Shown here: positions 1 to 64,000 of the stretch, in pieces
Layout: every line of letters begins with the position of its first letter
Numbering within the stretch: the first letter of the stretch is position 1
NCBI RefSeq assembly: GCF_001457415.1
Contig: NZ_LN881720.1
Location: forward strand, 252,305 to 316,304
DNA from: Gorillibacterium timonense
Lineage (GTDB): Bacteria > Bacillota > Bacilli > Paenibacillales > NBRC-103111
Direction of reading: 5' to 3'
Length of the DNA stretch: 64,000 bases
Notes under the pieces: model-generated
Databases searched by the model: none
Told to the model about the DNA's origin: nothing
The model's input: the letters and a program-made list of their open reading frames with translations, nothing else
Made by a program: the position numbers and the translations under genes

Positions 1-1684
<1,684 letters not shown>

Positions 1685-1902
1685 TAGACCCCACAAAGTG
1701 AAGCAGACGCTGACGAAGCGGATGCCGAGTACTTTGCGGGGGCCCCGATAACAAGGGGACACACAGGTAAGAATGTTCCACGCGAGTTGCTTCGCATCCG
1801 GTTTTCAGGGAATAACCTTCCTTGAGCGACCTCGAATTTCGGGGTCCCCGAAAAGTAATTGGAGTAAGCTTCAGAGCTTCACTTCACTTTTTGGGGAAAT
1901 GG

Positions 1903-2019
1903 TTTGGTGATAATGGCGGAGGGGAACCACGCGTTCCCATCTCGAACACGACCGTTAAGCCCTCCAGCGCCAATGGTACTTGGACCGCAGGGTCCTGGGA
2001 GAGTAGGACGTCGCCAAGC
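1903..2019 (+). rRNA. rrf: 5S ribosomal RNA
   Basis: Complete 5S rRNA of about 117 nt beginning TTTGGTGATAATGGCGGAGG and ending GGACGTCGCCAAGC, with the conserved CCATCTCGAACACG loop near 1939. It follows the 23S gene after a spacer of about 220 nt in which I see no tRNA, and is followed directly by an intrinsic terminator. Confidence 0.97.
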
Positions 2020-2029
2020 ACAATCAAGT

Positions 2030-2056
2030 CTGCACACACCGTGCAGGCTTTTTTGT
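2030..2056 (+). terminator. rRNA operon terminator
   Basis: Stem CTGCAC / GTGCAG with a 5-nt loop followed by GCTTTTTTG, directly behind the 5S gene; ends the ribosomal operon. Confidence 0.85.
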
Positions 2057-2077
2057 TGTTTCAGGGCGAATTGGAGC

Positions 2078-2106
2078 TGGAGCGTGTTTGCAAACACGAT
2101 CTAGGT
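2078..2106. repeat. Palindromic repeat, copy A
   Basis: The segment around GCGTGTTTGCAAACACG is a near-perfect palindrome shared almost identically with 22615-22642, and more loosely with about 21703-21728. One arm has A where the other copy has C, so this copy is slightly degenerate. It lies in the gap between the rRNA terminator and the kinase gene; I see nothing else in 2057-2253. A small dispersed palindromic (REP-like) element or a remnant of a transposon end is possible. Confidence 0.6.
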
Positions 2107-2253
2107 GATCGAAAGCGAGAAGCGGAGCTGCCTGCTGATGAAAAAAATGTCGAAAATGCGAGTTTCCTGCCAGTTTGGGCTTGAACATCCCTCCGATGGA
2201 TTCTATGATGGATAAGTACTTCTAAGCGGAAACGAGCGAATTGAGGGCGAACG

Positions 2254-4230
2254 ATGACAGCATGGAAACGATACCTAACAGCAGTAATGCTCGTAGCCGT
2301 TCTGATTCTCGTGTTTCTGTATCGAGCGGGTCAGCTGGAACCGAACTGGGTAATCCATGGAGAGCTTGATTTGGAAGCAGCCGGCTTTACCGCTTCATCC
2401 CCTATGGCCCTGAACGGAGATTGGGAGTTTTATTGGGGAAAGCTTCTACAGCCCGAGGATTTCGCAGCTGGCAGGCAGGGAGAGCCTGCCTGGATGAAGG
2501 TTCCGGGGAACTGGACGAAGGACACGGACGGACATTCCTATCCGAACACCGGGCTTGCAACCTATCGACTTACCCTACATCACGTTCCGGCAGATGGGAT
2601 GTTCGGCATTAAGAAAGAGAGCATCCGCAACGCAAGTCGCATTTACGTGAATGGGAAGCTCGTGATGGAGAACGGCTCTTTTACCGAACAGGCCATCATC
2701 AAAGAAAGCAACTACCCGCAAACCGCTGCCTTCGAGCTGCCGTCGGAAACGGCCGACATTATTGTCCAGGTCGCTAACCATCAATATATTAGGGGAGGAA
2801 TCGCCAGTCCGATTCTGCTGGGCAGTCGGGAAGCGATCGTCCTCCACAATAACCGTCATATGCTGGGTGAGACTTTTGCCGCTTCTTTGCTTTTCTCGAT
2901 CGGGCTTTTTTATCTGCTGCTCTATGTCGGGTCTTCTCATTTTCGCAGGAAGGAACTGGCGATATTGCCCTTTGGGCTTACTTGTCTGTTTTCGATGGTG
3001 ATGCTTGGCTATCTCAGTCAGCGCATTATTGCACGTATTTTTCCGCAGATCAGCTATGAAACTCTCTTTCGCCTCGGTCATATTGCCACCTACTGCAGCA
3101 TGATCTCCCTGGTCCTCATCATTCATCGAACTCATGTGCTCTTTCTTTCGAGAAGGGTGAAGCAGGCGATAACTGTGGTGTATGCAGGATGCATTCTTTG
3201 CGTGGTTGTTTCGCCTCCGACGATCTTTATCCAGCTTGCTGGGTATATGGGTGTAATGAACGGAATTGTCATTCTCGGTGTGTTCATATCGGTGCTGGTA
3301 AGCTTCTACCGCCAGAAAACTCCCGTGGAGCCGGGTGTACATGCGGCACTGGTAGCTGCCTTGTTTTGTGTGAGCGTCTATACGGTGGACGTTGGGTTGT
3401 ACAGCATGGGCCTCAAGCCGAATATGAACATCGGGATAGCGTTTCTTGTGCTGTATTCCTTAAGCTTGGCCGTATTGGTGATCGTCCGCTACTATTTAAT
3501 GTTCCAGAATAACGAGCGGGTGTCCCTTCAGCTTGGACAGAGCCTACAAAATCTGAACGAAGCGGAGAGGCGTTCGCGTCAGAGTGAATCGGCCTTCTTG
3601 CAGGCGCAGATCAAGCCGCATTTTCTCTTCAATGCCTTGAACAGCGTCATCAGCCTCTGCTACATAAACGGAGCTCAAGCAGCGGAGCTTCTCCAGAAGC
3701 TTTCCGGCTACCTCCACCAATCCTTTGACATGGACGTAAGCTCCGAATTTGTCACGGTCCGAAAAGAGCTGGAGCTGATCCGTCTCTTTGTCGATATCGA
3801 ACAGGTCCGTTTTGGAGCGCGGCTGCACATGGAGTATGACATTGATCCCGAAGCCCTTGATGTCCGAGTCATTCCGCTTGTGATCGAGCCCCTTGTTGAA
3901 AATGCCATTCGGCATGGAGTCATGGGCAATCGAGAGGGCGGAGTGATCAAGCTGACCCTCCGCCGCGAACGGGACTGGCTGCACGTATCCGTGGAGGATA
4001 ACGGCAAAGGGATAAGCCGGCAGCAGGTGGAGTCGATTCAAGGCGGTTCCGGCAAGCTGGAGAGAGCGGAAGGCAATGGGATCGGCCTCGTCAATATCAA
4101 TGGGCGATTGCGAGAGTTTTACGGCACGCAGCTGCATTTCGAGACGGGGAATGGCGGAACCCGGGTTACGTTTGCCATCCCGGTCGAGGAGAAGGAGGAA
4201 CGAGATGATTCGAGCGATACTTGTGGATGA
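2254..4230 (+). CDS. Sensor histidine kinase, 7TMR-DISM type with LytS-like kinase core
   Basis: A 658-aa membrane kinase. An N-terminal membrane anchor (about residues 7-25) is followed by an extracellular beta-sandwich region resembling 7TMR-DISM sensor domains (about 45-195), a run of about seven hydrophobic helices (about 205-415), then a kinase core of the LytS/YehU class: motif QAQIKPHFLFNALNSV with phospho-accepting His near 456, N-box PLVENAIRHG near 546 and G-box VEDNGKGIS. It starts at ATG 2254 behind GAGGGCGA. The stop lies 26 bp inside the following response-regulator gene, so the two are translationally coupled and very probably partners. The signal sensed cannot be read; carbohydrate-like ligands are known for some DISM domains. 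Confidence 0.9.
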   Translation: MTAWKRYLTAVMLVAVLILVFLYRAGQLEPNWVIHGELDLEAAGFTASSPMALNGDWEFYWGKLLQPEDFAAGRQGEPAWMKVPGNWTKDTDGHSYPNTGLATYRLTLHHVPADGMFGIKKESIRNASRIYVNGKLVMENGSFTEQAIIKESNYPQTAAFELPSETADIIVQVANHQYIRGGIASPILLGSREAIVLHNNRHMLGETFAASLLFSIGLFYLLLYVGSSHFRRKELAILPFGLTCLFSMVMLGYLSQRIIARIFPQISYETLFRLGHIATYCSMISLVLIIHRTHVLFLSRRVKQAITVVYAGCILCVVVSPPTIFIQLAGYMGVMNGIVILGVFISVLVSFYRQKTPVEPGVHAALVAALFCVSVYTVDVGLYSMGLKPNMNIGIAFLVLYSLSLAVLVIVRYYLMFQNNERVSLQLGQSLQNLNEAERRSRQSESAFLQAQIKPHFLFNALNSVISLCYINGAQAAELLQKLSGYLHQSFDMDVSSEFVTVRKELELIRLFVDIEQVRFGARLHMEYDIDPEALDVRVIPLVIEPLVENAIRHGVMGNREGGVIKLTLRRERDWLHVSVEDNGKGISRQQVESIQGGSGKLERAEGNGIGLVNINGRLREFYGTQLHFETGNGGTRVTFAIPVEEKEERDDSSDTCG

Positions 4231-5200
4231 CGAGGCGTTGGGACTTGCTCTTCTACGGCGGCTTCTGGAGGATACCGAGCAGGTGGAGATTGTCGGTGAA
4301 TACACGGATCCGGATACAGCCCTTCGCGAAATCCCCCTCCTCTCGGCCGATGTCGTTTTCCTTGATGTCGAAATGCCGGAGAAGGATGGAATCAGCCTGG
4401 GGACGGAGCTTTTGGAAGCGGATGTGGAGCTGGAGATCGTCTTTGTCACGGCATACGAGCGCTACGCCGTACAGGCGTTTAAATTAAATGCGATTCATTA
4501 CCTGTTGAAGCCGGTTAACCCGGATGCGATTGCAGACACGCTCTCTCGCATCGTTAAGAAAAAGCCGCAAGCGGTGCGCCCGCAGCAAGCGCCGGTGAGC
4601 TTGAGATTATTTGGAGATATCGGATTTTGGAAAAAGGATACTCCTCTGAAAGTGAATTGGATCACCTCTAAGGTGGAAGAGCTGTTTGCCCTGCTCGTCA
4701 GTGAGCGGGGGGGAGGGATCAGCAAATGGCGAATCATGGATCTCCTGTGGCAGGAGCTTGACCCGCATAAAGCGCAGCAAAATCTCTATACCACCGTATT
4801 CCGGCTGAAAAAGGCGCTCAAAGAAGCCGATATCCGTGCTTCGGTTGAAAACGAAACGGGCGTTTACCGGATTGTGCTGGAGGGCGTATCCAGCGATCTG
4901 GCTGAATTTGAACGGGAAGAAGAAAGGAACGGCTCCTTTGAGGAGTGGACGGCGGAAGAAACGGAGAAGGCGCTTGGCCTCTACCAAGGGGATTTGTTTG
5001 GGGAACGGGCATACCCTTGGAGCTTGTGGAGGCGAGACTTGTGTTATAACCGCTTTTTCGGTCTTCTCAAACGCGCGCTCTCTCATTATGCAGCGGCGGG
5101 AAACCGCGGAGGGGCCAAACGGCTGCTGCTGCAGAAGCTCCCTCTCCTCCAAGAGGAAGACGCAAAAGATGTAAATGACTTTTATCACAAATATTTTTGA
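4205..5200 (+). CDS. Response regulator with BTAD (SARP-like) output domain
   Basis: A 331-aa transcription regulator. Residues 1-120 form a receiver domain (acidic pair D8/D9, phospho-acceptor D54 in FLDVEMPEKDG, conserved T-A-Y near 83-85, K in LLKPVNP). Residues about 140-230 look like a winged-helix DNA-binding domain, and the rest a bacterial transcriptional activator (BTAD) helical domain, as in SARP-like regulators. ATG 4205 is preferred over upstream in-frame starts because GGAGAAGGAGG precedes it closely. It overlaps the kinase gene. A terminator follows at 5241, so the large SLH gene downstream is probably a separate unit, possibly a target; that link is inference. Confidence 0.88.
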   Translation: MIRAILVDDEALGLALLRRLLEDTEQVEIVGEYTDPDTALREIPLLSADVVFLDVEMPEKDGISLGTELLEADVELEIVFVTAYERYAVQAFKLNAIHYLLKPVNPDAIADTLSRIVKKKPQAVRPQQAPVSLRLFGDIGFWKKDTPLKVNWITSKVEELFALLVSERGGGISKWRIMDLLWQELDPHKAQQNLYTTVFRLKKALKEADIRASVENETGVYRIVLEGVSSDLAEFEREEERNGSFEEWTAEETEKALGLYQGDLFGERAYPWSLWRRDLCYNRFFGLLKRALSHYAAAGNRGGAKRLLLQKLPLLQEEDAKDVNDFYHKYF

Positions 5201-5240
5201 CGAGATTCGCTAAGAATAGTGAACAACTTTGGTCCTATAA

Positions 5241-5281
5241 GCGAGGGAAAACCTTATTCTATAAGGGTTTTTCTCGCTTTC
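5241..5281 (+). terminator. Terminator behind the two-component operon
   Basis: Hairpin with arms GCGAGGGAAAACCTTA and TAAGGGTTTTTCTCGC around a short loop, then TTTC; separates the regulator gene from the SLH gene. Confidence 0.75.
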
Positions 5282-5363
5282 TTCAGTTGCGAACGTGTAA
5301 GAATCTTGTAAGCCGGTTCCCGATAATATGACAATATGCCCATACGGAACAGGAGGAACTAGC

Positions 5364-8300
5364 TTGAGTAGGCAAATGGTCCTAAAAAAGAAATTGAGCA
5401 TTCTTCTCGTCTCGGCGATGCTGTTGTCGCTGATTTCGCCTCTTTCCGCTCGGTCCTTGGCTTTCGCTGCTGCCGGTGAAGCCGGTATCGATGTAGCGGT
5501 TGCCCTTGGAAACAGCGGCCGCGATGTCAGTACGTTCGAGCGGGATTTGAAAACGGTGCTGGAGCAAGTGTACGGCATTCCCAGCAACCAGGTGAAGGTG
5601 AACGTCTTTGATCAAGCGAATGTCAAAGCGACGAACCCGAACAATTGGAAGACGTATGATCATTATTACAACAAGGATTACCCGACGAACGGCAGTGTCC
5701 CAGCGGCCTGGGATGATCTGCTAGGCTTCCGACCTTATTATTACTACAGAGAAAGCACGACTCCCGATTCAACCAAGTATTTCACGGATATCAGCCCGGA
5801 TGACGAATCCCTGACGGGCACGTACTTCCGTTCGAAGCATGTGTATGCCAAGGGGGGAGATGTTCACTTCCTCGGCTACAGCGCTCCCGCCTACAAGGAT
5901 TTTATGCTGTACCCCGATACGAGCAAATGGGAGAAGTCGATCACCTTTACGCTAAGTGAAGGGAAAATCGATGTCCACACGCTGGAGGGTGCCGGGTTCC
6001 TGTTCAATACGGAGATCACGGCTAGCGGTAAGATGAACGGCTATCTGGTTCTCTATGATTACAACGCTCCCGCTCAATGGCCGGATTATGATGAGAACTA
6101 CATCGTGACGGCTTATCATCCCAACGTCAAACTGTACAAGCTGGCGAATGTGGATGTCGCACAGTTCCATAACGCGACCGGCGGCACGATCAGCACCATA
6201 GCCGGCGTGCAATTGCTGAAGACAAAGCCCAGCCTGAGCACCTCATCCATCAAGAACATCTCGATGGATGTTACGTCGACCAGCCTGAAGTTCGTGGAGA
6301 ACGGGCAGACGATTTTTGACACCAAGGGAGCCGATAGCGATGTGGTGATTTCGGCTTCGAATGGCTACGGTTTCGGACCGCTGGTCAGCTATGTGGCCCA
6401 CGGCTGCACCATTTTGACGTATTTCACCTTCAAAAACATCAGCATGACGAGCAACAAGACGCAAACCTTCGGCGAACTCGTCCGCAACCCGGAATGGGAA
6501 GACGGAACCGATCGGTATCTCGTCAACTTCACGGATACGGTAGAGCCGGATTTCACATCAAGCTCCGATACTCGCAGCGAAGTCTTGTACCGTTTGAGCA
6601 AGGATGACGTGCATTACATCGGCGTAGGTCAGGATGAGCCGACCCTGCGCGACGAAACGGATAAGCTGATCCAGGACAATGATGGAAAAGGGACGTTCAT
6701 TTCGGACGAAGACTATCAGAAATCGGTTGAAGCCATTGCCAGCTACATCGCCGCGAACCGCAAGGCGGTTCAAGACAGCGGCACGCCGGTGGCTTCCATC
6801 GTCTACACCCCGGAGAATGGCCTGCAAAGCGAGTCTTTTGATCCCGAAGGGGGAACGCTGAGCGAGCTGTGGAAGTGGAAAACCGTCGGGCAGTCCGATT
6901 ACGGCTGGACCTTCGGTAAGCCGGATACCGTGACCGACTTCGTGTACGCGAACGGCTATTACCTCGTCCAGCTTCAAGTAGTGGACAACGACCAAAAGTG
7001 GAGCAAGCCGGATGTAAAATACTTGTCACAGAACGGGCTGGCTCTTCCGGTTGCGGAATTTACCCTGCCGGACAAGGTGCTCAAGCATCATGAAGGCGAA
7101 ACTTCCATTACCCTGCGGCAACAATCCTTCCATCCTGCAGGAGTGGCCATCGACGAGTATTCCTGGAAGATCTATGATTCCATGGGCAACGAGGTCTATT
7201 CCAGCAGCCTTTCGGAACCGACTGTCGATGTCAGCGGATTACCCACGGATACGTATACCGTTAAGCTGAGCGTGAAGTCCGGCAATAGCTGGTCATCGCC
7301 CTACTCGCAAAAGCTGACGGTCATCAATGACCAGTCGGCACCGCAAATTGAAACGACCGCTGCCTCCAACAAGACCGTAACGAATGCGGTGTTCCAGATT
7401 ATCGACAGCGGCGGCAGCGGCATCTACGGATACCGCGTGAAGAAGAACGGCGGAGAATGGAGCGAATGGATTCGCGGTACGAGCGGCTACCTCGATGCCG
7501 GAACCTGGAGCTCTTACGAGATCGAAGCGAAGGATGAAGCGGGAAATGTTAGCCCGATCCTTACCTTAACGAACCTCGTGATTGTGGATACGAAGCCCCC
7601 GGTCATCGTTTCTGCCGGATTTGAGAGCATCAGCAAGACCGGAGCTGTCCTGTCCGCTACCGGTGATGAAGGCGGCAAGCTTTATTACGTAGTTGTTCCG
7701 AAGGGAGCGCCCGCCCCTACGAAGGAACAGGTGAAGAATGGGCAGGACGCGGCCGGCGAACCGGTAAACTCCGGCAGCGCGACCGCGAGCCCCAATACGG
7801 CGGCAACAACCGCAGTATCCGGACTCGCTCCGGGAACGGACTATGAGGTCTATGTAGTAGCGGAGGATGCAGCGGGCAATCTTTCCACCCCGCAGGTGCT
7901 GAGTCTCACCACGGCGCCGCTCGTGATCCCGTCTCTGACGGCCGAGCTTGCTCAAGTAAATCAGCGCGATGTGCAAGTGAAGGCAACGAGCACCGAAGCC
8001 GGTGTGGTCTACTATGTTCTCGTTGCTAAAGATGCGGAAGCACCGAGCAAGGAACAGATCATCGCCGGATTGAACGGCGAAGGCAAGGCAGCGCTTGCCG
8101 CAGAATCGGCACCGCTTCAAGCCGGAGTAACGCAAACGGTAACGGTCGACGGGCTTACGGTTGAGACCGCTTATGATCTCTATGTCGTCGTCCTGAACAG
8201 CGATGGAGATGCCTCCTCCGACGTAACCAAGCTCAGCTTTGAGACGCTGGACAACCATCGGGAGCTGGCGGAAGCGGATGCGGCTTCATTGAAGATCGGC

Positions 8301-10820
8301 TATCTGGGGAAAGACAATGAGAATCTCGTTACCCAACAGCTCCAGCTTCCCGTACTTGGCGGGAACGGCAGCGACATAACCTGGACGAGCAGCAACCCCG
8401 AGGTGATCTCCGCAAGCGGAGAATTCACCAAGCCGGATGTCAACACGTACGTGACTTTGACCGCTACTATCAAGAACGGCAACGAGACGGTTACCAAGAC
8501 CTTCATGGTCAGAGCCGTAGCCGATATCGTGCCGCCGGAGCTTGTGCTGGTCGGAGAGAGCACGGTTACCGTAAAACAGGGAACCCTGTTCCACGAACCG
8601 GGCTATACGGCAACCGATAAGGTGGACGGGAACCTCACGGCTTCCGTCGAAGTGAAGGGATATGTCGACACCGACAAGCCGGGAACCTACTCGCTGATCT
8701 ACAGCGTGAAGGACATCACCGGCAATGGAACCGAAATCGTCCGGACCGTAATTGTCACGGCCGCCGTTGTCTCGGCAGACGCTATTATCCCTGCCGCTAA
8801 CGGGGATGTCTTGGCGGACGAGAAGGTGAACGGAGCCATTGAAGGCGCCAAGCAGCAAAGCGAGAAGAAGATTGTCGTTCGAGTGGACGAGGATGTCACG
8901 ACGGACAAGCCCGTTCAAGTGGAGCTGACCAAGGAACAAGCGGCGAAGATCGCCGACAGCGGACTTGCCCTGACACTGGAAACCCGAAATGCTTCTATCG
9001 AAATCCCGCTGACGCAGGACCTGCTGAATGCCCTGCCGGAAGGCTCCAGGCTGAAGCTGGTATGCGAGCAGGTAGACACCGCCAAACCGGGCAATGAGTC
9101 CCTCACTTCGAGCATCAAAGCCGGTATGAGCATTTATCAAAATCAGATCTATGATTTCAAAATGGTCGCCGTCAAGCTCGATGCTTCCGGCCAAGTTCTG
9201 AGCGAGCAGGTCATCCCTTCCTATACCGGAGATCAGGATATCACGCTCGGGATGATGATCGGGCAAGGAATTGCGGATCAAGTCTTCATGACTTTCTATT
9301 ACAACGAGGCAAAGGGAGCTTGGGAGTATGTGAGAGGCCAGTATGACGCGCAAACCGGGCGCATGACTCTTCTTACCCGGCACCTGAGCATCTATTCGGT
9401 CATGACCATGTCCCTGGAGCAAAAACGGGCGGAGCTGCTGAGTCTGGTAAACGGCGGCGGATTAACTCTTGAGGAAGTGCTCGCCATCCTGGACGACACG
9501 GATGCGGGCTTCCACCCAGAAGCCATTGCCTCCTACCAAGACTTCACCGAGCAGCACAAGGAAAATGTAGCCAAAGAAATACTGGCCGAAGCGCCGTACA
9601 CCGACTATGCCGATCTGGTGGACAGCTTCGACCGCATCGTTCAAGCTGAGAAGGACAGCATCGCATCCGATACCGTCGCGCCGGTCGTCACCCTCAAGGG
9701 AGAGGCATCCATCACCCTTTACCTGAGAAGCGACTTTGTCGATCCGGGAGCGACCGCGATCGATGACCGCGACGGAGACATCACCAGCCGGATCATCATT
9801 GTGGGGCATGTGGATACAACCCAAACAGGCGAGTATGTGATCACGTACACAGCACGCGACCAGAAGGGCAACATCGGTAAAGCCGAGCGCCGCGTCACTG
9901 TTATCGCTCCGCCAGTTCCCGTCTACACCGAGGAAGTAAAGCTGGAGGTTGTCAAAGGCAAGGAAACGGTGAGAGTCGCCGAGCTTCCAGCGGCAAACGT
10001 TCCGGCGCCTTCCGCGGAGGGCATGAAGCAAATCGGCGATGCGTATGTGCTGACCCCGGTTGCAGTTGGGGAATCCACGCAAGTGTCCGTCGTCCTTCCG
10101 TATGACCCCGCGCTAACCGGCGCAGAGGATTTCCTCTCGGTCTTCTACTATGACGAAGCGACGCAAACGTGGAAATCGGCAGGCGGAGTGGTCGACAAGA
10201 CGAAACATACCGTAACTGTGACCCTTACGGTGACGGGTGCAACCAAGATCGCGCTTATGGAATACACCAAAACGTTCAAGGATGTTCAGGGTCATTGGGC
10301 GCAATCGATCATCGAATTGCTTGCTTCCCGTCAGATTCTGGAGGGAGACAGCGCCGGTAACTTCCACCCGAACATGGGCATAACCCGCGCTGAATTCGCA
10401 ACCCTCGTCGCCAAGATTTTGGAGCTCCCGGTCAAGAAGACGGATACCGGCTTTACGGATGTGGCGGCGAAGGATTGGTACGCTCCTTACATTGCAGCCG
10501 CGAGGGATGCGGGTGTGATCAAGGGAGTCAGCGACACGGAGTATGAGCCGAACCGCATCGTCAATCGTCAGGAGATGGCGGCCATCATCATGCGGGCGTA
10601 CCGCAAGACGACAGGCACGGAGATTTCGGCGGAAGCCATCGAGCGGTTTATCGACTCCGACAAAATCGGCTTCTGGGCCTTCGACGACGTCTATGCCGCG
10701 AAAGCGCTCGGCCTTGTGGAAGGAAGAGGCGGGGAGGCTTACAAGCCGGCAAGTGAAACGCTGAAAGGAGAAGCCGCCGCTCTGATTTATCGCTTCCTGA
10801 AGCTCTTGAACAAGATCTAA
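5364..10820 (+). CDS. Very large secreted SLH-domain surface protein (DUF5057-like N-terminus)
   Basis: About 1818 aa. TTG 5364 is chosen because AGGAGG at 5351-5356 stands 7 nt before it; an ATG 12 nt further on is too far from the SD. A Lys-rich signal peptide (AFAAAG cleavage area) is followed by a long N-terminal region resembling DUF5057 proteins, Fn3-like modules (about 740-960), a bacterial-Ig-like module (about 970-1055), DUF5011-like beta domains near 1055-1130 and 1436-1513, and three SLH repeats from about 1636 to the end (FKDVQGHWAQ, FTDVAAKDWYAPY, FIDSDKIGFWA). SLH repeats bind pyruvylated secondary cell-wall polymer, so the protein should sit on the cell surface. The DUF5057 function is unknown. 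Its position between the rRNA operon and gin is not in the B. subtilis order. Confidence 0.88.
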   Translation: MSRQMVLKKKLSILLVSAMLLSLISPLSARSLAFAAAGEAGIDVAVALGNSGRDVSTFERDLKTVLEQVYGIPSNQVKVNVFDQANVKATNPNNWKTYDHYYNKDYPTNGSVPAAWDDLLGFRPYYYYRESTTPDSTKYFTDISPDDESLTGTYFRSKHVYAKGGDVHFLGYSAPAYKDFMLYPDTSKWEKSITFTLSEGKIDVHTLEGAGFLFNTEITASGKMNGYLVLYDYNAPAQWPDYDENYIVTAYHPNVKLYKLANVDVAQFHNATGGTISTIAGVQLLKTKPSLSTSSIKNISMDVTSTSLKFVENGQTIFDTKGADSDVVISASNGYGFGPLVSYVAHGCTILTYFTFKNISMTSNKTQTFGELVRNPEWEDGTDRYLVNFTDTVEPDFTSSSDTRSEVLYRLSKDDVHYIGVGQDEPTLRDETDKLIQDNDGKGTFISDEDYQKSVEAIASYIAANRKAVQDSGTPVASIVYTPENGLQSESFDPEGGTLSELWKWKTVGQSDYGWTFGKPDTVTDFVYANGYYLVQLQVVDNDQKWSKPDVKYLSQNGLALPVAEFTLPDKVLKHHEGETSITLRQQSFHPAGVAIDEYSWKIYDSMGNEVYSSSLSEPTVDVSGLPTDTYTVKLSVKSGNSWSSPYSQKLTVINDQSAPQIETTAASNKTVTNAVFQIIDSGGSGIYGYRVKKNGGEWSEWIRGTSGYLDAGTWSSYEIEAKDEAGNVSPILTLTNLVIVDTKPPVIVSAGFESISKTGAVLSATGDEGGKLYYVVVPKGAPAPTKEQVKNGQDAAGEPVNSGSATASPNTAATTAVSGLAPGTDYEVYVVAEDAAGNLSTPQVLSLTTAPLVIPSLTAELAQVNQRDVQVKATSTEAGVVYYVLVAKDAEAPSKEQIIAGLNGEGKAALAAESAPLQAGVTQTVTVDGLTVETAYDLYVVVLNSDGDASSDVTKLSFETLDNHRELAEADAASLKIGYLGKDNENLVTQQLQLPVLGGNGSDITWTSSNPEVISASGEFTKPDVNTYVTLTATIKNGNETVTKTFMVRAVADIVPPELVLVGESTVTVKQGTLFHEPGYTATDKVDGNLTASVEVKGYVDTDKPGTYSLIYSVKDITGNGTEIVRTVIVTAAVVSADAIIPAANGDVLADEKVNGAIEGAKQQSEKKIVVRVDEDVTTDKPVQVELTKEQAAKIADSGLALTLETRNASIEIPLTQDLLNALPEGSRLKLVCEQVDTAKPGNESLTSSIKAGMSIYQNQIYDFKMVAVKLDASGQVLSEQVIPSYTGDQDITLGMMIGQGIADQVFMTFYYNEAKGAWEYVRGQYDAQTGRMTLLTRHLSIYSVMTMSLEQKRAELLSLVNGGGLTLEEVLAILDDTDAGFHPEAIASYQDFTEQHKENVAKEILAEAPYTDYADLVDSFDRIVQAEKDSIASDTVAPVVTLKGEASITLYLRSDFVDPGATAIDDRDGDITSRIIIVGHVDTTQTGEYVITYTARDQKGNIGKAERRVTVIAPPVPVYTEEVKLEVVKGKETVRVAELPAANVPAPSAEGMKQIGDAYVLTPVAVGESTQVSVVLPYDPALTGAEDFLSVFYYDEATQTWKSAGGVVDKTKHTVTVTLTVTGATKIALMEYTKTFKDVQGHWAQSIIELLASRQILEGDSAGNFHPNMGITRAEFATLVAKILELPVKKTDTGFTDVAAKDWYAPYIAAARDAGVIKGVSDTEYEPNRIVNRQEMAAIIMRAYRKTTGTEISAEAIERFIDSDKIGFWAFDDVYAAKALGLVEGRGGEAYKPASETLKGEAAALIYRFLKLLNKI

Positions 10821-10890
10821 GCGAATAGGCGAATAGGCTCACAGGGAAAAGCAAGCACGAGAGCAACTCTCAAAAGAGCAAACACTAAAA

Positions 10891-10935
10891 GAGACCGGTT
10901 CCGAGGCACTCCCCTCAGGATCGGTCTCTTGCTGT
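10891..10935. terminator. Convergent terminator between SLH gene and membrane-protein gene
   Basis: Arms GAGACCGGTTCCGAG and CTCAGGATCGGTCTC. Read on the minus strand the stem is followed by TTTTAG, so it serves mainly the minus-strand gene; on the plus strand the T-run is weak. Confidence 0.6.
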
Positions 10936-10962
10936 GTGTGCCCGGCATGGGCGATACGGGAG

Positions 10963-11487
10963 TTACGGCATGTAATAAGCGGCTTCCCGCTTGCCGTAGC
11001 GAATGAGGCCTCCCGGCTTCAGCCGCAGAAAGACGGGAGCGAGCGCATAATGCGGCAGAATGATCCAAGCGTGGACGAGCAGGCCGCAGGCGGCATATTC
11101 CGGCGGTCCCCACACATAGATCAAGGCCAGCAGAGCGGCTCCTAGAAAAGAGATCTGATGCAGCATGCGGAGGCATCTGCGATAGGGACAATGTCCGTCC
11201 GGCAGGAATCCCGCCCAGGGAGAGGCAAACCGAAAGCTCCAGGCGTCCTGCGAGCGTCCGGAGAGTCTCCGATAGATCCGGGCGATCGTCGTATGCAAGA
11301 GCGGAACACCGATCCCGGCGGCGACGACGGCGTAGATGCCCGCTTGTCCAAACCGGACGACGAACAGCGCGCACACTGCCGCGAGCAATAGGGCGTAAAG
11401 GATGCTGAAGAGGCGGGGGACGCTGTACTTGCGGACAAGTGTATACTGATAATAGGTGGAATCCTTGGATAGATTGAGCTCGGGCAT
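10963..11487 (-). CDS. Predicted integral membrane protein of unknown function
   Basis: 174 aa, starting at ATG 11487 behind AGGAGGTCCCC. It has about four hydrophobic segments (near residues 27-45, 47-65, 110-128 and 132-150) separated by an Arg-rich cytoplasmic stretch containing HCPYRRC. I do not recognise the family. It is transcribed against its neighbours and has its own terminator. It occupies the place between the SLH gene and gin where B. subtilis has nothing comparable. Confidence 0.65.
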   Translation of the reverse strand: MPELNLSKDSTYYQYTLVRKYSVPRLFSILYALLLAAVCALFVVRFGQAGIYAVVAAGIGVPLLHTTIARIYRRLSGRSQDAWSFRFASPWAGFLPDGHCPYRRCLRMLHQISFLGAALLALIYVWGPPEYAACGLLVHAWIILPHYALAPVFLRLKPGGLIRYGKREAAYYMP

Positions 11488-11675
11488 GGGGACCTCCTGT
11501 CATTTCTCTACCTAAAATATCGGTTGAAAGAGTTCAAGGGAATAGTTTTCTGCGAAAAAAAGGCGTACAGACACCGGAAGCGGGCATTCCGCATACGGAT
11601 AAAGTATGTGAGTGAAAGTTTGAAAGGCAAAAGATATGGCAATCCTAATAGAAAACAAGAAAGGGGTGAACGAGA

Positions 11676-11858
11676 ATGGAAGAAACGAACAGCGAATGCA
11701 TCATCTGCGGGGAAACGGGAAAGAGCGGAATCACCATTATATCCGGCTTTATCTGCGAAGCCTGCGAAGCGGAGATGGTGCGCACCGACGTGCTGGACGA
11801 GAAATATCCGTTTTTCATTCACCGGTTGAAGGGGATTTGGTTCAAAAAAAACGCGTAG
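11676..11858 (+). CDS. gin: Anti-sigma-G factor Gin (CsfB)
   Basis: A 60-aa protein with the two CxxC knuckles of Gin: CIIC at 9-12 and CEAC near 28-31, and a C-terminal YPFFIHRLKGIWF segment like that of B. subtilis CsfB. Gin binds and holds back sigma-G (and sigma-E) so that late forespore genes are not switched on early. AAGGGGTGAACGAG precedes ATG 11676. The location downstream of an rRNA operon and upstream of yaaO-tmk matches B. subtilis. A degenerate sigma-F-type promoter (GTATG ... AGGCAAAAGATA, about 11605-11637) may drive it. Confidence 0.9.
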   Translation: MEETNSECIICGETGKSGITIISGFICEACEAEMVRTDVLDEKYPFFIHRLKGIWFKKNA

Positions 11859-11907
11859 AGCCCGAATGAACGAGCGCAGAGCTTCCCTCAAACGGGCTTT
11901 TCTTTGG
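11858..11907 (+). terminator. Possible terminator behind gin
   Basis: AGCCCG and CGGGCT arms enclosing a long loop, followed by TTTCTTT. The stem is short, so this is tentative. Confidence 0.4.
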
Positions 11908-11971
11908 TATAGTGGAGGAGAGCCCTTAGGGCATCTCCTTTCTTTTGTTGCACGGCGGAGGGTGAGCGGGC

Positions 11972-13582
11972 GTGACGGATGCTGCGAAAAGCATGACGAG
12001 TGATAAAACGAATGATATAACGAATGATGAAGCGAAAAGCAAAGGGAATTGCTTAGTGAATCGCAATGCGGAAGACCTTGGGGATGGCGATCCCAATCTA
12101 ACGACAAAAGCACCTCTCGTAGAGGCGCTTCTTCAATATCGGGACAAGGCGCTCGCGAGCTATCATGTTCCGGGCCACAAAGGCGGGCAGGGAGTCCATC
12201 CCGAGGGAGAGGCTCTGTTCCGCAGCATCATGGCCATCGATTATACGGAGATCACGGGACTCGATGACCTTCACCATTCCTCGGGGGTCATCCGGGAGGC
12301 ACAGGAGCTCGCGGCAGCATGCTTTGGTGCCGAGGAGACGCATTTTCTGGTCGGAGGCAGCACGGCAGGGAACCTTGCCCTCGTCATGGGGCTGTGCGGC
12401 CGCGGCGACCTGCTCATCGTGCAGCGAAATGTGCACAAATCGGTATTGAACGGGGCGGCACTGGCTGGAGCTCGCTGCGTATTCCTGCCGGGCCGCTTGG
12501 ACCCGGCATCCGGGCTTACCGCAGGCGTGCGGCTCGCCGATCTGCGCGAAGCGCTTGAGCGCTATCCCGAAGCGCGAGGGGTTCTGCTGACGAACCCCAA
12601 CTATTACGGCATGGCGGATGATCTGAGGGAAGCCGTCGAGCTGGTTCACCGCTGTGGGAAGCCGGTTGTGGTTGACGAGGCGCATGGAGCCCACTTCGGC
12701 TTTCACCCGGAGCTGCCGCCTTCGGCCTTGGCGTGCGGAGCGGATGGCGTCGTGCAGTCCACGCACAAGATGCTGACGGCGATGACCATGGGAGCGATGC
12801 TTCATCTTCAGGGAGAACGGCTGAACCGACCGCGCATCCGGCGCATTCTGGCGGCGGTGCAGAGCTCCAGCCCCTCGTATCCGCTGCTCGCATCCTTGGA
12901 TCTCAGCCGCTACCAGATGCAGACGGAAGGCGGCGAGCTGCTTGATCGGGCGCTCGCCCGCCTCAAGGGACTGCGCAAGGTCTCCGAGGGCTGGACAGCG
13001 CTCGCTTTCCTCCAACGTGAAGAGGCTTCGGTTTACGATGCTCTCGATCCGTTTAAAATGTCCGTATGCGACTTAAGCGGGACCTTGAGCGGGTATCAGC
13101 TCCAGGAGCGAATCGAAGCCTACGGCTGCATGACAGAGCTGGCTGACCCGCGATATGTGCTTTGCCTGTTCAGTCTGGCTTCTCCGCAGGAGGACATGGA
13201 CCGACTGGCGGAAGCGCTCACTGCTATCGATTCGGAAATATCGCGAGGAATGCAGGAAAATCGCAGGTTTTTGCCGAATCTATTAGAGAATGCTCCCGTT
13301 TTCGAGGCTTCGCCTCCGATTTCCATACCCTGGGACGCGGAGACGGAGTTTTCCTCGGCCAATCGCCCGATCGAATGGGTGTCGCTGAGCGAAGCGGTGG
13401 GCTGCTATGCGGCCGAAATGGTGATCCCTTACCCTCCCGGAATTCCGCTTCTGTATCCGGGCGAGCCGATAACGGCAGCCATGAGTGACTATCTGTCCCT
13501 CTTGTCCCGTTCCGGGGCACGCTTCCAGGGAGCGGAGGAGGAGCGGCTGACCGGGCTCAAGGTTACCCGTGAGCCGGAATAA
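11972..13582 (+). CDS. yaaO: Orn/Lys/Arg decarboxylase-family PLP protein (YaaO)
   Basis: 536 aa; GTG 11972 follows GGAGGGTGAGCGG. The first about 45 residues are a low-complexity Asp/Asn/Lys stretch not usual for the family. The PLP fold then shows SYHVPGHKGGQG, the VVDEAHGAHFGFH aspartate motif and the cofactor lysine K266 in QSTHKMLTAM. Family members decarboxylate arginine, lysine or ornithine to polyamine precursors; the substrate here cannot be told. Position between gin and tmk is as in B. subtilis, without xpaC and yaaN. Confidence 0.88.
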   Translation: MTDAAKSMTSDKTNDITNDEAKSKGNCLVNRNAEDLGDGDPNLTTKAPLVEALLQYRDKALASYHVPGHKGGQGVHPEGEALFRSIMAIDYTEITGLDDLHHSSGVIREAQELAAACFGAEETHFLVGGSTAGNLALVMGLCGRGDLLIVQRNVHKSVLNGAALAGARCVFLPGRLDPASGLTAGVRLADLREALERYPEARGVLLTNPNYYGMADDLREAVELVHRCGKPVVVDEAHGAHFGFHPELPPSALACGADGVVQSTHKMLTAMTMGAMLHLQGERLNRPRIRRILAAVQSSSPSYPLLASLDLSRYQMQTEGGELLDRALARLKGLRKVSEGWTALAFLQREEASVYDALDPFKMSVCDLSGTLSGYQLQERIEAYGCMTELADPRYVLCLFSLASPQEDMDRLAEALTAIDSEISRGMQENRRFLPNLLENAPVFEASPPISIPWDAETEFSSANRPIEWVSLSEAVGCYAAEMVIPYPPGIPLLYPGEPITAAMSDYLSLLSRSGARFQGAEEERLTGLKVTREPE

Positions 13583-13701
13583 TGCTGGATCGGAATGACC
13601 GATTATGCATGATCAATCGGGGATAGAAAGGCAATGCACAAGGCACGCAGGCTTAAGCCGGCGGATTCATAGCCGGGCGAGAGCCCGGATGGAGGAACAG
13701 C

Positions 13702-14364
13702 ATGAACGGCATGAATGGATTATTCATCACCTTTGAAGGACCGGACGGCTCCGGTAAAACGACCCAGATCGCCCGGGTGGCAGCTGAGCTCAGCGGCCTT
13801 GGGTTGCCCATCGTGGCTACCCGCGAGCCGGGCGGCACGGCGATCAGCGACAAGATCCGCTCCATCATCCTTGACCCGGAAAACCGGGAGATGGCGGACC
13901 GGGCGGAGGTGCTGCTCTATGCAGCTTCCCGCGCGCAGCATGTCGAGGAGAAGATAATCCCGGCGCTCAAGGAAGGCAAAATCGTGCTCTGTGACCGGTT
14001 TGTCGACGCCAGCATAGCGTATCAGGGACACGGTCTCGGTTTGGATGTGCATACCGTTGCGGAAGTCAACCGCTTCGCGACGGGCGGCCTTGTTCCCGAC
14101 CGCACCTATCTGATCGATGTGCCGGTGAGTGTGACAGAAGCCCGTCTGCGGGCGCGTGCGGCAGCCGATCCCGCGCTCAGTCTCGACCGAATCGAGAGCA
14201 AGGGCAGCGAGTACCATGAGCGTGTCCGCAGCAGCTTCCATGCGATCGCAGAAGCGAATCCGGAGCGGATCGTCCCGGTGCGGGGTGATCGTTCCCCGGA
14301 TGAAGTCTTCGACGACATCATTCGTGATTGCGAGAGCTTGCTTGCGGAGCGCATTAAGCGATAA
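13702..14364 (+). CDS. tmk: Thymidylate kinase
   Basis: 220 aa; phosphorylates dTMP to dTDP for DNA synthesis. P-loop FEGPDGSGKTTQ at about residues 8-19, TREPGGTAISDKIR, DR[FV]DASIAYQG at about 98-107, and the Arg-rich lid region RLRARAAADPALSLDRIE. GGAGGAACAGC precedes ATG 13702. First gene of the tmk-darA-yaaR-holB-ricT-yabA series in the usual Bacillales order. Confidence 0.96.
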   Translation: MNGMNGLFITFEGPDGSGKTTQIARVAAELSGLGLPIVATREPGGTAISDKIRSIILDPENREMADRAEVLLYAASRAQHVEEKIIPALKEGKIVLCDRFVDASIAYQGHGLGLDVHTVAEVNRFATGGLVPDRTYLIDVPVSVTEARLRARAAADPALSLDRIESKGSEYHERVRSSFHAIAEANPERIVPVRGDRSPDEVFDDIIRDCESLLAERIKR

Positions 14365-14369
14365 GATAG

Positions 14370-14720
<351 letters not shown>

Positions 14721-14724
14721 TCGG

Positions 14725-15174
14725 ATGCGAATCGATCGTATCCGCTCTTCTCTGGTCCGTCCGGTCAGCCCTGCTTCCCAGAGCGGGGAGCAGGCGATTT
14801 CCGGCAAAGCCTTTTCCGATATTCTACAGCAGCAGGGCGGCGGGAAGTCGCGAGACCCAGAGCTCGCTGCGCAGCTCGAACAGATTCACCAGCAGTCCGA
14901 GCGCTTCACCCGCTCCATGAACATGCGGGAGCTTCACGAGTACAAGCGCTTGGTCAAGAGGTATTTGGAGCGAACGGCGCGCCGGGGAGTGGGGCTGAAG
15001 GACGCGAAGGGAAGAGACCGCGGAGGACGGGATCGAAGGTATCTGCTCCTGGATGAAATCGACCGGGAGCTTCTCTTGCTTGCGGACGAGCTTCTCGAGA
15101 CGGAGCAGGGCCGTATGACGCTGTTAACCTCGGTAGGAGAGATCAAAGGCTTGCTGTTTCAAACCTTCTATTAA
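14725..15174 (+). CDS. yaaR: YaaR family protein (DUF327)
   Basis: 149 aa, highly charged and helical, with MREL(H)EYKRLVKRYLE and LLDEIDRELLLLADELL typical of YaaR. Function unknown. It begins 4 nt after the darA stop with no clear SD of its own, so translation is probably coupled. Position between darA and holB matches B. subtilis. Confidence 0.85.
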   Translation: MRIDRIRSSLVRPVSPASQSGEQAISGKAFSDILQQQGGGKSRDPELAAQLEQIHQQSERFTRSMNMRELHEYKRLVKRYLERTARRGVGLKDAKGRDRGGRDRRYLLLDEIDRELLLLADELLETEQGRMTLLTSVGEIKGLLFQTFY

Positions 15175-15249
15175 CAGCGCGGGCAGCGAGTGAGTATAGA
15201 GGTTGGCAACGGATAGATAGCTTCGACAAAGTCTGGGAAGGGGGAAGCC

Positions 15250-16227
15250 ATGTCGGTTCAGGAAACGGACGGGCAGGAACGGATTCGGCATATTCTCCGG
15301 ACAGGCGTTCGAAACCACAGCTTGTCCCATGCCTATATCTTTAACGGGCCGCGCGGTTCGGGCAAACGGGACATGGCTCTCTGGCTCGCCCAGGCCGTAT
15401 ACTGCGTCCGTGGTCACGGCGATGCATGCGGGGAATGTCCGGAATGCCGCAAGGTCATCCATGGCAACCATCCGGACTTCCACTGGATCGAGCCGGACGG
15501 CGCCTCGGTTAAGATCGAACAAATCCGCGAGCTGCAGAAGGAATTTGCCTATCGTTCCTCGCAAGCTCGCAAAAAAATATATGTGATTCAGCAGGCCGAC
15601 CGGATGACGATTCAAGCTTCGAACAGCCTGCTGAAATTCCTCGAAGAGCCCATCGCAGACGTCATGGCGATTCTCCTGACGGAGAACGGTCAAGCGCTCC
15701 TGCCCACGATCAAATCACGGTCGCAGTGGCTGTCCTTCGTTCCGGAGAATCCGGATGCGATGGAGGCCGCGCTCATCGCGGAAGGGGTCCCCGCGATGCT
15801 TGCCCGCACTGCCGTAAGGCTGGCGGCCGGCCTGCCGGCTGCGCGCGAGCTAGCGAGAGCGGAATGGTTTGCCGAAGCGAGAACCACGATGGTACAATTA
15901 GCGAAGGAGACGCTCACGCGTTTTCCGGCGGCGATGCTGACCGTGCAGCAGAAACTCGCGAAGGGCGAGATGGCCGAACGGCTGGATACGATCCTTGACC
16001 TGTGGCTTCTTCTCCTTCGGGACATGATTCAGCTGCAGTGCGGCCGCCGCGAGCAGATGGTTTTTGCCGATCAAGTCGATTGGATGGCGGACAAAGCCTT
16101 TTCCCGCGGAGCCCATGAATGGGTTCATGCGATGGAGCAGGTGACCGACGTCCAGAAACGGTTACGTTCCCATGCGAATTCCCAGCTTGCTGTGGAAAAG
16201 CTGATCATGGATATGCAAGGAGGCTAG
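15250..16227 (+). CDS. holB: DNA polymerase III delta' subunit
   Basis: 325 aa clamp-loader subunit. The P-loop-like FNGPRGSGKR near residues 32-41 is followed by the zinc module C-x8-C-x2-C-x2-C (YCVRGHGDACGECPECRK) and the sensor region QASNSLLKFLEEP. Delta' opens and loads the sliding clamp with DnaX and HolA. The residue after the P-loop lysine is Arg rather than Ser/Thr, in line with delta' not working as an ATPase. GGAAGGGGGAAGCC precedes ATG 15250. Confidence 0.95.
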   Translation: MSVQETDGQERIRHILRTGVRNHSLSHAYIFNGPRGSGKRDMALWLAQAVYCVRGHGDACGECPECRKVIHGNHPDFHWIEPDGASVKIEQIRELQKEFAYRSSQARKKIYVIQQADRMTIQASNSLLKFLEEPIADVMAILLTENGQALLPTIKSRSQWLSFVPENPDAMEAALIAEGVPAMLARTAVRLAAGLPAARELARAEWFAEARTTMVQLAKETLTRFPAAMLTVQQKLAKGEMAERLDTILDLWLLLLRDMIQLQCGRREQMVFADQVDWMADKAFSRGAHEWVHAMEQVTDVQKRLRSHANSQLAVEKLIMDMQGG

Positions 16228-16230
16228 ACT

Positions 16231-17037
16231 TTGTATTCTGTAGTAGGGGTGCGCTTCAAACGGGCGGGAAAAATCTTTTATTTCGATCCCCATGAACTGC
16301 CGGTTGAGAAGGAACAAAGCGTCATCGTCGATACGGCGAGAGGCCTTGAGTACGGCAAAGTGGTGATCGGCAAACGCGACGTCCCCGAAGACGATGTCGT
16401 GCTGCCGCTCAAAAAAGTCATTCGGATCGCGGACGCGAACGACGCCGTACTGGTGGATGGCAACCGCAAGGCGGCGGGAGACGCGTTTCATATATGTCAG
16501 GCGAAGATCAAGGACCACAACCTCAAGATGAAGCTGATCGACGTCGAATATACGTTTGACCGCAACAAGATCATTTTTTATTTCACGGCGGACGGCCGGG
16601 TCGATTTTCGCGAATTGGTCAAGGACCTAGCCAGCATCTTCCGCACGCGGATTGAGCTCAGACAGATCGGAGTGCGCGACGAGGCGAAGCTGCTCGGAGG
16701 GATCGGGCCTTGCGGCCGCATCCTGTGCTGTTCCTCCTTCCTGGGAGATTTCGAGCCGGTATCGATCAAGATGGCCAAGGACCAGAACCTGTCGCTCAAC
16801 CCGACAAAGATCTCCGGTCTCTGCGGCCGGCTGATGTGCTGCCTCAAATATGAGCATGATAACTACGAAAGTGTCAAAACCGAGCTGCCGAAGCCGGGTA
16901 AAATGGTCCTCACCTCTTACGGAACCGGCAAGGTGCTGAGCCTCAACGTAGCCGAGCGAACCGTCAAGGTGCAGATCTTCGATCTGAACAACAAGGTGAT
17001 GGAACTGCCTGCGGATGACGTTGCCGAGCAGGAGTAG
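16231..17037 (+). CDS. ricT: RicT (YaaT), PSP1-domain protein
   Basis: 268 aa with PSP1 domain features: many conserved Cys in GPCGRILCCSSFLGDF and SGLCGRLMCCLKYEHDNY. In B. subtilis RicT works with RicA and RicF as an Fe-S containing complex that helps RNase Y process operon mRNAs and speeds Spo0A phosphorylation. It starts at TTG 16231, 7 nt behind AAGGAGG and 3 nt after the holB stop. Confidence 0.93.
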   Translation: MYSVVGVRFKRAGKIFYFDPHELPVEKEQSVIVDTARGLEYGKVVIGKRDVPEDDVVLPLKKVIRIADANDAVLVDGNRKAAGDAFHICQAKIKDHNLKMKLIDVEYTFDRNKIIFYFTADGRVDFRELVKDLASIFRTRIELRQIGVRDEAKLLGGIGPCGRILCCSSFLGDFEPVSIKMAKDQNLSLNPTKISGLCGRLMCCLKYEHDNYESVKTELPKPGKMVLTSYGTGKVLSLNVAERTVKVQIFDLNNKVMELPADDVAEQE

Positions 17038-17112
17038 AAACCGAGCGTCAGACTCAGCAGCATCGCCGGATTAGCCGCTTGCTTACCTGCCAACCTTGAG
17101 GTGAACGAACTC

Positions 17113-17439
17113 ATGAAGGATATTTTTCTTCAATTGGAACAGATTGAGGACAAGATGGGCTTAACCTACGCCGACCTCGGCGTGCTGAAGCAGAAGATTG
17201 TCGCTCTCCTGGAGGAGAACCAGCGTCTTCAACACGAGAACCAACAGCTTCGCGATCTGCTGAAGAACGGTGAGCTGCCGATACAGACAGCGGAAGACCC
17301 GGAAGCTCCGGGGACCGGGGAAGGCTTCGATAATCTATTGCGTTTATATAATGAAGGGTTTCACATCTGCAATGTGTACTACGGGCACCTTCGCACCGAG
17401 GGAGACTGCCTGTTTTGCCTCTCGTTCCTGAACAAATAA
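17113..17439 (+). CDS. yabA: Replication initiation control protein YabA
   Basis: 108 aa from ATG 17113; this start is preferred to GTG 17101 because TTGAGGTGA lies about 9 nt upstream of it. An N-terminal coiled coil (about residues 1-60) and a C-terminal zinc-binding part [26 protein letters not shown] match YabA, which binds DnaA and DnaN to limit re-initiation of replication. Last gene of the tmk operon; a terminator follows at 17610. Confidence 0.93.
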
Positions 17440-17460
17440 GTTTGGGAACCGGTGGAACAA

Positions 17461-17553
17461 GTACGCCGTCAGCCCTAATCGTGTGGATATGAATCCTCGT
17501 CAATGGGTATGAGAAGATGTGCGGAGACCGCGGTTTTTAAGCTGACAGCGTAC
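17461..17553 (+). mobile_element. 93-bp MITE-like inverted-repeat element, copy 1
   Basis: Begins GTACGCCGTCAGC and ends GCTGACAGCGTAC, a 13-bp terminal inverted repeat with one mismatch. The whole 93-bp block recurs in reverse orientation at 22523-22615 with about 10 differences by eye. It lies just behind yabA and ahead of that operon's terminator. It has no coding capacity. No clear target duplication is visible. Confidence 0.75.
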
Positions 17554-17609
17554 AAGCGGCAGAACCGGCGCTCCTGCCGGCAGCGGGTGACCGCTCAGAA
17601 CGGGATGCT

Positions 17610-17646
17610 AAGCCGCAGGGACAAGAGTCCCTGCGGCTTTTTTTGG
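17610..17646 (+). terminator. Terminator of the tmk-yabA operon
   Basis: Perfect stem AAGCCGCAGGGAC / GTCCCTGCGGCTT with loop AAGA and a T-run. Confidence 0.9.
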
Positions 17647-17679
17647 AAAATGCGGAAAGAGGAACGATGGGGGTAAGCT

Positions 17680-18480
17680 ATGGGACAGGACAGGGAATGG
17701 TTGCTTCCCGGTGAACGAATCGACGATCTGCTGCGCAACGACCTGAAGATCATTCAGAGCGGCGAAGTGTTTTCCTTTTCGATGGATGCGGTGCTGCTGG
17801 CGCATTTTTGCTCGGTTCCGGCGAAAGGACGGATTATCGATCTGTGTACGGGCAACGGTGTGGTGCCGATCCTGCTCACGGCGCGGACGAAGGCCCCCGT
17901 GTGGGGCGTGGAGATTCAAGAGCGCCTTGCCGAGATGGCGGAGCGCAGCGTCAGCTTGAACGGGCTGGAGGAGCGGGTGACCCTCTCGCGGATGGACCTG
18001 AAGGAGGCGCATCTGGCCTTCGGCCATGGCGGGTTTGACCTCGTGACCGTCAATCCACCTTATCTGCCCGCTCATGCAGGCGAACCGAACGGCAACCCGC
18101 ATTTCGCCGCGGCCCGTCACGAGATTCATTGCACGCTGGAGGATGTCGTCGCGGCTTCGGCAAAGCTTGTGAAGGCGGGAGGCAAGGTGGCCATGGTGCA
18201 TCGGCCTTCGCGGCTCGCGGATATCTTGATTCTCTTCCGCCAGTATCGGCTGGAACCGAAAAGGGTGCGCTTCGTTCATCCCCGAGCGGGAGAAGAAGCG
18301 AATATGGTGCTGATCGAAGCGATCAAGGATGGCGGCCCCGAGATTCGGCTGCTGCCTCCCTTGATCGTGTACCAGGAGGATGGCCGTTATTGTCCGGAGC
18401 TGATGAAGATTTATTACGAGCCTCTGGGCGCAGCCAGCGTAGACGAGAGACATGTGGATAATGGAGAGGGCGCGCAATGA
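17680..18480 (+). CDS. yabB: TrmN-like tRNA (adenine-N6) methyltransferase (YabB)
   Basis: 266 aa SAM-dependent methyltransferase: motif I IIDLCTGNGVVPILL near 50-64 and the catalytic NPPYLP near 127-132, as in TrmN6 enzymes that methylate adenine 37 of tRNA1(Val). FSMDAVLLAHF near the start is also family-typical. GGGGGTAAGCT precedes ATG 17680. Its stop overlaps rsmI by 4 nt (ATGA), so the two are coupled. In B. subtilis yazA lies between them; it is absent here. Confidence 0.9.
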   Translation: MGQDREWLLPGERIDDLLRNDLKIIQSGEVFSFSMDAVLLAHFCSVPAKGRIIDLCTGNGVVPILLTARTKAPVWGVEIQERLAEMAERSVSLNGLEERVTLSRMDLKEAHLAFGHGGFDLVTVNPPYLPAHAGEPNGNPHFAAARHEIHCTLEDVVAASAKLVKAGGKVAMVHRPSRLADILILFRQYRLEPKRVRFVHPRAGEEANMVLIEAIKDGGPEIRLLPPLIVYQEDGRYCPELMKIYYEPLGAASVDERHVDNGEGAQ

Positions 18481-19364
18481 ACATTCAAAAAAGCTTTCAA
18501 GCGGAGCGCAGCACCGGGACGCTGTACTTGATCGGAACGCCGATCGGCAATCTGGAGGACATGACCTTCCGCGCCGTGCGGCTGTTGAAGGAAGCGGACC
18601 TGATCGCAGCCGAGGACACGCGGCAGACGCGGAAGCTGCTGACGCATTTTGAAATCGGCGGGCGCTTGGTCAGCTACCACGAGCACAACAAGGAGGCGAG
18701 TGGCCGGGAGCTGCTGCGGCTGATGGAGGAAGGGCAGACGATTGCGCTCGTCTCGGACGCCGGAATGCCGGCGATCTCCGATCCGGGCGCAGATCTCGCC
18801 CGTGGAGCCATCGAGCGGGGGATTCCGGTGGTACCGGTTCCCGGAGCCAATGCGGCGTTGTCCGCGCTCGTCATGTCCGGGCTGCCGACGGAGCGGTTCC
18901 TCTTCTGCGGCTTCCTGCCGCGCGAGAAGAAGAAGCGTTCCGACGAATTGCTTGGGCTCAGAAGCATCGCTGCCACGCTGCTCTTCTATGAATCGCCGCA
19001 TCGGGTGGCGAAGACGGTGGAGGCGATGCTGGAGGCTTTGGGGGACCGGGAGGCCGTGCTCGTGCGGGAGCTGACCAAGCGGCATGAGGAAGCGGTGCGC
19101 GGGACGCTCAGCGAGCTGCTGAAGCATCTGGAGGAGCATCCTCCTCTCGGCGAATATGTCCTCGCGGTCACGGGGGCGAATGCGGCCGACGTTTCGGGGT
19201 CGGGAGCCGCCGACGGCGGAGACGAACCGTGGTGGAGCGGACTGAGCGCCATCGACCATGTCCAGCACTACCTGAATGCGGGAGAGGACCGCAAGGCGGC
19301 TATGAAAAAAGCGGCCGCTGACCGGGGCGTATCAAAGCGCGATATCTACCAGGAGCTGCTGTAG
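18477..19364 (+). CDS. rsmI: 16S rRNA (cytidine1402-2'-O)-methyltransferase RsmI
   Basis: 295 aa tetrapyrrole-methylase-fold enzyme: GTLYLIGTPIGNLEDMTFRA near 13-32, AAEDTRQTRKLL near 43-54, SDAGMPAISDPG near 95-106 and FLPREKKKR. Methylates the ribose of C1402 in the decoding centre. Overlaps yabB by the ATGA junction. The family's C-terminal helical region runs to residue 295, so it looks complete. Confidence 0.95.
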   Translation: MNIQKSFQAERSTGTLYLIGTPIGNLEDMTFRAVRLLKEADLIAAEDTRQTRKLLTHFEIGGRLVSYHEHNKEASGRELLRLMEEGQTIALVSDAGMPAISDPGADLARGAIERGIPVVPVPGANAALSALVMSGLPTERFLFCGFLPREKKKRSDELLGLRSIAATLLFYESPHRVAKTVEAMLEALGDREAVLVRELTKRHEEAVRGTLSELLKHLEEHPPLGEYVLAVTGANAADVSGSGAADGGDEPWWSGLSAIDHVQHYLNAGEDRKAAMKKAAADRGVSKRDIYQELL

Positions 19365-19556
19365 CAAGCCTGGTGATCGCGCTGCATGATCGAGAGCTCT
19401 GGCGATCGATTATCTTCGAGTGACCGAGGCGCCTACATTATATAGTAGAAACTCGGTTAATTGAGCAATTGGCGAGTAGAGAAAGCGGGGGACGGAGGGT
19501 TGGTGGCAGCAGATGGAGTAGGTACGCGCTGAACCGACCGTCCTGCCGAATCGGTA

Positions 19557-19607
19557 CAAAAAAAGGTCCCCGATTTGAGCGGCTGCCGTTCCGCTCAAAT
19601 CGGGGAC
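19557..19607 (-). terminator. Terminator of abrB
   Basis: Perfect 17-bp stem (GTCCCCGATTTGAGCGG and its complement) with an 8-nt loop; read on the minus strand it is followed by CCTTTTTTTT. Apart from this I see nothing clear in the 303-bp gap 19365-19667. Confidence 0.88.
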
Positions 19608-19667
19608 AAGGAGTATGAAAAAGGTTATAAATAACAATGGGATCTCTTTCATTATACTATAGCTTGA

Positions 19668-19922
19668 TTATTTTGTCACTGGCTCCGGCATATCTTGAAT
19701 GCAGTTGTTGCAGACGATTTTTCCTTTGAAGTACGTGACGTTCTCCGCGTTGCCACAGAAGATACAGGCCGGTTCATACTTTTTGAGCATGATGCGCTCG
19801 CCGTCGACATAGATTTCGAGAGCGTCCTTCTCACCGATTCCAAGCGTGCGGCGCAGTTCGATGGGGATGACGACACGACCCAGCTCGTCGACTTTTCTAA
19901 CAATCCCTGTTGATTTCATCAT
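19668..19922 (-). CDS. abrB: Transition-state regulator AbrB with a two-CxxC C-terminal tail
   Basis: 84 aa. Residues 1-52 are nearly identical to AbrB DNA-binding domains (MKSTGIVRKVDELGRVVIP(I)ELRRTLGI). In place of the B. subtilis C-terminal multimerisation half there is a short tail with CIFC near 55-58 and CNNC near 73-76, plausibly a zinc knuckle resembling that of Gin. AbrB represses many post-exponential genes. GGAGGG precedes the tandem ATGs at 19922 and 19919. Location beside rsmI and opposite orientation match B. subtilis. Confidence 0.92.
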   Translation of the reverse strand: MMKSTGIVRKVDELGRVVIPIELRRTLGIGEKDALEIYVDGERIMLKKYEPACIFCGNAENVTYFKGKIVCNNCIQDMPEPVTK

Positions 19923-20215
19923 CGTTATTATCCCTCCGTGTATATGTATTCTTGCCTAATCGCCATAATTCGACAGGAAACTCTCAATATGATACCAACC
20001 ATTCCCATAATAGTCAATAGAGAAAATTGGGTTATTGGGCACTGAAATCGAAAAAAGTTCATTTTTTCTAGAAAAAACATAGAAAAGACAACAGTTTTCT
20101 TCAAAAAGAGCCGGAATAGCCGCTCGGATGAGAAAAAGAAATGGCAATCGCAATGTGACAGCATTCGACATATGGCGTAAAAATCGCTGTCGAAATCGAG
20201 AGGAGATGGTGACGA

Positions 20216-21505
20216 ATGGCAAGGCTGCAGGAAGAAAAAGTGTTTAAAGATCCCGTCCATCGGTATATTTATGTACAGGACACCCTCATCTGGGACCTCA
20301 TCAATAGCCGGGAATTTCAGAGACTGCGGAGGATTCGACAGCTGGGTACCTCTTATCTAACCTTTCATGGAGCCGAGCACAGTCGATTCTCCCATTCGCT
20401 CGGAGTCTACGAGATTGTCCGGCGCATTCTCTCGCAGTTTGAACGCAGCGGCTTCGGCGACCTTAGCGAAGAGGAGCGGCTTGTCTGCTTGTGCGCGGCA
20501 CTGCTGCATGATGTGGGGCATGCTCCTTTTTCGCATTCGATGGAAAAAATATTTGGGGAGCATCATGAAGCCTGGTCCTGCCGCATCATCCTCGGGGATA
20601 CGGAGATTCATCAAATCTTGAGTCGAGTTGCGGAGGGCTTCCCCGAGCAGGTGGCCGGAGTGATTTGCAAAACCCATCCAAACCCTGTTGCGATCAGCCT
20701 GATCGCCAGCCAGCTCGATGCGGACCGGATGGATTACCTGCTTCGGGACGCGTACTGCACCGGAGTCAACTACGGAACGTTCGATCTCGACCGGATACTT
20801 CGTGTTTTGCGCCCCTTGAAGTCGGGAGTTGTGGTGAAGGAGAGCGGCATGCATGCCGTAGAGGATTACCTGATGTCGCGGTACCAGATGTATTGGCAAA
20901 TTTATTTTCACCCGGTTACCCGCAGCGCCGAGATCGTCCTCACCAAGATTCTCAATCGGGCGAAGACGCTGTATGAGGACGGATATGCCTTTGCCTTTAT
21001 GGTGGAACCGATTCGCAGGCTGCTTGAGGGAAAGCTCAGCGTCGAGGATTACCTCCGGTTGGATGAAGCGTTAATGCAGGCCGCTTTTTCTCAGTGGATG
21101 GAGGAAAAGGACCCGATTCTTGCCGATTTGTGCGAGAGGTTCTTAAACCGCAGGCTGTTCCGCTACGTTCCCGCCGAGGACATCTCCGGGTTTCTGTTCG
21201 AGCAGCTTCGCGCCGAGCTCGCCGCCATCGGTTGGGACCCGGATTATTACCTGGAGATCGACTTCCCTTCCGATTTGCCGTATGATGTGTACCGTCCAGG
21301 GCAGGAGGACGAGAAGCGGCCGATCCTTCTGCTCGGCCCCGATGGGGAGTTGGAGGAGATCTCCCGCCGTTCGGAGATCGTTCGTTCGATCAGCGGCATT
21401 CATTCCGGGCAAAACCAGCTCTACTACCCGGCGGAGCTGCTCCAGGACAAGCGGCTTCCGGATGGGGTTCGGAAGATTCTGGTGAACGGAATCCGCAAGT
21501 CCTGA
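20216..21505 (+). CDS. HD-domain phosphohydrolase, YwfO type
   Basis: 429 aa. EKVFKDPVHRYIYVQDTLIWDLI and EFQRLRRIRQLGTSYLTFHGAEHSRFSHSLGVYEIVRRIL are close to B. subtilis YwfO (about 433 aa). Metal-site motifs are H in HSRFSHS, HD in LLHDVGHAPFSHSME and the distal D in SQLDADRMDYLLRD. Related enzymes hydrolyse dNTPs or nucleotide-like compounds; the substrate is not known here. GAGGAGATGGTGACGA precedes ATG 20216. It stands where B. subtilis has metG. The 293-bp gap upstream (19923-20215) should carry the abrB promoter. Confidence 0.9.
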   Translation: MARLQEEKVFKDPVHRYIYVQDTLIWDLINSREFQRLRRIRQLGTSYLTFHGAEHSRFSHSLGVYEIVRRILSQFERSGFGDLSEEERLVCLCAALLHDVGHAPFSHSMEKIFGEHHEAWSCRIILGDTEIHQILSRVAEGFPEQVAGVICKTHPNPVAISLIASQLDADRMDYLLRDAYCTGVNYGTFDLDRILRVLRPLKSGVVVKESGMHAVEDYLMSRYQMYWQIYFHPVTRSAEIVLTKILNRAKTLYEDGYAFAFMVEPIRRLLEGKLSVEDYLRLDEALMQAAFSQWMEEKDPILADLCERFLNRRLFRYVPAEDISGFLFEQLRAELAAIGWDPDYYLEIDFPSDLPYDVYRPGQEDEKRPILLLGPDGELEEISRRSEIVRSISGIHSGQNQLYYPAELLQDKRLPDGVRKILVNGIRKS

Positions 21506-21702
21506 AGCGCGATCTGGGACAAAGACGGACGGACTGGATGTATAAAAATTGCTGAGCGACTGGACAGGCTGTATTCGGATGACATCGGTTCAGGCCATCG
21601 CATGGAACGGGCTATCGGTGCGAATATTGATTGTGACCATTCAAAAATCACCATTCCAAAACCGATCCCGGTCCCATGAGGCTCATCCGTGTAACGGTTT
21701 AA

Positions 21703-21728
21703 CGAGGGCGTGTTTGGCAAACCTGCTC
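21703..21728. repeat. Degenerate palindromic repeat, copy C
   Basis: GGGCGTGTTTGGCAAACCTGCTC resembles the palindrome at 2078 and 22615 but with an inserted G and a changed arm. It lies just upstream of the tatD ribosome-binding site. The rest of the 250-bp gap 21506-21755 shows nothing else clear. Confidence 0.35.
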
Positions 21729-21755
21729 AAGAGAGATGACAAAGGAGACGTACCT

Positions 21756-22523
21756 ATGCTAACGGATTCGCATGCGCATCTGAACGCCCCTGAATTTGAC
21801 GAGGACCGGGAAGAAACGATTGCCCGGGCTAGAGAGGCGGGAGTGACGCGCATCGTCAATATCGGCTTTAACCGCGAGACCATCCCGACTTCTCTGAAGC
21901 TGGCGGAGGCGTATGATTTTATTTGGACGGCGGTCGGCTGGCATCCCCAGGATGCCAAGGACATGCTGCCGGAGGATCTCGATTGGATCGAGGAGCTGTG
22001 CAAGCACGAGAAGGTGGTCGCCATCGGAGAGATCGGGCTCGACTACTACTGGGATACCTCACCTAAAGAAGTGCAAGATCGGGTGTTTCGCGAGCAGATC
22101 CGCTTGGCCCGCAAGGTGGGCAAGCCGATCATCATTCATGACCGCGACGCCCATCACGATGTGGTGGAGACGCTGAAGCAGGAAAAAGCCGCCGAGGTCG
22201 GCGGCATCATGCACTGCTTCTCGGGAAGCTGGGAGACGGCGAAGCTGTGCTTGGACATGAACTTCTACATCTCCTTCGGCGGGCCGGTGACCTTCAAGAA
22301 TGCCCGGCAGCCGAAGGAGGTTCTGGCGCAGGTGCCGCTCGACCGTCTCCTCCTGGAGACGGACTCGCCGTACCTGACGCCGCATCCATTTCGCGGCAAG
22401 CGCAATGAATCAGCGCATGTGCGGCTCGTCGCCGAAGCCGCCGCCGAAATCAAGGGCTTGCCGGTGGAAGAGATCGCGCGGATCACGACGGAGAACGCCA
22501 TCCGCCTCCTCGGCATCAACTAG
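21756..22523 (+). CDS. tatD: TatD-family metal-dependent DNase
   Basis: 255 aa from ATG 21756, which follows AAAGGAGACGTACCT; the longer open frame upstream is not supported. Metal ligands: DSHAHLN at 3-9, GEIGLDYY near 91-98, IIHDRDAHHD, MHCFSG and ETDSPYLTPHPFRGKRNE. TatD proteins are 3'-5' exonucleases or hydrolases on DNA ends. The final base of its TAG stop is the first base of the second 93-bp repeat, so that element landed exactly at the gene end. Confidence 0.93.
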   Translation: MLTDSHAHLNAPEFDEDREETIARAREAGVTRIVNIGFNRETIPTSLKLAEAYDFIWTAVGWHPQDAKDMLPEDLDWIEELCKHEKVVAIGEIGLDYYWDTSPKEVQDRVFREQIRLARKVGKPIIIHDRDAHHDVVETLKQEKAAEVGGIMHCFSGSWETAKLCLDMNFYISFGGPVTFKNARQPKEVLAQVPLDRLLLETDSPYLTPHPFRGKRNESAHVRLVAEAAAEIKGLPVEEIARITTENAIRLLGIN

Positions 22524-22615
22524 TACGCTGTCAGCTTAAAAACCATGTTCTCCGCACAACTTCCCATACCTATTGACGCCGATTCATATCGACACGATTA
22601 GGGCTGACAGCGTAC
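22523..22615 (-). mobile_element. 93-bp MITE-like element, copy 2 (inverted)
   Basis: Ends GTACGCTGTCAGC and GCTGACAGCGTAC are a perfect 13-bp inverted repeat; with flanking bases CTA/TAG the symmetry grows to 16 bp. Read on the minus strand it aligns without gaps to 17461-17553 with about 10 mismatches. It starts in the tatD stop codon and touches the palindrome at 22615. Confidence 0.75.
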
Positions 22616-22642
22616 TAGAGCGTGTTTGCAAACACGCTCTAG
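22615..22642. repeat. Palindromic repeat, copy B (28-bp perfect palindrome)
   Basis: Each half reads CTAGAGCGTGTTTG; the core recurs at 2078-2106. It directly adjoins the right end of the 93-bp element, sharing its last C. The remaining part of the gap up to 22835 holds a minus-strand terminator and a very GC-rich stretch of GCCGC-type runs (22750-22830). Confidence 0.7.
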
Positions 22643-22689
22643 CCGAGAAGAGGCGATGCGGCGGCTGTGGAATTTGGCCGCGCGAGCAA

Positions 22690-22741
22690 ACAAAACAAAT
22701 CCCCCCTGCTGCACTCTCCCGAGGCAGCAGGGGGGATTTGT
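22690..22741 (-). terminator. Terminator behind the ecs remnant
   Basis: Perfect 18-bp stem (ACAAATCCCCCCTGCTGC and complement); on the minus strand it is followed by TTTGTTTG. Confidence 0.8.
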
Positions 22742-22835
22742 CGGTTGTGGCGCCGCGCCGCGCCGCGTGGTGTGTGCGGGCGCTATGCCGCGACGCGGCG
22801 GCGGAACGCTACGCGGCGGCGCGTTCGCTGCGCGT

Positions 22836-23315
22836 CTAGCATGTTCGAGCCCATATCAACAGCGGAACCATCCATTTTCTGCTCGACTTCAGCAACTGCC
22901 AATTCATGGCCAGCACGAGGAACGCCTGCCAGAGGGCGGCGGACCGCAAGGCGCGCTGCAGGTAGCCGGCCATCGCCTGCTCCGCCGGGAGCAGGAACAC
23001 CCGGTCCGCACCCTCCAGATGCGTGCGGATCGGACTCCAGCCGATGACCAGGGCGAGCACCGGCACCGTAATCCAGCGGTACGGGAAGTCCGGCGGCATC
23101 TGATCGAGGGCCCATGTGTACGCGGGACCGGCGGCCAACAGCGCCATCGCCGCAAGCATTCCCGCTCCGCTGCGGAGGACGTCCCGCCAATACGGGAACG
23201 TCCCTCGCCGCCAGCGGCTCTTCCTCACCCGGAAGAGCCGGGCGGCGTTCAGCCCTTGCCTGTCTCCGCTGCCCCCTACCCCAGCGCCGGTTCCATTTCT
23301 GCGCGGCGCGCTCAT
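22836..23315 (-). pseudogene. ecsB: Truncated ABC transporter permease, EcsB-like
   Basis: 159 aa only, while EcsB is about 400 aa. FPYWRDVLRSGAG, PPDFPYRWITVPVLALVIGWSPIRTHLEGADRVFLLPAEQAM and the following helix are the EcsB N-terminal signature. The frame then stops (WARTC) where the permease should continue, and no continuation is seen between it and tatD. ATG 23315 overlaps the ecsA stop (ATGA). Probably a 3' deletion remnant with no function as a channel partner. Confidence 0.75.
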
Positions 23316-24070
23316 AAGCCCCCGCCTTCTCCGCTTCCTCCCACGAGGTGGAAGAAGACGTCGTCGAGAGTGGCTCCGACGGGCAATCCTGCCTGCGTGC
23401 GGATCTCCTCAAGAGTGCCGCGCGCGGCCATCTCTCCGCGTTCCAGAACGACGTAGCGGTCGCAGTATTTTTCAATGGTCGAGAGGATGTGCGAGCTGAT
23501 GAGGAAGCTGCAGCCCTTCTGTTTGAAGGAGGCCATCAGCTCAAGCAGGGAGCGGATGCCGAGCGGGTCGAGGCCGAGAAAAGGCTCGTCGATGATGTAG
23601 AGCGGAGCCTGAATCAGGAAGGCGTTCATCAGCATCACCTTCTGACGCATGCCCTTGGAGAGATGGCGCGAGAAGCTGCCCGCTCTCTCCGTCATGCGGA
23701 ACAAGCGCATCAACTGCTCGGCTCTCTCTTCGTATTCCTCCCGGCTCAGCCCGTACACCCGCGCTGTCAGCTCCAAATGCTCGCGGATCGTCAGCTCCTC
23801 GTACAGCTCCGGACTTTCGGGGACGAAGGCGATCGAGCTGTGATAGGTTGTCCCCTCTTCGCGAAGCGTCACGCCGTTGACCCGGATCTCCCCCTCTTCC
23901 GGTTCCATCAACCCGAGAATGTGTTTGATGGTGGTGCTTTTGCCAGCTCCGTTCAATCCGACGAGGCCGACCATTTCTCCTTTACCTACGGAAAAGGTCA
24001 AGTTCCGGATGACCGGCTTGCGGTACAAATATCCGCCATAAAGTCCGTTTACTGTCAAAACCGATTGCAT
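23312..24070 (-). CDS. ecsA: ABC transporter ATP-binding protein, EcsA-like
   Basis: 252 aa from ATG 24070; a TTG at 24079 lies too close to the GGAG. Walker A GLNGAGKST near 37-45, signature LSKGMRQK, Walker B LYIIDEPFLGLD, H-loop SSHILST. EcsA energises the EcsB permease, which in B. subtilis affects protein secretion and intramembrane proteolysis. Here its partner gene is truncated, so the transporter is either inactive or uses another permease. The pair sits divergently from yabE and is not at this place in B. subtilis. Confidence 0.85.
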   Translation of the reverse strand: MQSVLTVNGLYGGYLYRKPVIRNLTFSVGKGEMVGLVGLNGAGKSTTIKHILGLMEPEEGEIRVNGVTLREEGTTYHSSIAFVPESPELYEELTIREHLELTARVYGLSREEYEERAEQLMRLFRMTERAGSFSRHLSKGMRQKVMLMNAFLIQAPLYIIDEPFLGLDPLGIRSLLELMASFKQKGCSFLISSHILSTIEKYCDRYVVLERGEMAARGTLEEIRTQAGLPVGATLDDVFFHLVGGSGEGGGL

Positions 24071-24411
24071 GTCGATCAAGGCTCCTTTGGGTTTTTAAAA
24101 AAACCGCTTCCATTTTTCGCGGAGACCGCAACTTTTTTGGTGCTCTGAACGTTAAAAGAGTAACGAAATCAGACCCTTTTATTATAAACCGAGGGTGTGC
24201 GGAAGCAAGAAAACTATAAAATAGTGAGCAATCGTGTGATAGAGGGCGATTTAAAGAGTGTGAAGCCTATTTTATTTGGCGATTTCCGGAACTTGTGCGG
24301 ATATGGCCTTTTTTTGCTGTGTACAGACGGCTGTTGACTCTTTACATGTCTTACCGGGAAGGCGTATCATACATTCAGGATAACTTAATAAACCATGCCA
24401 ATTTTCCAAAA

Positions 24412-24590
24412 AAGTTCGCTGAGTTCCATTTGGGAAACGGGGGAACCGTGAAGCGGAAGCCGGAAGTTTCGGACTTTCCGCAGGTTTTAGGGGTGAATCG
24501 CAAGGGGGACGCGACTGTTCCTTCTCGCGTAGGGCGACTCTCGCGCCCGAATCCGTCAGCTAACCTCGTAAGCGTTGAAGAGAGAGGTAT
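24412..24590 (+). ncRNA. c-di-AMP riboswitch (ydaO-yuaA class)
   Basis: Conserved ydaO-yuaA blocks are present in order: CGCTGAGTTCC and GGGAAACGGGGGAACCG, then AGGGGTGAATCGC, GTAGGGCGAC, and GCGCCCGAATCCGTCAGC followed by TAACCTCGTAAGCG and GAGAGGT. This class binds c-di-AMP and in many Gram-positives turns off cell-wall hydrolase or potassium-uptake genes. A good intrinsic terminator follows, then yabE. Boundaries are estimated. An open frame covering the region (24295-24774) is taken as chance. Confidence 0.88.
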
Positions 24591-24611
24591 TGATCGGGCG
24601 GGTCTACATAT

Positions 24612-24643
24612 GCCACGAGAAGTCCTCTTCTTATGGCTTTTTT
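24612..24643 (+). terminator. Riboswitch expression-platform terminator
   Basis: GCCA-CG-AGAAG, loop TCCT, CTTCT-TA-TGGC, then TTTTTT; lies 20 nt behind the aptamer and about 190 nt before yabE, as expected for c-di-AMP induced termination. Confidence 0.8.
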
Positions 24644-24836
24644 GTGTCCAAAAAAGCGATAAGAATCCAAATGGGAAAAACAAGGAGCGGAGGTGGAGAG
24701 TCGAGAGTGCCGTTTTGATCTGGCAAATTGAAAACGGAAATTGGCGGATGCTTCACGAACACCAAAATCCATAGTCACGTCAGATGGAACCATGCATAAC
24801 AGTCGATGGCGAGGCTTTCAAGGAGGACCGAAACAA

Positions 24837-26012
24837 GTGGGAGAAATGTCTAATCAGAACCCCCATGAGAAACGATCATCCAGCATGTCCTTCGCATTGC
24901 GTTGGAAGCATGAAAACGTGCGCAGAATCACTTATCTCGCATTGTTCACCCTCGTGGTGACCACCATGTTTTTCATGTTGCTGAGCGGTACCCAGACCAA
25001 GAGCGTCGCTCTGGTCGTGAACGGAGAGGAGCAGGTCGTTAAGACCAAGCACCAAACCGTCAAACAGTTGTTGGATGAACAAGATGTCAAGGTGGGCGAA
25101 TACGACCGGATTTCCTTGGCACTCGATACGAAGCTGAAGCACGGCGACCGGATCGCGATTGAGCGGGCCCGGACGATCGAGCTGACGGCCGATGGGAAAG
25201 TCCAGACGCTTCATACGGTGGAGAAGACGCTGGATGCTGCACTTACGGAATTTCATATCACCGTGGATCAAGATGACCGCATTACCCCTGCCATTGGAAC
25301 TCCGCTCACGGAGAACAACCAAGTGGAAATCGTTCGCGTAACCAAAGAAAAGAAAGAAATCGAAGTTCCGATTGCCTTTGAAACCACCACGAAGCAAGAC
25401 GCAACGCTGCTGAAAGGCAAGCAGCAGACCCTCCAGGAGGGGAAAGCAGGCAAGAAGATCGTTACCAAGGAACAGGTATACGAGAACGGCGTTATGGTAA
25501 AGGAAAGTGTCCTTGGAGAGACCGTTGCCGCCCAGAGCGTAAAGAAAATCGTTGCAGTAGGAACCAAGAATCCCGTCGTCGTGATGGCGGTCAAAACGGA
25601 GAAGAAAGTCACTGCAGCGGCTAAGACAGAGAAAGCAAAGGCGCTTACCGTAACCAAAGGCGGCGTGCCCATCAGCTATAAGAAATTGTTAAACAACGTC
25701 ACCTTGACCGCTTATTCCGCAGGCGTGGAATCCACCGGCAAAAACCCCGGCGATTCCGGCTACGGCATCACCCGTACGGGCACGAAAGTGACCGAAGGGA
25801 GAACCATCTCAGTGGACCCGAATGTCATTCCGCTCGGATGGTGGGTATACATTGAAGGCGTCGGCTACCGCCGCGCCGAGGATACCGGCAGTGCCGTCAA
25901 AGGAAACAAGATCGACGTTTATTACGACAGCGAGTCCTATGCCCAGCAGTTCGGCTTGAAGCGGGGCTATACCGTGTACGTGATCGGTCCGAAGAAGCCT
26001 TCGGTCGAGTAG
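24837..26012 (+). CDS. yabE: YabE: DUF348/G5/3D cell-wall hydrolase-like protein
   Basis: About 391 aa from GTG 24837 (AAGGAGG 10 nt upstream; ATG 24846 is the alternative). One N-terminal membrane segment (about 30-50), DUF348 ubiquitin-like repeats (about 57-170), a G5 domain (about 175-250) and a C-terminal 3D domain with the aspartates of GDSGYGITRTGT, TISVDPNVIPLG, RAEDTGSAVKGNKIDVY. 3D domains resemble lytic transglycosylases of the Rpf/Sps type that act on peptidoglycan. Expression is placed under the upstream c-di-AMP riboswitch. Confidence 0.9.
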   Translation: MGEMSNQNPHEKRSSSMSFALRWKHENVRRITYLALFTLVVTTMFFMLLSGTQTKSVALVVNGEEQVVKTKHQTVKQLLDEQDVKVGEYDRISLALDTKLKHGDRIAIERARTIELTADGKVQTLHTVEKTLDAALTEFHITVDQDDRITPAIGTPLTENNQVEIVRVTKEKKEIEVPIAFETTTKQDATLLKGKQQTLQEGKAGKKIVTKEQVYENGVMVKESVLGETVAAQSVKKIVAVGTKNPVVVMAVKTEKKVTAAAKTEKAKALTVTKGGVPISYKKLLNNVTLTAYSAGVESTGKNPGDSGYGITRTGTKVTEGRTISVDPNVIPLGWWVYIEGVGYRRAEDTGSAVKGNKIDVYYDSESYAQQFGLKRGYTVYVIGPKKPSVE

Positions 26013-26130
26013 CACGGAAGCGTTGCGAATGCAGCGGGGATTCGGTATACTACTACTTAAACCAAGGAGAGGCGATCGCCTCTCCTTTTATGCGATTATT
26101 TTCCAAGTTATACAGGAGGGGTCCTGCGTT

Positions 26131-27577
<1,447 letters not shown>

Positions 27578-27689
27578 CTCGAGGGTCGGGATGCTCTCAC
27601 AACCGAAGCTTTACGATTTGAATGGCGTATCGCCGCCCGCATACACCAAAGGCCCAACACTTCCATAGGATGATGGAGGAGGGGATGGA

Positions 27690-28604
27690 ATGCGGCAGGG
27701 CGATTTGGTTGTGCGCGACTCCTACGGCGGCGATGTGACATTTACGCTCGGGCCCGTCGTCCAGGGGCAAGCGCTTTTGAAGGGATTGGAGCTTCGGCTT
27801 CTGGCGGACGCACCGATCTATGACCTGCGTGCGGCTAAGCCAGAGGCGCTGCAGGAAGCGATGGAAGACGAGAATCGGCGTGCGCGCCGTTCCATTCAGC
27901 AGCTAGACCAGTTCCGCCGCCAGCGCAGCGAAACGGGAATGCGCGAGAAGAGCCGGGAGCAGGCGGGCTACTTCGAGGTGCCTGGCAAGGTGCTTCATCT
28001 CGACGGGGATGTCGGATATCTGCGCAAGAGCATGACGCTGTACAAAGAGCTGCGCGTGCCCGCGGAAGGGTATTACGTGGCGGAATCGGCGATGGCGAGC
28101 GCTTTGACAACCCTTTTGCCGAAGGTGATGCCGGATATTGTCGTATTGACTGGGCACGATAGCATCCTGAAGAACAGCAAAGGGCGGGATATGCAAAATT
28201 TGGCGAGCTACAAAAATTCCCGCCACTTCATGAATGCCGTACACGCGGCCAGACAATTCGATCGCGGCAAAGACAGCCTCGTCATCATCGCCGGGGCCTG
28301 CCAGTCGCATTTTGAAGCTCTTCTGCATGCGGGAGCCAATTTCGCGAGCTCTCCTGCGCGGGTCTTGATCCATGCGCTTGACCCCCTCGTGATCGCTGCC
28401 AAGGTAGCGTACACACCGTCGCGAAGCACGGTCAAGATCACCGATGTTCTTTCGGGCACTCTGAGCGGCCTGGAAGGGCTTGGAGGAATTGAGACGCGGG
28501 GAAGCTATCGGGTCGGAATGCCGGTGGTGGAATGGAAGGAATCGAGCGAAACAGCGACAATCGCGAGTTTAAGAACGAGTAAAAGAAGGAATACGGTAAG
28601 CTGA
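27690..28604 (+). CDS. yabG: Sporulation-specific protease YabG
   Basis: 304 aa. GDLVVRDSYGGDVTF, VLHLDGDVGYLRKS, DIVVLTGHDS (His) and IIAGACQSHFEALL (Cys) match the YabG cysteine protease, which trims spore coat proteins such as SpoIVA and SafA in the mother cell. GGAGGAGGGG precedes ATG 27690. A CATACAC element about 50 nt upstream could be part of a sigma-K promoter, as known in B. subtilis, but the match is short. Confidence 0.93.
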   Translation: MRQGDLVVRDSYGGDVTFTLGPVVQGQALLKGLELRLLADAPIYDLRAAKPEALQEAMEDENRRARRSIQQLDQFRRQRSETGMREKSREQAGYFEVPGKVLHLDGDVGYLRKSMTLYKELRVPAEGYYVAESAMASALTTLLPKVMPDIVVLTGHDSILKNSKGRDMQNLASYKNSRHFMNAVHAARQFDRGKDSLVIIAGACQSHFEALLHAGANFASSPARVLIHALDPLVIAAKVAYTPSRSTVKITDVLSGTLSGLEGLGGIETRGSYRVGMPVVEWKESSETATIASLRTSKRRNTVS

Positions 28605-28613
28605 TTGCCCTTC

Positions 28614-28638
28614 AAGCCGATATTCGGCTTTTTTTTTT
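28614..28638 (+). terminator. Terminator of yabG
   Basis: AAGCCGA-TAT-TCGGCTT stem followed by a long T-run. Confidence 0.88.
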
Positions 28639-28659
28639 GAAATTCTCTAAATTACCTCG

Positions 28660-28689
28660 TTGACAATGCAATTGTCCTGCTGATATAAT
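28660..28689 (+). promoter_or_regulatory. Sigma-A promoter of veg
   Basis: Consensus TTGACA, 18-nt spacer, TATAAT. The veg promoter of B. subtilis is a well-known strong sigma-A promoter. Confidence 0.8.
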
Positions 28690-28759
28690 AATTTGTTAAT
28701 TTGACAAACCGACCTGTTTCCGCTATACTGAAAAGAAGGAAAGAGGTGGTTTGGAGACA

Positions 28760-29035
28760 ATGGCTAAAAATGCGCTATTGGAAATCAAACGCAGTCTTGA
28801 ACCCCATGTGGGACAAAAGATCATGTTACGGGCGAACGGTGGCCGAAGAAAGACCATCGAGCGTTCCGGAGTTTTGGAAGAGACCTACCCTTCTGTGTTT
28901 ATCGTCAAACTTGACGAGGAGCAGCACTCGTTCAAGCGGGTGTCCTACAGCTACGCCGATATTTTGACCGAGTCCGTGGAGGTCACGGTTTGCCAGGACG
29001 AGGAAGAGCTTCGGATCATTTACTTAAATCACTGA
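28760..29035 (+). CDS. veg: Veg protein
   Basis: 91 aa. [11 protein letters not shown](V)L(E)ETYPSVF and [15 protein letters not shown] are nearly identical to Veg, which in B. subtilis promotes biofilm formation by relieving SinR repression. ATG 28760 follows GAAAGAGGTGG. It is followed by a strong terminator at 29138, so it is probably a single-gene transcript. Confidence 0.93.
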
Positions 29036-29137
29036 AACAGCAGCAAGCACATAAGCAGAGCAGCAGCCGGGCAACAGGCTGCTGTGCATATTTGGCGGAT
29101 TCGCCGGGAGTACATTCCGGCGGGGCGCCGCATACTA

Positions 29138-29189
29138 GTTGGAAACCGGCGAGCGCAAGCTTTCGTCCGCCGGTTTCCAACTTTTTTTT
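29138..29189 (+). terminator. Terminator of veg
   Basis: GTTGGAAACCGGCG / CGCCGGTTTCCAAC stem followed by eight T. Confidence 0.9.
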
Positions 29190-29211
29190 ATTCGGCGAAG
29201 GAGGCGGGCAT

Positions 29212-29391
29212 GTGAGCAGAAGACGGCGGAGCATGATGTCGGATCAGTTGAAATACGAGCTGGCGCAGGACCTCGGCTTTGCGGATAAGGTCGACCGGGA
29301 AGGGTGGGGAGCCATCACCACGAAGGAAGCCGGTAACATGGTGAAACGAGCGATCCAGCTAGCGGAGCAAGCAGCCCGGAAGCAGCCTTGA
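29212..29391 (+). CDS. sspF: Small acid-soluble spore protein, SspF type
   Basis: 59 aa from GTG 29212 behind AAGGAGGCGGGCAT; the ATG just before it reads straight into a stop. [22 protein letters not shown] and [13 protein letters not shown] are the alpha/beta-type SASP SspF signature. Such proteins coat and protect spore DNA. Flanked by terminators on both sides, so separately transcribed, presumably in the forespore. Confidence 0.93.
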
Positions 29392-29417
29392 TCGGTATAA
29401 TCCTGCTCGACGAACAA

Positions 29418-29444
29418 CAAGCCCCGCGTTTCGGCGGGGCTTTT
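29418..29444 (+). terminator. Terminator of sspF
   Basis: AAGCCCCGC / GCGGGGCTT stem, TTTTG tail. Confidence 0.8.
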
Positions 29445-29595
29445 GCCGTGGTCGGGAATGGATGTTTTTTGCAGGGGCCTTTGCTATAATAGATAGGCCT
29501 GTACCCGCTTCCAGATGAGGCTTTGAATGAGGCTGTGCGAGCGGGAATGGCGTACGAAACGACACGGAAGAACCCGTTGGGAAGTAGGTGCGCTC

Positions 29596-30450
29596 GTGAG
29601 AGTGTTGGAAAAGGCTCCGGCCAAAATCAATCTATCCTTAGATGTTTTATATAAACGCCCGGACGGCTTTCACGAGGTGGAGATGGTCATGACCATGGTT
29701 GATCTGGCCGACCGCCTCGAAATGCGGGAATTGCCCCGGGATACCATTATGATCTCCAGTCAGGCGGGCTACATCCCTCTGGACGAGAAAAACTTGGCCT
29801 TTCAAGCGGCCAAGCTGATCAAAGACCGGTATCAGGTGACCAAAGGGGTCTATATCCATTTGGATAAGAAGATCCCGGTAGCGGCCGGCCTTGCGGGGGG
29901 GAGCAGCGACGCAGCGGCTACCCTGCGCGGGCTGAATCGGCTGTGGAACCTGGGGATGACGCAGGAGGAGATGATGAAGCTCGGAAGCGAGCTCGGCTCC
30001 GACGTCCCCTTCTGCGTAAGCGGCGGAACGGCGATTGCCCGAGGCAGGGGGGAACAACTGACACCGATTGCCTCCCCGCCTTCCTGTTGGGTGGTTCTGG
30101 CCAAGCTCCCGCTTAACGTGTCCACCGCCGACGTATACGGAAAGCTCCGCGCTTCCGAAATCAAGCGTCATCCGGATACGGCAAAGCTGCTTGAAGCGAT
30201 TAACGCGCAGAGCTTTACCGGCATCTGCTCCTCTCTCGGCAATGTCCTGGAGGAAGTGACGCTGTCCCTCTATCCAGAGGTGAAGCGGCTCAGAGACTGC
30301 ATGGAGCGGCTCGGAGTAGACGGAGTGCTGATGTCCGGAAGCGGTCCGACGGTGTTCGGCCTCGTCGAGAAGGAGGGGAAGGCGGAACGGATCTACAACG
30401 GACTTCGCGGATTTTGCAAGGATGTCTATGCCGTTCGCCTACTAACCTAA
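29596..30450 (+). CDS. ispE: 4-diphosphocytidyl-2-C-methyl-D-erythritol kinase
   Basis: 284 aa from GTG 29596; [17 protein letters not shown] aligns with family N-termini, so the upstream open frame is rejected. GHMP-kinase motifs: [24 protein letters not shown] near 95-118 and [10 protein letters not shown] near 250. Fourth step of the MEP isoprenoid pathway in the cytosol. Order sspF-ispE-purR-ridA is as in B. subtilis. Confidence 0.95.
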
Positions 30451-30520
30451 CCATCCCTGTTGAATAAACACGGACATAAATGGTATATTGAGTACAAATT
30501 ATTCGGATTTCCGGGGGTGC

Positions 30521-31390
30521 ATGATGAAGAAGTTGAAGCGCAGCGAGCGGCTTGTGGAGTTGACCCAGTACTTACTCTCCCGCCCCCACTCCCTCATTCC
30601 GCTGACGACGTTTGCCGAACGCTATCAATCTGCCAAATCCTCGATCAGCGAGGACCTGGCAATCATCAAGGAAGTGTTTCAAGAGGAAGGCATCGGCGAG
30701 CTGCAGACGATGGCTGGCGCGGCCGGTGGAGTACGCTTTATGCCGAAGGTTCCCGTTGCCCAATCTCTGGCCTTCATCGAATCGATCTGCCGGGAGCTGG
30801 AGCAGCCGGATCGGATCCTGCCGGGAGGCTACATGTACATGTCGGATATCCTCGGGGAGCCGCGGACGGTGAACGAGATCGGCCGGACCTTCGCCACGCT
30901 GTTCGCCGAGATCGAAGCCGATGCGGTCATGACGGTGGAGACGAAGGGGATCCCGCTCGCTTATGCGACAGCGAGCTACCTCAACCTGCCGGTGATCATC
31001 GTGCGCCGCGACCACAGCGCGGTGGAGGGCTCGGCCGTCAGCATCAATTACGTGTCCGGCTCCGCCAAGCGCATGCATACGATGTCGCTCGGAAGAAGAG
31101 CTCTTCGGGAGCAGTCCCGCGTCTTGATCGTGGACGATTTCATGCGCGCCGGGGGCACGATTCAGGGAATGAAGGATCTGCTCGCCGAGTTCCGCGCTCA
31201 AGTGGCCGGAGTCGGCGTATTCGTGGAATCGGGTGATGTGGAGGAGCATCTGGTCACCGACTATGTATCACTTGCCCGCATTCAGGATATTGATACGAAG
31301 AGCAAGGTGGCGTGTGTAACGCCGGGCAATTATTTCACGGCAGCGGATTCGTCGGCTGTCTCCCAACAAAGAGGAGGCGTATTGTCATGA
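30521..31390 (+). CDS. purR: Purine operon repressor PurR
   Basis: 289 aa; ATG 30521 or 30524 behind GGGGGTG. N-terminal winged helix (KRSERLVELTQYLLSRPHSLIPL) and a phosphoribosyltransferase-like effector domain with PRPP motif VLIVDDFMRAGGTI near 205-218. PurR represses purine genes and is relieved by PRPP, competed by (p)ppGpp. Its stop overlaps ridA by 4 nt. Confidence 0.95.
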   Translation: MMKKLKRSERLVELTQYLLSRPHSLIPLTTFAERYQSAKSSISEDLAIIKEVFQEEGIGELQTMAGAAGGVRFMPKVPVAQSLAFIESICRELEQPDRILPGGYMYMSDILGEPRTVNEIGRTFATLFAEIEADAVMTVETKGIPLAYATASYLNLPVIIVRRDHSAVEGSAVSINYVSGSAKRMHTMSLGRRALREQSRVLIVDDFMRAGGTIQGMKDLLAEFRAQVAGVGVFVESGDVEEHLVTDYVSLARIQDIDTKSKVACVTPGNYFTAADSSAVSQQRGGVLS

Positions 31391-31773
31391 AAACGGAACT
31401 CATCGCAACAACTCAAGCACCTGCCGCCATCGGCCCTTATTCGCAGGCGGTCCGGTTTGGGAATCTTCTCTTTACCTCCGGCCAGATTGCTCTTACACCG
31501 GCTGGGGAGTTCGTCCAAGGCGGAATCGATGAGGAGACCCGCCAGGTATTCCAGAATCTGCAAGCGATTCTGGAGGCGGCCGGAGCGGAGCGGACGGACG
31601 TCATCAAGGCGACGGTCTTTTTACAAGATATGGAACAGTTCGGTCGTGTGAATGCCATTTATGGAGAATTCTTCGGAGAGCATAAGCCTGCCCGTTCCAC
31701 GGTTCAGGTCGCCGCTTTGCCCCGCGGAGCGCAGGTAGAAATCGAGCTGATCGTCGCTTTAGCTTCCGAATAA
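31387..31773 (+). CDS. ridA: RidA-family reactive intermediate deaminase (YabJ)
   Basis: 128 aa from ATG 31387 behind GAGGAGG. IGPYSQAVRFGNLLFTSGQIAL, the substrate-binding Arg in KPARSTVQVAALPRGAQVEIELIA region are RidA signatures. It hydrolyses reactive enamine/imine products of PLP enzymes. Translationally coupled to purR as in B. subtilis. Confidence 0.95.
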   Translation: MKTELIATTQAPAAIGPYSQAVRFGNLLFTSGQIALTPAGEFVQGGIDEETRQVFQNLQAILEAAGAERTDVIKATVFLQDMEQFGRVNAIYGEFFGEHKPARSTVQVAALPRGAQVEIELIVALASE

Positions 31774-31813
31774 TGGGATTGTTCAAAAAAATTTGCAAAT
31801 TGAGCTCAAATAA

Positions 31814-32200
<387 letters not shown>

Positions 32201-32438
32201 GTGTAGGGGGGCCTTGTTCCAAATCTAGCAATTGAGTCTGAGGGCCCGGTGCGCTGCACTGTCGGCTCTCTTTTCTTTCCCTCCCCAGACCGGCGCTCGT
32301 TCACACAGGGGGCGCAGGGGTTTCCTTCTCTTCTAATTTCCGCTATAGTGGGTGGTAACTGGTGGCGCGACGAAGGTTGGGAAGGAAAACCCGCGTCTCT
32401 CTTGTTATGCAGCAAAACGAAGGATGGAGTGGATACGT

Positions 32439-33836
32439 TTGCGGATTAATGGAATCGTACTGGCTGCCGGTCAAGGCAAGCGGATGAAATCGAAGCTATA
32501 CAAGGTGCTTCATCCCGTATGCGGCAAACCGATGGTGGGCCATGTGGTGGATTTGCTGGACCGACTGGATTGCGAGCGGCGAATCGTCGTGGTCGGCCAT
32601 GGCGCGGATAAAGTAAAAGACTATCTGGGTTCTCGGACGGAGTTCGCTCTGCAGGAGCAGCAGCTCGGAACCGGACATGCGGTCCTGCAGGCAAAGGAAG
32701 TGCTGGGTGCGGAAGAAGGTCTTACGTTTGTCCTGTACGGCGACACTCCGTTGATCAAGGAGGAAAGCCTCCAGGAGATGATCCGGCTCGCCAAGGAGCA
32801 ATCCGCTGCCGGAGTCGTGCTGACGGCAGAGGTGGAGATTCCCTTTGGGCTCGGCCGAATTCTGCGCGACGAGAACGGCTCGCTCGTCGGAATCGTGGAA
32901 GAGAAGGACTGCACGCCGGAGCAGGCGGCGATCCGCGAGATCAACACGGGTATTTACTGCTTTGACAACCGGAAGCTGTTTGCAGCCCTCGAGCAGGTAA
33001 CCAATCAGAATGCGCAGGGAGAGTACTACCTGACGGATGTGATCTCCATTCTGCGGCAGGCCGGAGAAACGCTCGCCGTCTACAAGACCCCCGATTCGAC
33101 GGAAGGAATCGGAGTCAATGACCGCGTGGCGCTCTCGGAAGCGGAAGCCGTGATGAAGGAGCGCATCAATCGGAAGCATATGCTGAACGGCGTCAGCATC
33201 CAAGACCCGTCGGCCACTTACATCGAGGCGGATGTTGTGATCGGCTCGGATACCCGCCTGCTTCCAGGAACAATCCTGCGCGGCGCGACGGTCATCGGCG
33301 AGGACTGCGTGATCGGCCCGAACACCGACATCACGGATTCGGACATTGCAGATGGCGCTGAGATCAAGCACTCGGTGCTGCTTGAGGCCTCCGTCGGTCG
33401 CTCAGCGACGGTCGGACCCTTCGCTTATCTGCGCCCGGGGGCCAAGCTCGGCGAGAAGGTTAAGGTCGGCGATTTCGTTGAGATCAAAAACGCAACGCTT
33501 GGCGCGGGCAGCAAGGTCTCGCACCTGAGCTATGTGGGCGATGCGGTCGTAGGCAAGAACGTGAACATGGGCTGCGGCTCCATCACGGTCAACTATGATG
33601 GGTTCAACAAGCACAAGACGGAGATCGGCGACGATGCGTTCGTCGGCAGCAACGTCAATCTGATCGCCCCGGTGACGATCGGCAAAGGCGCCTTTGTGGT
33701 GGCCGGCTCGACCATTACGAAGAACGTCGAAGAGGATTCGCTGGCTGTCGCCCGCGAACGCCAATCCAACAAGGCGGGTTACGCCGCCAAGCTTCGCGCT
33801 CGGCTGAAAAACCGCCCGAAGGACGAAGACGAATAA
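32439..33836 (+). CDS. glmU: Bifunctional GlmU: GlcNAc-1-P uridyltransferase / GlcN-1-P acetyltransferase
   Basis: 465 aa from TTG 32439 (GGAG about 9 nt upstream; ATG 32424 is possible). N-terminal pyrophosphorylase VLAAGQGKRMKSKLYKVLHPVCGKPM, CGDTPL-like YGDTPLIKE, then left-handed beta-helix hexapeptide repeats from about residue 250 (VIGSDTRLLPGTILRGATVIGEDC) with the acetyltransferase residues in GCGSITVNYDG. Makes UDP-GlcNAc for peptidoglycan. In B. subtilis prs follows; here it does not. Confidence 0.95.
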   Translation: MRINGIVLAAGQGKRMKSKLYKVLHPVCGKPMVGHVVDLLDRLDCERRIVVVGHGADKVKDYLGSRTEFALQEQQLGTGHAVLQAKEVLGAEEGLTFVLYGDTPLIKEESLQEMIRLAKEQSAAGVVLTAEVEIPFGLGRILRDENGSLVGIVEEKDCTPEQAAIREINTGIYCFDNRKLFAALEQVTNQNAQGEYYLTDVISILRQAGETLAVYKTPDSTEGIGVNDRVALSEAEAVMKERINRKHMLNGVSIQDPSATYIEADVVIGSDTRLLPGTILRGATVIGEDCVIGPNTDITDSDIADGAEIKHSVLLEASVGRSATVGPFAYLRPGAKLGEKVKVGDFVEIKNATLGAGSKVSHLSYVGDAVVGKNVNMGCGSITVNYDGFNKHKTEIGDDAFVGSNVNLIAPVTIGKGAFVVAGSTITKNVEEDSLAVARERQSNKAGYAAKLRARLKNRPKDEDE

Positions 33837-33877
33837 GCGGACTCCGTTTCTTTTTTTCGTGATTTCTAAAAAAAATG

Positions 33878-33903
33878 GTTTAACACCTCCTTGAATAGGG
33901 TAA
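33878..33903 (+). promoter_or_regulatory. Sigma-B promoter of ctc
   Basis: GTTTAA, 14-nt spacer, GGGTAA, matching the sigma-B consensus and the well-studied ctc promoter of B. subtilis. Lies 114 bp before ctc. Confidence 0.75.
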
Positions 33904-34016
33904 ATAAATAGGTGAAACCTATTTCTCTCATCCGCGTCGAACAAGCCCGCCTCCGGCTCTAGGGACGGACAGCGGGCAAGTCCGGGAAGCACGGAAGTTC
34001 AAGGAGGTTCTTTTGT

Positions 34017-34643
34017 ATGTCCATTCAGTTGAAGGCCGAGATTCGCACGGGAAAAACCCGTTCGGCAATCCGGGGGTTGCGGAATGGAGGGCGGGTACCG
34101 GCTTCGGTATACGGCAAGAAGATCTCGTCCGGAGAGTCCATTTCGGTGGAGGAAAAGGAGCTGGGTGCGCTGCTGCGCAAAAATCCCCACGCGATCATTG
34201 ATCTGATCGTCGGCGGGGAAGGAGCCCAACCGGTCATCATCAATGAAATTCAAAAGGACAAGATGTCCGGCAAGGTGCTGCATGTCGATTTCCATCAGAT
34301 CAGCATGGATGAGCCGATCCACTCCGCTCTGCCTGTTGAACTGGTCGGCACGGCGGCCGGAGTGAAGGAGGGCGGCATCCTCACGGTGGAAAGTCACCAA
34401 GTGGAAATTCGCTGCCTGCCAAAGGACCTGCCCGCATCCTTGTCCGTCGATATCAGCGAGCTCGGGATCGGAGACAGCATTCATGTATCCTCGATCCAGC
34501 TGCCTGAAGGGGTAGAGCTGATCAGCGAGTCGACCGATGTCATCGCCTCCGTTCTCGCGCCGCAGAAGGCTGATGAATCCGATGCCGGCGAGGCTCCGAA
34601 GGATGCCCCTGTCGCCGCTCCGGCCGCAGAGGACAACGAATAA
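34017..34643 (+). CDS. ctc: General stress protein Ctc, ribosomal protein L25/TL5 family
   Basis: 208 aa. N-terminal L25-like 5S rRNA-binding domain (AEIRTGKTRSAIRGLRNGGRVPASVYGKK) and C-terminal TL5 domain with VDFHQISMDEPI and VEIRCLPKDLPA. Acidic tail ending in repeated Ala/Pro/Asp. Binds 5S rRNA in the large subunit under stress. AAGGAGG precedes ATG 34017. Confidence 0.95.
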   Translation: MSIQLKAEIRTGKTRSAIRGLRNGGRVPASVYGKKISSGESISVEEKELGALLRKNPHAIIDLIVGGEGAQPVIINEIQKDKMSGKVLHVDFHQISMDEPIHSALPVELVGTAAGVKEGGILTVESHQVEIRCLPKDLPASLSVDISELGIGDSIHVSSIQLPEGVELISESTDVIASVLAPQKADESDAGEAPKDAPVAAPAAEDNE

Positions 34644-34675
34644 ACCGACCGGCGTGTTGGCCAGACCGGTTGACG

Positions 34676-34712
34676 AACGGCAAATCTCCGCTGAGGGGAT
34701 TTGCCGTTTTTG
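34676..34712 (+). terminator. Terminator of ctc
   Basis: ACGGCAAATC / GATTTGCCGT stem with a T-run. Confidence 0.88.
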
Positions 34713-34827
34713 CTGCGTATCGGCAGGATTGCTCCGGGACGCGGGAATGTGATACGTTGTAGAAAGCAAAAAATGAGCAGGCAATCGCATCCCGTGCGTA
34801 GCTTGAACACGCGGAAGGAAGAGAAGA

Positions 34828-35388
34828 ATGAAATGGTTTGTCGGGCTGGGAAATCCCGGCCGAGAGTACAAGGATACCCGTCATAATGTGGGCTTCATGG
34901 CCCTTGACCGCTTTGCGGAGGAATGGAACCTCACGTTCAAGGAAAGCAAGTGCAAGGGCTGGATCGCCGAAGGCCTTGTGGAGGGACAGAAGGTATGCCT
35001 GCTGAAGCCGGCTACGTTCATGAACCTGTCCGGGGAAGCGGTTCGCGCTTTCCTGCAGTTCTACAAAGCGAATCTGGACGATATGGTCGTCATCTATGAT
35101 GATCTCGATACCGAGGTGGGCCGCATGCGGCTTCGCTACCAAGGAAGCGCCGGAGGGCATAACGGCATCAAGTCGATCATCCAGCACGCGGGGACTCAGA
35201 CCTTCAACCGCATCCGCATCGGCATCTCGCGCCCGCAGCCGGGCCGCAGCGTCGTGGATTATGTCCTCGGCGAATTCAGCAAGGAAGAGCGCAAGCTGCT
35301 GCCCGAAGTGTTGGACAAGACGGGTGAAGCGATGATCTACAGCCTGGGCCACACCTTCGAGCAGACGATGGCTAAGTTTAATAGTTAG
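34828..35388 (+). CDS. pth: Peptidyl-tRNA hydrolase
   Basis: 186 aa. FVGLGNPGREYKDTRHNVGF with the catalytic His, KPATFMNLSGEAV, VIYDDLDTEVGRMRLRYQGSAGGHNGIKSI. Releases tRNA from stalled peptidyl-tRNAs; known as spoVC in B. subtilis. GGAAGGAAGAGAAG precedes ATG 34828. The gene order ctc-pth-fin-mfd is conserved. Confidence 0.96.
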   Translation: MKWFVGLGNPGREYKDTRHNVGFMALDRFAEEWNLTFKESKCKGWIAEGLVEGQKVCLLKPATFMNLSGEAVRAFLQFYKANLDDMVVIYDDLDTEVGRMRLRYQGSAGGHNGIKSIIQHAGTQTFNRIRIGISRPQPGRSVVDYVLGEFSKEERKLLPEVLDKTGEAMIYSLGHTFEQTMAKFNS

Positions 35389-35432
35389 TTCGATCGAGCC
35401 GCGATAAGGAGTGGCAGCGAATCCCCATATCC

Positions 35433-35463
35433 GATATAAAAACCTTCTTTTGCGGGCATACTG
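35433..35463 (+). promoter_or_regulatory. Sigma-F-like promoter of fin
   Basis: GATATA, 15-nt spacer, GGGCATACT fits the sigma-F pattern (GYATA, 15, GGNNANANT) with small deviations. fin is a known sigma-F target. Confidence 0.55.
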
Positions 35464-35497
35464 AGGGTATACGCCGGTATGCGAGGAGGTTTTACCC

Positions 35498-35728
35498 ATG
35501 TCAATTCGTTACGTTTGCCGCCACTGCGGGTCGACGATCGGAGTGCTGGACAGCGGCGCGGTCAGCGAGCTGCAGTTGGGTCTCCATTTCTTGACCCTCG
35601 CGGAGCGGCGGGATATAATAGCATATAACGCCGACGGAGGGATGACCGTTAAAGTGGTCTGTGAGTTTTGCCGGGAAGCGCTGGAAGCCCATCCCGAACT
35701 CTCCCTCGTCAACAGCCCGCTGCAATAA
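35498..35728 (+). CDS. fin: Anti-sigma-F factor Fin (YabK)
   Basis: 76 aa with zinc-binding pairs CRHC at 8-11 and CEFC near 55-58. The pattern YVCRHCG ... LGLHFLTLAERRDIIAYNADGGMTVKVVCEFCREAL matches Fin, which shuts down sigma-F so that sigma-G can take over in the forespore. GAGGAGG precedes ATG 35498. Confidence 0.93.
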   Translation: MSIRYVCRHCGSTIGVLDSGAVSELQLGLHFLTLAERRDIIAYNADGGMTVKVVCEFCREALEAHPELSLVNSPLQ

Positions 35729-35788
35729 TGCCGCTTGCGGCATCCTGTGCAGAATAACGATGGGCCAGAAGGCTGAGAAGCTTTAAAT

Positions 35789-35844
35789 CCCCCCACAAGA
35801 CGAGCGCATGAGCAGATGCGCGTCCCGTGTTTGGGGGTTCTTTT
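35789..35844 (+). terminator. Terminator of fin
   Basis: Long imperfect stem: CCCCCACA ... GCGCAT / ATGCGC ... TTGGGGG, then TTCTTTT. Confidence 0.75.
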
Positions 35845-35882
35845 GATGGGCGTTTGTTTGCTTTTTTACCAGGAGGTGCGTC

Positions 35883-38800
35883 ATGCGGGAGTTGATCTCC
35901 GCCTTTAAGGAAGATAAGGATTTTGCCGCGATAGCAGCCGGTGTCGGCTCCGGTATGCGGGAGCAGCTGGTGGCCGGACTTGCCGGCTCATCGCGTCAGG
36001 TGATGATCGCCGCTCTCATGGATGAGACGGAACGCCCGGTGATGATCGTCACCCATAATATGTTTGCCGCGCAAAAAATAGCGGAGGATTTGGTAGAGTG
36101 CATCTCCGCCGATAGAGTTCTGCTCTACCCCGCTCAGGAAATGCTGGCGGTGGAAGCGGCGGCGGCTAGTCCTGAGACGGAGGCTCAGCGGATCGATGCG
36201 CTGACCAAGCTCGCAACGGGATTCAAGGGCGTGCTCATCACGCCTTACGCCGGTCTTCGCCGCTTGCTGCCGGAACGGAGCGTCTTTGCCGATTCTTGCA
36301 TTCGAGTGAAAGAAGGCGAGGAGCTCGTACTGGAAGAGTTCCTGCGAAGGATCGCTGAGCTCGGCTACGAGAGGGCGGAACGCGTGGAGAAGAAGGGCGA
36401 ATTCAGCGTTCGGGGCGGCATTGTCGATCTTTATCCGCTTACATCCGCCACGCCTTACCGCATTGAGTTGTTCGATGTGGAAGTGGATTCGATCCGTTCC
36501 TTCGACCCGGAGACGCAGCGCTCCCAAGACCGCTTATCCTCTCTGGAGATTCCTCCCGCGAAGGAGATCATCGCTTCCGTTAAGCGCTTTCAGAATGCCG
36601 CTCATCATGCGGCCGACCTCTTGGAGGTTCAGCTTGGCAAAATGACCGATCGCCAAGCCAAGCTGCGCCTGCGCGACACCATTCAGGATGAGCTTGGACG
36701 TCTGGAGCAGGGGACGCCGTTTGCTGGGATTTCCAAGTATATCTCGCTCTTATACCCCGAACGGCAAACTCTGTTTGACTATGTCTCTTCCGATACTCTG
36801 CTCTTGATCGACGAGCCGGCGCGGCTTTTGGAGACGGCGAAGCAGCTGGAGCGCGACGAAGCGGAATGGGTGACGGGTCTTCTTCAGGAAGGGAAGACGC
36901 TGCCTCAGCTCGCCCTGTCCAAGCCCTATGATTCTCTTTTGCACCGCAAGCCGTTCCCGACGATCTATCTCTCGCTGTTCTTGCGCCAGGTTCCCGGGAC
37001 CCAGCCGCAGAACATCGTCAATTTCATGTGCCGCACGATGCAGAGCTTCCACGGTCAGATGAACCTGCTCAAAGCTGAGATGGAGCGGTGGAAAAAATCT
37101 GGCTCCCGGGTTCTGCTCCTGGCCGAAGGCAGCGAGCGCAAAGACCGGGTGAGGCGTGTCCTGGCGGACTACAGCATCGAGGAACCGGAGATTCTGGATG
37201 GAAATCTCCAGAGTGGGTTCGAGCTGCCTTCCATTCGGCTCGTCGTCATCACGGAAGGCGAGATGTTCTCCCAAAAGCAGCGCAAGGCGCGGCGCGTGGA
37301 CAAACGGATCGAGAATGCTGAGCGAATCAAGAGCTACCAAGAGCTGAAGCCGGGCGATTACGTGGTGCATGTCAACCACGGAATTGGGAAATATATGGGG
37401 ATCGGCACCCTGGAGGTCGGAGGCATCCATAAGGATTACATGCATATCCTGTATGCCGGCGGCGACAAGCTGTCCGTTCCGATCGATCAGATCGATCTGA
37501 TTCAGAAATATGTGGGCTCCGAGGAGAAGGAGCCGAAGGTTTACAAGCTGGGCGGGACCGAATGGAGCAAGGTCAAGACCAAGGTGCGTTCGTCCGTCAA
37601 GGACATCGCGGATGACCTGATCAAGCTCTATGCCGAGCGGCAGCAGGCCCCCGGGTACGCCTTTACCAAGGATTCCGCGTATCAGGGCGAGTTCGAGGCG
37701 ATGTTCCCGTATGACGAGACCCGCGATCAGCTGCGAGCGATATCGGAGATCAAAACCGATATGGAGAAGACGCGACCGATGGACCGGCTCCTGTGCGGCG
37801 ATGTCGGCTACGGCAAGACGGAGGTGGCCGTACGCGCCGCCTTCAAGGCTGCGATCGACGGGAAGCAGGTGGCCATTCTCGTGCCCACGACCATCTTGGC
37901 CCAACAGCATTACGAAACGTTCCGCGAGCGGTTCAGCGACTATCCGTTTCGCATCAGCGTGCTCAGCCGCTTCCGCTCCAAGAAGGAGCAGACGGAGACG
38001 ATCAAGGGCATCAAGGCGGGTACCGTGGATATTGTCATCGGCACACACCGCATCCTGTCGGCCGACATCAAATTCAAGGACCTGGGACTGCTCATCGTCG
38101 ACGAGGAGCAGCGGTTTGGCGTCTCCCATAAAGAGAAGCTGAAGCGCCTTAAGACGAACGTCGACGTGCTCACGCTGACGGCTACGCCGATCCCCCGCAC
38201 CCTGCACATGTCGATGCTCGGCGTGCGCGACCTCTCGGTCATCGAGACGCCGCCCGAGAACCGTTTCCCCGTGCAGACGTACGTCCTGGAGTACAGCGCC
38301 GGGCTCGTCCGCGAGGCGATCGAGCGCGAGCTTGCCCGCGAGGGACAGGTCTATTACCTGTACAACCGGGTTCAAGGCATCCAGCAGATGGCCGATCAGA
38401 TTTCGGCGCTCGTTCCCGATGCGCGCGTGGCGTACGCCCACGGGCAAATGTCCGAACAGGAGCTGGAACGCACCATCCTCGACTTCCTGGACGGCGAATA
38501 CGATGTGCTCGTCAGCACGAGCATCATCGAGACCGGCGTGGACATTCCGAACGTGAATACCCTGATCATTCACGACGCCGACAAGATGGGGTTATCCCAG
38601 CTTTATCAGCTGCGCGGACGGGTCGGGCGATCGAATCGGATCGCTTACGCCTACTTCACGTATCAACGGGATAAGGTCTTGACGGAAGTGGCGGAGAAGC
38701 GTTTGCAGTCGATAAAAGAGTTTACAGAACTTGGGTCAGGGTTTAAAATTGCTATGAGAGACTTGTCCATTCGAGGCGCAGGCAATCTGCTCGGAGCCGA

Positions 38801-39407
38801 GCAGCACGGATTTATTGCCTCTGTCGGCTTTGACATGTACTCGCAGATGCTGGCCGATGAAATCAACAAGCTGAAGGCGGAAATGGACGGGGGCGCTCAG
38901 ATTCCGCTTCAGGACTTCTCGACCCAGCTCGATCTGCAAATCGACGCTTACTTGCCGTCTGATTATATTTATGACAGCATGCAAAAGATCGAGATCTACA
39001 AAAAAGTCGCCGGTATTACGACGCTTGATGAAGCAGGGGACCTCCAGGATGAGCTGGTGGATCGGTTCGGGGATCTGCCCGAGGCCGTGGACAATCTGCT
39101 CGCGGTCGCAAGGGTTAAAGTATACGGTTCTTTGTTCAAGATCGAATCGATCGTCCAGAAAGGAGAGGATTTCCACCTCAAGCTTCACACCAGCCAGAAC
39201 GACAAGCTGGACGGCAAGCGCCTCGTCGCCTTGTCCGCCCAATTCGAGAATAGAATCCGGCTCACGCCGGGAACCCAGATTCAAATCGAGATCAAGGGAA
39301 AAGGGTACAAATCGGGCCGACCGTTCCTGCTTCTTGAAGAAATCCTACAAAAGATGACCGAGGCCCACATCCTGAAAGGAGAATTACAAAATGCAGCAAA
39401 CGAATAA
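35883..39407 (+). CDS. mfd: Transcription-repair coupling factor Mfd
   Basis: 1174 aa, full length. UvrB-homology region in the N-terminal 350 residues, RNA-polymerase interaction domain (KPGDYVVHVNHGIGKYMGI near 490), RecG-like helicase with Walker A GDVGYGKTEVA near 640, VDEEQRFGV, TATPIPRTLHMS, and C-terminal TRCF domain. Removes stalled RNA polymerase and recruits UvrA. CAGGAGGTGCGTC precedes ATG 35883. The last 17 bp overlap the following lipoprotein gene. Confidence 0.97.
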   Translation: MRELISAFKEDKDFAAIAAGVGSGMREQLVAGLAGSSRQVMIAALMDETERPVMIVTHNMFAAQKIAEDLVECISADRVLLYPAQEMLAVEAAAASPETEAQRIDALTKLATGFKGVLITPYAGLRRLLPERSVFADSCIRVKEGEELVLEEFLRRIAELGYERAERVEKKGEFSVRGGIVDLYPLTSATPYRIELFDVEVDSIRSFDPETQRSQDRLSSLEIPPAKEIIASVKRFQNAAHHAADLLEVQLGKMTDRQAKLRLRDTIQDELGRLEQGTPFAGISKYISLLYPERQTLFDYVSSDTLLLIDEPARLLETAKQLERDEAEWVTGLLQEGKTLPQLALSKPYDSLLHRKPFPTIYLSLFLRQVPGTQPQNIVNFMCRTMQSFHGQMNLLKAEMERWKKSGSRVLLLAEGSERKDRVRRVLADYSIEEPEILDGNLQSGFELPSIRLVVITEGEMFSQKQRKARRVDKRIENAERIKSYQELKPGDYVVHVNHGIGKYMGIGTLEVGGIHKDYMHILYAGGDKLSVPIDQIDLIQKYVGSEEKEPKVYKLGGTEWSKVKTKVRSSVKDIADDLIKLYAERQQAPGYAFTKDSAYQGEFEAMFPYDETRDQLRAISEIKTDMEKTRPMDRLLCGDVGYGKTEVAVRAAFKAAIDGKQVAILVPTTILAQQHYETFRERFSDYPFRISVLSRFRSKKEQTETIKGIKAGTVDIVIGTHRILSADIKFKDLGLLIVDEEQRFGVSHKEKLKRLKTNVDVLTLTATPIPRTLHMSMLGVRDLSVIETPPENRFPVQTYVLEYSAGLVREAIERELAREGQVYYLYNRVQGIQQMADQISALVPDARVAYAHGQMSEQELERTILDFLDGEYDVLVSTSIIETGVDIPNVNTLIIHDADKMGLSQLYQLRGRVGRSNRIAYAYFTYQRDKVLTEVAEKRLQSIKEFTELGSGFKIAMRDLSIRGAGNLLGAEQHGFIASVGFDMYSQMLADEINKLKAEMDGGAQIPLQDFSTQLDLQIDAYLPSDYIYDSMQKIEIYKKVAGITTLDEAGDLQDELVDRFGDLPEAVDNLLAVARVKVYGSLFKIESIVQKGEDFHLKLHTSQNDKLDGKRLVALSAQFENRIRLTPGTQIQIEIKGKGYKSGRPFLLLEEILQKMTEAHILKGELQNAANE

Positions 39408-40527
39408 ACGGAACTGGACGAAAGCTCTGGCCGTGTGTCTGGCTCTGGTCCTGGCCGTTTCTCTTAGCGCCTGCGGAAAGAAAGACGGTTCCAAGGCAGA
39501 AGGCAAAGACGACAGCAAGGTTGTGGCGACGTACAAGGACGGCGAAATCACCCAGAAGGAATTCGATACCTTCCTTGGCGTCAACCAAGTGATGGATTCC
39601 ACCGGACAAGTCGCCCAGATGCTCGCCAGCGAAGAGCTGAAGAGCTACATCCAAGACCAGTTCCTCCAGCAGTTGGCCGTATGGAAGGTGCTTGACGCCA
39701 AGACGACCGACGAGAACCGCAAGGAAGGCGACAAGAAAGCCGACGAGCTGGAAAAGCAGATCAACGATATGGAGGCCGAGAGCAAAACTTCCTTCGAAGC
39801 GGCGCTTAAGGAGAGCAAGATTACCGTTGCCGACCTCAAAAAATATGTTTCGATGACGTACAGCATCGTCCACCAAATGGAGCAATCCTTGACGGATAAG
39901 GACATTCAGGAAGCTTATGACGCCAACGTGAAGACGAACGCTAACTTCTACGATGTCGTGAACGTTCGACACATCCTGATTGTCACGAAGGAAACCGATT
40001 CCACAACAGGGGAATCCAAGGAAAAGCGCACCAAGGAAGAAGCTTTGAAGCTGGCCAAGGAAGTCAAAGCCAAGCTCGACGCCGGCGGCGACTTCGCTGC
40101 ACTTGCCAAGGAATACTCGGAAGATCCGGGCTCCAAGGATAATGGTGGCTTGTATGAGAATCAGCAGATCGGCACATCCCAGTTCGTAGCTCCGTTCCTG
40201 AAAGCCATGACGGAACAAGAAGTGGGCAAGGTCAGCGATCCGGTTGAAACCGACTTCGGCTACCACCTCATCAAGGTCGATTCCCGCAAGACGCTATCTT
40301 TTGCAGACGAAAAGGAATCGCTCCGTTCCGAGAAAGCGCAGACGAAGCTGTCTGAATTCGTTCAGAACGATTTCCCGTCCTATGAGTTCAAGTCCAATCT
40401 GCCGCAGCCTTCCGTCGCTCCGAGCGCAAGCCCGGCCGCAACCGGCGAAACGAGCCCGGTCGCTTCCCCCGCTGCAAGCCCGATCGCTACGGAAGCGGTT
40501 AGCCCGAGCCCGGCAGCAACGAAGTAG
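39391..40527 (+). CDS. PrsA-like foldase lipoprotein (PpiC/parvulin domain)
   Basis: 378 aa. Signal peptide with lipobox LSAC (Cys near residue 28), helical SurA-N-like part with an LEKQINDMEAES coiled segment, PpiC rotamase domain (VRHILIVTKE ... GGDFAALAKEYSEDPGSKDNGGLYE ... PVETDFGYHLIKV, about 190-290), and a C-terminal Ser/Ala/Pro tail with repeated SP motifs. Acts on secreted proteins outside the membrane. AAAGGAG inside the mfd end precedes ATG 39391. In B. subtilis mfd is followed directly by spoVT, so this is an added member. Confidence 0.9.
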   Translation: MQQTNKRNWTKALAVCLALVLAVSLSACGKKDGSKAEGKDDSKVVATYKDGEITQKEFDTFLGVNQVMDSTGQVAQMLASEELKSYIQDQFLQQLAVWKVLDAKTTDENRKEGDKKADELEKQINDMEAESKTSFEAALKESKITVADLKKYVSMTYSIVHQMEQSLTDKDIQEAYDANVKTNANFYDVVNVRHILIVTKETDSTTGESKEKRTKEEALKLAKEVKAKLDAGGDFAALAKEYSEDPGSKDNGGLYENQQIGTSQFVAPFLKAMTEQEVGKVSDPVETDFGYHLIKVDSRKTLSFADEKESLRSEKAQTKLSEFVQNDFPSYEFKSNLPQPSVAPSASPAATGETSPVASPAASPIATEAVSPSPAATK

Positions 40528-40549
40528 CACAGCGGTTCGCCAACATCTA

Positions 40550-40587
40550 CCAGGGTCCTCCTTCCGGAGGCCCTGTTTCTTTTTCCA
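40550..40587 (+). terminator. Terminator of the foldase gene
   Basis: CAGGGTCCTCC / GGAGGCCCTG stem, loop TTCC, then TTTCTTTTT. Confidence 0.88.
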
Positions 40588-40658
40588 GCTTCCGGGCATA
40601 ATGAAGGGGACAGAAATCCAGCCCCAAGAGGCGGTCCTAAGATCGTTCTCAGGTCGGA

Positions 40659-40687
40659 TGCATAACCAGCCGTTCAGGGAGAATACT
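40659..40687 (+). promoter_or_regulatory. Possible sigma-G promoter of spoVT
   Basis: TGCATA, 16-nt spacer, GAATACT. Resembles the sigma-G pattern (TGMATA / CATACTA) and spoVT is a known sigma-G gene, but the -10 match is partial. Confidence 0.45.
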
Positions 40688-40744
40688 GAGCATACACTTA
40701 TATCCAGTGAATTTATCATCTGAGGAAAGAGAGGCATCACGAGC

Positions 40745-41287
40745 ATGAAAGCAACTGGAATTGTCCGCCGTATTGACGATCTGGGCCGAGTCGTTATCCC
40801 GAAGGAGATCCGCCGTACCCTGCGCATTCGGGAAGGGGATCCGCTGGAGATTTTCGTTGACCGCGATGGCGAAGTCATTTTGAAAAAGTATTCCCCGATC
40901 GGGGAATTGGGTGATTTTGCGAAGGAATATGCGGATTCGCTGTTTGAAAACACCAATCACATCGTCCTTGTCACAGACCGGGACAATATCATCGCCGTAT
41001 CTGGCGGATCCAAGAAGGATTTTATGGACAAGCAGGTAGGCAGCATTGTGGAGAGCTCCATGGAGAACCGCAGGTCGGCATTGGAAAGCGGCTCCGGCAG
41101 CTATGAAATCGTCAAGGACAACAAGGAAACGTATTCGTCTTATGTCGTATCCCCGATCGTTGCTGGCGGAGATCCCATCGGATCTGTGATCATGCTCAGC
41201 AAGGAAGAAGGCGTCAAGATGGGCGAGATGGAGCAAAAGATGGCGGAAATCGCCTCCGGCTTCCTCGGCAAGCAGATGGAGCAGTAA
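40745..41287 (+). CDS. spoVT: Stage V sporulation regulator SpoVT
   Basis: 180 aa. AbrB-type N-terminal DNA-binding domain (MKATGIVRRIDDLGRVVIPKEIRRTLRIREGDPLEIFVD) and GAF-like C-terminal domain with NHIVLVTDRDNIIAVSGGSKKDFMDK. Regulates forespore genes of the sigma-G set. GAAAGAGAGG precedes ATG 40745. Order mfd ... spoVT-yabM-yabN as in B. subtilis. Confidence 0.96.
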   Translation: MKATGIVRRIDDLGRVVIPKEIRRTLRIREGDPLEIFVDRDGEVILKKYSPIGELGDFAKEYADSLFENTNHIVLVTDRDNIIAVSGGSKKDFMDKQVGSIVESSMENRRSALESGSGSYEIVKDNKETYSSYVVSPIVAGGDPIGSVIMLSKEEGVKMGEMEQKMAEIASGFLGKQMEQ

Positions 41288-41418
41288 GGTTGTCAGCCGC
41301 GAGGCGGATGAACATCCGGCTATCGGCAGACGCCGCGAGCCGCGGGCATACTAACCATGAACGTAACCGCGAGTGTAACCGTGAACGAAAGCCTTGAACG
41401 TACCAGCACATGCGGTTT

Positions 41419-41454
41419 AAACTCTTCCTTGCTTCGGCATGGAAGAGTTTTTTA
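41419..41454 (+). terminator. Terminator behind spoVT
   Basis: AAACTCTTCC / GGAAGAGTTT stem with TTTATT tail. The rest of the 393-bp gap 41288-41680 holds only the promoter given next. Confidence 0.85.
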
Positions 41455-41620
41455 TTACGGCATGAGTTTGAGTCGGCTTCCGAGGCTGGCCCGTTCCACT
41501 CGAACGGTTGGGACTTGATGCTACTGCATGTTAGGATTTTTGGGCTATTATTTAAGCGGTAACTATTGTCCATTTCATTCGTCTCCGCGGTCTGACAACA
41601 CGCTTGAGTCTCCGGCCCGG

Positions 41621-41649
41621 TTGGTCGCATCCCGCAAATGCGCTATAAT
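41621..41649 (+). promoter_or_regulatory. Sigma-A-like promoter of yabM
   Basis: TTGGTC, 17-nt spacer, TATAAT, about 30 bp before GTG 41681. Confidence 0.55.
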
Positions 41650-41680
41650 AGGAGCAGCTTGCGTAAGGGACGGGACATGC

Positions 41681-43204
41681 GTGAAGAAAACCACCGGTAA
41701 CGGGTACCTCCAAGGAGCAGCGGTGCTGGGCGCGGCGGCGATCGTGTCCAAGCTCCTCGGCACCCTTCAGAAAATTCCGCTGCAAAACCTTGCGGGAGAA
41801 GAAGCTTTTGGCATTTATAATGTCGTATATCCGCTTTATACGTTTATCCTGACGCTGGCCGTTGCCGGGCTGCCGCTAACGGTGTCGGCTTTTGTTTCGG
41901 AAGCGAGGGCGCTGGGCAAGCCGGGGGAGACAAGGCGCGTTCTTCGAACGGCCACGGCTACCTTGGTGAGCACGGGACTTTTGTTCTTCCTCCTGCTGTA
42001 CGGGGGTGCGGACGCCATCGCCTCCCTGTTTGGGGTTCCGAAGACGGCTGCTGCCATTCGGAGCGTATCATGGGCATTGCTCGTCGCTCCGGTTATGGCT
42101 GCCCTTCGCGGCTATTTTCAAGGCTTTGGGGAAATGGTGCCGACTGCCGTCTCCCAAGTGGCGGAACAGCTGATCCGGGTGGCTGTCATGCTCGGGCTCC
42201 TGTTGTATTTCCTTCACCTCGGGTACGGACCGGAGAAGATTGCGGCTGGAGCGACCTTCGGCTCGACAGCGGGGGCGTTAGCCGGTCTCCTCGTCATGCT
42301 AGGTTACTGGCGGCGGGAACAGCGGCTGCGTGCCTATTTGCCGGAAGAAGCCGGCGCAGCGGACATGCCTTACCCGGTCCAGACCGAGCCTGCGGGAGCG
42401 TTTGTCCGGCGCTTTTTGCGGGCCGCCATCCCGGTCTGCCTAGGCTCGATGGCTTTGCCCATCCTGACTTTGGTCGATTCGGCAACGCTGCCCCGCCTGC
42501 TTGCAGCGGACGGCCTTGCGGAATCGGCCCGGCTGCATGCCGTAGGGCTGTACAATCACGCCCAGCCGCTCGTGCAGCTGGTCGCGCTCATCGCCACCTC
42601 GATGACGGCGGCGCTGGTGCCGGCTATCGCGGAAGCGCGGGCAGCGGGCAGCCGGGAGCTCCTCGCGAGGAGAACCGAGCTGTCGGTCCGCTGCGCTTGG
42701 CTGATCGGGTTCGCCGCCGCCTTCGGATTGGCTGCTGCGGCTAAGCCGATCAATATCATGATGTTCACCTCGCCGGAAGGAACCCGGACGATGGCGATCC
42801 TGGCGTTTACCGCGGCCTTCTCCACGCTGCAGATCGTCAGCGGCAGCGTCCTGATCGGCCTTGGCGAAGCGAAGCGGCCCGCGCTCCACTTGTTCGCAGC
42901 GGCTGTCCTGAAGCTTGTGCTGAACGCGCTCCTCGTTCCGTTCTTCGGCATCGCCGGAGCGGCGGCGGCAGCCGTGGCCGCTTACGCACTCGCCGCGCTC
43001 TGGAACCTGGCCGCGCTCACGCGGCTCACCGGCGTGCGCTTCCCGGCGGCGGCCTATCTGTGGCGGCCACTCGCCGCCGCCCTCGCGATGACCGCCGCCG
43101 TGCTCGCCATCCGTATCGGCTTCCTCGGCGCCCTTGCCGTCGCTCGTGCGCCTCGTCGCCATCCGCATTCGCGCCTTGCGGTCGCTCGTGCGCCCCGCCG
43201 CTAG
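41681..43204 (+). CDS. yabM: MOP-superfamily flippase YabM (SpoVB-like)
   Basis: 507 aa from GTG 41681; the upstream frame to 41528 crosses the promoter. About 12-14 hydrophobic helices with the polysaccharide-biosynthesis/MVF signature GAAAIVSKLLGTLQKIPLQN(L)AGEEAFGIYNVVYPLY near the start. Family members flip lipid-linked cell-wall precursors. The last about 25 residues (repeated ALAVARAPRR) come from a GC-rich direct repeat and replace the family's usual end, suggesting a local duplication or frameshift; the spacer 43205-43347 continues this low-complexity DNA. Confidence 0.85.
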   Translation: MKKTTGNGYLQGAAVLGAAAIVSKLLGTLQKIPLQNLAGEEAFGIYNVVYPLYTFILTLAVAGLPLTVSAFVSEARALGKPGETRRVLRTATATLVSTGLLFFLLLYGGADAIASLFGVPKTAAAIRSVSWALLVAPVMAALRGYFQGFGEMVPTAVSQVAEQLIRVAVMLGLLLYFLHLGYGPEKIAAGATFGSTAGALAGLLVMLGYWRREQRLRAYLPEEAGAADMPYPVQTEPAGAFVRRFLRAAIPVCLGSMALPILTLVDSATLPRLLAADGLAESARLHAVGLYNHAQPLVQLVALIATSMTAALVPAIAEARAAGSRELLARRTELSVRCAWLIGFAAAFGLAAAAKPINIMMFTSPEGTRTMAILAFTAAFSTLQIVSGSVLIGLGEAKRPALHLFAAAVLKLVLNALLVPFFGIAGAAAAAVAAYALAALWNLAALTRLTGVRFPAAAYLWRPLAAALAMTAAVLAIRIGFLGALAVARAPRRHPHSRLAVARAPRR

Positions 43205-43347
43205 CCGCGTTCGCCGCTGCTAGCCGCTTATGCGCCTCGCCTCGGGTGTGCTTGCTTCCCCCGCATCTCCGCCGCGCCAACACGCGGCTTATCCATCTGC
43301 GCTGTCCATTACTCAGCCTGCTGCTCGCAGGCGGAAGGAGTTGCTTG

Positions 43348-44835
43348 ATGTCTGCACAGCTCACGGTCATCGGACTCGGGTCCGGTGACGAAAATCAACT
43401 CACGCTCGGCATCTGGAAGAAGCTTCGCGAAGCCCAGCGCCTCTACCTCCGCACGGCTCACCATCCGGTCGTCGCGTTTCTGACGGAGAACGGCGTCGCC
43501 TTCGAATCCTTCGACGCCGTGTATGAAACCCACCCCGATTTCATCGCCGTCTACGATGAAATCGTGAAGCGCCTGCTCGCTGCCGCAGAGGAGGCGGACG
43601 GCGGCGAGATTCTCTACGCCGTTCCGGGCCACCCCTGGGTGGCGGAGCGCACCACCGTGCTGCTCCGCGACGCCTGCGCGGAGCGCGGAATCCCTTTCGC
43701 CGCTCTCGGCGGCGAAAGCTTCCTCGACCAAGCCTTCCTGCGTTTCGGCTTCGATCCGGTCGAGGGCTTCCAGCTGCTCGACGCCGCGGAGCTCGCGGCT
43801 GACCGCCTTGATCCCCGGCAGCATCTCCTCATCGGCCAAGTGTACGATGCCTTCACGGCATCGGATGCCAAGCTGGCCCTCATGGAGATCTACCCGGATG
43901 AGTATCCGGTCACGGTGGGCCACGCCCTCGGCGTTGCAGGCGAAGAGCGCATCCGGACCGTGCCGCTCTATGAGCTTGACCGGGAGGAGGGCTATGGCAA
44001 CCTGTCGCTCATCTACGTCCCGCGCTCCGCGGAAGAGAACCTCTTGAACCGCAGCTTCGGCCGCCTGCATGAGATCGTCGGTATCCTCCGCAGCCCGGGC
44101 GGCTGTCCGTGGGACCGCGAGCAGACTCATGACAGCTTGCGCAAGAACCTGATCGAAGAAGCGTATGAGGTGCTGGAGACGATCGACGAGGACGATCCTG
44201 ATCACATGCAGGAGGAGCTCGGCGATCTCATGCTTCAGGTGATGCTGCATGCGCAGATCGAAGAGGAGACCGGCGCGTTCACCGTCTACGACGTCATCCG
44301 TACCTTGAACGAGAAGCTGATCCGCCGCCATCCCCACGTCTTCGGAGATGTGGCGGCAGAGGATGCAGATGAAGCGCTAGCGAACTGGCAGGAGGTCAAG
44401 CGGCAGGAGCGGGAAGGGAAGGAAAAGAAACCCGCTTCGGCGCTCGACGGCATTCCCCGCGAGCTTCCGGGGCTCATGAAGGCCTGGAAGCTGCAGAAGA
44501 AAGCCGCTTCCGTCGGCTTTGACTGGAGCGATATTCGGGATGTGTTCGCGAAGGTGGAGGAAGAGCTGGCCGAGGTCCGCGAGACGATTGTCGCGGAGGA
44601 GCCGGAGGAAACCCTGGGCGAGCTCGGAGACCTGCTCTTTTCCGTCGTCAACCTGGCTCGCTTCCTGAAGACCGATCCCGAAGAAGCGCTCGCTGCCACC
44701 AACCGCAAATTTTACGACCGTTTCCGGTATGTCGAGGAGCAGATTCGTTTAAAGGGTGGGAAATTGGACGAAACTGGTCTTGACGAGATGGAACGGTACT
44801 GGCAGGAAGCGAAAACCGCCGTTCAAGAAAAATAA
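43348..44835 (+). CDS. yabN: YabN: tetrapyrrole methylase plus MazG nucleotide pyrophosphatase
   Basis: 495 aa from ATG 43348 behind GGAAGGAG. Residues 1-220 have the tetrapyrrole-methylase fold (LTVIGLGSGDENQLTLG, VPGHPWVAERT). Residues about 250-495 hold two MazG units: RSPGGCPWDREQTHDSLRKNLIEEAYEVLE ... EELGDLMLQVMLHAQI and the second FAKVEEELAEVRETI ... LGELGDLLFSVVNLARFL. Likely hydrolyses aberrant NTPs. The long in-frame extension upstream is low-complexity DNA and is rejected. Confidence 0.93.
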   Translation: MSAQLTVIGLGSGDENQLTLGIWKKLREAQRLYLRTAHHPVVAFLTENGVAFESFDAVYETHPDFIAVYDEIVKRLLAAAEEADGGEILYAVPGHPWVAERTTVLLRDACAERGIPFAALGGESFLDQAFLRFGFDPVEGFQLLDAAELAADRLDPRQHLLIGQVYDAFTASDAKLALMEIYPDEYPVTVGHALGVAGEERIRTVPLYELDREEGYGNLSLIYVPRSAEENLLNRSFGRLHEIVGILRSPGGCPWDREQTHDSLRKNLIEEAYEVLETIDEDDPDHMQEELGDLMLQVMLHAQIEEETGAFTVYDVIRTLNEKLIRRHPHVFGDVAAEDADEALANWQEVKRQEREGKEKKPASALDGIPRELPGLMKAWKLQKKAASVGFDWSDIRDVFAKVEEELAEVRETIVAEEPEETLGELGDLLFSVVNLARFLKTDPEEALAATNRKFYDRFRYVEEQIRLKGGKLDETGLDEMERYWQEAKTAVQEK

Positions 44836-44910
44836 CGGTAAAAAGCAGGAATTATGGCGGCAGTAAAGAATATAGTGAGGGTTAGCTTACTATTTAGAGG
44901 AGGATTTCTC

Positions 44911-45183
44911 ATGAACAAAACGGATTTGGTTAACAATATCTCGCAAAAAAGCGGTATGTCCAAACGTGACGTAGAAGCAGTATTGAACGGATTTTTCGGT
45001 GAAGTGACCAGCGCCCTGTCTTCCGGCGACAAAGTTCAACTCGTGGGCTTCGGCACCTTCGAAACCCGCAAGCGCAACGGCCGCACGGGCCGCAACCCGC
45101 AAACCGGCGAATCCATCACGATCCCGGAATCCGTTATCCCCGCCTTCAAAGCAGGCAACAAGCTTAAAGAAGCCGTAAAATAA
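44911..45183 (+). CDS. hup: HU family DNA-binding protein
   Basis: 90 aa. MNKTDLVNNISQKSGMSKRDVEAVLNGFF ... GFGTFETRKRNGRTGRNPQTGESITIPES(V)IPAFKAGNKLKEAVK is the HU signature including the DNA-clasping arm. Nucleoid-associated; binds and bends DNA. GAGGAGG precedes ATG 44911. The TAA shares its last base with the rqcP start (TAATG), so the two are coupled. Confidence 0.97.
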   Translation: MNKTDLVNNISQKSGMSKRDVEAVLNGFFGEVTSALSSGDKVQLVGFGTFETRKRNGRTGRNPQTGESITIPESVIPAFKAGNKLKEAVK

Positions 45184-45452
45184 TGCGGGTCGACAAGTTC
45201 CTCAAGGTCTCGCGCCTCATCAAGCGGCGCACCGTCGCGAAGGACGTCTCCGACCAAGGGCGCGTCTGGATCAACGGCCGCGAGGCTAAGCCTTCCAGCA
45301 CGGTAAAGCCAGGTGACGAGCTCACGATCGGGTTTGGGCAGAAGAACGTCACCGTCCGGGTGGAGCGCATCGCCGAAACCGTCCGCAAGGATGATGCTGG
45401 CGAGATGTATACCCTGCTGAGGGAAGAACCGAAGCAGCCGTCGCAAGGATAA
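45183..45452 (+). CDS. rqcP: RqcP (YabO), S4-domain ribosome rescue factor
   Basis: 89 aa S4 RNA-binding protein MRVDKFLKVSRLIKRRTVAKDVSDQGRVWINGREAKPS. RqcP stabilises P-site tRNA on obstructed 50S subunits during RqcH-driven alanine tailing. Overlaps the HU stop by one base. In B. subtilis it follows yabN directly; the HU gene between them is a difference. Confidence 0.93.
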   Translation: MRVDKFLKVSRLIKRRTVAKDVSDQGRVWINGREAKPSSTVKPGDELTIGFGQKNVTVRVERIAETVRKDDAGEMYTLLREEPKQPSQG

Positions 45453-45464
45453 ACAAAGCACATC

Positions 45465-45513
45465 AAACGGGTATTTCGTTCCGGCTAAACCGGTGCGGGA
45501 TGCCCGTTTTTTA
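45465..45513 (+). terminator. Terminator behind rqcP
   Basis: AAACGGGTATT ... GATGCCCGTTTTTT; imperfect stem with an inner CCGGCTAAACCGG hairpin. Confidence 0.75.
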
Positions 45514-45644
45514 TTTGCCACCGCCGCTCTAATGCATTTTATTTCGCAATCCTCCCACCTCTCGTTCGCCGTATCCTTTTCGCAGGAGCTTGTTCTAAAG
45601 CGGGACATCCTCCCATAGGGTAGTGGTAAGAGGAGGGACGTACC

Positions 45645-45929
45645 ATGGCCGAAACCCAAAGCAAGATGAAGCGTCAGGAAATCCGCATGCTGAACCGCAA
45701 GGTGATGGAGGTCACCGGGGTCTTGAATGTGGATAGCTTCGACAGCGAGGAATTCCAGTTGGAGACGGAGTGCGGATTTTTGAGCATCAAGGGCAGCAAC
45801 CTGCACATCAAGAATCTGAATCTGGAGCAGGGCTTGGTGGCGATCGAGGGACTGGTCGACGAACTGGCTTACCGGGAAACGGGAGGCCCGGCTAAATCCA
45901 AGGGATTGCTCGGCAAGCTGTTTAAATGA
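45645..45929 (+). CDS. yabP: Sporulation protein YabP
   Basis: 94 aa. NRKVMEVTGVLNVDSFDSEEFQLETECGFLSIKGSNLHIKNLNLEQGLVAIEGLVDELAY is YabP/YqfC family. Made in the mother cell and needed for spore cortex formation. GAGGAGGGACGTACC precedes ATG 45645. Overlaps yabQ by 4 nt. Confidence 0.93.
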   Translation: MAETQSKMKRQEIRMLNRKVMEVTGVLNVDSFDSEEFQLETECGFLSIKGSNLHIKNLNLEQGLVAIEGLVDELAYRETGGPAKSKGLLGKLFK

Positions 45930-46537
45930 CGCTGGAAACACAAGCGGTCACCCTGGCGGTCATGATGGCATGCGGACTTGCCATGGGCATCGTCTTTGAC
46001 GGATACCGGGTGTTGACCTGGCAGCTTCCGTTTCTCCGCAGGCTAACCCCGGTCCTCGATCTGTTGTATTGGGCGGGAGTGACGCTGTTTGTCTTCCGGG
46101 CTCTGAACGGAAGCAACGAGGGACAGCTGCGCTTTTTCATCTTCCTGGGTTTGGCGGCAGGTGTTCTCCTGTACTACCTGCTGTTCAGCCGGCTCACGGT
46201 TTGGCTTGTCCGCAAGCTAATCGAGGGGATTCGCTATACGATCCGTCTCATCGTCAAGCTTTTCCATATTCTTGTCGTGAAACCGCTTCTTTTGCTGATT
46301 CGATTTTTATGGGTTCTCCTCGGAATTGCGGCTTCCGTCTCTATTTTCCTGCTAAAAGTTGTGCTACAATTGCTTTACCCTTTTCGGATTTTACTTCGTT
46401 GGCTCTGGAAGCTGACGGGGGGAAGGATCGCCTGGCGGAAGCTGGGGACCTGGATTCTTCATGCAACGAGGCTGTACAAGCTGGCAAAGCTCAAAGAACC
46501 GGCCAAGAAAATCTGGCGGTTTCTGTTTCGCAGGTAA
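45926..46537 (+). CDS. yabQ: Spore cortex protein YabQ
   Basis: 203 aa membrane protein: about five hydrophobic helices (near 5-25, 40-60, 68-88, 105-135 and 137-155) and a basic C-terminus. QAVTLAVMMACGLAMGIVFDGYRVL is the YabQ start. Needed for cortex peptidoglycan assembly at the forespore outer membrane. ATGA overlap with yabP. Confidence 0.9.
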   Translation: MTLETQAVTLAVMMACGLAMGIVFDGYRVLTWQLPFLRRLTPVLDLLYWAGVTLFVFRALNGSNEGQLRFFIFLGLAAGVLLYYLLFSRLTVWLVRKLIEGIRYTIRLIVKLFHILVVKPLLLLIRFLWVLLGIAASVSIFLLKVVLQLLYPFRILLRWLWKLTGGRIAWRKLGTWILHATRLYKLAKLKEPAKKIWRFLFRR

Positions 46538-46670
46538 GGAATGCGTGTAAAGAGTACAATGTGCTTTTCACGGACAGCCGGAGCTTGCTTCCGCCCTTTT
46601 TTCCGAATCGACGCAAGGATTCCGCATCCGTTACATACTCTATTATCGACAGGGCAGGAGGTCCGCCGTT

Positions 46671-46991
46671 ATGCCGCAATCTCCCAGCCGGGAGCCCAAA
46701 CGTGGGAAAGCGTCAGTCCGTCGGATGAGACTGGCCTTCCTGGTCGTTCTCGCACTCATGATCCCCATCGGCTACTCCGCCTGGGGCCAGCTTGCCAAGC
46801 TGAAGGACAACAACGCTCAACTGAATGACCTTCGGGGCCAGCTTAACGCCAAAAAGAAAATCAACGCCGAGATGGAGCTCGAGCTGAAGCGGATGAACGA
46901 TCCGGAATACCGGGAAGAGATCATTCGCAGTGAGCTGAATCAGGCGAAAGACGGAGAGACGGTTTTTGAGTCGGCGAAGCCCGCGAAATAG
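46671..46991 (+). CDS. divIC: Cell division protein DivIC (FtsB-like)
   Basis: 106 aa bitopic protein: basic cytoplasmic N-terminus, one membrane helix (about 20-40), then a coiled coil (LKDNNAQLNDLRGQLNAKKKINAEMELELKRMNDPEYREEIIRSELNQAKDGETVF) of the septum-initiator family. Forms the FtsL-DivIB-DivIC complex. CAGGAGG precedes ATG 46671. Gap 46992-47238 shows nothing clear. Confidence 0.93.
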   Translation: MPQSPSREPKRGKASVRRMRLAFLVVLALMIPIGYSAWGQLAKLKDNNAQLNDLRGQLNAKKKINAEMELELKRMNDPEYREEIIRSELNQAKDGETVFESAKPAK

Positions 46992-47238
46992 GCTTGCCAG
47001 GCTTCAAGGCTGCTTATGGCATGATTCAACCACAGTTACGCAGGGATTGCCCCCGCTTGCCTGTACAATCCGCAAGCATCGGCCGCGGTCTCGGAATCAT
47101 CTGCTCCTGACCAGACTTTCGCACGCTTAATTTGCCAGTCCCGACGAGGCAACGGTTTCTTGCTTTCGGGGCAGGCATCAGGTATAATCTGCATAGCTCT
47201 TGTTTTTCTAACCATTATGAGGAGGAACGTATTACCTT

Positions 47239-47739
47239 ATGGCCATCGAAGTAGGCGCCAAACTGCAAGGCAAGGTGACAGGCATCACTCACTTCGGAGC
47301 ATTCGTGGAGCTTCCGGAGGGAGGGACCGGTCTTGTTCACATTTCCGAGATCGCGGACAATTACGTCAAGGATGTAAATGATCACCTGAAGCTGAGCGAC
47401 ATCGTAACGGTGAAAGTGATCAATGTGGACAAAGACGGCAAGATCGGTTTATCCATCAAGCAGGCCGTCGATAAACCGGTATCCGAAAGGCCCGTACGTA
47501 CCGGACCAAGCGGTGGCGGCTTTGGCGAGAGAAGAGAGGGCGGCGGCGGTGGTGGTTTCAACCGTGATCGCGGCGGACGTCCGTTCAACAAGCCGGGATA
47601 CGGCGGGAAGCCCAGCTTCAACAAACCCTCCTTTGAAGACAAAATGAGCAAATTCCTGAAGGACAGCGAAGAGCGAATCTCCTCCCTCAAGAAGAACACC
47701 GAAGGCAAGCGCGGTGGTCGGGGAGCCCGCCGGGACTGA
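47239..47739 (+). CDS. yabR: S1-domain RNA-binding protein YabR
   Basis: 166 aa. S1 domain in the first about 75 residues (VGAKLQGKVTGITHFGAFVELPEGGTGLVHISEIADNYVKDV), then a Gly/Arg-rich tail ending in KRGGRGARRD, likely flexible and RNA-binding. General stress protein 13 family. GAGGAGG precedes ATG 47239. Adjacent to tRNA-Met and spoIIE as in B. subtilis. Confidence 0.93.
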   Translation: MAIEVGAKLQGKVTGITHFGAFVELPEGGTGLVHISEIADNYVKDVNDHLKLSDIVTVKVINVDKDGKIGLSIKQAVDKPVSERPVRTGPSGGGFGERREGGGGGGFNRDRGGRPFNKPGYGGKPSFNKPSFEDKMSKFLKDSEERISSLKKNTEGKRGGRGARRD

Positions 47740-47819
47740 TCTTTTCCAAATAGGTGACCGCGGTCGGCAGCAGCCGGCGGCGGTTTTTGTGTTCCGAGGC
47801 TAGCCCACGTCTTGTCCCA

Positions 47820-47849
47820 TTGACGGCCCCCTTGTAAGCGGTATATAAT
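47820..47849 (+). promoter_or_regulatory. Sigma-A promoter of tRNA-Met
   Basis: TTGACG, 18-nt spacer, TATAAT, 11 nt before the tRNA. Confidence 0.7.
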
Positions 47850-47860
47850 CATCTCTATAT

Positions 47861-47934
47861 GGCGGTGTAGCTCAGCTGGCTAGAGCGTTCGGTTCATACC
47901 CGAAAGGTCGGGGGTTCGATTCCCTTCGCCGCTA
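47861..47934 (+). tRNA. trnM: tRNA-Met (CAT), elongator type
   Basis: Full cloverleaf: acceptor GGCGGTG / CGCCGCT with a G-U first pair, D-arm GCTCAGCTGGCTAGAGC, anticodon arm CGGTTCATACCCG with CAT, T-arm with GGTTCGATTC. CCA is not encoded. B. subtilis has a tRNA gene at the same place between yabR and spoIIE. Confidence 0.95.
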
Positions 47935-47948
47935 CTTATATCCACGAA

Positions 47949-47977
47949 GAAAGTCCCGATTTCGGGGCTTTTTTTGT
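47949..47977 (+). terminator. Terminator of tRNA-Met
   Basis: AGTCCCGA / TCGGGGCT stem with T-run. Confidence 0.85.
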
Positions 47978-48462
47978 TATAGCTGCTCCGGACTTCCGGT
48001 CTTACTAAGGGGAGGATCGGCTCTTGGCAGCGGCTCATCGTTTCCCGACACCGTCGGCGGCAGATTCCTCTTTGTCCCCACCCGGCGACAGCATGCGGGT
48101 TACGCATGCAAGGATTGGGGAACGAAGCGACATGTCCGACGGTCCCGAAAAGACTCTTCCAAAAAAGAATCGACATAAAGGTCCGCAGGCCGGATAGGGC
48201 CAGTGAGCCCTTGTGTGGAGGGGGAAATCGCGGACGAACCAACGGTTAAATGCCCTGAGAAAAGCTTCCCCGGGCGCTCGTCAGGACAAGCACTCGACAC
48301 CACGCGCTGTCAGGATAGGCAATAAACCCTCGCCTAGATCCGCCTTCACTTCTGATTTGTTCGGAGAGGAGGAACCTCAAAGCCGCGTTCCTCTTCGGCT
48401 TTTGCTTGTCGACGGAGAGCTTGTCCAACTTGTCGGAAATTTCTTCCAACTGCATTCCGATA

Positions 48463-48496
48463 TGCGACAAACTTTCTTCCTACCACCCCGTATAAT
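48463..48496 (+). promoter_or_regulatory. Possible Spo0A-controlled sigma-A promoter of spoIIE
   Basis: TATAAT at 48491-48496 with TGCGACAA (one mismatch to the Spo0A box TTCGACAA) at 48463 and TTGTCGG-type half boxes near 48406 and 48430. B. subtilis spoIIE is driven by sigma-A with Spo0A~P. The remaining gap from 47978 (about 480 bp) contains no gene I can support. Confidence 0.45.
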
Positions 48497-48534
48497 AGGG
48501 ACCACCAAAACTGCTAGGGTGGTGTCAATCGAGT

Positions 48535-51036
48535 ATGGAGAAGAGGAATGCGGCTGGCCGCGCAGTGGATTGGACTCGGGAAGCTTTTGCAGAATGGAGA
48601 CTCGCGGGATGGGGGCTCCTTCAGAGAAACAAGTGGATGCAGGCGTGGACGGTGAAGAAATGGGGGATGCTGCTTGCGGTTATGGCTTTTTTGCTCGGAC
48701 GAGCTGCGATTCTCGATCAGCTGGCGCCTTTTGCGCTCGCGTACTTTGCCGTCATCTATTACTTGCGCAAGGATCTGGTTGTCTGGGTCGGGATCGGAAC
48801 GGCAGCTGGCTGCCTGTTCTCTCCGGTCGCACATCCGGTAGGCCTGTTTGGTGAACTGGCCGTCTTTCTCCTTCTGCAAAAGGCAATGGAAAAATTTGAA
48901 CGAATCGAGCTGTCCTATGTGCCCGTTCTGGTAGGGAGCTCGATCCTGCTCGTTCAGTTGTTTTTGGCATTGGTTGGGCCTGTCGAGGGCTGGTTCCCGA
49001 TGGTCATGGCGGGAATCGATGCGGCGCTCGGACTGATCCTCTCTCTGATTTTCGTACAGGCGATTCCGATCTTTGCCCCTGCTCGCAAATCCTATCACTT
49101 GAAAAATGAGGAGATCATCTGCCTCATCATCCTGCTCGCCTCTGTCATGACCGGCACGGTAGGCTGGGCCGCGGGTCCGGTGACCGTAGAGCATGTGCTG
49201 TCGCGCTATCTGGTTCTCCTGTTCGCGCTGGTCGGCGGAGCGCCGCTCGGGGCCTCCGTCGGCGTGGTGGCGGGAATGATCCTGAGCCTCGCTGATCCCA
49301 ATGCGGTGTATCAGATCAGCCTGCTCGCTTTCTCCGGCATGCTGGCCGGACTGATGAAGGAGGGCGGGCGCGTTCCTGTCGCACTCGGCATGCTGCTCGG
49401 CTCCTCCATCCTCTCGTTCTATATCGGGGATCAGGCCGCCGTGCTGAATTCCACCTGGGAATCGCTTCTCTCCGTCACTCTCTTTTTCCTGACCGGGCGG
49501 ACACTGATCCATACTCTATCCCGCTATGTGCCGGGAACCCAGGAAAATCTCAAGTCGCATTATGAATATGCGAAACGGGTGCGGGATATTACCGCTAGCC
49601 GGGTCGAGCAGTTCTCGGAGGTGTTCCGCCAACTGTCGCGCAGCTTCACGCAGCTGGCGGCAGACGGAACCGGCGGTGAACGCAGGAAGGCCGAGCAGGA
49701 GCATTTCATGGATGCGGTGGCCCAGAAAACCTGCGCGAGCTGCTTCCGGCAGAAGATGTGCTGGAACGAAAAGTTCTACGACACCTATGCCGTGATGACG
49801 GAGATGATGACCTCCATCGAAGGGGAAGGCAAGAGCAAGCGGGAGAAGAGAGACATTCGCCCGGAATGGCGGACGGCCTGCAAGAAGCCCGAGCAGGTGC
49901 TGGCCGTGATGAGGGAGCAGTACAGCCTGTACCGGAACGACCAGCACTGGCGGCGGCAGATCATTGAGAGCCGACAGCTCGTGGCGGACCAACTGGTGGG
50001 CGTCTCGCAGGTGATGGAGGACCTGGCGCGTGAAATCAAGCGAGAGGGGCAGCAGCTCTATCTGCAGGAGGAGCAGATCCGCTCCGCTCTGGAGCAGCTT
50101 GGCTTATCGGTCCATAGCATCGATGTCATCAATCTGGAGGAGGGCAATGTCGAGATCGAGATCGTGCACCAATATACGCGCGGCTTCGATGAATGCCGCA
50201 AGATCATCGCCCCGATGTTATCGGACATCCTGGGCGAGACGATCACGGTGACCCGGGAGCAGCCGACGGATCGCGGCCCGAGCTACAGCCTCGTCACCTT
50301 CGGCTCGGCGAAGGAATTCGAGGTGTGGACCGGAGTGGCGGGTGCGGCCAAGGGCGGCGATCTGCTGTCGGGCGACAGCTTCACCGCCGTGGAGCTCGGC
50401 AACGGCAAGTTCGCGGTCGCGCTCAGCGATGGCATGGGCAACGGAGAGCGGGCGCGGCAGGAGAGCAGCACGGCGCTGACGATTCTCCAGCAGCTGCTGC
50501 AGTCGGGGATGGACGAGAAGCTGGCGATCAAGTCGGTCAATTCCGTCTTGATGCTGCGCTCGCCGGAGGAGATCTATGCCACTGTGGACATGGCAATCAT
50601 CGACCTGTACAGCGCCGAGACGACGTTCATGAAGATCGGCTCGACGCCGAGCTTCATCAAGCGGGCGGGCGAGGTCATTCCGATCACGGCGAGCAATCTC
50701 CCCGTGGGCATCCTGAGCGAGATCGAGGTCGATCTGGTCAGCGTCCAGCTCCTCCCGGGCGACACGCTGATCATGATGACCGACGGCATCTTCGATGCGC
50801 CCGGCTACGCCGTGAACAAGGAGCTGTGGCTGAAGCGCGTCATCCAGGAGATTCGCGCCGACGACCCGCAGGAGTTCGCCGACTGCCTCCTGGAGCGGGT
50901 CGTCCGCCACCAGGAGGGCGACATCCACGACGACATGACCGTCATCGTCGCCAAGGTGAACCGCTACCAGCCGGAGTGGGCCACCTTCCGCTGGCCCGGC
51001 GTCAGCCGGATGGAACGGCCGAAGGTGGTGAGTTAG
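48535..51036 (+). CDS. spoIIE: Stage II sporulation protein E (PP2C phosphatase)
   Basis: 833 aa. About ten membrane helices from residue 35 to 340, a central FtsZ-interacting/regulatory part with a CASCFRQKMCW cysteine cluster, and a C-terminal PP2C domain (GDSFTAVELGNGKFAVALSDGMGNGERARQESS near 615-647, MMTDGIFDAPG near 745). Dephosphorylates SpoIIAA to activate sigma-F and links polar septation to it. A terminator at 51053 follows, and B. subtilis synteny ends here. Confidence 0.96.
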   Translation: MEKRNAAGRAVDWTREAFAEWRLAGWGLLQRNKWMQAWTVKKWGMLLAVMAFLLGRAAILDQLAPFALAYFAVIYYLRKDLVVWVGIGTAAGCLFSPVAHPVGLFGELAVFLLLQKAMEKFERIELSYVPVLVGSSILLVQLFLALVGPVEGWFPMVMAGIDAALGLILSLIFVQAIPIFAPARKSYHLKNEEIICLIILLASVMTGTVGWAAGPVTVEHVLSRYLVLLFALVGGAPLGASVGVVAGMILSLADPNAVYQISLLAFSGMLAGLMKEGGRVPVALGMLLGSSILSFYIGDQAAVLNSTWESLLSVTLFFLTGRTLIHTLSRYVPGTQENLKSHYEYAKRVRDITASRVEQFSEVFRQLSRSFTQLAADGTGGERRKAEQEHFMDAVAQKTCASCFRQKMCWNEKFYDTYAVMTEMMTSIEGEGKSKREKRDIRPEWRTACKKPEQVLAVMREQYSLYRNDQHWRRQIIESRQLVADQLVGVSQVMEDLAREIKREGQQLYLQEEQIRSALEQLGLSVHSIDVINLEEGNVEIEIVHQYTRGFDECRKIIAPMLSDILGETITVTREQPTDRGPSYSLVTFGSAKEFEVWTGVAGAAKGGDLLSGDSFTAVELGNGKFAVALSDGMGNGERARQESSTALTILQQLLQSGMDEKLAIKSVNSVLMLRSPEEIYATVDMAIIDLYSAETTFMKIGSTPSFIKRAGEVIPITASNLPVGILSEIEVDLVSVQLLPGDTLIMMTDGIFDAPGYAVNKELWLKRVIQEIRADDPQEFADCLLERVVRHQEGDIHDDMTVIVAKVNRYQPEWATFRWPGVSRMERPKVVS

Positions 51037-51052
51037 CGGGCTCTGCGAGGAG

Positions 51053-51078
51053 AGAGCAGCCGGGAGCTGCTCTTTTTT
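51053..51078 (+). terminator. Terminator of spoIIE
   Basis: AGAGCAGC / GCTGCTCT stem followed by T-run. Confidence 0.88.
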
Positions 51079-51307
51079 ATGCCAATTGGATTAATAGGGG
51101 AAACGCTCGTATTCACACAAAATACATATTATAGAATTTTAACCATTTTAATGGCAAAAACGTTTAACTAGTAACCAGACCATTCAACCGTACGAGCATT
51201 CCTTAACTCTGGAATCTGGAATTGCTATGGAGGTGAGCCCTCTCTTCATTGCTGCCTGAAAGGGATCAAACCAGCTGTTCAATTTACTAGTTTAGGAGGA
51301 TTTCATT

Positions 51308-51898
51308 ATGAAGATGAAAAGTATCGCCAGTTTTCTCTTGGCCCTTGTAATGGTAAGCACAATCAGCGTATCGAGCGCAGTAGCCGAGTCAAATGCCGTT
51401 CCGGTTTCGGGAGAGAAGCTTGCCAGCCGAACGGTGGACGATCATGGGGCTTCTCTCACTTGGCAAAAAGGAACCTCCGGGGAAACTCTGGCGAGAGTCA
51501 AGATTGGCAAAAATGAAGCGGACTATTCGTACAATAATCAAAAGAACCGGGTATCCAAGAAGACTGGTGAGCAAACCGTCTCCTATGTCTATGATTCGGA
51601 CTCCCGTTTGATTTCAGAAACGAGAAATGCGGACGTGTTTACCTACTTGCAGGAGAACGCCGATTTCGCAGGGTTTATTTTCCGAGATGCAACCTATGCC
51701 TATGTAAAAGACGATGACCGAAACGTAGTTGCCCTTAAAGATGCTTCCGGGCAGGAAGTGGCGAAGTATGCATACAGCCCCGATGGAACTACCTCCATTC
51801 TTGGCAAGGACGAACTTGGGAATTGGGTAGACAAAAGCCAGGACGAAACGTTTATCGGTACTCTGAATCTGATTCGGTTGCACTCGTTTTATTATGAC
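51308..51898 (+). pseudogene. Secreted YD/RHS-like protein, 5' fragment split by a transposon
   Basis: Codes for 197 residues before the transposon: signal peptide (MKMKSIASFLLALVMVSTISVSSAVA), then YD/RHS-like sequence (VSYVYDSDSRLISETRNADVFTY, KYAYSPDGTTSILG). TTAGGAGG precedes ATG 51308. The frame reaches LHSFYYD, after which transposon sequence adds four codons and a stop at 51910. Its continuation lies at 56823: joining the two halves with one TTATGAC copy removed gives SFYYDAETGWYYNGYQYYD, a typical RHS pattern, in one frame. Confidence 0.88.
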
Positions 51899-51974
51899 TG
51901 TTACTGCTAACCCATAATGTCCGGCAATTGACGGCGTAAGTTGTCCTGCTGGTGACGGACAAGCTGTCCGCGCG

Positions 51975-52010
51975 AGATTAAAAGAAAGGGAGAATCATGA
52001 TAATTCTCCC
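51975..52010 (-). terminator. Terminator of the transposon operon
   Basis: Minus-strand stem GGGAGAAT / ATTCTCCC followed by TTTCTTTTAA. The stop codon of the ATPase gene lies in the loop. Confidence 0.7.
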
Positions 52011-52795
52011 TGGATGACGCGCTTGACCATATGGTCGTCGACGATCCGATGTTGATTCTGCGCTCCGTACAACAAACAGTGTGTACATACCTTGTTGATA
52101 AGCCGTGCGGCACCACTCGAGAAGCGGTAAATGTCATCGATTGCACTGTCCGAGAAGATGTCATGCTCCGCACCGGCGAACGCCATGTGACGACGAATGT
52201 AATCGCCGGTCTGGGCGCGATCGTAATGCGGCAGCTTGCACTGCAGGTCGATGCGCTGGCGAATGGCCGCATACGCCTGAAGATTGAGTCGATCCCACAG
52301 CTCACTCTGGCCTACGAGAATGAGTGCCATGGGGCTTTGCGCGTCCATCTTGAAATTGAGCAGGAAGCGTACTTCTTCCAGCATTTCGCGGTCGAGCAAA
52401 TGCGCTTCGTCGACGACGACAACCGGTTGCAGCCGATGAATGCCGCGCATGAGCTCGATCTCGCGATGCAACTGACGTTTGGCGTCACCGCGGTAGAATT
52501 TCGACTCGCAGCCGAGCTGCTCCAAGAGTCCCTTGTAGAAGTGCCGTGGCGTCAGCTTGGAGTCCGACAAGTAAAGCACCTTGTACTTCGCCGGGTCGAG
52601 TGCTTCCGTGAACCGCCGAATCGTCGTCGTCTTGCCTGTGCCGCAGTCGCCAGTGATGACCGCGAACCACTGGCGCTGGGCAGCGTACTCGAGACGCCCG
52701 AGCGTTTCCTCAAGGATGACCGACTCATACAGCTCACTTGTCGGTACGTCCCGAGAGAATGGCGAACGGCCAAGGCTGTAGAAGGACTCAAACAT
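51995..52795 (-). CDS. Transposon ATPase, TnsC/ExeA-like AAA+
   Basis: 266 aa AAA+ protein: Walker A GDCGTGKTTTIRRF near 49-62, Walker B VVVVDEAHLL near 123-132, sensor ILVGQSELW near 157, and an ExeA-like start (FYSLGRSPFSRDVPTSELYES). In TnsC/TniB/IstB systems the ATPase picks target DNA and activates the transposase. Overlaps the transposase gene by 8 bp. No similarity to a TniQ or resolvase is seen beside it. Confidence 0.88.
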   Translation of the reverse strand: MFESFYSLGRSPFSRDVPTSELYESVILEETLGRLEYAAQRQWFAVITGDCGTGKTTTIRRFTEALDPAKYKVLYLSDSKLTPRHFYKGLLEQLGCESKFYRGDAKRQLHREIELMRGIHRLQPVVVVDEAHLLDREMLEEVRFLLNFKMDAQSPMALILVGQSELWDRLNLQAYAAIRQRIDLQCKLPHYDRAQTGDYIRRHMAFAGAEHDIFSDSAIDDIYRFSSGAARLINKVCTHCLLYGAQNQHRIVDDHMVKRVIQGELS

Positions 52796-54140
52796 GGCCG
52801 TCCTCCTTGTTCACCCGGCGGTAAGCTACAGCCGGAGCTTGCTGTGCCTTACGATCCCGGCTGCGTTCTTCTGCTGCCGTGAGCAGCCTTGATGCATCTG
52901 CCGGTAATGGACCCAGATGCTCCGGCAGCGGAGGCCGTTTGCCTGCCCGTTCGCCGATGACGAGTTCTCGGACGCGCCGTGGCGCATGTCCTTCGTACTC
53001 CATGATGAGCTCCGTAATGTCCGCCGGGTCGAACACCACATCCACCGTGCAGCCTATGAATGGCAAGCCAACCTCGTATTTGCGATCCATGAAGCTGATG
53101 CAGCCGGACTTGTCTACCTTGCGCGTCTCGCAGTGCAGGAAGGCATGGGCGAGCTCGTCCGGATCCACGAACCGGAGAGGCTTCTTGTCGCTGCGGTAGG
53201 CCGTTTCCGGGCTGCGCTTATTCTCCAGCGCGGAATGCGGTTTGTTCTGGTAACACTCCGACAGCCACACCGTAAACAGCTCATTCAGCCGTTCCAGTGT
53301 ATTCGGTTTCTCCAGCGCTGACTCACTCAAGAACGCATCAACCACACGATTGAAACGCTCGACCTTGCCCGTGGCTTCCGGTGAGTAAGGCTTTGCAAAC
53401 AAAAGCCGGATGCCAAGCTTGGAACACGCACGCGTCATCCATTTGGTTCGGTATTGCTTCCCATTGTCGAAGTACACGGACTCGGGGACGCCGAACTTCT
53501 GAATGGCTTGGCGGAAGCAGTCCTCTACGATGGTCTTGTCCATGACCGGGTAGAACTCACCGTGCAAGACAAACCGTGTCGCATCGTCGACAAACGTCAC
53601 CAGGAACACTTGCTTCATGGCACCATTCGGACCGATGGGCAAGTACGGACCGTACTTGATGTCTGAGTGCCACAGACGATTGCGGTGCCGCTGTTGGAAC
53701 CGCCTTGCAGCAACACCGGATTCCGTATACATGCGCATGTGACGTGTGCTGTAGCCGCGCTCCGCCAGTCTCTCTTGCAGCGTACTGCGCTTGATCTCCC
53801 CGGGCCTGATGCGACCTTCCCATTCGAGGATCTGAATGAGCTGCGCGACGCTTCGACTGGGCACCTCACGGCGCAGCAGGATCGCCTGCTCCAGCACTTC
53901 TGTCGGGATGGTTGTCTCTGACGGCTGGCGACCTTTGCTCTTGGGTTTTAGACCACCGAACCCGTCTTGGCAGTACTTCGCCAGATACCGGCGCAGCGTC
54001 CGCTCGGAGAGTCCCGTCTGTTCACAAATCCGTTCCTTGATTTCTCTAGCCTTGGCCGGGTCGAGCCCTTCTGCCAGCAGCGGAGACAGCAGTTGGACGC
54101 GCTCCGACGCGATGGCCTCGGCTTTCTTCTGATCTTTCAT
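52788..54140 (-). CDS. DDE transposase, TnsB/Mu-like integrase core
   Basis: 450 aa. N-terminal helix-turn-helix (TGLSERTLRRYLAKY, about 42-56, and a second near 95-140), RNase-H-like core with D in WHSDIKYGPYLP, D in VYFDNGKQYRTKW and E in PYSPEATGKVERFNR, about 36 residues apart for the last pair, then a C-terminal beta-barrel region (CISFMDRKYEVGLPF). GAGGTG precedes ATG 54140. Cuts and joins the transposon ends together with the ATPase. Confidence 0.9.
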   Translation of the reverse strand: MKDQKKAEAIASERVQLLSPLLAEGLDPAKAREIKERICEQTGLSERTLRRYLAKYCQDGFGGLKPKSKGRQPSETTIPTEVLEQAILLRREVPSRSVAQLIQILEWEGRIRPGEIKRSTLQERLAERGYSTRHMRMYTESGVAARRFQQRHRNRLWHSDIKYGPYLPIGPNGAMKQVFLVTFVDDATRFVLHGEFYPVMDKTIVEDCFRQAIQKFGVPESVYFDNGKQYRTKWMTRACSKLGIRLLFAKPYSPEATGKVERFNRVVDAFLSESALEKPNTLERLNELFTVWLSECYQNKPHSALENKRSPETAYRSDKKPLRFVDPDELAHAFLHCETRKVDKSGCISFMDRKYEVGLPFIGCTVDVVFDPADITELIMEYEGHAPRRVRELVIGERAGKRPPLPEHLGPLPADASRLLTAAEERSRDRKAQQAPAVAYRRVNKEDGHV

Positions 54141-54177
54141 CTATTCTGCACCTCGCTTGGTAGACTTCGAGATGAGT

Positions 54178-54742
54178 CTACCGCAGAGCAAGGGTGGACA
54201 AGAATGCAGAACGGGTATGTACCCACAAATTTGAATTGACGACGGGGCGGACAATTCGTGCCAGCCAGCCGGGGGCGTCCCCGACGTAGTGTCCGATACA
54301 ATGATGTGCAGACTGCGAAGGGACGGACAGCTTCTCCACAGGGTTCGGACGAAAGCGAATGGCGATGGATCTTAAGGCACCGAGCAAGTACGCGGACTGC
54401 TCTTGAAACCAGTTCTTCCAGCGCTGCAAAGTCGCGTCGTCTGCCGCGACCATGGATAACGCCACCGGCTCTGAAATGACTTGTTCCACACATGCCGATT
54501 CGTAACGCTTGTACGGCACCACACAATCCGGGAGTTCATGGTGAATCTTCCGGCACTGTGTACAACGCAGCCGGCGGATGACGAGCAAGCGGCGTTCTCC
54601 GTCCTCACTCGCTAGCTTCCGCTTCCGGCTTCCAATAACGCTAAGCTCTTCTCCACAGCAGGGAGAGGGAACCACTTCTGCACATCTAACGAAAAACGCC
54701 GGGCGACTTTTCATCCAACTCATACTTTGATACAATGACCAT
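54178..54742 (-). pseudogene. DUF6431-like zinc-ribbon protein, probable frameshift near the start
   Basis: The main frame gives SPCCGEEL(S)VIGSRKRK, LRCTQCRKIHHELPDCVVPYKRY and a long helical C-terminus, a zinc-ribbon protein I associate with DUF6431. The natural start appears to be ATG 54742 (MVIVSKYELDEKSP) in another frame; a one-base shift near 54700 would join it to AFFVRCAEVVPSPCC. An internal ATG 54723 could still give 181 aa. First gene of the transposon operon, 37 bp before the transposase. Role unknown; a target-selection or regulatory role is only a guess. Confidence 0.6.
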
Positions 54743-54894
54743 GTTGTTTGGGGGATGCATCCCGTGAGCCTGTTGCTGCAGGCCCACATCCATGGGAGGC
54801 ATCCTTTTCCTTTTCTGGCGTGCCCAGCAAAGCACGCATCTTCTAGCCGGTGAAAGACCGGTCGCGGGAGGGGCCAAGCCCCCGCGTAGCTAGG

Positions 54895-56738
54895 GTGCCT
54901 GCGCATGGCGAAATCTGTGCGTAGAAGCGCATCGACGAAAGTACCTGTCAGAGACAGGGCGAGCAACAGACCAGGCCGTAACATGAAGTGAATCTTGCCG
55001 CGTCGACAAAAAGGCCTCACAAGAGGGAAAAGAGGAAGCCGAGCCTTGCAGAATTGGGCGAAGGCCATGGAAGCTGTTAGGACCTTGGAGCGACAGCGAA
55101 GAATCCTCCGGCGTAAAGGGAGCGGCATGGACTGAAAGAGGATGCAGTGAACTGGGGAGACCCTCCCCTGCACGAAGTTTTTTTTCGTAACGAGATGCTC
55201 TATAAGCCAAAAGGCGAAATGAGCCATCAGCAGGAAGGGAGTCCGAGGGGCTCATACTACCGAGGAGCGCAGGACAACACAACCTGCGGGAGGGAAGGAG
55301 CCCTGCTTTGTTCAAGCTTTTGGAGGAGGTACGAGTCAGTGAATGCCAAACGGCTAACGACACCAAAGGAAAACGTTCAACAACTCCGAGAAAAGCTAGG
55401 TCATGCGGCCAAGACAAGCAAGAGCAGAAGATTCCATGCGCTGTACGACAAGGTAAGTCGGGAGGATGTGCTGTGGGAAGCATGGCGATGTGTACGAGGC
55501 AACAAAGGAGCGGCAGGCGTGGATGGCGAGACGCTCGCGGATATCGAGAAGAAGGGTGAAGCCTTGTTCATCGAGGAATGCCGGGAACGATTGATACAGA
55601 AGCGGTACCGCCCCCAACCCGTACGACGCCACTATATCCCGAAGAAGGATGGACGAAAGCGTCCGCTGGGCATCCCGACGATTCAAGACCGCGTTGTACA
55701 GATGGCAGTAAAACTGGTGATCGAACCGATCTACGAAGCGGATTTTCAAGAAAGTTCCTTCGGCTTCCGCCCGAAGCGCAGTGCGAAAGGGGCGCTGGAG
55801 CGAATCCGGAAAGCATGCAACCGCAAAGGCAATTGGGTGGTCGATGTGGACATCCAAGGGTACTTCGACAACATCAACCAAGAGAAGCTGATGAAGCTGG
55901 TAGAAATGCGAATCAGCGACAGACGCGTACTCAAGCTAATCCGCCAGTGGCTCGGAGCCGGGGTGCTGGAGGAAGGGAAGGTCAGGAGGAGCGATCTCGG
56001 AACGCCACAGGGCGGCGTGATCTCACCTCTGCTTGCCAACATCTATCTGAACTACTTCGACCAGTTGTGGGAGAAGCATGGGAAGACGGTTGGAGAACTG
56101 ACGCGGTATGCCGACGACTTTGTCGTGGTGTGCAAGACAAGGAAGGATGCCATCCATGCTCATAAGTTGATACAGGCGATCATGGAGCGGCTGGAATTGA
56201 CGCTGCACCCGGAGAAGACGCGGATCGTGGGGCTGTGGACGGGGGAAGAAGGATTCGACTTCCTCGGCATGCACCACCGGAAGACGAAGGCGGAAACAGG
56301 ACGAAGCCAAGTGTACTACACGACCCAGCAATGGCTCTGCAAGAAAGCAGAGCAGCATATCCGGGAAGTGGTGAAAGAACGACTGGCGCCGCCAAGCATG
56401 CGGCATGTCTCGTTCGAAGAACACGTGAAGTGGCTCAATCCGAAAATCCAAGGCTGGAAGAACTACTATGCGACCCCATACAGCAGCAGATGGATGGCCA
56501 AGCTAGATTGGTATATCCGACAACGGCTAACGAAATGGTATGCAAAGAAGCGTCAGCGAAATCGCTGGCGCAGCTCCGGCACCGAAGTGAGGTTTCACTG
56601 CCAACTGCATGGACTCAAGACACTCGTGTAAGTTGCATGCCCATGAATGACGAACATCGGAAAGCCGTATGAGGGAAAACCTCACGTACGGTTTGATGAG
56701 GAGGGGCTGAAGAAAAAAAACTCAGCCCTTCACTCTAG
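54895..56738 (+). ncRNA. Group II intron RNA (group IIC-like)
   Basis: 5' end set at GTGCCTGCGC, close to the GTGYG intron start; 3' part contains domain V (AGCCGTATGAGGGAAAAC ... GTACGGTTT near 56666-56695) and domain VI (GGGGCTGA / TCAGCCC near 56703-56728) ending about CTCTAG. The 5' exon carries a GC-rich hairpin (CGCGGGAGGGGC / GCCCCCGCG, 54863-54886) just upstream, the kind of site used by group IIC introns. Orientation is opposite to the transposon genes. Exact ends are uncertain by several bases. Confidence 0.75.
55339..56631 (+). CDS. ltrA: Group II intron reverse transcriptase/maturase
   Basis: 430 aa from GTG 55339 behind GGAGGAGG; upstream in-frame sequence is intron RNA. RT domain blocks PIPKKDG-like IPKKDGRKRPLGIPTIQDRVVQ, SSFGFRPKRSA, DVDIQGYFDNI, GTPQGGVISPLLANIYL and catalytic RYADDFVVV near 268-276, then maturase domain X (HVKWLNPKIQGWKNYY). 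No HNH endonuclease domain is seen at the C-terminus, as in group IIC ORFs. Splices and mobilises its intron. Confidence 0.92.
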   Translation: MNAKRLTTPKENVQQLREKLGHAAKTSKSRRFHALYDKVSREDVLWEAWRCVRGNKGAAGVDGETLADIEKKGEALFIEECRERLIQKRYRPQPVRRHYIPKKDGRKRPLGIPTIQDRVVQMAVKLVIEPIYEADFQESSFGFRPKRSAKGALERIRKACNRKGNWVVDVDIQGYFDNINQEKLMKLVEMRISDRRVLKLIRQWLGAGVLEEGKVRRSDLGTPQGGVISPLLANIYLNYFDQLWEKHGKTVGELTRYADDFVVVCKTRKDAIHAHKLIQAIMERLELTLHPEKTRIVGLWTGEEGFDFLGMHHRKTKAETGRSQVYYTTQQWLCKKAEQHIREVVKERLAPPSMRHVSFEEHVKWLNPKIQGWKNYYATPYSSRWMAKLDWYIRQRLTKWYAKKRQRNRWRSSGTEVRFHCQLHGLKTLV

Positions 56739-56815
56739 TGATACGGTCATTATATTCAGCAACTCTCGGACAGGCAATCCCACCAGCAATTGGACGTTAT
56801 CTTTCAGCGGTAACA

Positions 56816-57638
56816 TTATGACGCAGAAACCGGCTGGTATTACAACGGCTATCAATATTACGATTCGATCTCCAATCAATATATCACGGGAATTGAAACC
56901 ACCGATGCGGCGACGAACCTCAAATTGTTTTCGGCTAAGGGTCAACAAATCTCTCCATTTGTCACCCAGGATATGGTCATCCAGATTACAAATTGGAAGA
57001 ACACCCTGATGAGTGATGCAAACTTCGGAAAGTCGATCTCGTATTCTTCCGGATGGTATAATAGCTTGTCCGATGTTGAAGTCCTGACCCGACTGCTATA
57101 CGGAGAAAATACGGTGAACGTCTCTGATCAAAATGCTGTGGCCTGGGTGGTGATCAATCGGAAGAGCAACGGCTCATTCGGAGGAAGCACCTATCGGGGA
57201 GTCGCCACCAGCTCCGGCGCGTTCGAGCCTATCACTGGAGGATCAAGCGGAACGACAAATGCCCGTGTTCCCGACAAAAGCTCGGCCAGATGGAGCAATG
57301 CGGTGTGGAATGCTTGCACACTTCTCTCCACATCCAGTGCATCCGATTATGCTTCGCTGGTCTCCAAGCCTGCAGGAATCTCCAGCCAATTGTATTTCGT
57401 AGGCTTGACCTACTTCCTCTTGCCAGGGAATGGTGCGGATACTTCACCCGCCGGCAGCGGCTTGCGTTACAGCTTTAATGGAGGAAGCAGCTACGTGGCC
57501 ATCAAGGATGTTGTGATTGTGTTCGATTCCACATCGTCTTTGCAGAATCCGTCCTCCATTGCTACCATAACCAGCAACAGCAACCTGGACACCAACAGTG
57601 AGAGAAGCACCCATAATATTTTCTATAACCTAAAATAA
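56816..57638 (+). pseudogene. RHS/SleB-like protein, 3' fragment split by the transposon
   Basis: Begins with the second TTATGAC copy and reads in frame AETGWYYNGYQYYDSISNQYITGIETTDAATNL, an RHS-type end, followed by a domain like SleB/CwlJ cell-wall hydrolases (VEVLTRLLYGENTVNVSDQNAVAWVVINRK near 57082-57170, containing the catalytic-type Glu). Up to 271 codons to the stop at 57638. On its own it might start at ATG 56925 but has no ribosome-binding site or signal peptide there. The joined gene would encode about 468 aa. Confidence 0.85.
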
Positions 57639-57677
57639 CCAAGCTCATGTCTTCCACATGGCGGAGGAGAAACGAAT

Positions 57678-58568
57678 ATGACAAGAAGCAAAGGGTGGAT
57701 CCTCCTGTTGACGGCGGTACTCTTGCTGATGGGAGGATGCGCCACGACTACCAAGACTGGGGTCGGGATCACGACGACTGCCGTATCAAGCGAGCTTAAA
57801 GCTACCGACCTAGGCGCTGCCGCCGAAGCTGAACTCCCTGCCGGATACACCTTGGCCAAAATCCGAACCGCTCTGGAGGACTACATCAATCTGCGGTTAT
57901 GGTTATACCCGGATCGAACGGAAGGCAAAGGAACTAACGAGTTTGAGCCCTATATCGGACAGGATCTTGAATTTGAGCTCAGGCTCTATACCGGTTCTGA
58001 CGGACAGAAACGGATTTATGCACATGCGGATAAGGGAAAGAGTCTGGTGACGTTCACTCTGATGGACGGAATCGTTTATGCCAATGGCAAGGTAACCGAG
58101 GAGGAGAGCGGAGCGGATTGGCCGGGCCAGGACTTCCAGGCAAAGGGTACCCTCACCCAGCACATATCCGAACCGCATAAACCGGATTATGGCTCCACTC
58201 CGCACAAGGATAAAATGATCGCCGCAGCAAAGGAATATGCAAAAAGGATATGTGAAGACCTCAATGCCTCGAGTGAGCGGGACCAATGGAATAAAGCAGA
58301 GGTGTACATTCAAGACTTCTATGAATATGAAACTGGCACCGCTCTTTGGATAGTGCGGTCCGACGATTATGCCTGGTACAGCCCGTTATCATTTGAAGAG
58401 AGCGGAGATACCATCAAGGCCGTTGGAGTAAAGGGGTTTGAAGTAAAGAACATCCACGGCTTAGCTGCAGATCAACTCGAACGGTTCATGTTCGACCGGG
58501 CGGTTAGCGATTCGATCACGCACTATAGGTGCAGCGAGGGGAAGCTTAAGGAGATGACGAACCCGTAA
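57678..58568 (+). CDS. Lipoprotein of unknown function
   Basis: 296 aa. Signal peptide with lipobox LMGGC (Cys near 21), Thr-rich linker, and an alpha/beta body without a family I recognise. GGCGGAGGAGAAACGAAT precedes ATG 57678. It starts 39 bp after the RHS/SleB gene and may belong to the same unit, in which case the transposon could disturb it. Terminator at 58642. Confidence 0.75.
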   Translation: MTRSKGWILLLTAVLLLMGGCATTTKTGVGITTTAVSSELKATDLGAAAEAELPAGYTLAKIRTALEDYINLRLWLYPDRTEGKGTNEFEPYIGQDLEFELRLYTGSDGQKRIYAHADKGKSLVTFTLMDGIVYANGKVTEEESGADWPGQDFQAKGTLTQHISEPHKPDYGSTPHKDKMIAAAKEYAKRICEDLNASSERDQWNKAEVYIQDFYEYETGTALWIVRSDDYAWYSPLSFEESGDTIKAVGVKGFEVKNIHGLAADQLERFMFDRAVSDSITHYRCSEGKLKEMTNP

Positions 58569-58641
58569 AAGGAAAGCTCTGCCGCTAGGCAAAATAGGTG
58601 GTTGCTGCGGGTCGGCGGGATGGCATCAAAGAAAAGATAGA

Positions 58642-58688
58642 GAGCGAATCAAGCAGGGAAGGGCCCTTTGCTTGGTTCGCTCCTTTTT
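58642..58688 (+). terminator. Terminator of the lipoprotein gene
   Basis: GAGCGAATCAAGCA / TGCTTGGTTCGCTC stem with one bulge, then CTTTTT. Confidence 0.8.
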
Positions 58689-58744
58689 GTGGTCGTTCGC
58701 TGTCTTCATTAACAGAAGCTTCGAAGGAGGAGGGGCCAGCTCCT

Positions 58745-59200
58745 TTACTCCATGCTATCCTTCTTGTCGTTTGCCTTTTTGATTATGGTGACAATGAGCG
58801 AGATGAGCAGGGCGACAGCGGAGACAAGAAAGAGAATGAGCGCCGAGTTGTCGTTCGTCTCTGTCCCGGTGGCTGGGGTCGTACGTCCAAAGAGACGATA
58901 GGCGGCTATCGCAAGAACGACGGAAAATACGATTGCGAGGATCGCAGAAACGGTGGTTTTCCTGCCATGAGCCTTTGGAGGCAGATAGGCATCAGCTGCT
59001 ATCGTTCGAATCAGGTAGATCCCCATGCAGGCTGTAATGATGACCAAACTATTTGCTGGATAGGGAAGCCAGTGAATTCCCGACCCGTAGAGGCCGGAAT
59101 CTAGAAAAAGAGCATAGAACATCAGCATGAACATTTGATTGCCAATGCTATTACGCCTTTCTTTTTGACGTTCATCCAGTCCGTTATTCTTGCTCTTCAT
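58745..59200 (-). CDS. Four-helix membrane protein, DUF6773-like
   Basis: 151 aa; ATG 59200 is favoured because GGGAGG lies 9 nt upstream. Begins MKSKNNGLDERQKERRNSIGNQ followed by four hydrophobic helices (about 22-42, 47-66, 82-102 and 118-138). Such proteins are often paired with a small HTH regulator, as here, the overlap being 17 bp. Function unknown. Confidence 0.75.
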   Translation of the reverse strand: MKSKNNGLDERQKERRNSIGNQMFMLMFYALFLDSGLYGSGIHWLPYPANSLVIITACMGIYLIRTIAADAYLPPKAHGRKTTVSAILAIVFSVVLAIAAYRLFGRTTPATGTETNDNSALILFLVSAVALLISLIVTIIKKANDKKDSME

Positions 59201-59411
59201 GCTCATCATCCTCCCAAAAAAGTTGGTCAAGGGTTTTACCCAGAGCCTGACAAATGGAAATGCATAGGTTGATTGAGGGGTTATAGTCGCCTTTTTCAAT
59301 GGCGTTTATGGTTTGGCGGGCAACTCCGACTGCATCTGCAAGGTCTTTTTGCGTCATGTCCTTTGCCGCTCGTGCAGCTTTTATTCGTAAATTCTTTCCG
59401 ATCGTTACCAC
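59184..59411 (-). CDS. Small HTH regulator (Xre/HTH_3 family)
   Basis: 75 aa: helix-turn-helix MTQKDLADAVGVARQTINAIEKGDYNPSINLCISICQALG and an acidic C-terminal tail. The GTG start at 59411 overlaps the likely SD (TAGGAGGTGG), so the true start is slightly uncertain. Likely controls itself and the downstream membrane protein; direct repeats lie just upstream of its promoter. Confidence 0.88.
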   Translation of the reverse strand: MVTIGKNLRIKAARAAKDMTQKDLADAVGVARQTINAIEKGDYNPSINLCISICQALGKTLDQLFWEDDEHEEQE

Positions 59412-59422
59412 CTCCTATATAA

Positions 59423-59485
59423 AAAGTACCATAACCCAGTCACTATGTCAATTATATAAGACATAAATGTGTGTATATAAGACAT
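59423..59485 (-). promoter_or_regulatory. Promoter and direct-repeat operator of the HTH operon
   Basis: Minus strand: TTGACA (59446-59451), 17-nt spacer, TACTTT (59423-59428). Upstream, TATATAAGACAT occurs twice (59454-59465 and 59474-59485), 20 bp apart, a fitting binding pattern for a dimeric HTH protein. The rest of the gap to 59719 shows nothing clear. Confidence 0.6.
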
Positions 59486-59719
59486 TGTCCTTGCGCTAAT
59501 TCGACGTTGGGTCGATTGTAAATCCATGGTGGAGACCGGTTACATAGATCAAGGCAACCAGGGAGTATGTTACTTTCGACGGATCGTATGAACCATCAGG
59601 CACCCATTTACCAGGTTATGTCATGAGATTTCTGTCCTTATCTGGTACACTAGTCCTGCTGGAAATAGACGGATCACGTATCGTACATCCAGACATTACA
59701 CCAAAGGAGTTTGTCCTCT

Positions 59720-60916
59720 TTGAAAAAGCTGCTTTTGACTTGCATCGCCTTCATCCTTATATCGGCGGTCTGGGTAACGCCCGCTCTTGCCGGGTTTAAG
59801 GATGTGGATGGTAACCGCCAGTATAATTGGGCCAAGCCGTCCATTGACGAAATGAGCCGGCGCGGCATTCTGAACGGATTTCCCGACGGGACCTTTCGGC
59901 CCGGTCAACCTGTTACCAAAGCGCAATTTACGGTGATGGTATACCGCCTCTTCCCGCTGCTTCGCAACCCCGAGCCCGCAACCATTCCTGGGGTGCCGAA
60001 GAACCATTGGGCCAGCAAGGAATTCGCCGAGCTGTACAGCACCACTTGGCCGATCTATGCGGCGGATGTCCAAGATTTCTGGAACGAAAGCTATACCTAT
60101 AAACCGGAGAAGAACATGACCCGTTGGGAAGTGCTCATGACGCTGGACGCTCTATTCAGCAAGATCGAGGGTCCCTTAGAGCCGGAGGATTCGGCCTTGG
60201 CGAAGGAACTGGCCAAGGTGAAGGACATTCCACAACGGGAGTTTCTCTCCTACGAGAGCTTCGAAAAAAGCGGCTTACCCCTTTCCTTGATGTCGCCTAA
60301 GCTCGCCTTGATCCGTGAGAAGGGGGAGGTTTGGTGGGCCAGCGATCTAGACTATGTGAAAGCTAGTGCCCTCTACCGCTTCAGCAAGCTCGGAATTATT
60401 ACGCCGGATGCCAAGGGATACTTCTACCCGGATCGGTCCGTAACGCGGGCGGAGATCGTCACCATTCTGAACCGGATGCTGATGGCAGCCGGTGAAGACT
60501 ATGCTTACGTGAAGCCAACAGAGCCGGAAGAACCGATGTCTTATCAGACATTGGACGCCGGCGGAGAAACGGGGTTCGGCGCCAACCTCTTCAACGGTGG
60601 TCCGGACACCAATATTGTTCTGGCCCCTGCACCCGAATGGAGCACGAATCCGGGCCAGGTTGTGACGAAGGCAGCCATTCGGATTGAGGCGCGTCAGGTC
60701 ATGGACATCTATATAACGATCAATGGGCAGACCGTGAAATACACGTACGAGCAATTCGCAAATAACGCTCAGGTCGAATTTGATGTAACGGGCGTAAAGA
60801 GCTTCCACGTCCGAGGAGAAGCGCGCTACCCCGAGCGAATGACGGAAGAAACTGATAATGAAGTGATGATTTACGTGAAGGATGCGAACGCACCTTGGTT
60901 TGAATGGGATGAATGA
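59720..60916 (+). CDS. Secreted SLH-domain protein
   Basis: 398 aa from TTG 59720 (AAAGGAG 10 nt upstream). Signal peptide MKKLLLTCIAFILISAVWVTPALA, SLH repeat GFKDVDGNRQYNWAKPSIDEMSRRGILNGFPDGTFRPGQPVTKAQF, a second partial repeat (PKNHWASKEFAEL ... YTYKPEKNMTRWE), a third (VKASALYRFSKLGIITPDAKGYFYPDRSVTRAEIV), then a beta-rich C-terminus (about 280-398). Expected on the cell surface. Unlike the 5364 gene, the SLH repeats are N-terminal. Confidence 0.88.
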   Translation: MKKLLLTCIAFILISAVWVTPALAGFKDVDGNRQYNWAKPSIDEMSRRGILNGFPDGTFRPGQPVTKAQFTVMVYRLFPLLRNPEPATIPGVPKNHWASKEFAELYSTTWPIYAADVQDFWNESYTYKPEKNMTRWEVLMTLDALFSKIEGPLEPEDSALAKELAKVKDIPQREFLSYESFEKSGLPLSLMSPKLALIREKGEVWWASDLDYVKASALYRFSKLGIITPDAKGYFYPDRSVTRAEIVTILNRMLMAAGEDYAYVKPTEPEEPMSYQTLDAGGETGFGANLFNGGPDTNIVLAPAPEWSTNPGQVVTKAAIRIEARQVMDIYITINGQTVKYTYEQFANNAQVEFDVTGVKSFHVRGEARYPERMTEETDNEVMIYVKDANAPWFEWDE

Positions 60917-60922
60917 AAGGAA

Positions 60923-60948
60923 GAGCGGCCGAAGGGCTGCTTTTTTTT
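60923..60948 (+). terminator. Terminator of the SLH gene
   Basis: AGCGGCC / GGGCTGCT stem with eight T. Confidence 0.75.
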
Positions 60949-61012
60949 GGTGGGAGAGGATGAAGGAATAGGAATAGGGGATAACATATAATTTCGATCA
61001 TGTGGTAAAGTA

Positions 61013-61483
61013 GTGGAAAATGAATCGGTGAGCCATCACATTGAAGTGAGCTTGATCCTGCTTTTGCTCTTCATGAATTTGCTCGCATTTTATGGCGCAC
61101 CGCGTTTGTTATTCCTGGGAACCTCTGTTGCATCGGGAATGTTGATCCTCTATAAGTTTGGTGTTACTTATCAGATCAAGGATGATAAATTAAGCAAGTG
61201 GGTTTACAAGATGAGATGGTTTGAGATCGAAATAAGCGAGATTGAACTCATTGAGTTTTATCGTTATCGTGAAATGGGGACAATCCGAATTGCCAGCCGT
61301 GATGAGGATGAATACCGCTTATTGTTAAAGAACAGAGAAGTGATAAGGATCCCGCATTCCTATATGAACAAGAAGAAAACGGTTGGAGAATACCTGTGCA
61401 AGCGCTATAAGCGGAAGAAGAAAGAAACCAAGATCGTGGTCAATTTTTTGGGGAATCCTCGAAATGAAAGTGATGACAAGTAA
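61013..61483 (+). CDS. Small membrane protein with PH-like domain, unknown function
   Basis: 156 aa, two hydrophobic helices near 12-30 and 32-48, then a beta-rich part (KDDKLSKWVYKMRWFEIEISEIELIEFYRYREMGTIRIASR) suggestive of bacterial PH-like domains, and a Lys-rich C-terminus. GTG 61013 lacks a good SD, so the start is uncertain. AT-rich compared with the core genes. Confidence 0.55.
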   Translation: MENESVSHHIEVSLILLLLFMNLLAFYGAPRLLFLGTSVASGMLILYKFGVTYQIKDDKLSKWVYKMRWFEIEISEIELIEFYRYREMGTIRIASRDEDEYRLLLKNREVIRIPHSYMNKKKTVGEYLCKRYKRKKKETKIVVNFLGNPRNESDDK

Positions 61484-61537
61484 CAATTCATCGCTGTGAT
61501 TAGACAGGAGAATGAGGTTGTTACGTGAATGGGGAAG

Positions 61538-61564
61538 GAGTGGCCGAGAGGCTGCTCTTTTTTT
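61538..61564 (+). terminator. Terminator behind the PH-like gene
   Basis: GAGTGGCC / GGCTGCTC stem, loop GAGA, T-run. Confidence 0.75.
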
Positions 61565-61641
61565 GCTGAAAGGATTTGAGGGTTTTGTCTCTGGATTGTC
61601 AGATGTATAATAATGGAATACGATTCAAGGGGGCAAATCCG

Positions 61642-62154
61642 TTGTTTCTTTACCTTGAGCTTGCAGAATGGGAAGTCATTATGAGTCAAGAACAATCGGA
61701 TTATCGAGGCATCCCCATCCTAAAAACCGAATTCACACTAGCGTTTATCCAACCCTATTTAAATCAATTTGGTGTCAGAGGCACAAACACGCTGGCTGTT
61801 TTGGAGAAGGTTCCTTGGAAAGAAGGACAATGGTGGCCAAGGATATTATACTTCCCTAAAGGGTTTGATGAGGATGTGGAAACCCTGGGGAAAACGATCC
61901 CGTATGAAAGCTTTTTTTATGTGTATTATCGAACGTTTCATTGCTTTGATTGCGGTCTAGATCTCGATGCTTTCTGTTTTGATCGGGACGCCTATGTCTT
62001 TCATGATGCAGAATTAGAAGCAGCTCATCAAACCTTGAGATTCAAGAACGAATGTCCAAGGTGCAAAGGAGATATGAGAAGTCCGGGTCTTATCGAAATC
62101 ATTAAGACTACTGCGCTGGGTTCATGTCTACCCACTTTGAAGAGCCTCCGGTAA
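61642..62154 (+). CDS. Hypothetical protein with paired CxxC motifs
   Basis: 170 aa from TTG 61642 (AAGGGGGC 9 nt upstream; ATG 61681 is the other choice). CFDC near 100 and CPRC near 138 could bind zinc; family not recognised. The last about 15 codons overlap the convergent sigma-factor-like gene, and the final residues look non-conserved, so the 3' end may be altered. Confidence 0.5.
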   Translation: MFLYLELAEWEVIMSQEQSDYRGIPILKTEFTLAFIQPYLNQFGVRGTNTLAVLEKVPWKEGQWWPRILYFPKGFDEDVETLGKTIPYESFFYVYYRTFHCFDCGLDLDAFCFDRDAYVFHDAELEAAHQTLRFKNECPRCKGDMRSPGLIEIIKTTALGSCLPTLKSLR

Positions 62155-64000
62155 TGTTATAGATCAACCAGGGAGAATTCGTATCGGATGTCAACTGGAC
62201 AAGGGTATACACTTCATAGCGGGGAGCATCGATCGGTAAGGCATCTCGCGGTTTTTCCTTCCAATCCCCTTGATACTCAACCAGAAACGTTCGGTAGTCC
62301 CAATAAGGCACACGTTCATCCATTTGATACTGTCCTTCGGTGCTTTCGGTCTTATCCCACATGCGAAGGTTGGTTTTACTCCTCAACAAGCTTTCTGGAA
62401 CAGGGCCTCTTCGGTAATTCGGATTCTCTTGTCCACCCATAAGGAGCTCGGCAGCTTTATCGAATTTTTTCTCATTGGACAGTTGAGTAAAACGATTAAT
62501 CACAGATGCATCTGGTCGAGAAGGGTCAACTGGGACAAGGTCACTTGTTAATGCTGAAAAGTATGGCATCAACCAATCCGATATGCTTTTGTCGGGGGTA
62601 AACCAAACCGATTCGCCCCCTGTTCCCGTGATGTTCTCGTACAATCCACGCGATCCTTTAAACTTGAAATAACAAGTCGAATAAGAGGTCCCTTCCCGAA
62701 ACGTCACCCGGTAATCAGGATCGAACATACTCGTTTTCTCATCGACCTGTTCTTTTTGAATCGAGATGGACTTTGCCTCCTCTATCCACTTTTGAATTTC
62801 TTCAGGCTTCCGCAGATAGGTTTGTCGTTTCTCATGACCGGAGGCGATTTGAATATTGCCCGATTTAGCAAGGGAGTTGCGATACTGCTGTTGTTCAGAT
62901 AGGCAAATACGCACCCTCGATATAGAAAACGCCGTTTGTCGATGACTGGTCCAAGCTGGGCTTTTCAAGCACATTTCTATGGATAAGCTCTTCCGTTACA
63001 TATCCAGCAACGTTATGGACAAAGCACGAGACCCATTGATTGATTTGACTGTCCAGGCGTTTTGGAACAAAAGACTTGAAGCTCTTGTGGATGCTCAGAA
63101 TCAAATCCGTAATTAGCTTGGTGATGGTCTCATCCTCTAATCGGAACAGTCCAGAAAATTCCGTAAACTGCTCTTGTAAAAAGCAAGCAAAGTTCAGCTT
63201 GTAGGTGTCGCCCGACTTTATGATTAGATTAGTTTGCAGAAGCCGAATGACGTCATCTTCGGACAGCAATCCGTCGGGAATCCAACCATTTGTACATTTT
63301 GGCGGAAGTTTATGCGCGTCTGCAGCAAGCCGTCGTGTTCCTTCGTTATCATATAGGTCAGTAAAATACTTGACGGTATGATAGTAGTAGATCAATCCCT
63401 TTTCGGCGTCTGTAACATTGCAACCGCTAGCGTATTCACTGCTTCTGTCGCGTTCATCTTGAGATTCCTCGACGATCGGAGCAAATTCTTTTTCCAAACG
63501 CTCTTTGTCTCCAAGTCGCAGAACAATAAAATTCGTCCCATATTTGCTACCGGTTTGTTCCATTGCATCCCCGTAAAGCAGATGAGGAAGCGCATCCTCG
63601 ATGTACATCGTCGGAAGACCCGTTTTCAGGCTAATTTCTTCGATCGTAAGCGGTTTCATAAGCCGCCTCACAAATGGCGCGCGCGACCTGATTGTTCAGA
63701 TAAGCACTTGCGTTCATGGAGCCGTTGCATGCGGTCGTTTCCCAGTTTATTCTAGTATAAACCTTATCCATTCGATTGCCTCCAATCCGTTCTCTGATTT
63801 TATTTCGGCTGACGTTCAGCCTCCATTTTACGGTGCTTTCGGGCAGAGAATATTTGTCGGAAAGACGCTTTACCGGCATTTCCCCGATATAATAGTCCAC
63901 TAGAATGTTTTTATATTCGGAGGAAAGGGTGTGCAGAGAGTTAAACACCCTCTCGTATTCATCGGTGATGGTCAGCGCGTCAACAACACCATAATCAACC
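62108..64000 (-). pseudogene. ECF sigma factor-like gene with two frameshifts, 5' end outside window
   Basis: Three minus-strand frames make one protein: 63948-63631 and beyond the window edge (sigma region 4: EYKNILVDYYIGEMPVKRLSDKYSLPESTVKWRLNVSRNKI), then KPLTIEEISLKTGLPTMYIEDALPHLLYGDAMEQTG, then LSEQQQYRNSLAKSGNIQIASGHEKRQ to the stop at 62108. Joins fall near 63657 (AICEAAYE to KPLTIEE, one base short) and near 62905 (YIEGAY to LSEQQQ, one base over). Long C-terminal extensions on ECF sigmas are known in paenibacilli. Sequencing error is the alternative. Confidence 0.7.

Follow-up and report, generated by a model that had tools for sequence, protein, structure and literature searches.

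By analogy, the closest parallel to the repeats analysed here is RUP of the pneumococcus, Streptococcus pneumoniae, an element of 107 bp that is reported (PMC2229807, PMC3049150) to be present in 108–110 copies in one genome and almost absent outside close relatives. As described there, RUP resembles our repeats in being intergenic, in carrying terminal inverted repeats (TIRs) with TA at its termini, and in having ends that link it to an IS630 element, IS630-Spn1. It differs in one respect: the TIRs of RUP resemble those of its presumed helper, whereas here the only IS630 element found has other tips, and no matching parent was found. IS630 transposition itself provides a second comparison: according to a study of ISY100 (PMC2170065), these elements duplicate TA, two ISY100 insertions duplicated AA/TT (as seemingly happened at copy 1 below), and the reference list of the same article names a paper on the preference of IS630 for TA in CTAG; in contrast to these elements, our repeat has no transposase gene. 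The Correia/NEMIS elements of Neisseria, as described in PMC2229807, are likewise short and repeated with TIRs and TA ends, but they have 24-bp TIRs, are about 107 or 155 bp long and belong to a different host.

The locus considered here lies in a window of 64,000 nucleotides from Gorillibacterium timonense (contig NZ_LN881720.1), in which one 93-bp block occurs twice. We conclude that the two blocks are very probably members of a family of about 137 copies of a non-autonomous MITE, probably derived by internal deletion from an IS630-family element; our confidence is high for the class, an IS630-group MITE, and low for which transposase moved the family.

Two inverted copies in the window

A preliminary description, made from the sequence alone, had reported that the same 93-bp block is present twice, in inverted orientation and with about 10 mismatches; at the coordinates in Table 1, the copies differ at exactly 10 positions over 93 bp. 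They form the core of the sole long inverted pair of the region (17460–17556 and 22520–22616; 97 nt, 89% complementary). The 13-bp TIRs that had also been recognized are perfect in copy 2 and carry a single mismatch in copy 1. When the window was searched with a model of the repeat and with filters off, the two copies gave E-values of 1.2e-30 and 1.7e-32, against 0.95 for the next of the 14 matches listed; their similarity is therefore not due to chance. In the same search, the rest of the window gave no match above 5.6 bits, as compared with 107.4 and 101.5 bits for the copies.

Both copies lie directly behind genes, which agrees with the earlier assignment of yabA and tatD as their neighbours: copy 1 starts 21 bp past the stop codon of a YabA-like gene (best model score 127.3 bits, just below the cut-off of 130), and copy 2 has as its first base the G of the TAG stop codon of its neighbour, a member of the TatD family that scores 312.4 bits against a cut-off of 206, so that the second copy does indeed begin in a stop codon, as first noted.

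Table 1. Positions of the two MITE copies, their TIRs and their flanking dinucleotides within the window
Feature	Position	Strand	Remarks
MITE copy 1	17461..17553	+	93 bp; 101.5 bits in model search
Copy 1, left TIR	17461..17473	+	GTACGCCGTCAGC; one mismatch
Copy 1, right TIR	17541..17553	-	GTACGCTGTCAGC (minus-strand reading)
Copy 1, left flank	17459..17460	.	AA; left half of presumed 2-bp target duplication; site C-AA-G
Copy 1, right flank	17554..17555	.	AA; right half of presumed 2-bp target duplication
MITE copy 2	22523..22615	-	93 bp; inverted with respect to copy 1; 107.4 bits in model search
Copy 2, TIR	22523..22535	+	Perfect
Copy 2, TIR	22603..22615	-	Perfect
Copy 2, left flank	22521..22522	.	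TA; presumed target duplication; bases 1–2 of the TAG stop (22521–22523) of the TatD-family gene
Copy 2, right flank	22616..22617	.	TA; presumed target duplication

A family of about 137 copies confined to one of the genomes searched

The preliminary description had proposed a whole-genome search for further copies, and this revealed a large family. BLAST against the host's own genome returned 40 matches, that is, all those scored, and a sequence-only model built from 30 copies returned 149 matches at E ≤ 1. As 150 of the 1516 candidates from the first look were scored with the model, the copy counts are lower bounds; the E-values are rough. Of these matches, 142 were carried on, the seven weakest (E above 0.007) being dropped, and five tandem units were then collapsed onto their neighbours, such that each array is counted once or less than fully; this leaves about 137 copies in the 5.26-Mb genome. 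Both tips are kept (at least 9 of 13 TIR bases each) in 83 of the 137; the remaining 54 lack a tip and are excluded from the flank and context counts below. A search for longer elements among these 54 detected shared stretches of more than 100 bp only where two loci overlap at a single position.

Several subfamilies can be told apart by their TIRs, which read ...TCAGC, ...TCAAC or ...TTTCAAC. Two pairs of 93-bp copies (C4:362253 with C5:263742, and C3:191750 with C7:1192575) are identical within unrelated flanks. Additionally, head-to-tail tandem copies occur at C6:278814, C5:514285, C5:527868 and C4:476363; two such arrays were examined, which repeat every 95 and 94 bases and consist of identical or nearly identical units with joints of two and three bases. 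As is characteristic of MITEs, the repeat is short (93 bp), is bounded by inverted repeats of 13 bp, has no transposase gene (the longest frame is of about 27 codons) and is present in many copies. The original interpretation as a MITE is thus borne out by the copy number, the TIRs, the 2-bp flank pattern at CTAG, the identical copies at unrelated sites and the IS630-type ends; the flanks and the ends are described below.

Outside the host genome, the sets searched comprised relatives beyond the genus, with no other genome of the same genus among them. No copy was found by BLAST in any of 58 relatives, nor with the model in any of 391 further genomes from the order (under stricter filters, with 10 candidates scored per genome). 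An exact 21-mer had no match in the GTDB species set or in viral contigs, and plasmids and phages gave no match. A search of 103 other genomes of the family with an exact 15-mer yielded only two chance-like single matches, both within coding sequence, which we take to be Fic-like, and neither accompanied by a suitable partner. Moreover, searches of open-licence literature for such MITEs in Paenibacillus, and for the sequence of the TIR, returned no paper, and on this basis the family seems to be new. What it adds is a large IS630-derived MITE family with several subfamilies, present in one genome among those searched and for which a matching helper was not found. Its description should help in the annotation of the genus and leaves the general picture unchanged; the class of element is an ordinary one, represented here by an apparently new family.

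Insertion sites and gene context

Of the 83 full copies, 47 have TA at the left flank, 56 at the right flank and 38 at both, relative to a background TA frequency of 0.032. The outer bases are C in 65/83 and G in 69/83, and the flanks read CTA...TAG in 27/83. The commonest site is C-TA-G with the TA presumably duplicated, in place of which window copy 1 has AA. Such a 2-bp duplication, of TA and within CTAG, is the site pattern of IS630 insertion sequences. Among the 45 copies without TA on both sides, eight have an identical non-TA dinucleotide on the two sides, as compared with a single inverted match; seven of the eight read C-NN...NN-G, including window copy 1 (C-AA...AA-G). A shuffle control gave a mean of 6.4 for the eight (P 0.29; the pairing of single TAs inflates this null) and is not significant, so that the non-TA duplications are only suggestive.

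According to our own codon-usage gene caller, used here in place of the annotation, 73 of the 83 copies are intergenic, eight overlap a gene end and two lie within a called ORF; in nine, one base also belongs to a called stop codon. Since CTAG can itself supply a TAG, the family accounts for repeats that sit on stop codons. The placing of the surviving copies, which are found largely in intergenic DNA or on stop codons, presumably reflects this property of the target together with selection against insertions in genes.

Relationship to IS630

The search of the genome found a single kind of DDE_3 transposase, that of a resident IS630 element present in three copies of 1218 bp, which differ by at most one base. 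Its TIR is GTAGCTCTTCAATTC and its transposase is encoded in two reading frames; the assignment is supported by scores of 88.1 bits with DDE_3 (Pfam; cut-off 28.6) and 125 bits with NF033545 (NCBIfam; cut-off 100). In an ungapped comparison with this element, the MITE matches at 19 of 31 positions at the left end and 16 of 31 at the right; in the second subfamily, each end matches at 18. The two elements share, at the same offsets, the tip GTA, TCA at positions 9–11, a subterminal CTAAT and CCACGGTTT, whereas TIR bases 4–8 all differ. With the GTA tip left out, random probabilities per end are 0.0006–0.015 over 31 positions and 0.005–0.03 over 37, values that pertain to a register chosen after inspection of the alignment. 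At the right end, the MITE reads PRFLS-stop where the transposase reads PRFKN-stop, and in both the TGA stop codon is located 8 nt before the tip. As its right end thus corresponds to the final codons and the stop codon of IS630 transposases, the MITE probably arose from an IS630 element by internal deletion.

The comparison can be extended to IS630 elements elsewhere in the order, which were detected at E ≤ 1e-30 in 33 of 392 genomes, the host's own included. Together with the best 80 of 581 loci named from the species set, 110 IS630 loci (own included) were inspected, and a TIR was detectable in 82 of them; 72 of the 82 are flanked by CTA...TAG, 33 start with GTAC and 20 with GTAG, although the TIR search required TA at both ends and favoured or required CTA/TAG, such that 72/82 is no unbiased rate. 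Profiles built from 70 IS630 of other genomes were used to scan the approximately 3,930 20-mers that follow TA in the window, and with either profile the two top-scoring sites are the ends of copy 2; copy 1 falls outside the scan because its flanks are AA. Omission of the GTAC tip from the profile weakens the agreement of the MITE ends with IS630 ends: 17 and 16 of 3,929 window sites then equal or exceed the left and right ends of the main consensus in score, and 5 and 32 those of the second subfamily.

Taken as a history of the family, this would begin with the internal deletion of an IS630 parent, of which the left end, the last codons and the right end would have been kept. An IS630-type transposase acting in trans would then cut the MITE out at its GTAC tips, presumably by a cut-and-paste route, and reinsert it into C-NN-G sites, mostly CTAG, with duplication of the two middle bases (TA or, for copy 1, AA); thereafter, the copies would drift neutrally. 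The transposase responsible may have been either that of a lost parent or that of the resident IS630 with its different tips.

Parent element and mobilizing transposase

A full-length transposon with the same ends, for which the preliminary description had suggested looking, did not come to light; only IS630 cousins with other tips did. No full-length element with GTACGCTGTCARC tips was found near the resident transposases. Similarly, at none of the 110 IS630 loci, 80 of them chosen as the best of 581, was the exact MITE tip found as the end of an element, except in the MITEs that adjoin the resident IS630; exact 10-mers of the tip occur only at the own-genome locus, owing to its MITE neighbours, and once at another locus (L316), where they are not behind TA. 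Among the first 100 of 120 places in which the tip was found, one, C7:103444, is a lone perfect tip that the model had missed: it runs into a hairpin, and the surrounding 6 kb contain neither a second tip nor a transposase frame.

It is conceivable, and we put it forward tentatively, that the MITE was moved not by a lost parent but by the resident IS630, despite their unlike tips; this is a sub-hypothesis within the MITE explanation and does not compete with the class assignment. The resident element supplies the sole DDE_3 transposase found in the genome and its three near-identical copies share with the MITE the tip and subterminal motifs listed above, whereas the five differing bases of the TIR (GTAGCTCTTCAATTC versus GTACGCTGTCARC) argue against recognition of both by one enzyme. 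Likewise against it, RUP, the best-studied parallel, is reported to resemble its helper in the TIRs (PMC2229807, PMC3049150). The identical MITE pairs at unrelated sites point to recent spread, and all three resident IS630 copies abut a MITE via a shared CTAG, at four of their six edges. The probability of three out of three by chance is about 6e-6, a rough and post hoc value based on approximately 4,277 CTAG sites in the genome, as estimated from the window, and 79 at the edges of the 83 full copies. However, this neighbourhood is explicable by CTAG targeting alone: as both the MITE and IS630 begin with G and end with C, insertion into CTAG leaves a CTAG at each edge, at which the elements nest. 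A further, more speculative step, which we regard as unlikely, would be that the MITEs are self-renewing landing pads that attract further elements, with one IS630 transposase serving families with unlike tips. A second, palindromic repeat flanked by CTAG also begins with G and ends with C, and thereby restores CTAG at its edges.

Possible functions of the repeat

Decay of the copies is near-even along their length, with slight protection of the ends. Over a tree of 80 of the 83 full copies (length 88–96), the tree-corrected number of changes per column has a mean of 7.2 and a variance of 10.0, with values of 6.0 for the TIRs and 7.6 for the interior.

Single copies might by co-option have come to act as weak terminators of transcription or stabilizers of mRNA 3' ends, which we consider doubtful. 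Both window copies are located behind genes, and within copy 1 there is a stem that resembles a terminator and precedes GTTTTTAA (17520–17532), yet this stem is intact in only 3 of the 30 rows of the copy alignment, and a stronger terminator-like site follows copy 1 at 17610–17639 (the scan for such sites found 10, against 5.7 expected in shuffles). The nine copies that overlap a called stop codon by one base would fit such a role, but their positions follow from CTAG targeting.

The preliminary description had also raised the possibility that the conserved interior encodes a structured RNA or a protein-binding site. In its general form, that the copies are a conserved regulatory RNA, a repeated attenuator or a protein-binding element under selection at gene ends, this is very improbable. 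The TIRs do form a strong hairpin (z -2.7 to -5.4 over four strands), most copies are intergenic (73/83) and the ends change slightly less than the interior; nevertheless, the changes are spread nearly evenly over the columns, and the RNA folding that had been called for gave a consensus fold with a negligible covariation term: −0.47 kcal/mol in RNAalifold with 30 copies, both partners having changed in 2 of the 17 pairs predicted. That the interior decays about as fast as the rest, and almost without covariation, argues against a functional RNA and leaves the proposal of a structured-RNA or protein-binding interior unsupported. The arms of the TIR have changed together between subfamilies (TCAGC/TCAAC), but this is also expected of transposon ends. 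Moreover, a search of Rfam over positions 17300–22800 gave four matches (E 1.7–3.5, far under the gathering thresholds), none of which is over the copies, and no copy was found in the 391 other genomes from the order with 10 candidates scored in each.

Finally, a small peptide gene can practically be dismissed. The 27-codon frame across the element ends in FLS-stop and runs uninterrupted through the consensus sequences of the two main subfamilies, but it is intact in no more than 22 of 51 complete 93-bp copies and shows no third-position excess (7.1, 8.4 and 7.3 changes per codon position). In addition, the ATG that it has in one subfamily is ACG in the other. The frame is explained as a leftover of the C-terminus of the transposase.

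Flanks and arrangement of the MITE copies

Across the 83 full copies of the MITE (at least 9 of the 13 terminal inverted repeat bases at both tips), the flanking sequences are biased without mirror symmetry: the fifth base of the right flank is T in 46 copies, and the sixth base of the left flank is A in just 3. Units of the element also lie head to tail in arrays at two loci, L164 and L156, where they are identical or nearly so and are separated by joints of two or three bases; the repeat period is 95 bases in one array and 94 in the other. At a further locus, L220, a lone tip leads directly into another inverted repeat, CCCTTCAACTC...GAGTTGAAGG, and the MITE interior is absent.

Features in the window and at other genome loci (L-numbers)
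Feature	Position	Remarks
Strong terminator-like stem and T run	Window 17610-17639	Some 57 bp beyond the end of MITE copy 1
Second CTAG-flanked repeat	Window 22615-22642 and 2077-2104	22-bp palindrome between CTA/CTG and TAG
MITE head-to-tail arrays	L164 1500-1740; L156 1500-1690	
Lone perfect MITE tip	L220 2945	Preceded by CTA
Resident IS630 transposase, two frames	L062 918-1406 and 1453-2079	

Neighbouring repeat and resident IS630

MITE copy 2 has a CTAG in common with the second CTAG-flanked repeat at 22615, and five further MITE copies also seem to adjoin the edges of this repeat. Its palindrome is perfect at 22615 and near-perfect at 2077; elsewhere in the genome, forms of 53, 86 and 133-136 bp (lengths with flanks) also occur. 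The ends of the repeat read GAGCGTGTTTGC.

In all three copies of the resident IS630, the transposase is divided between two frames close to a stretch of seven A, an arrangement that may reflect programmed frameshifting.
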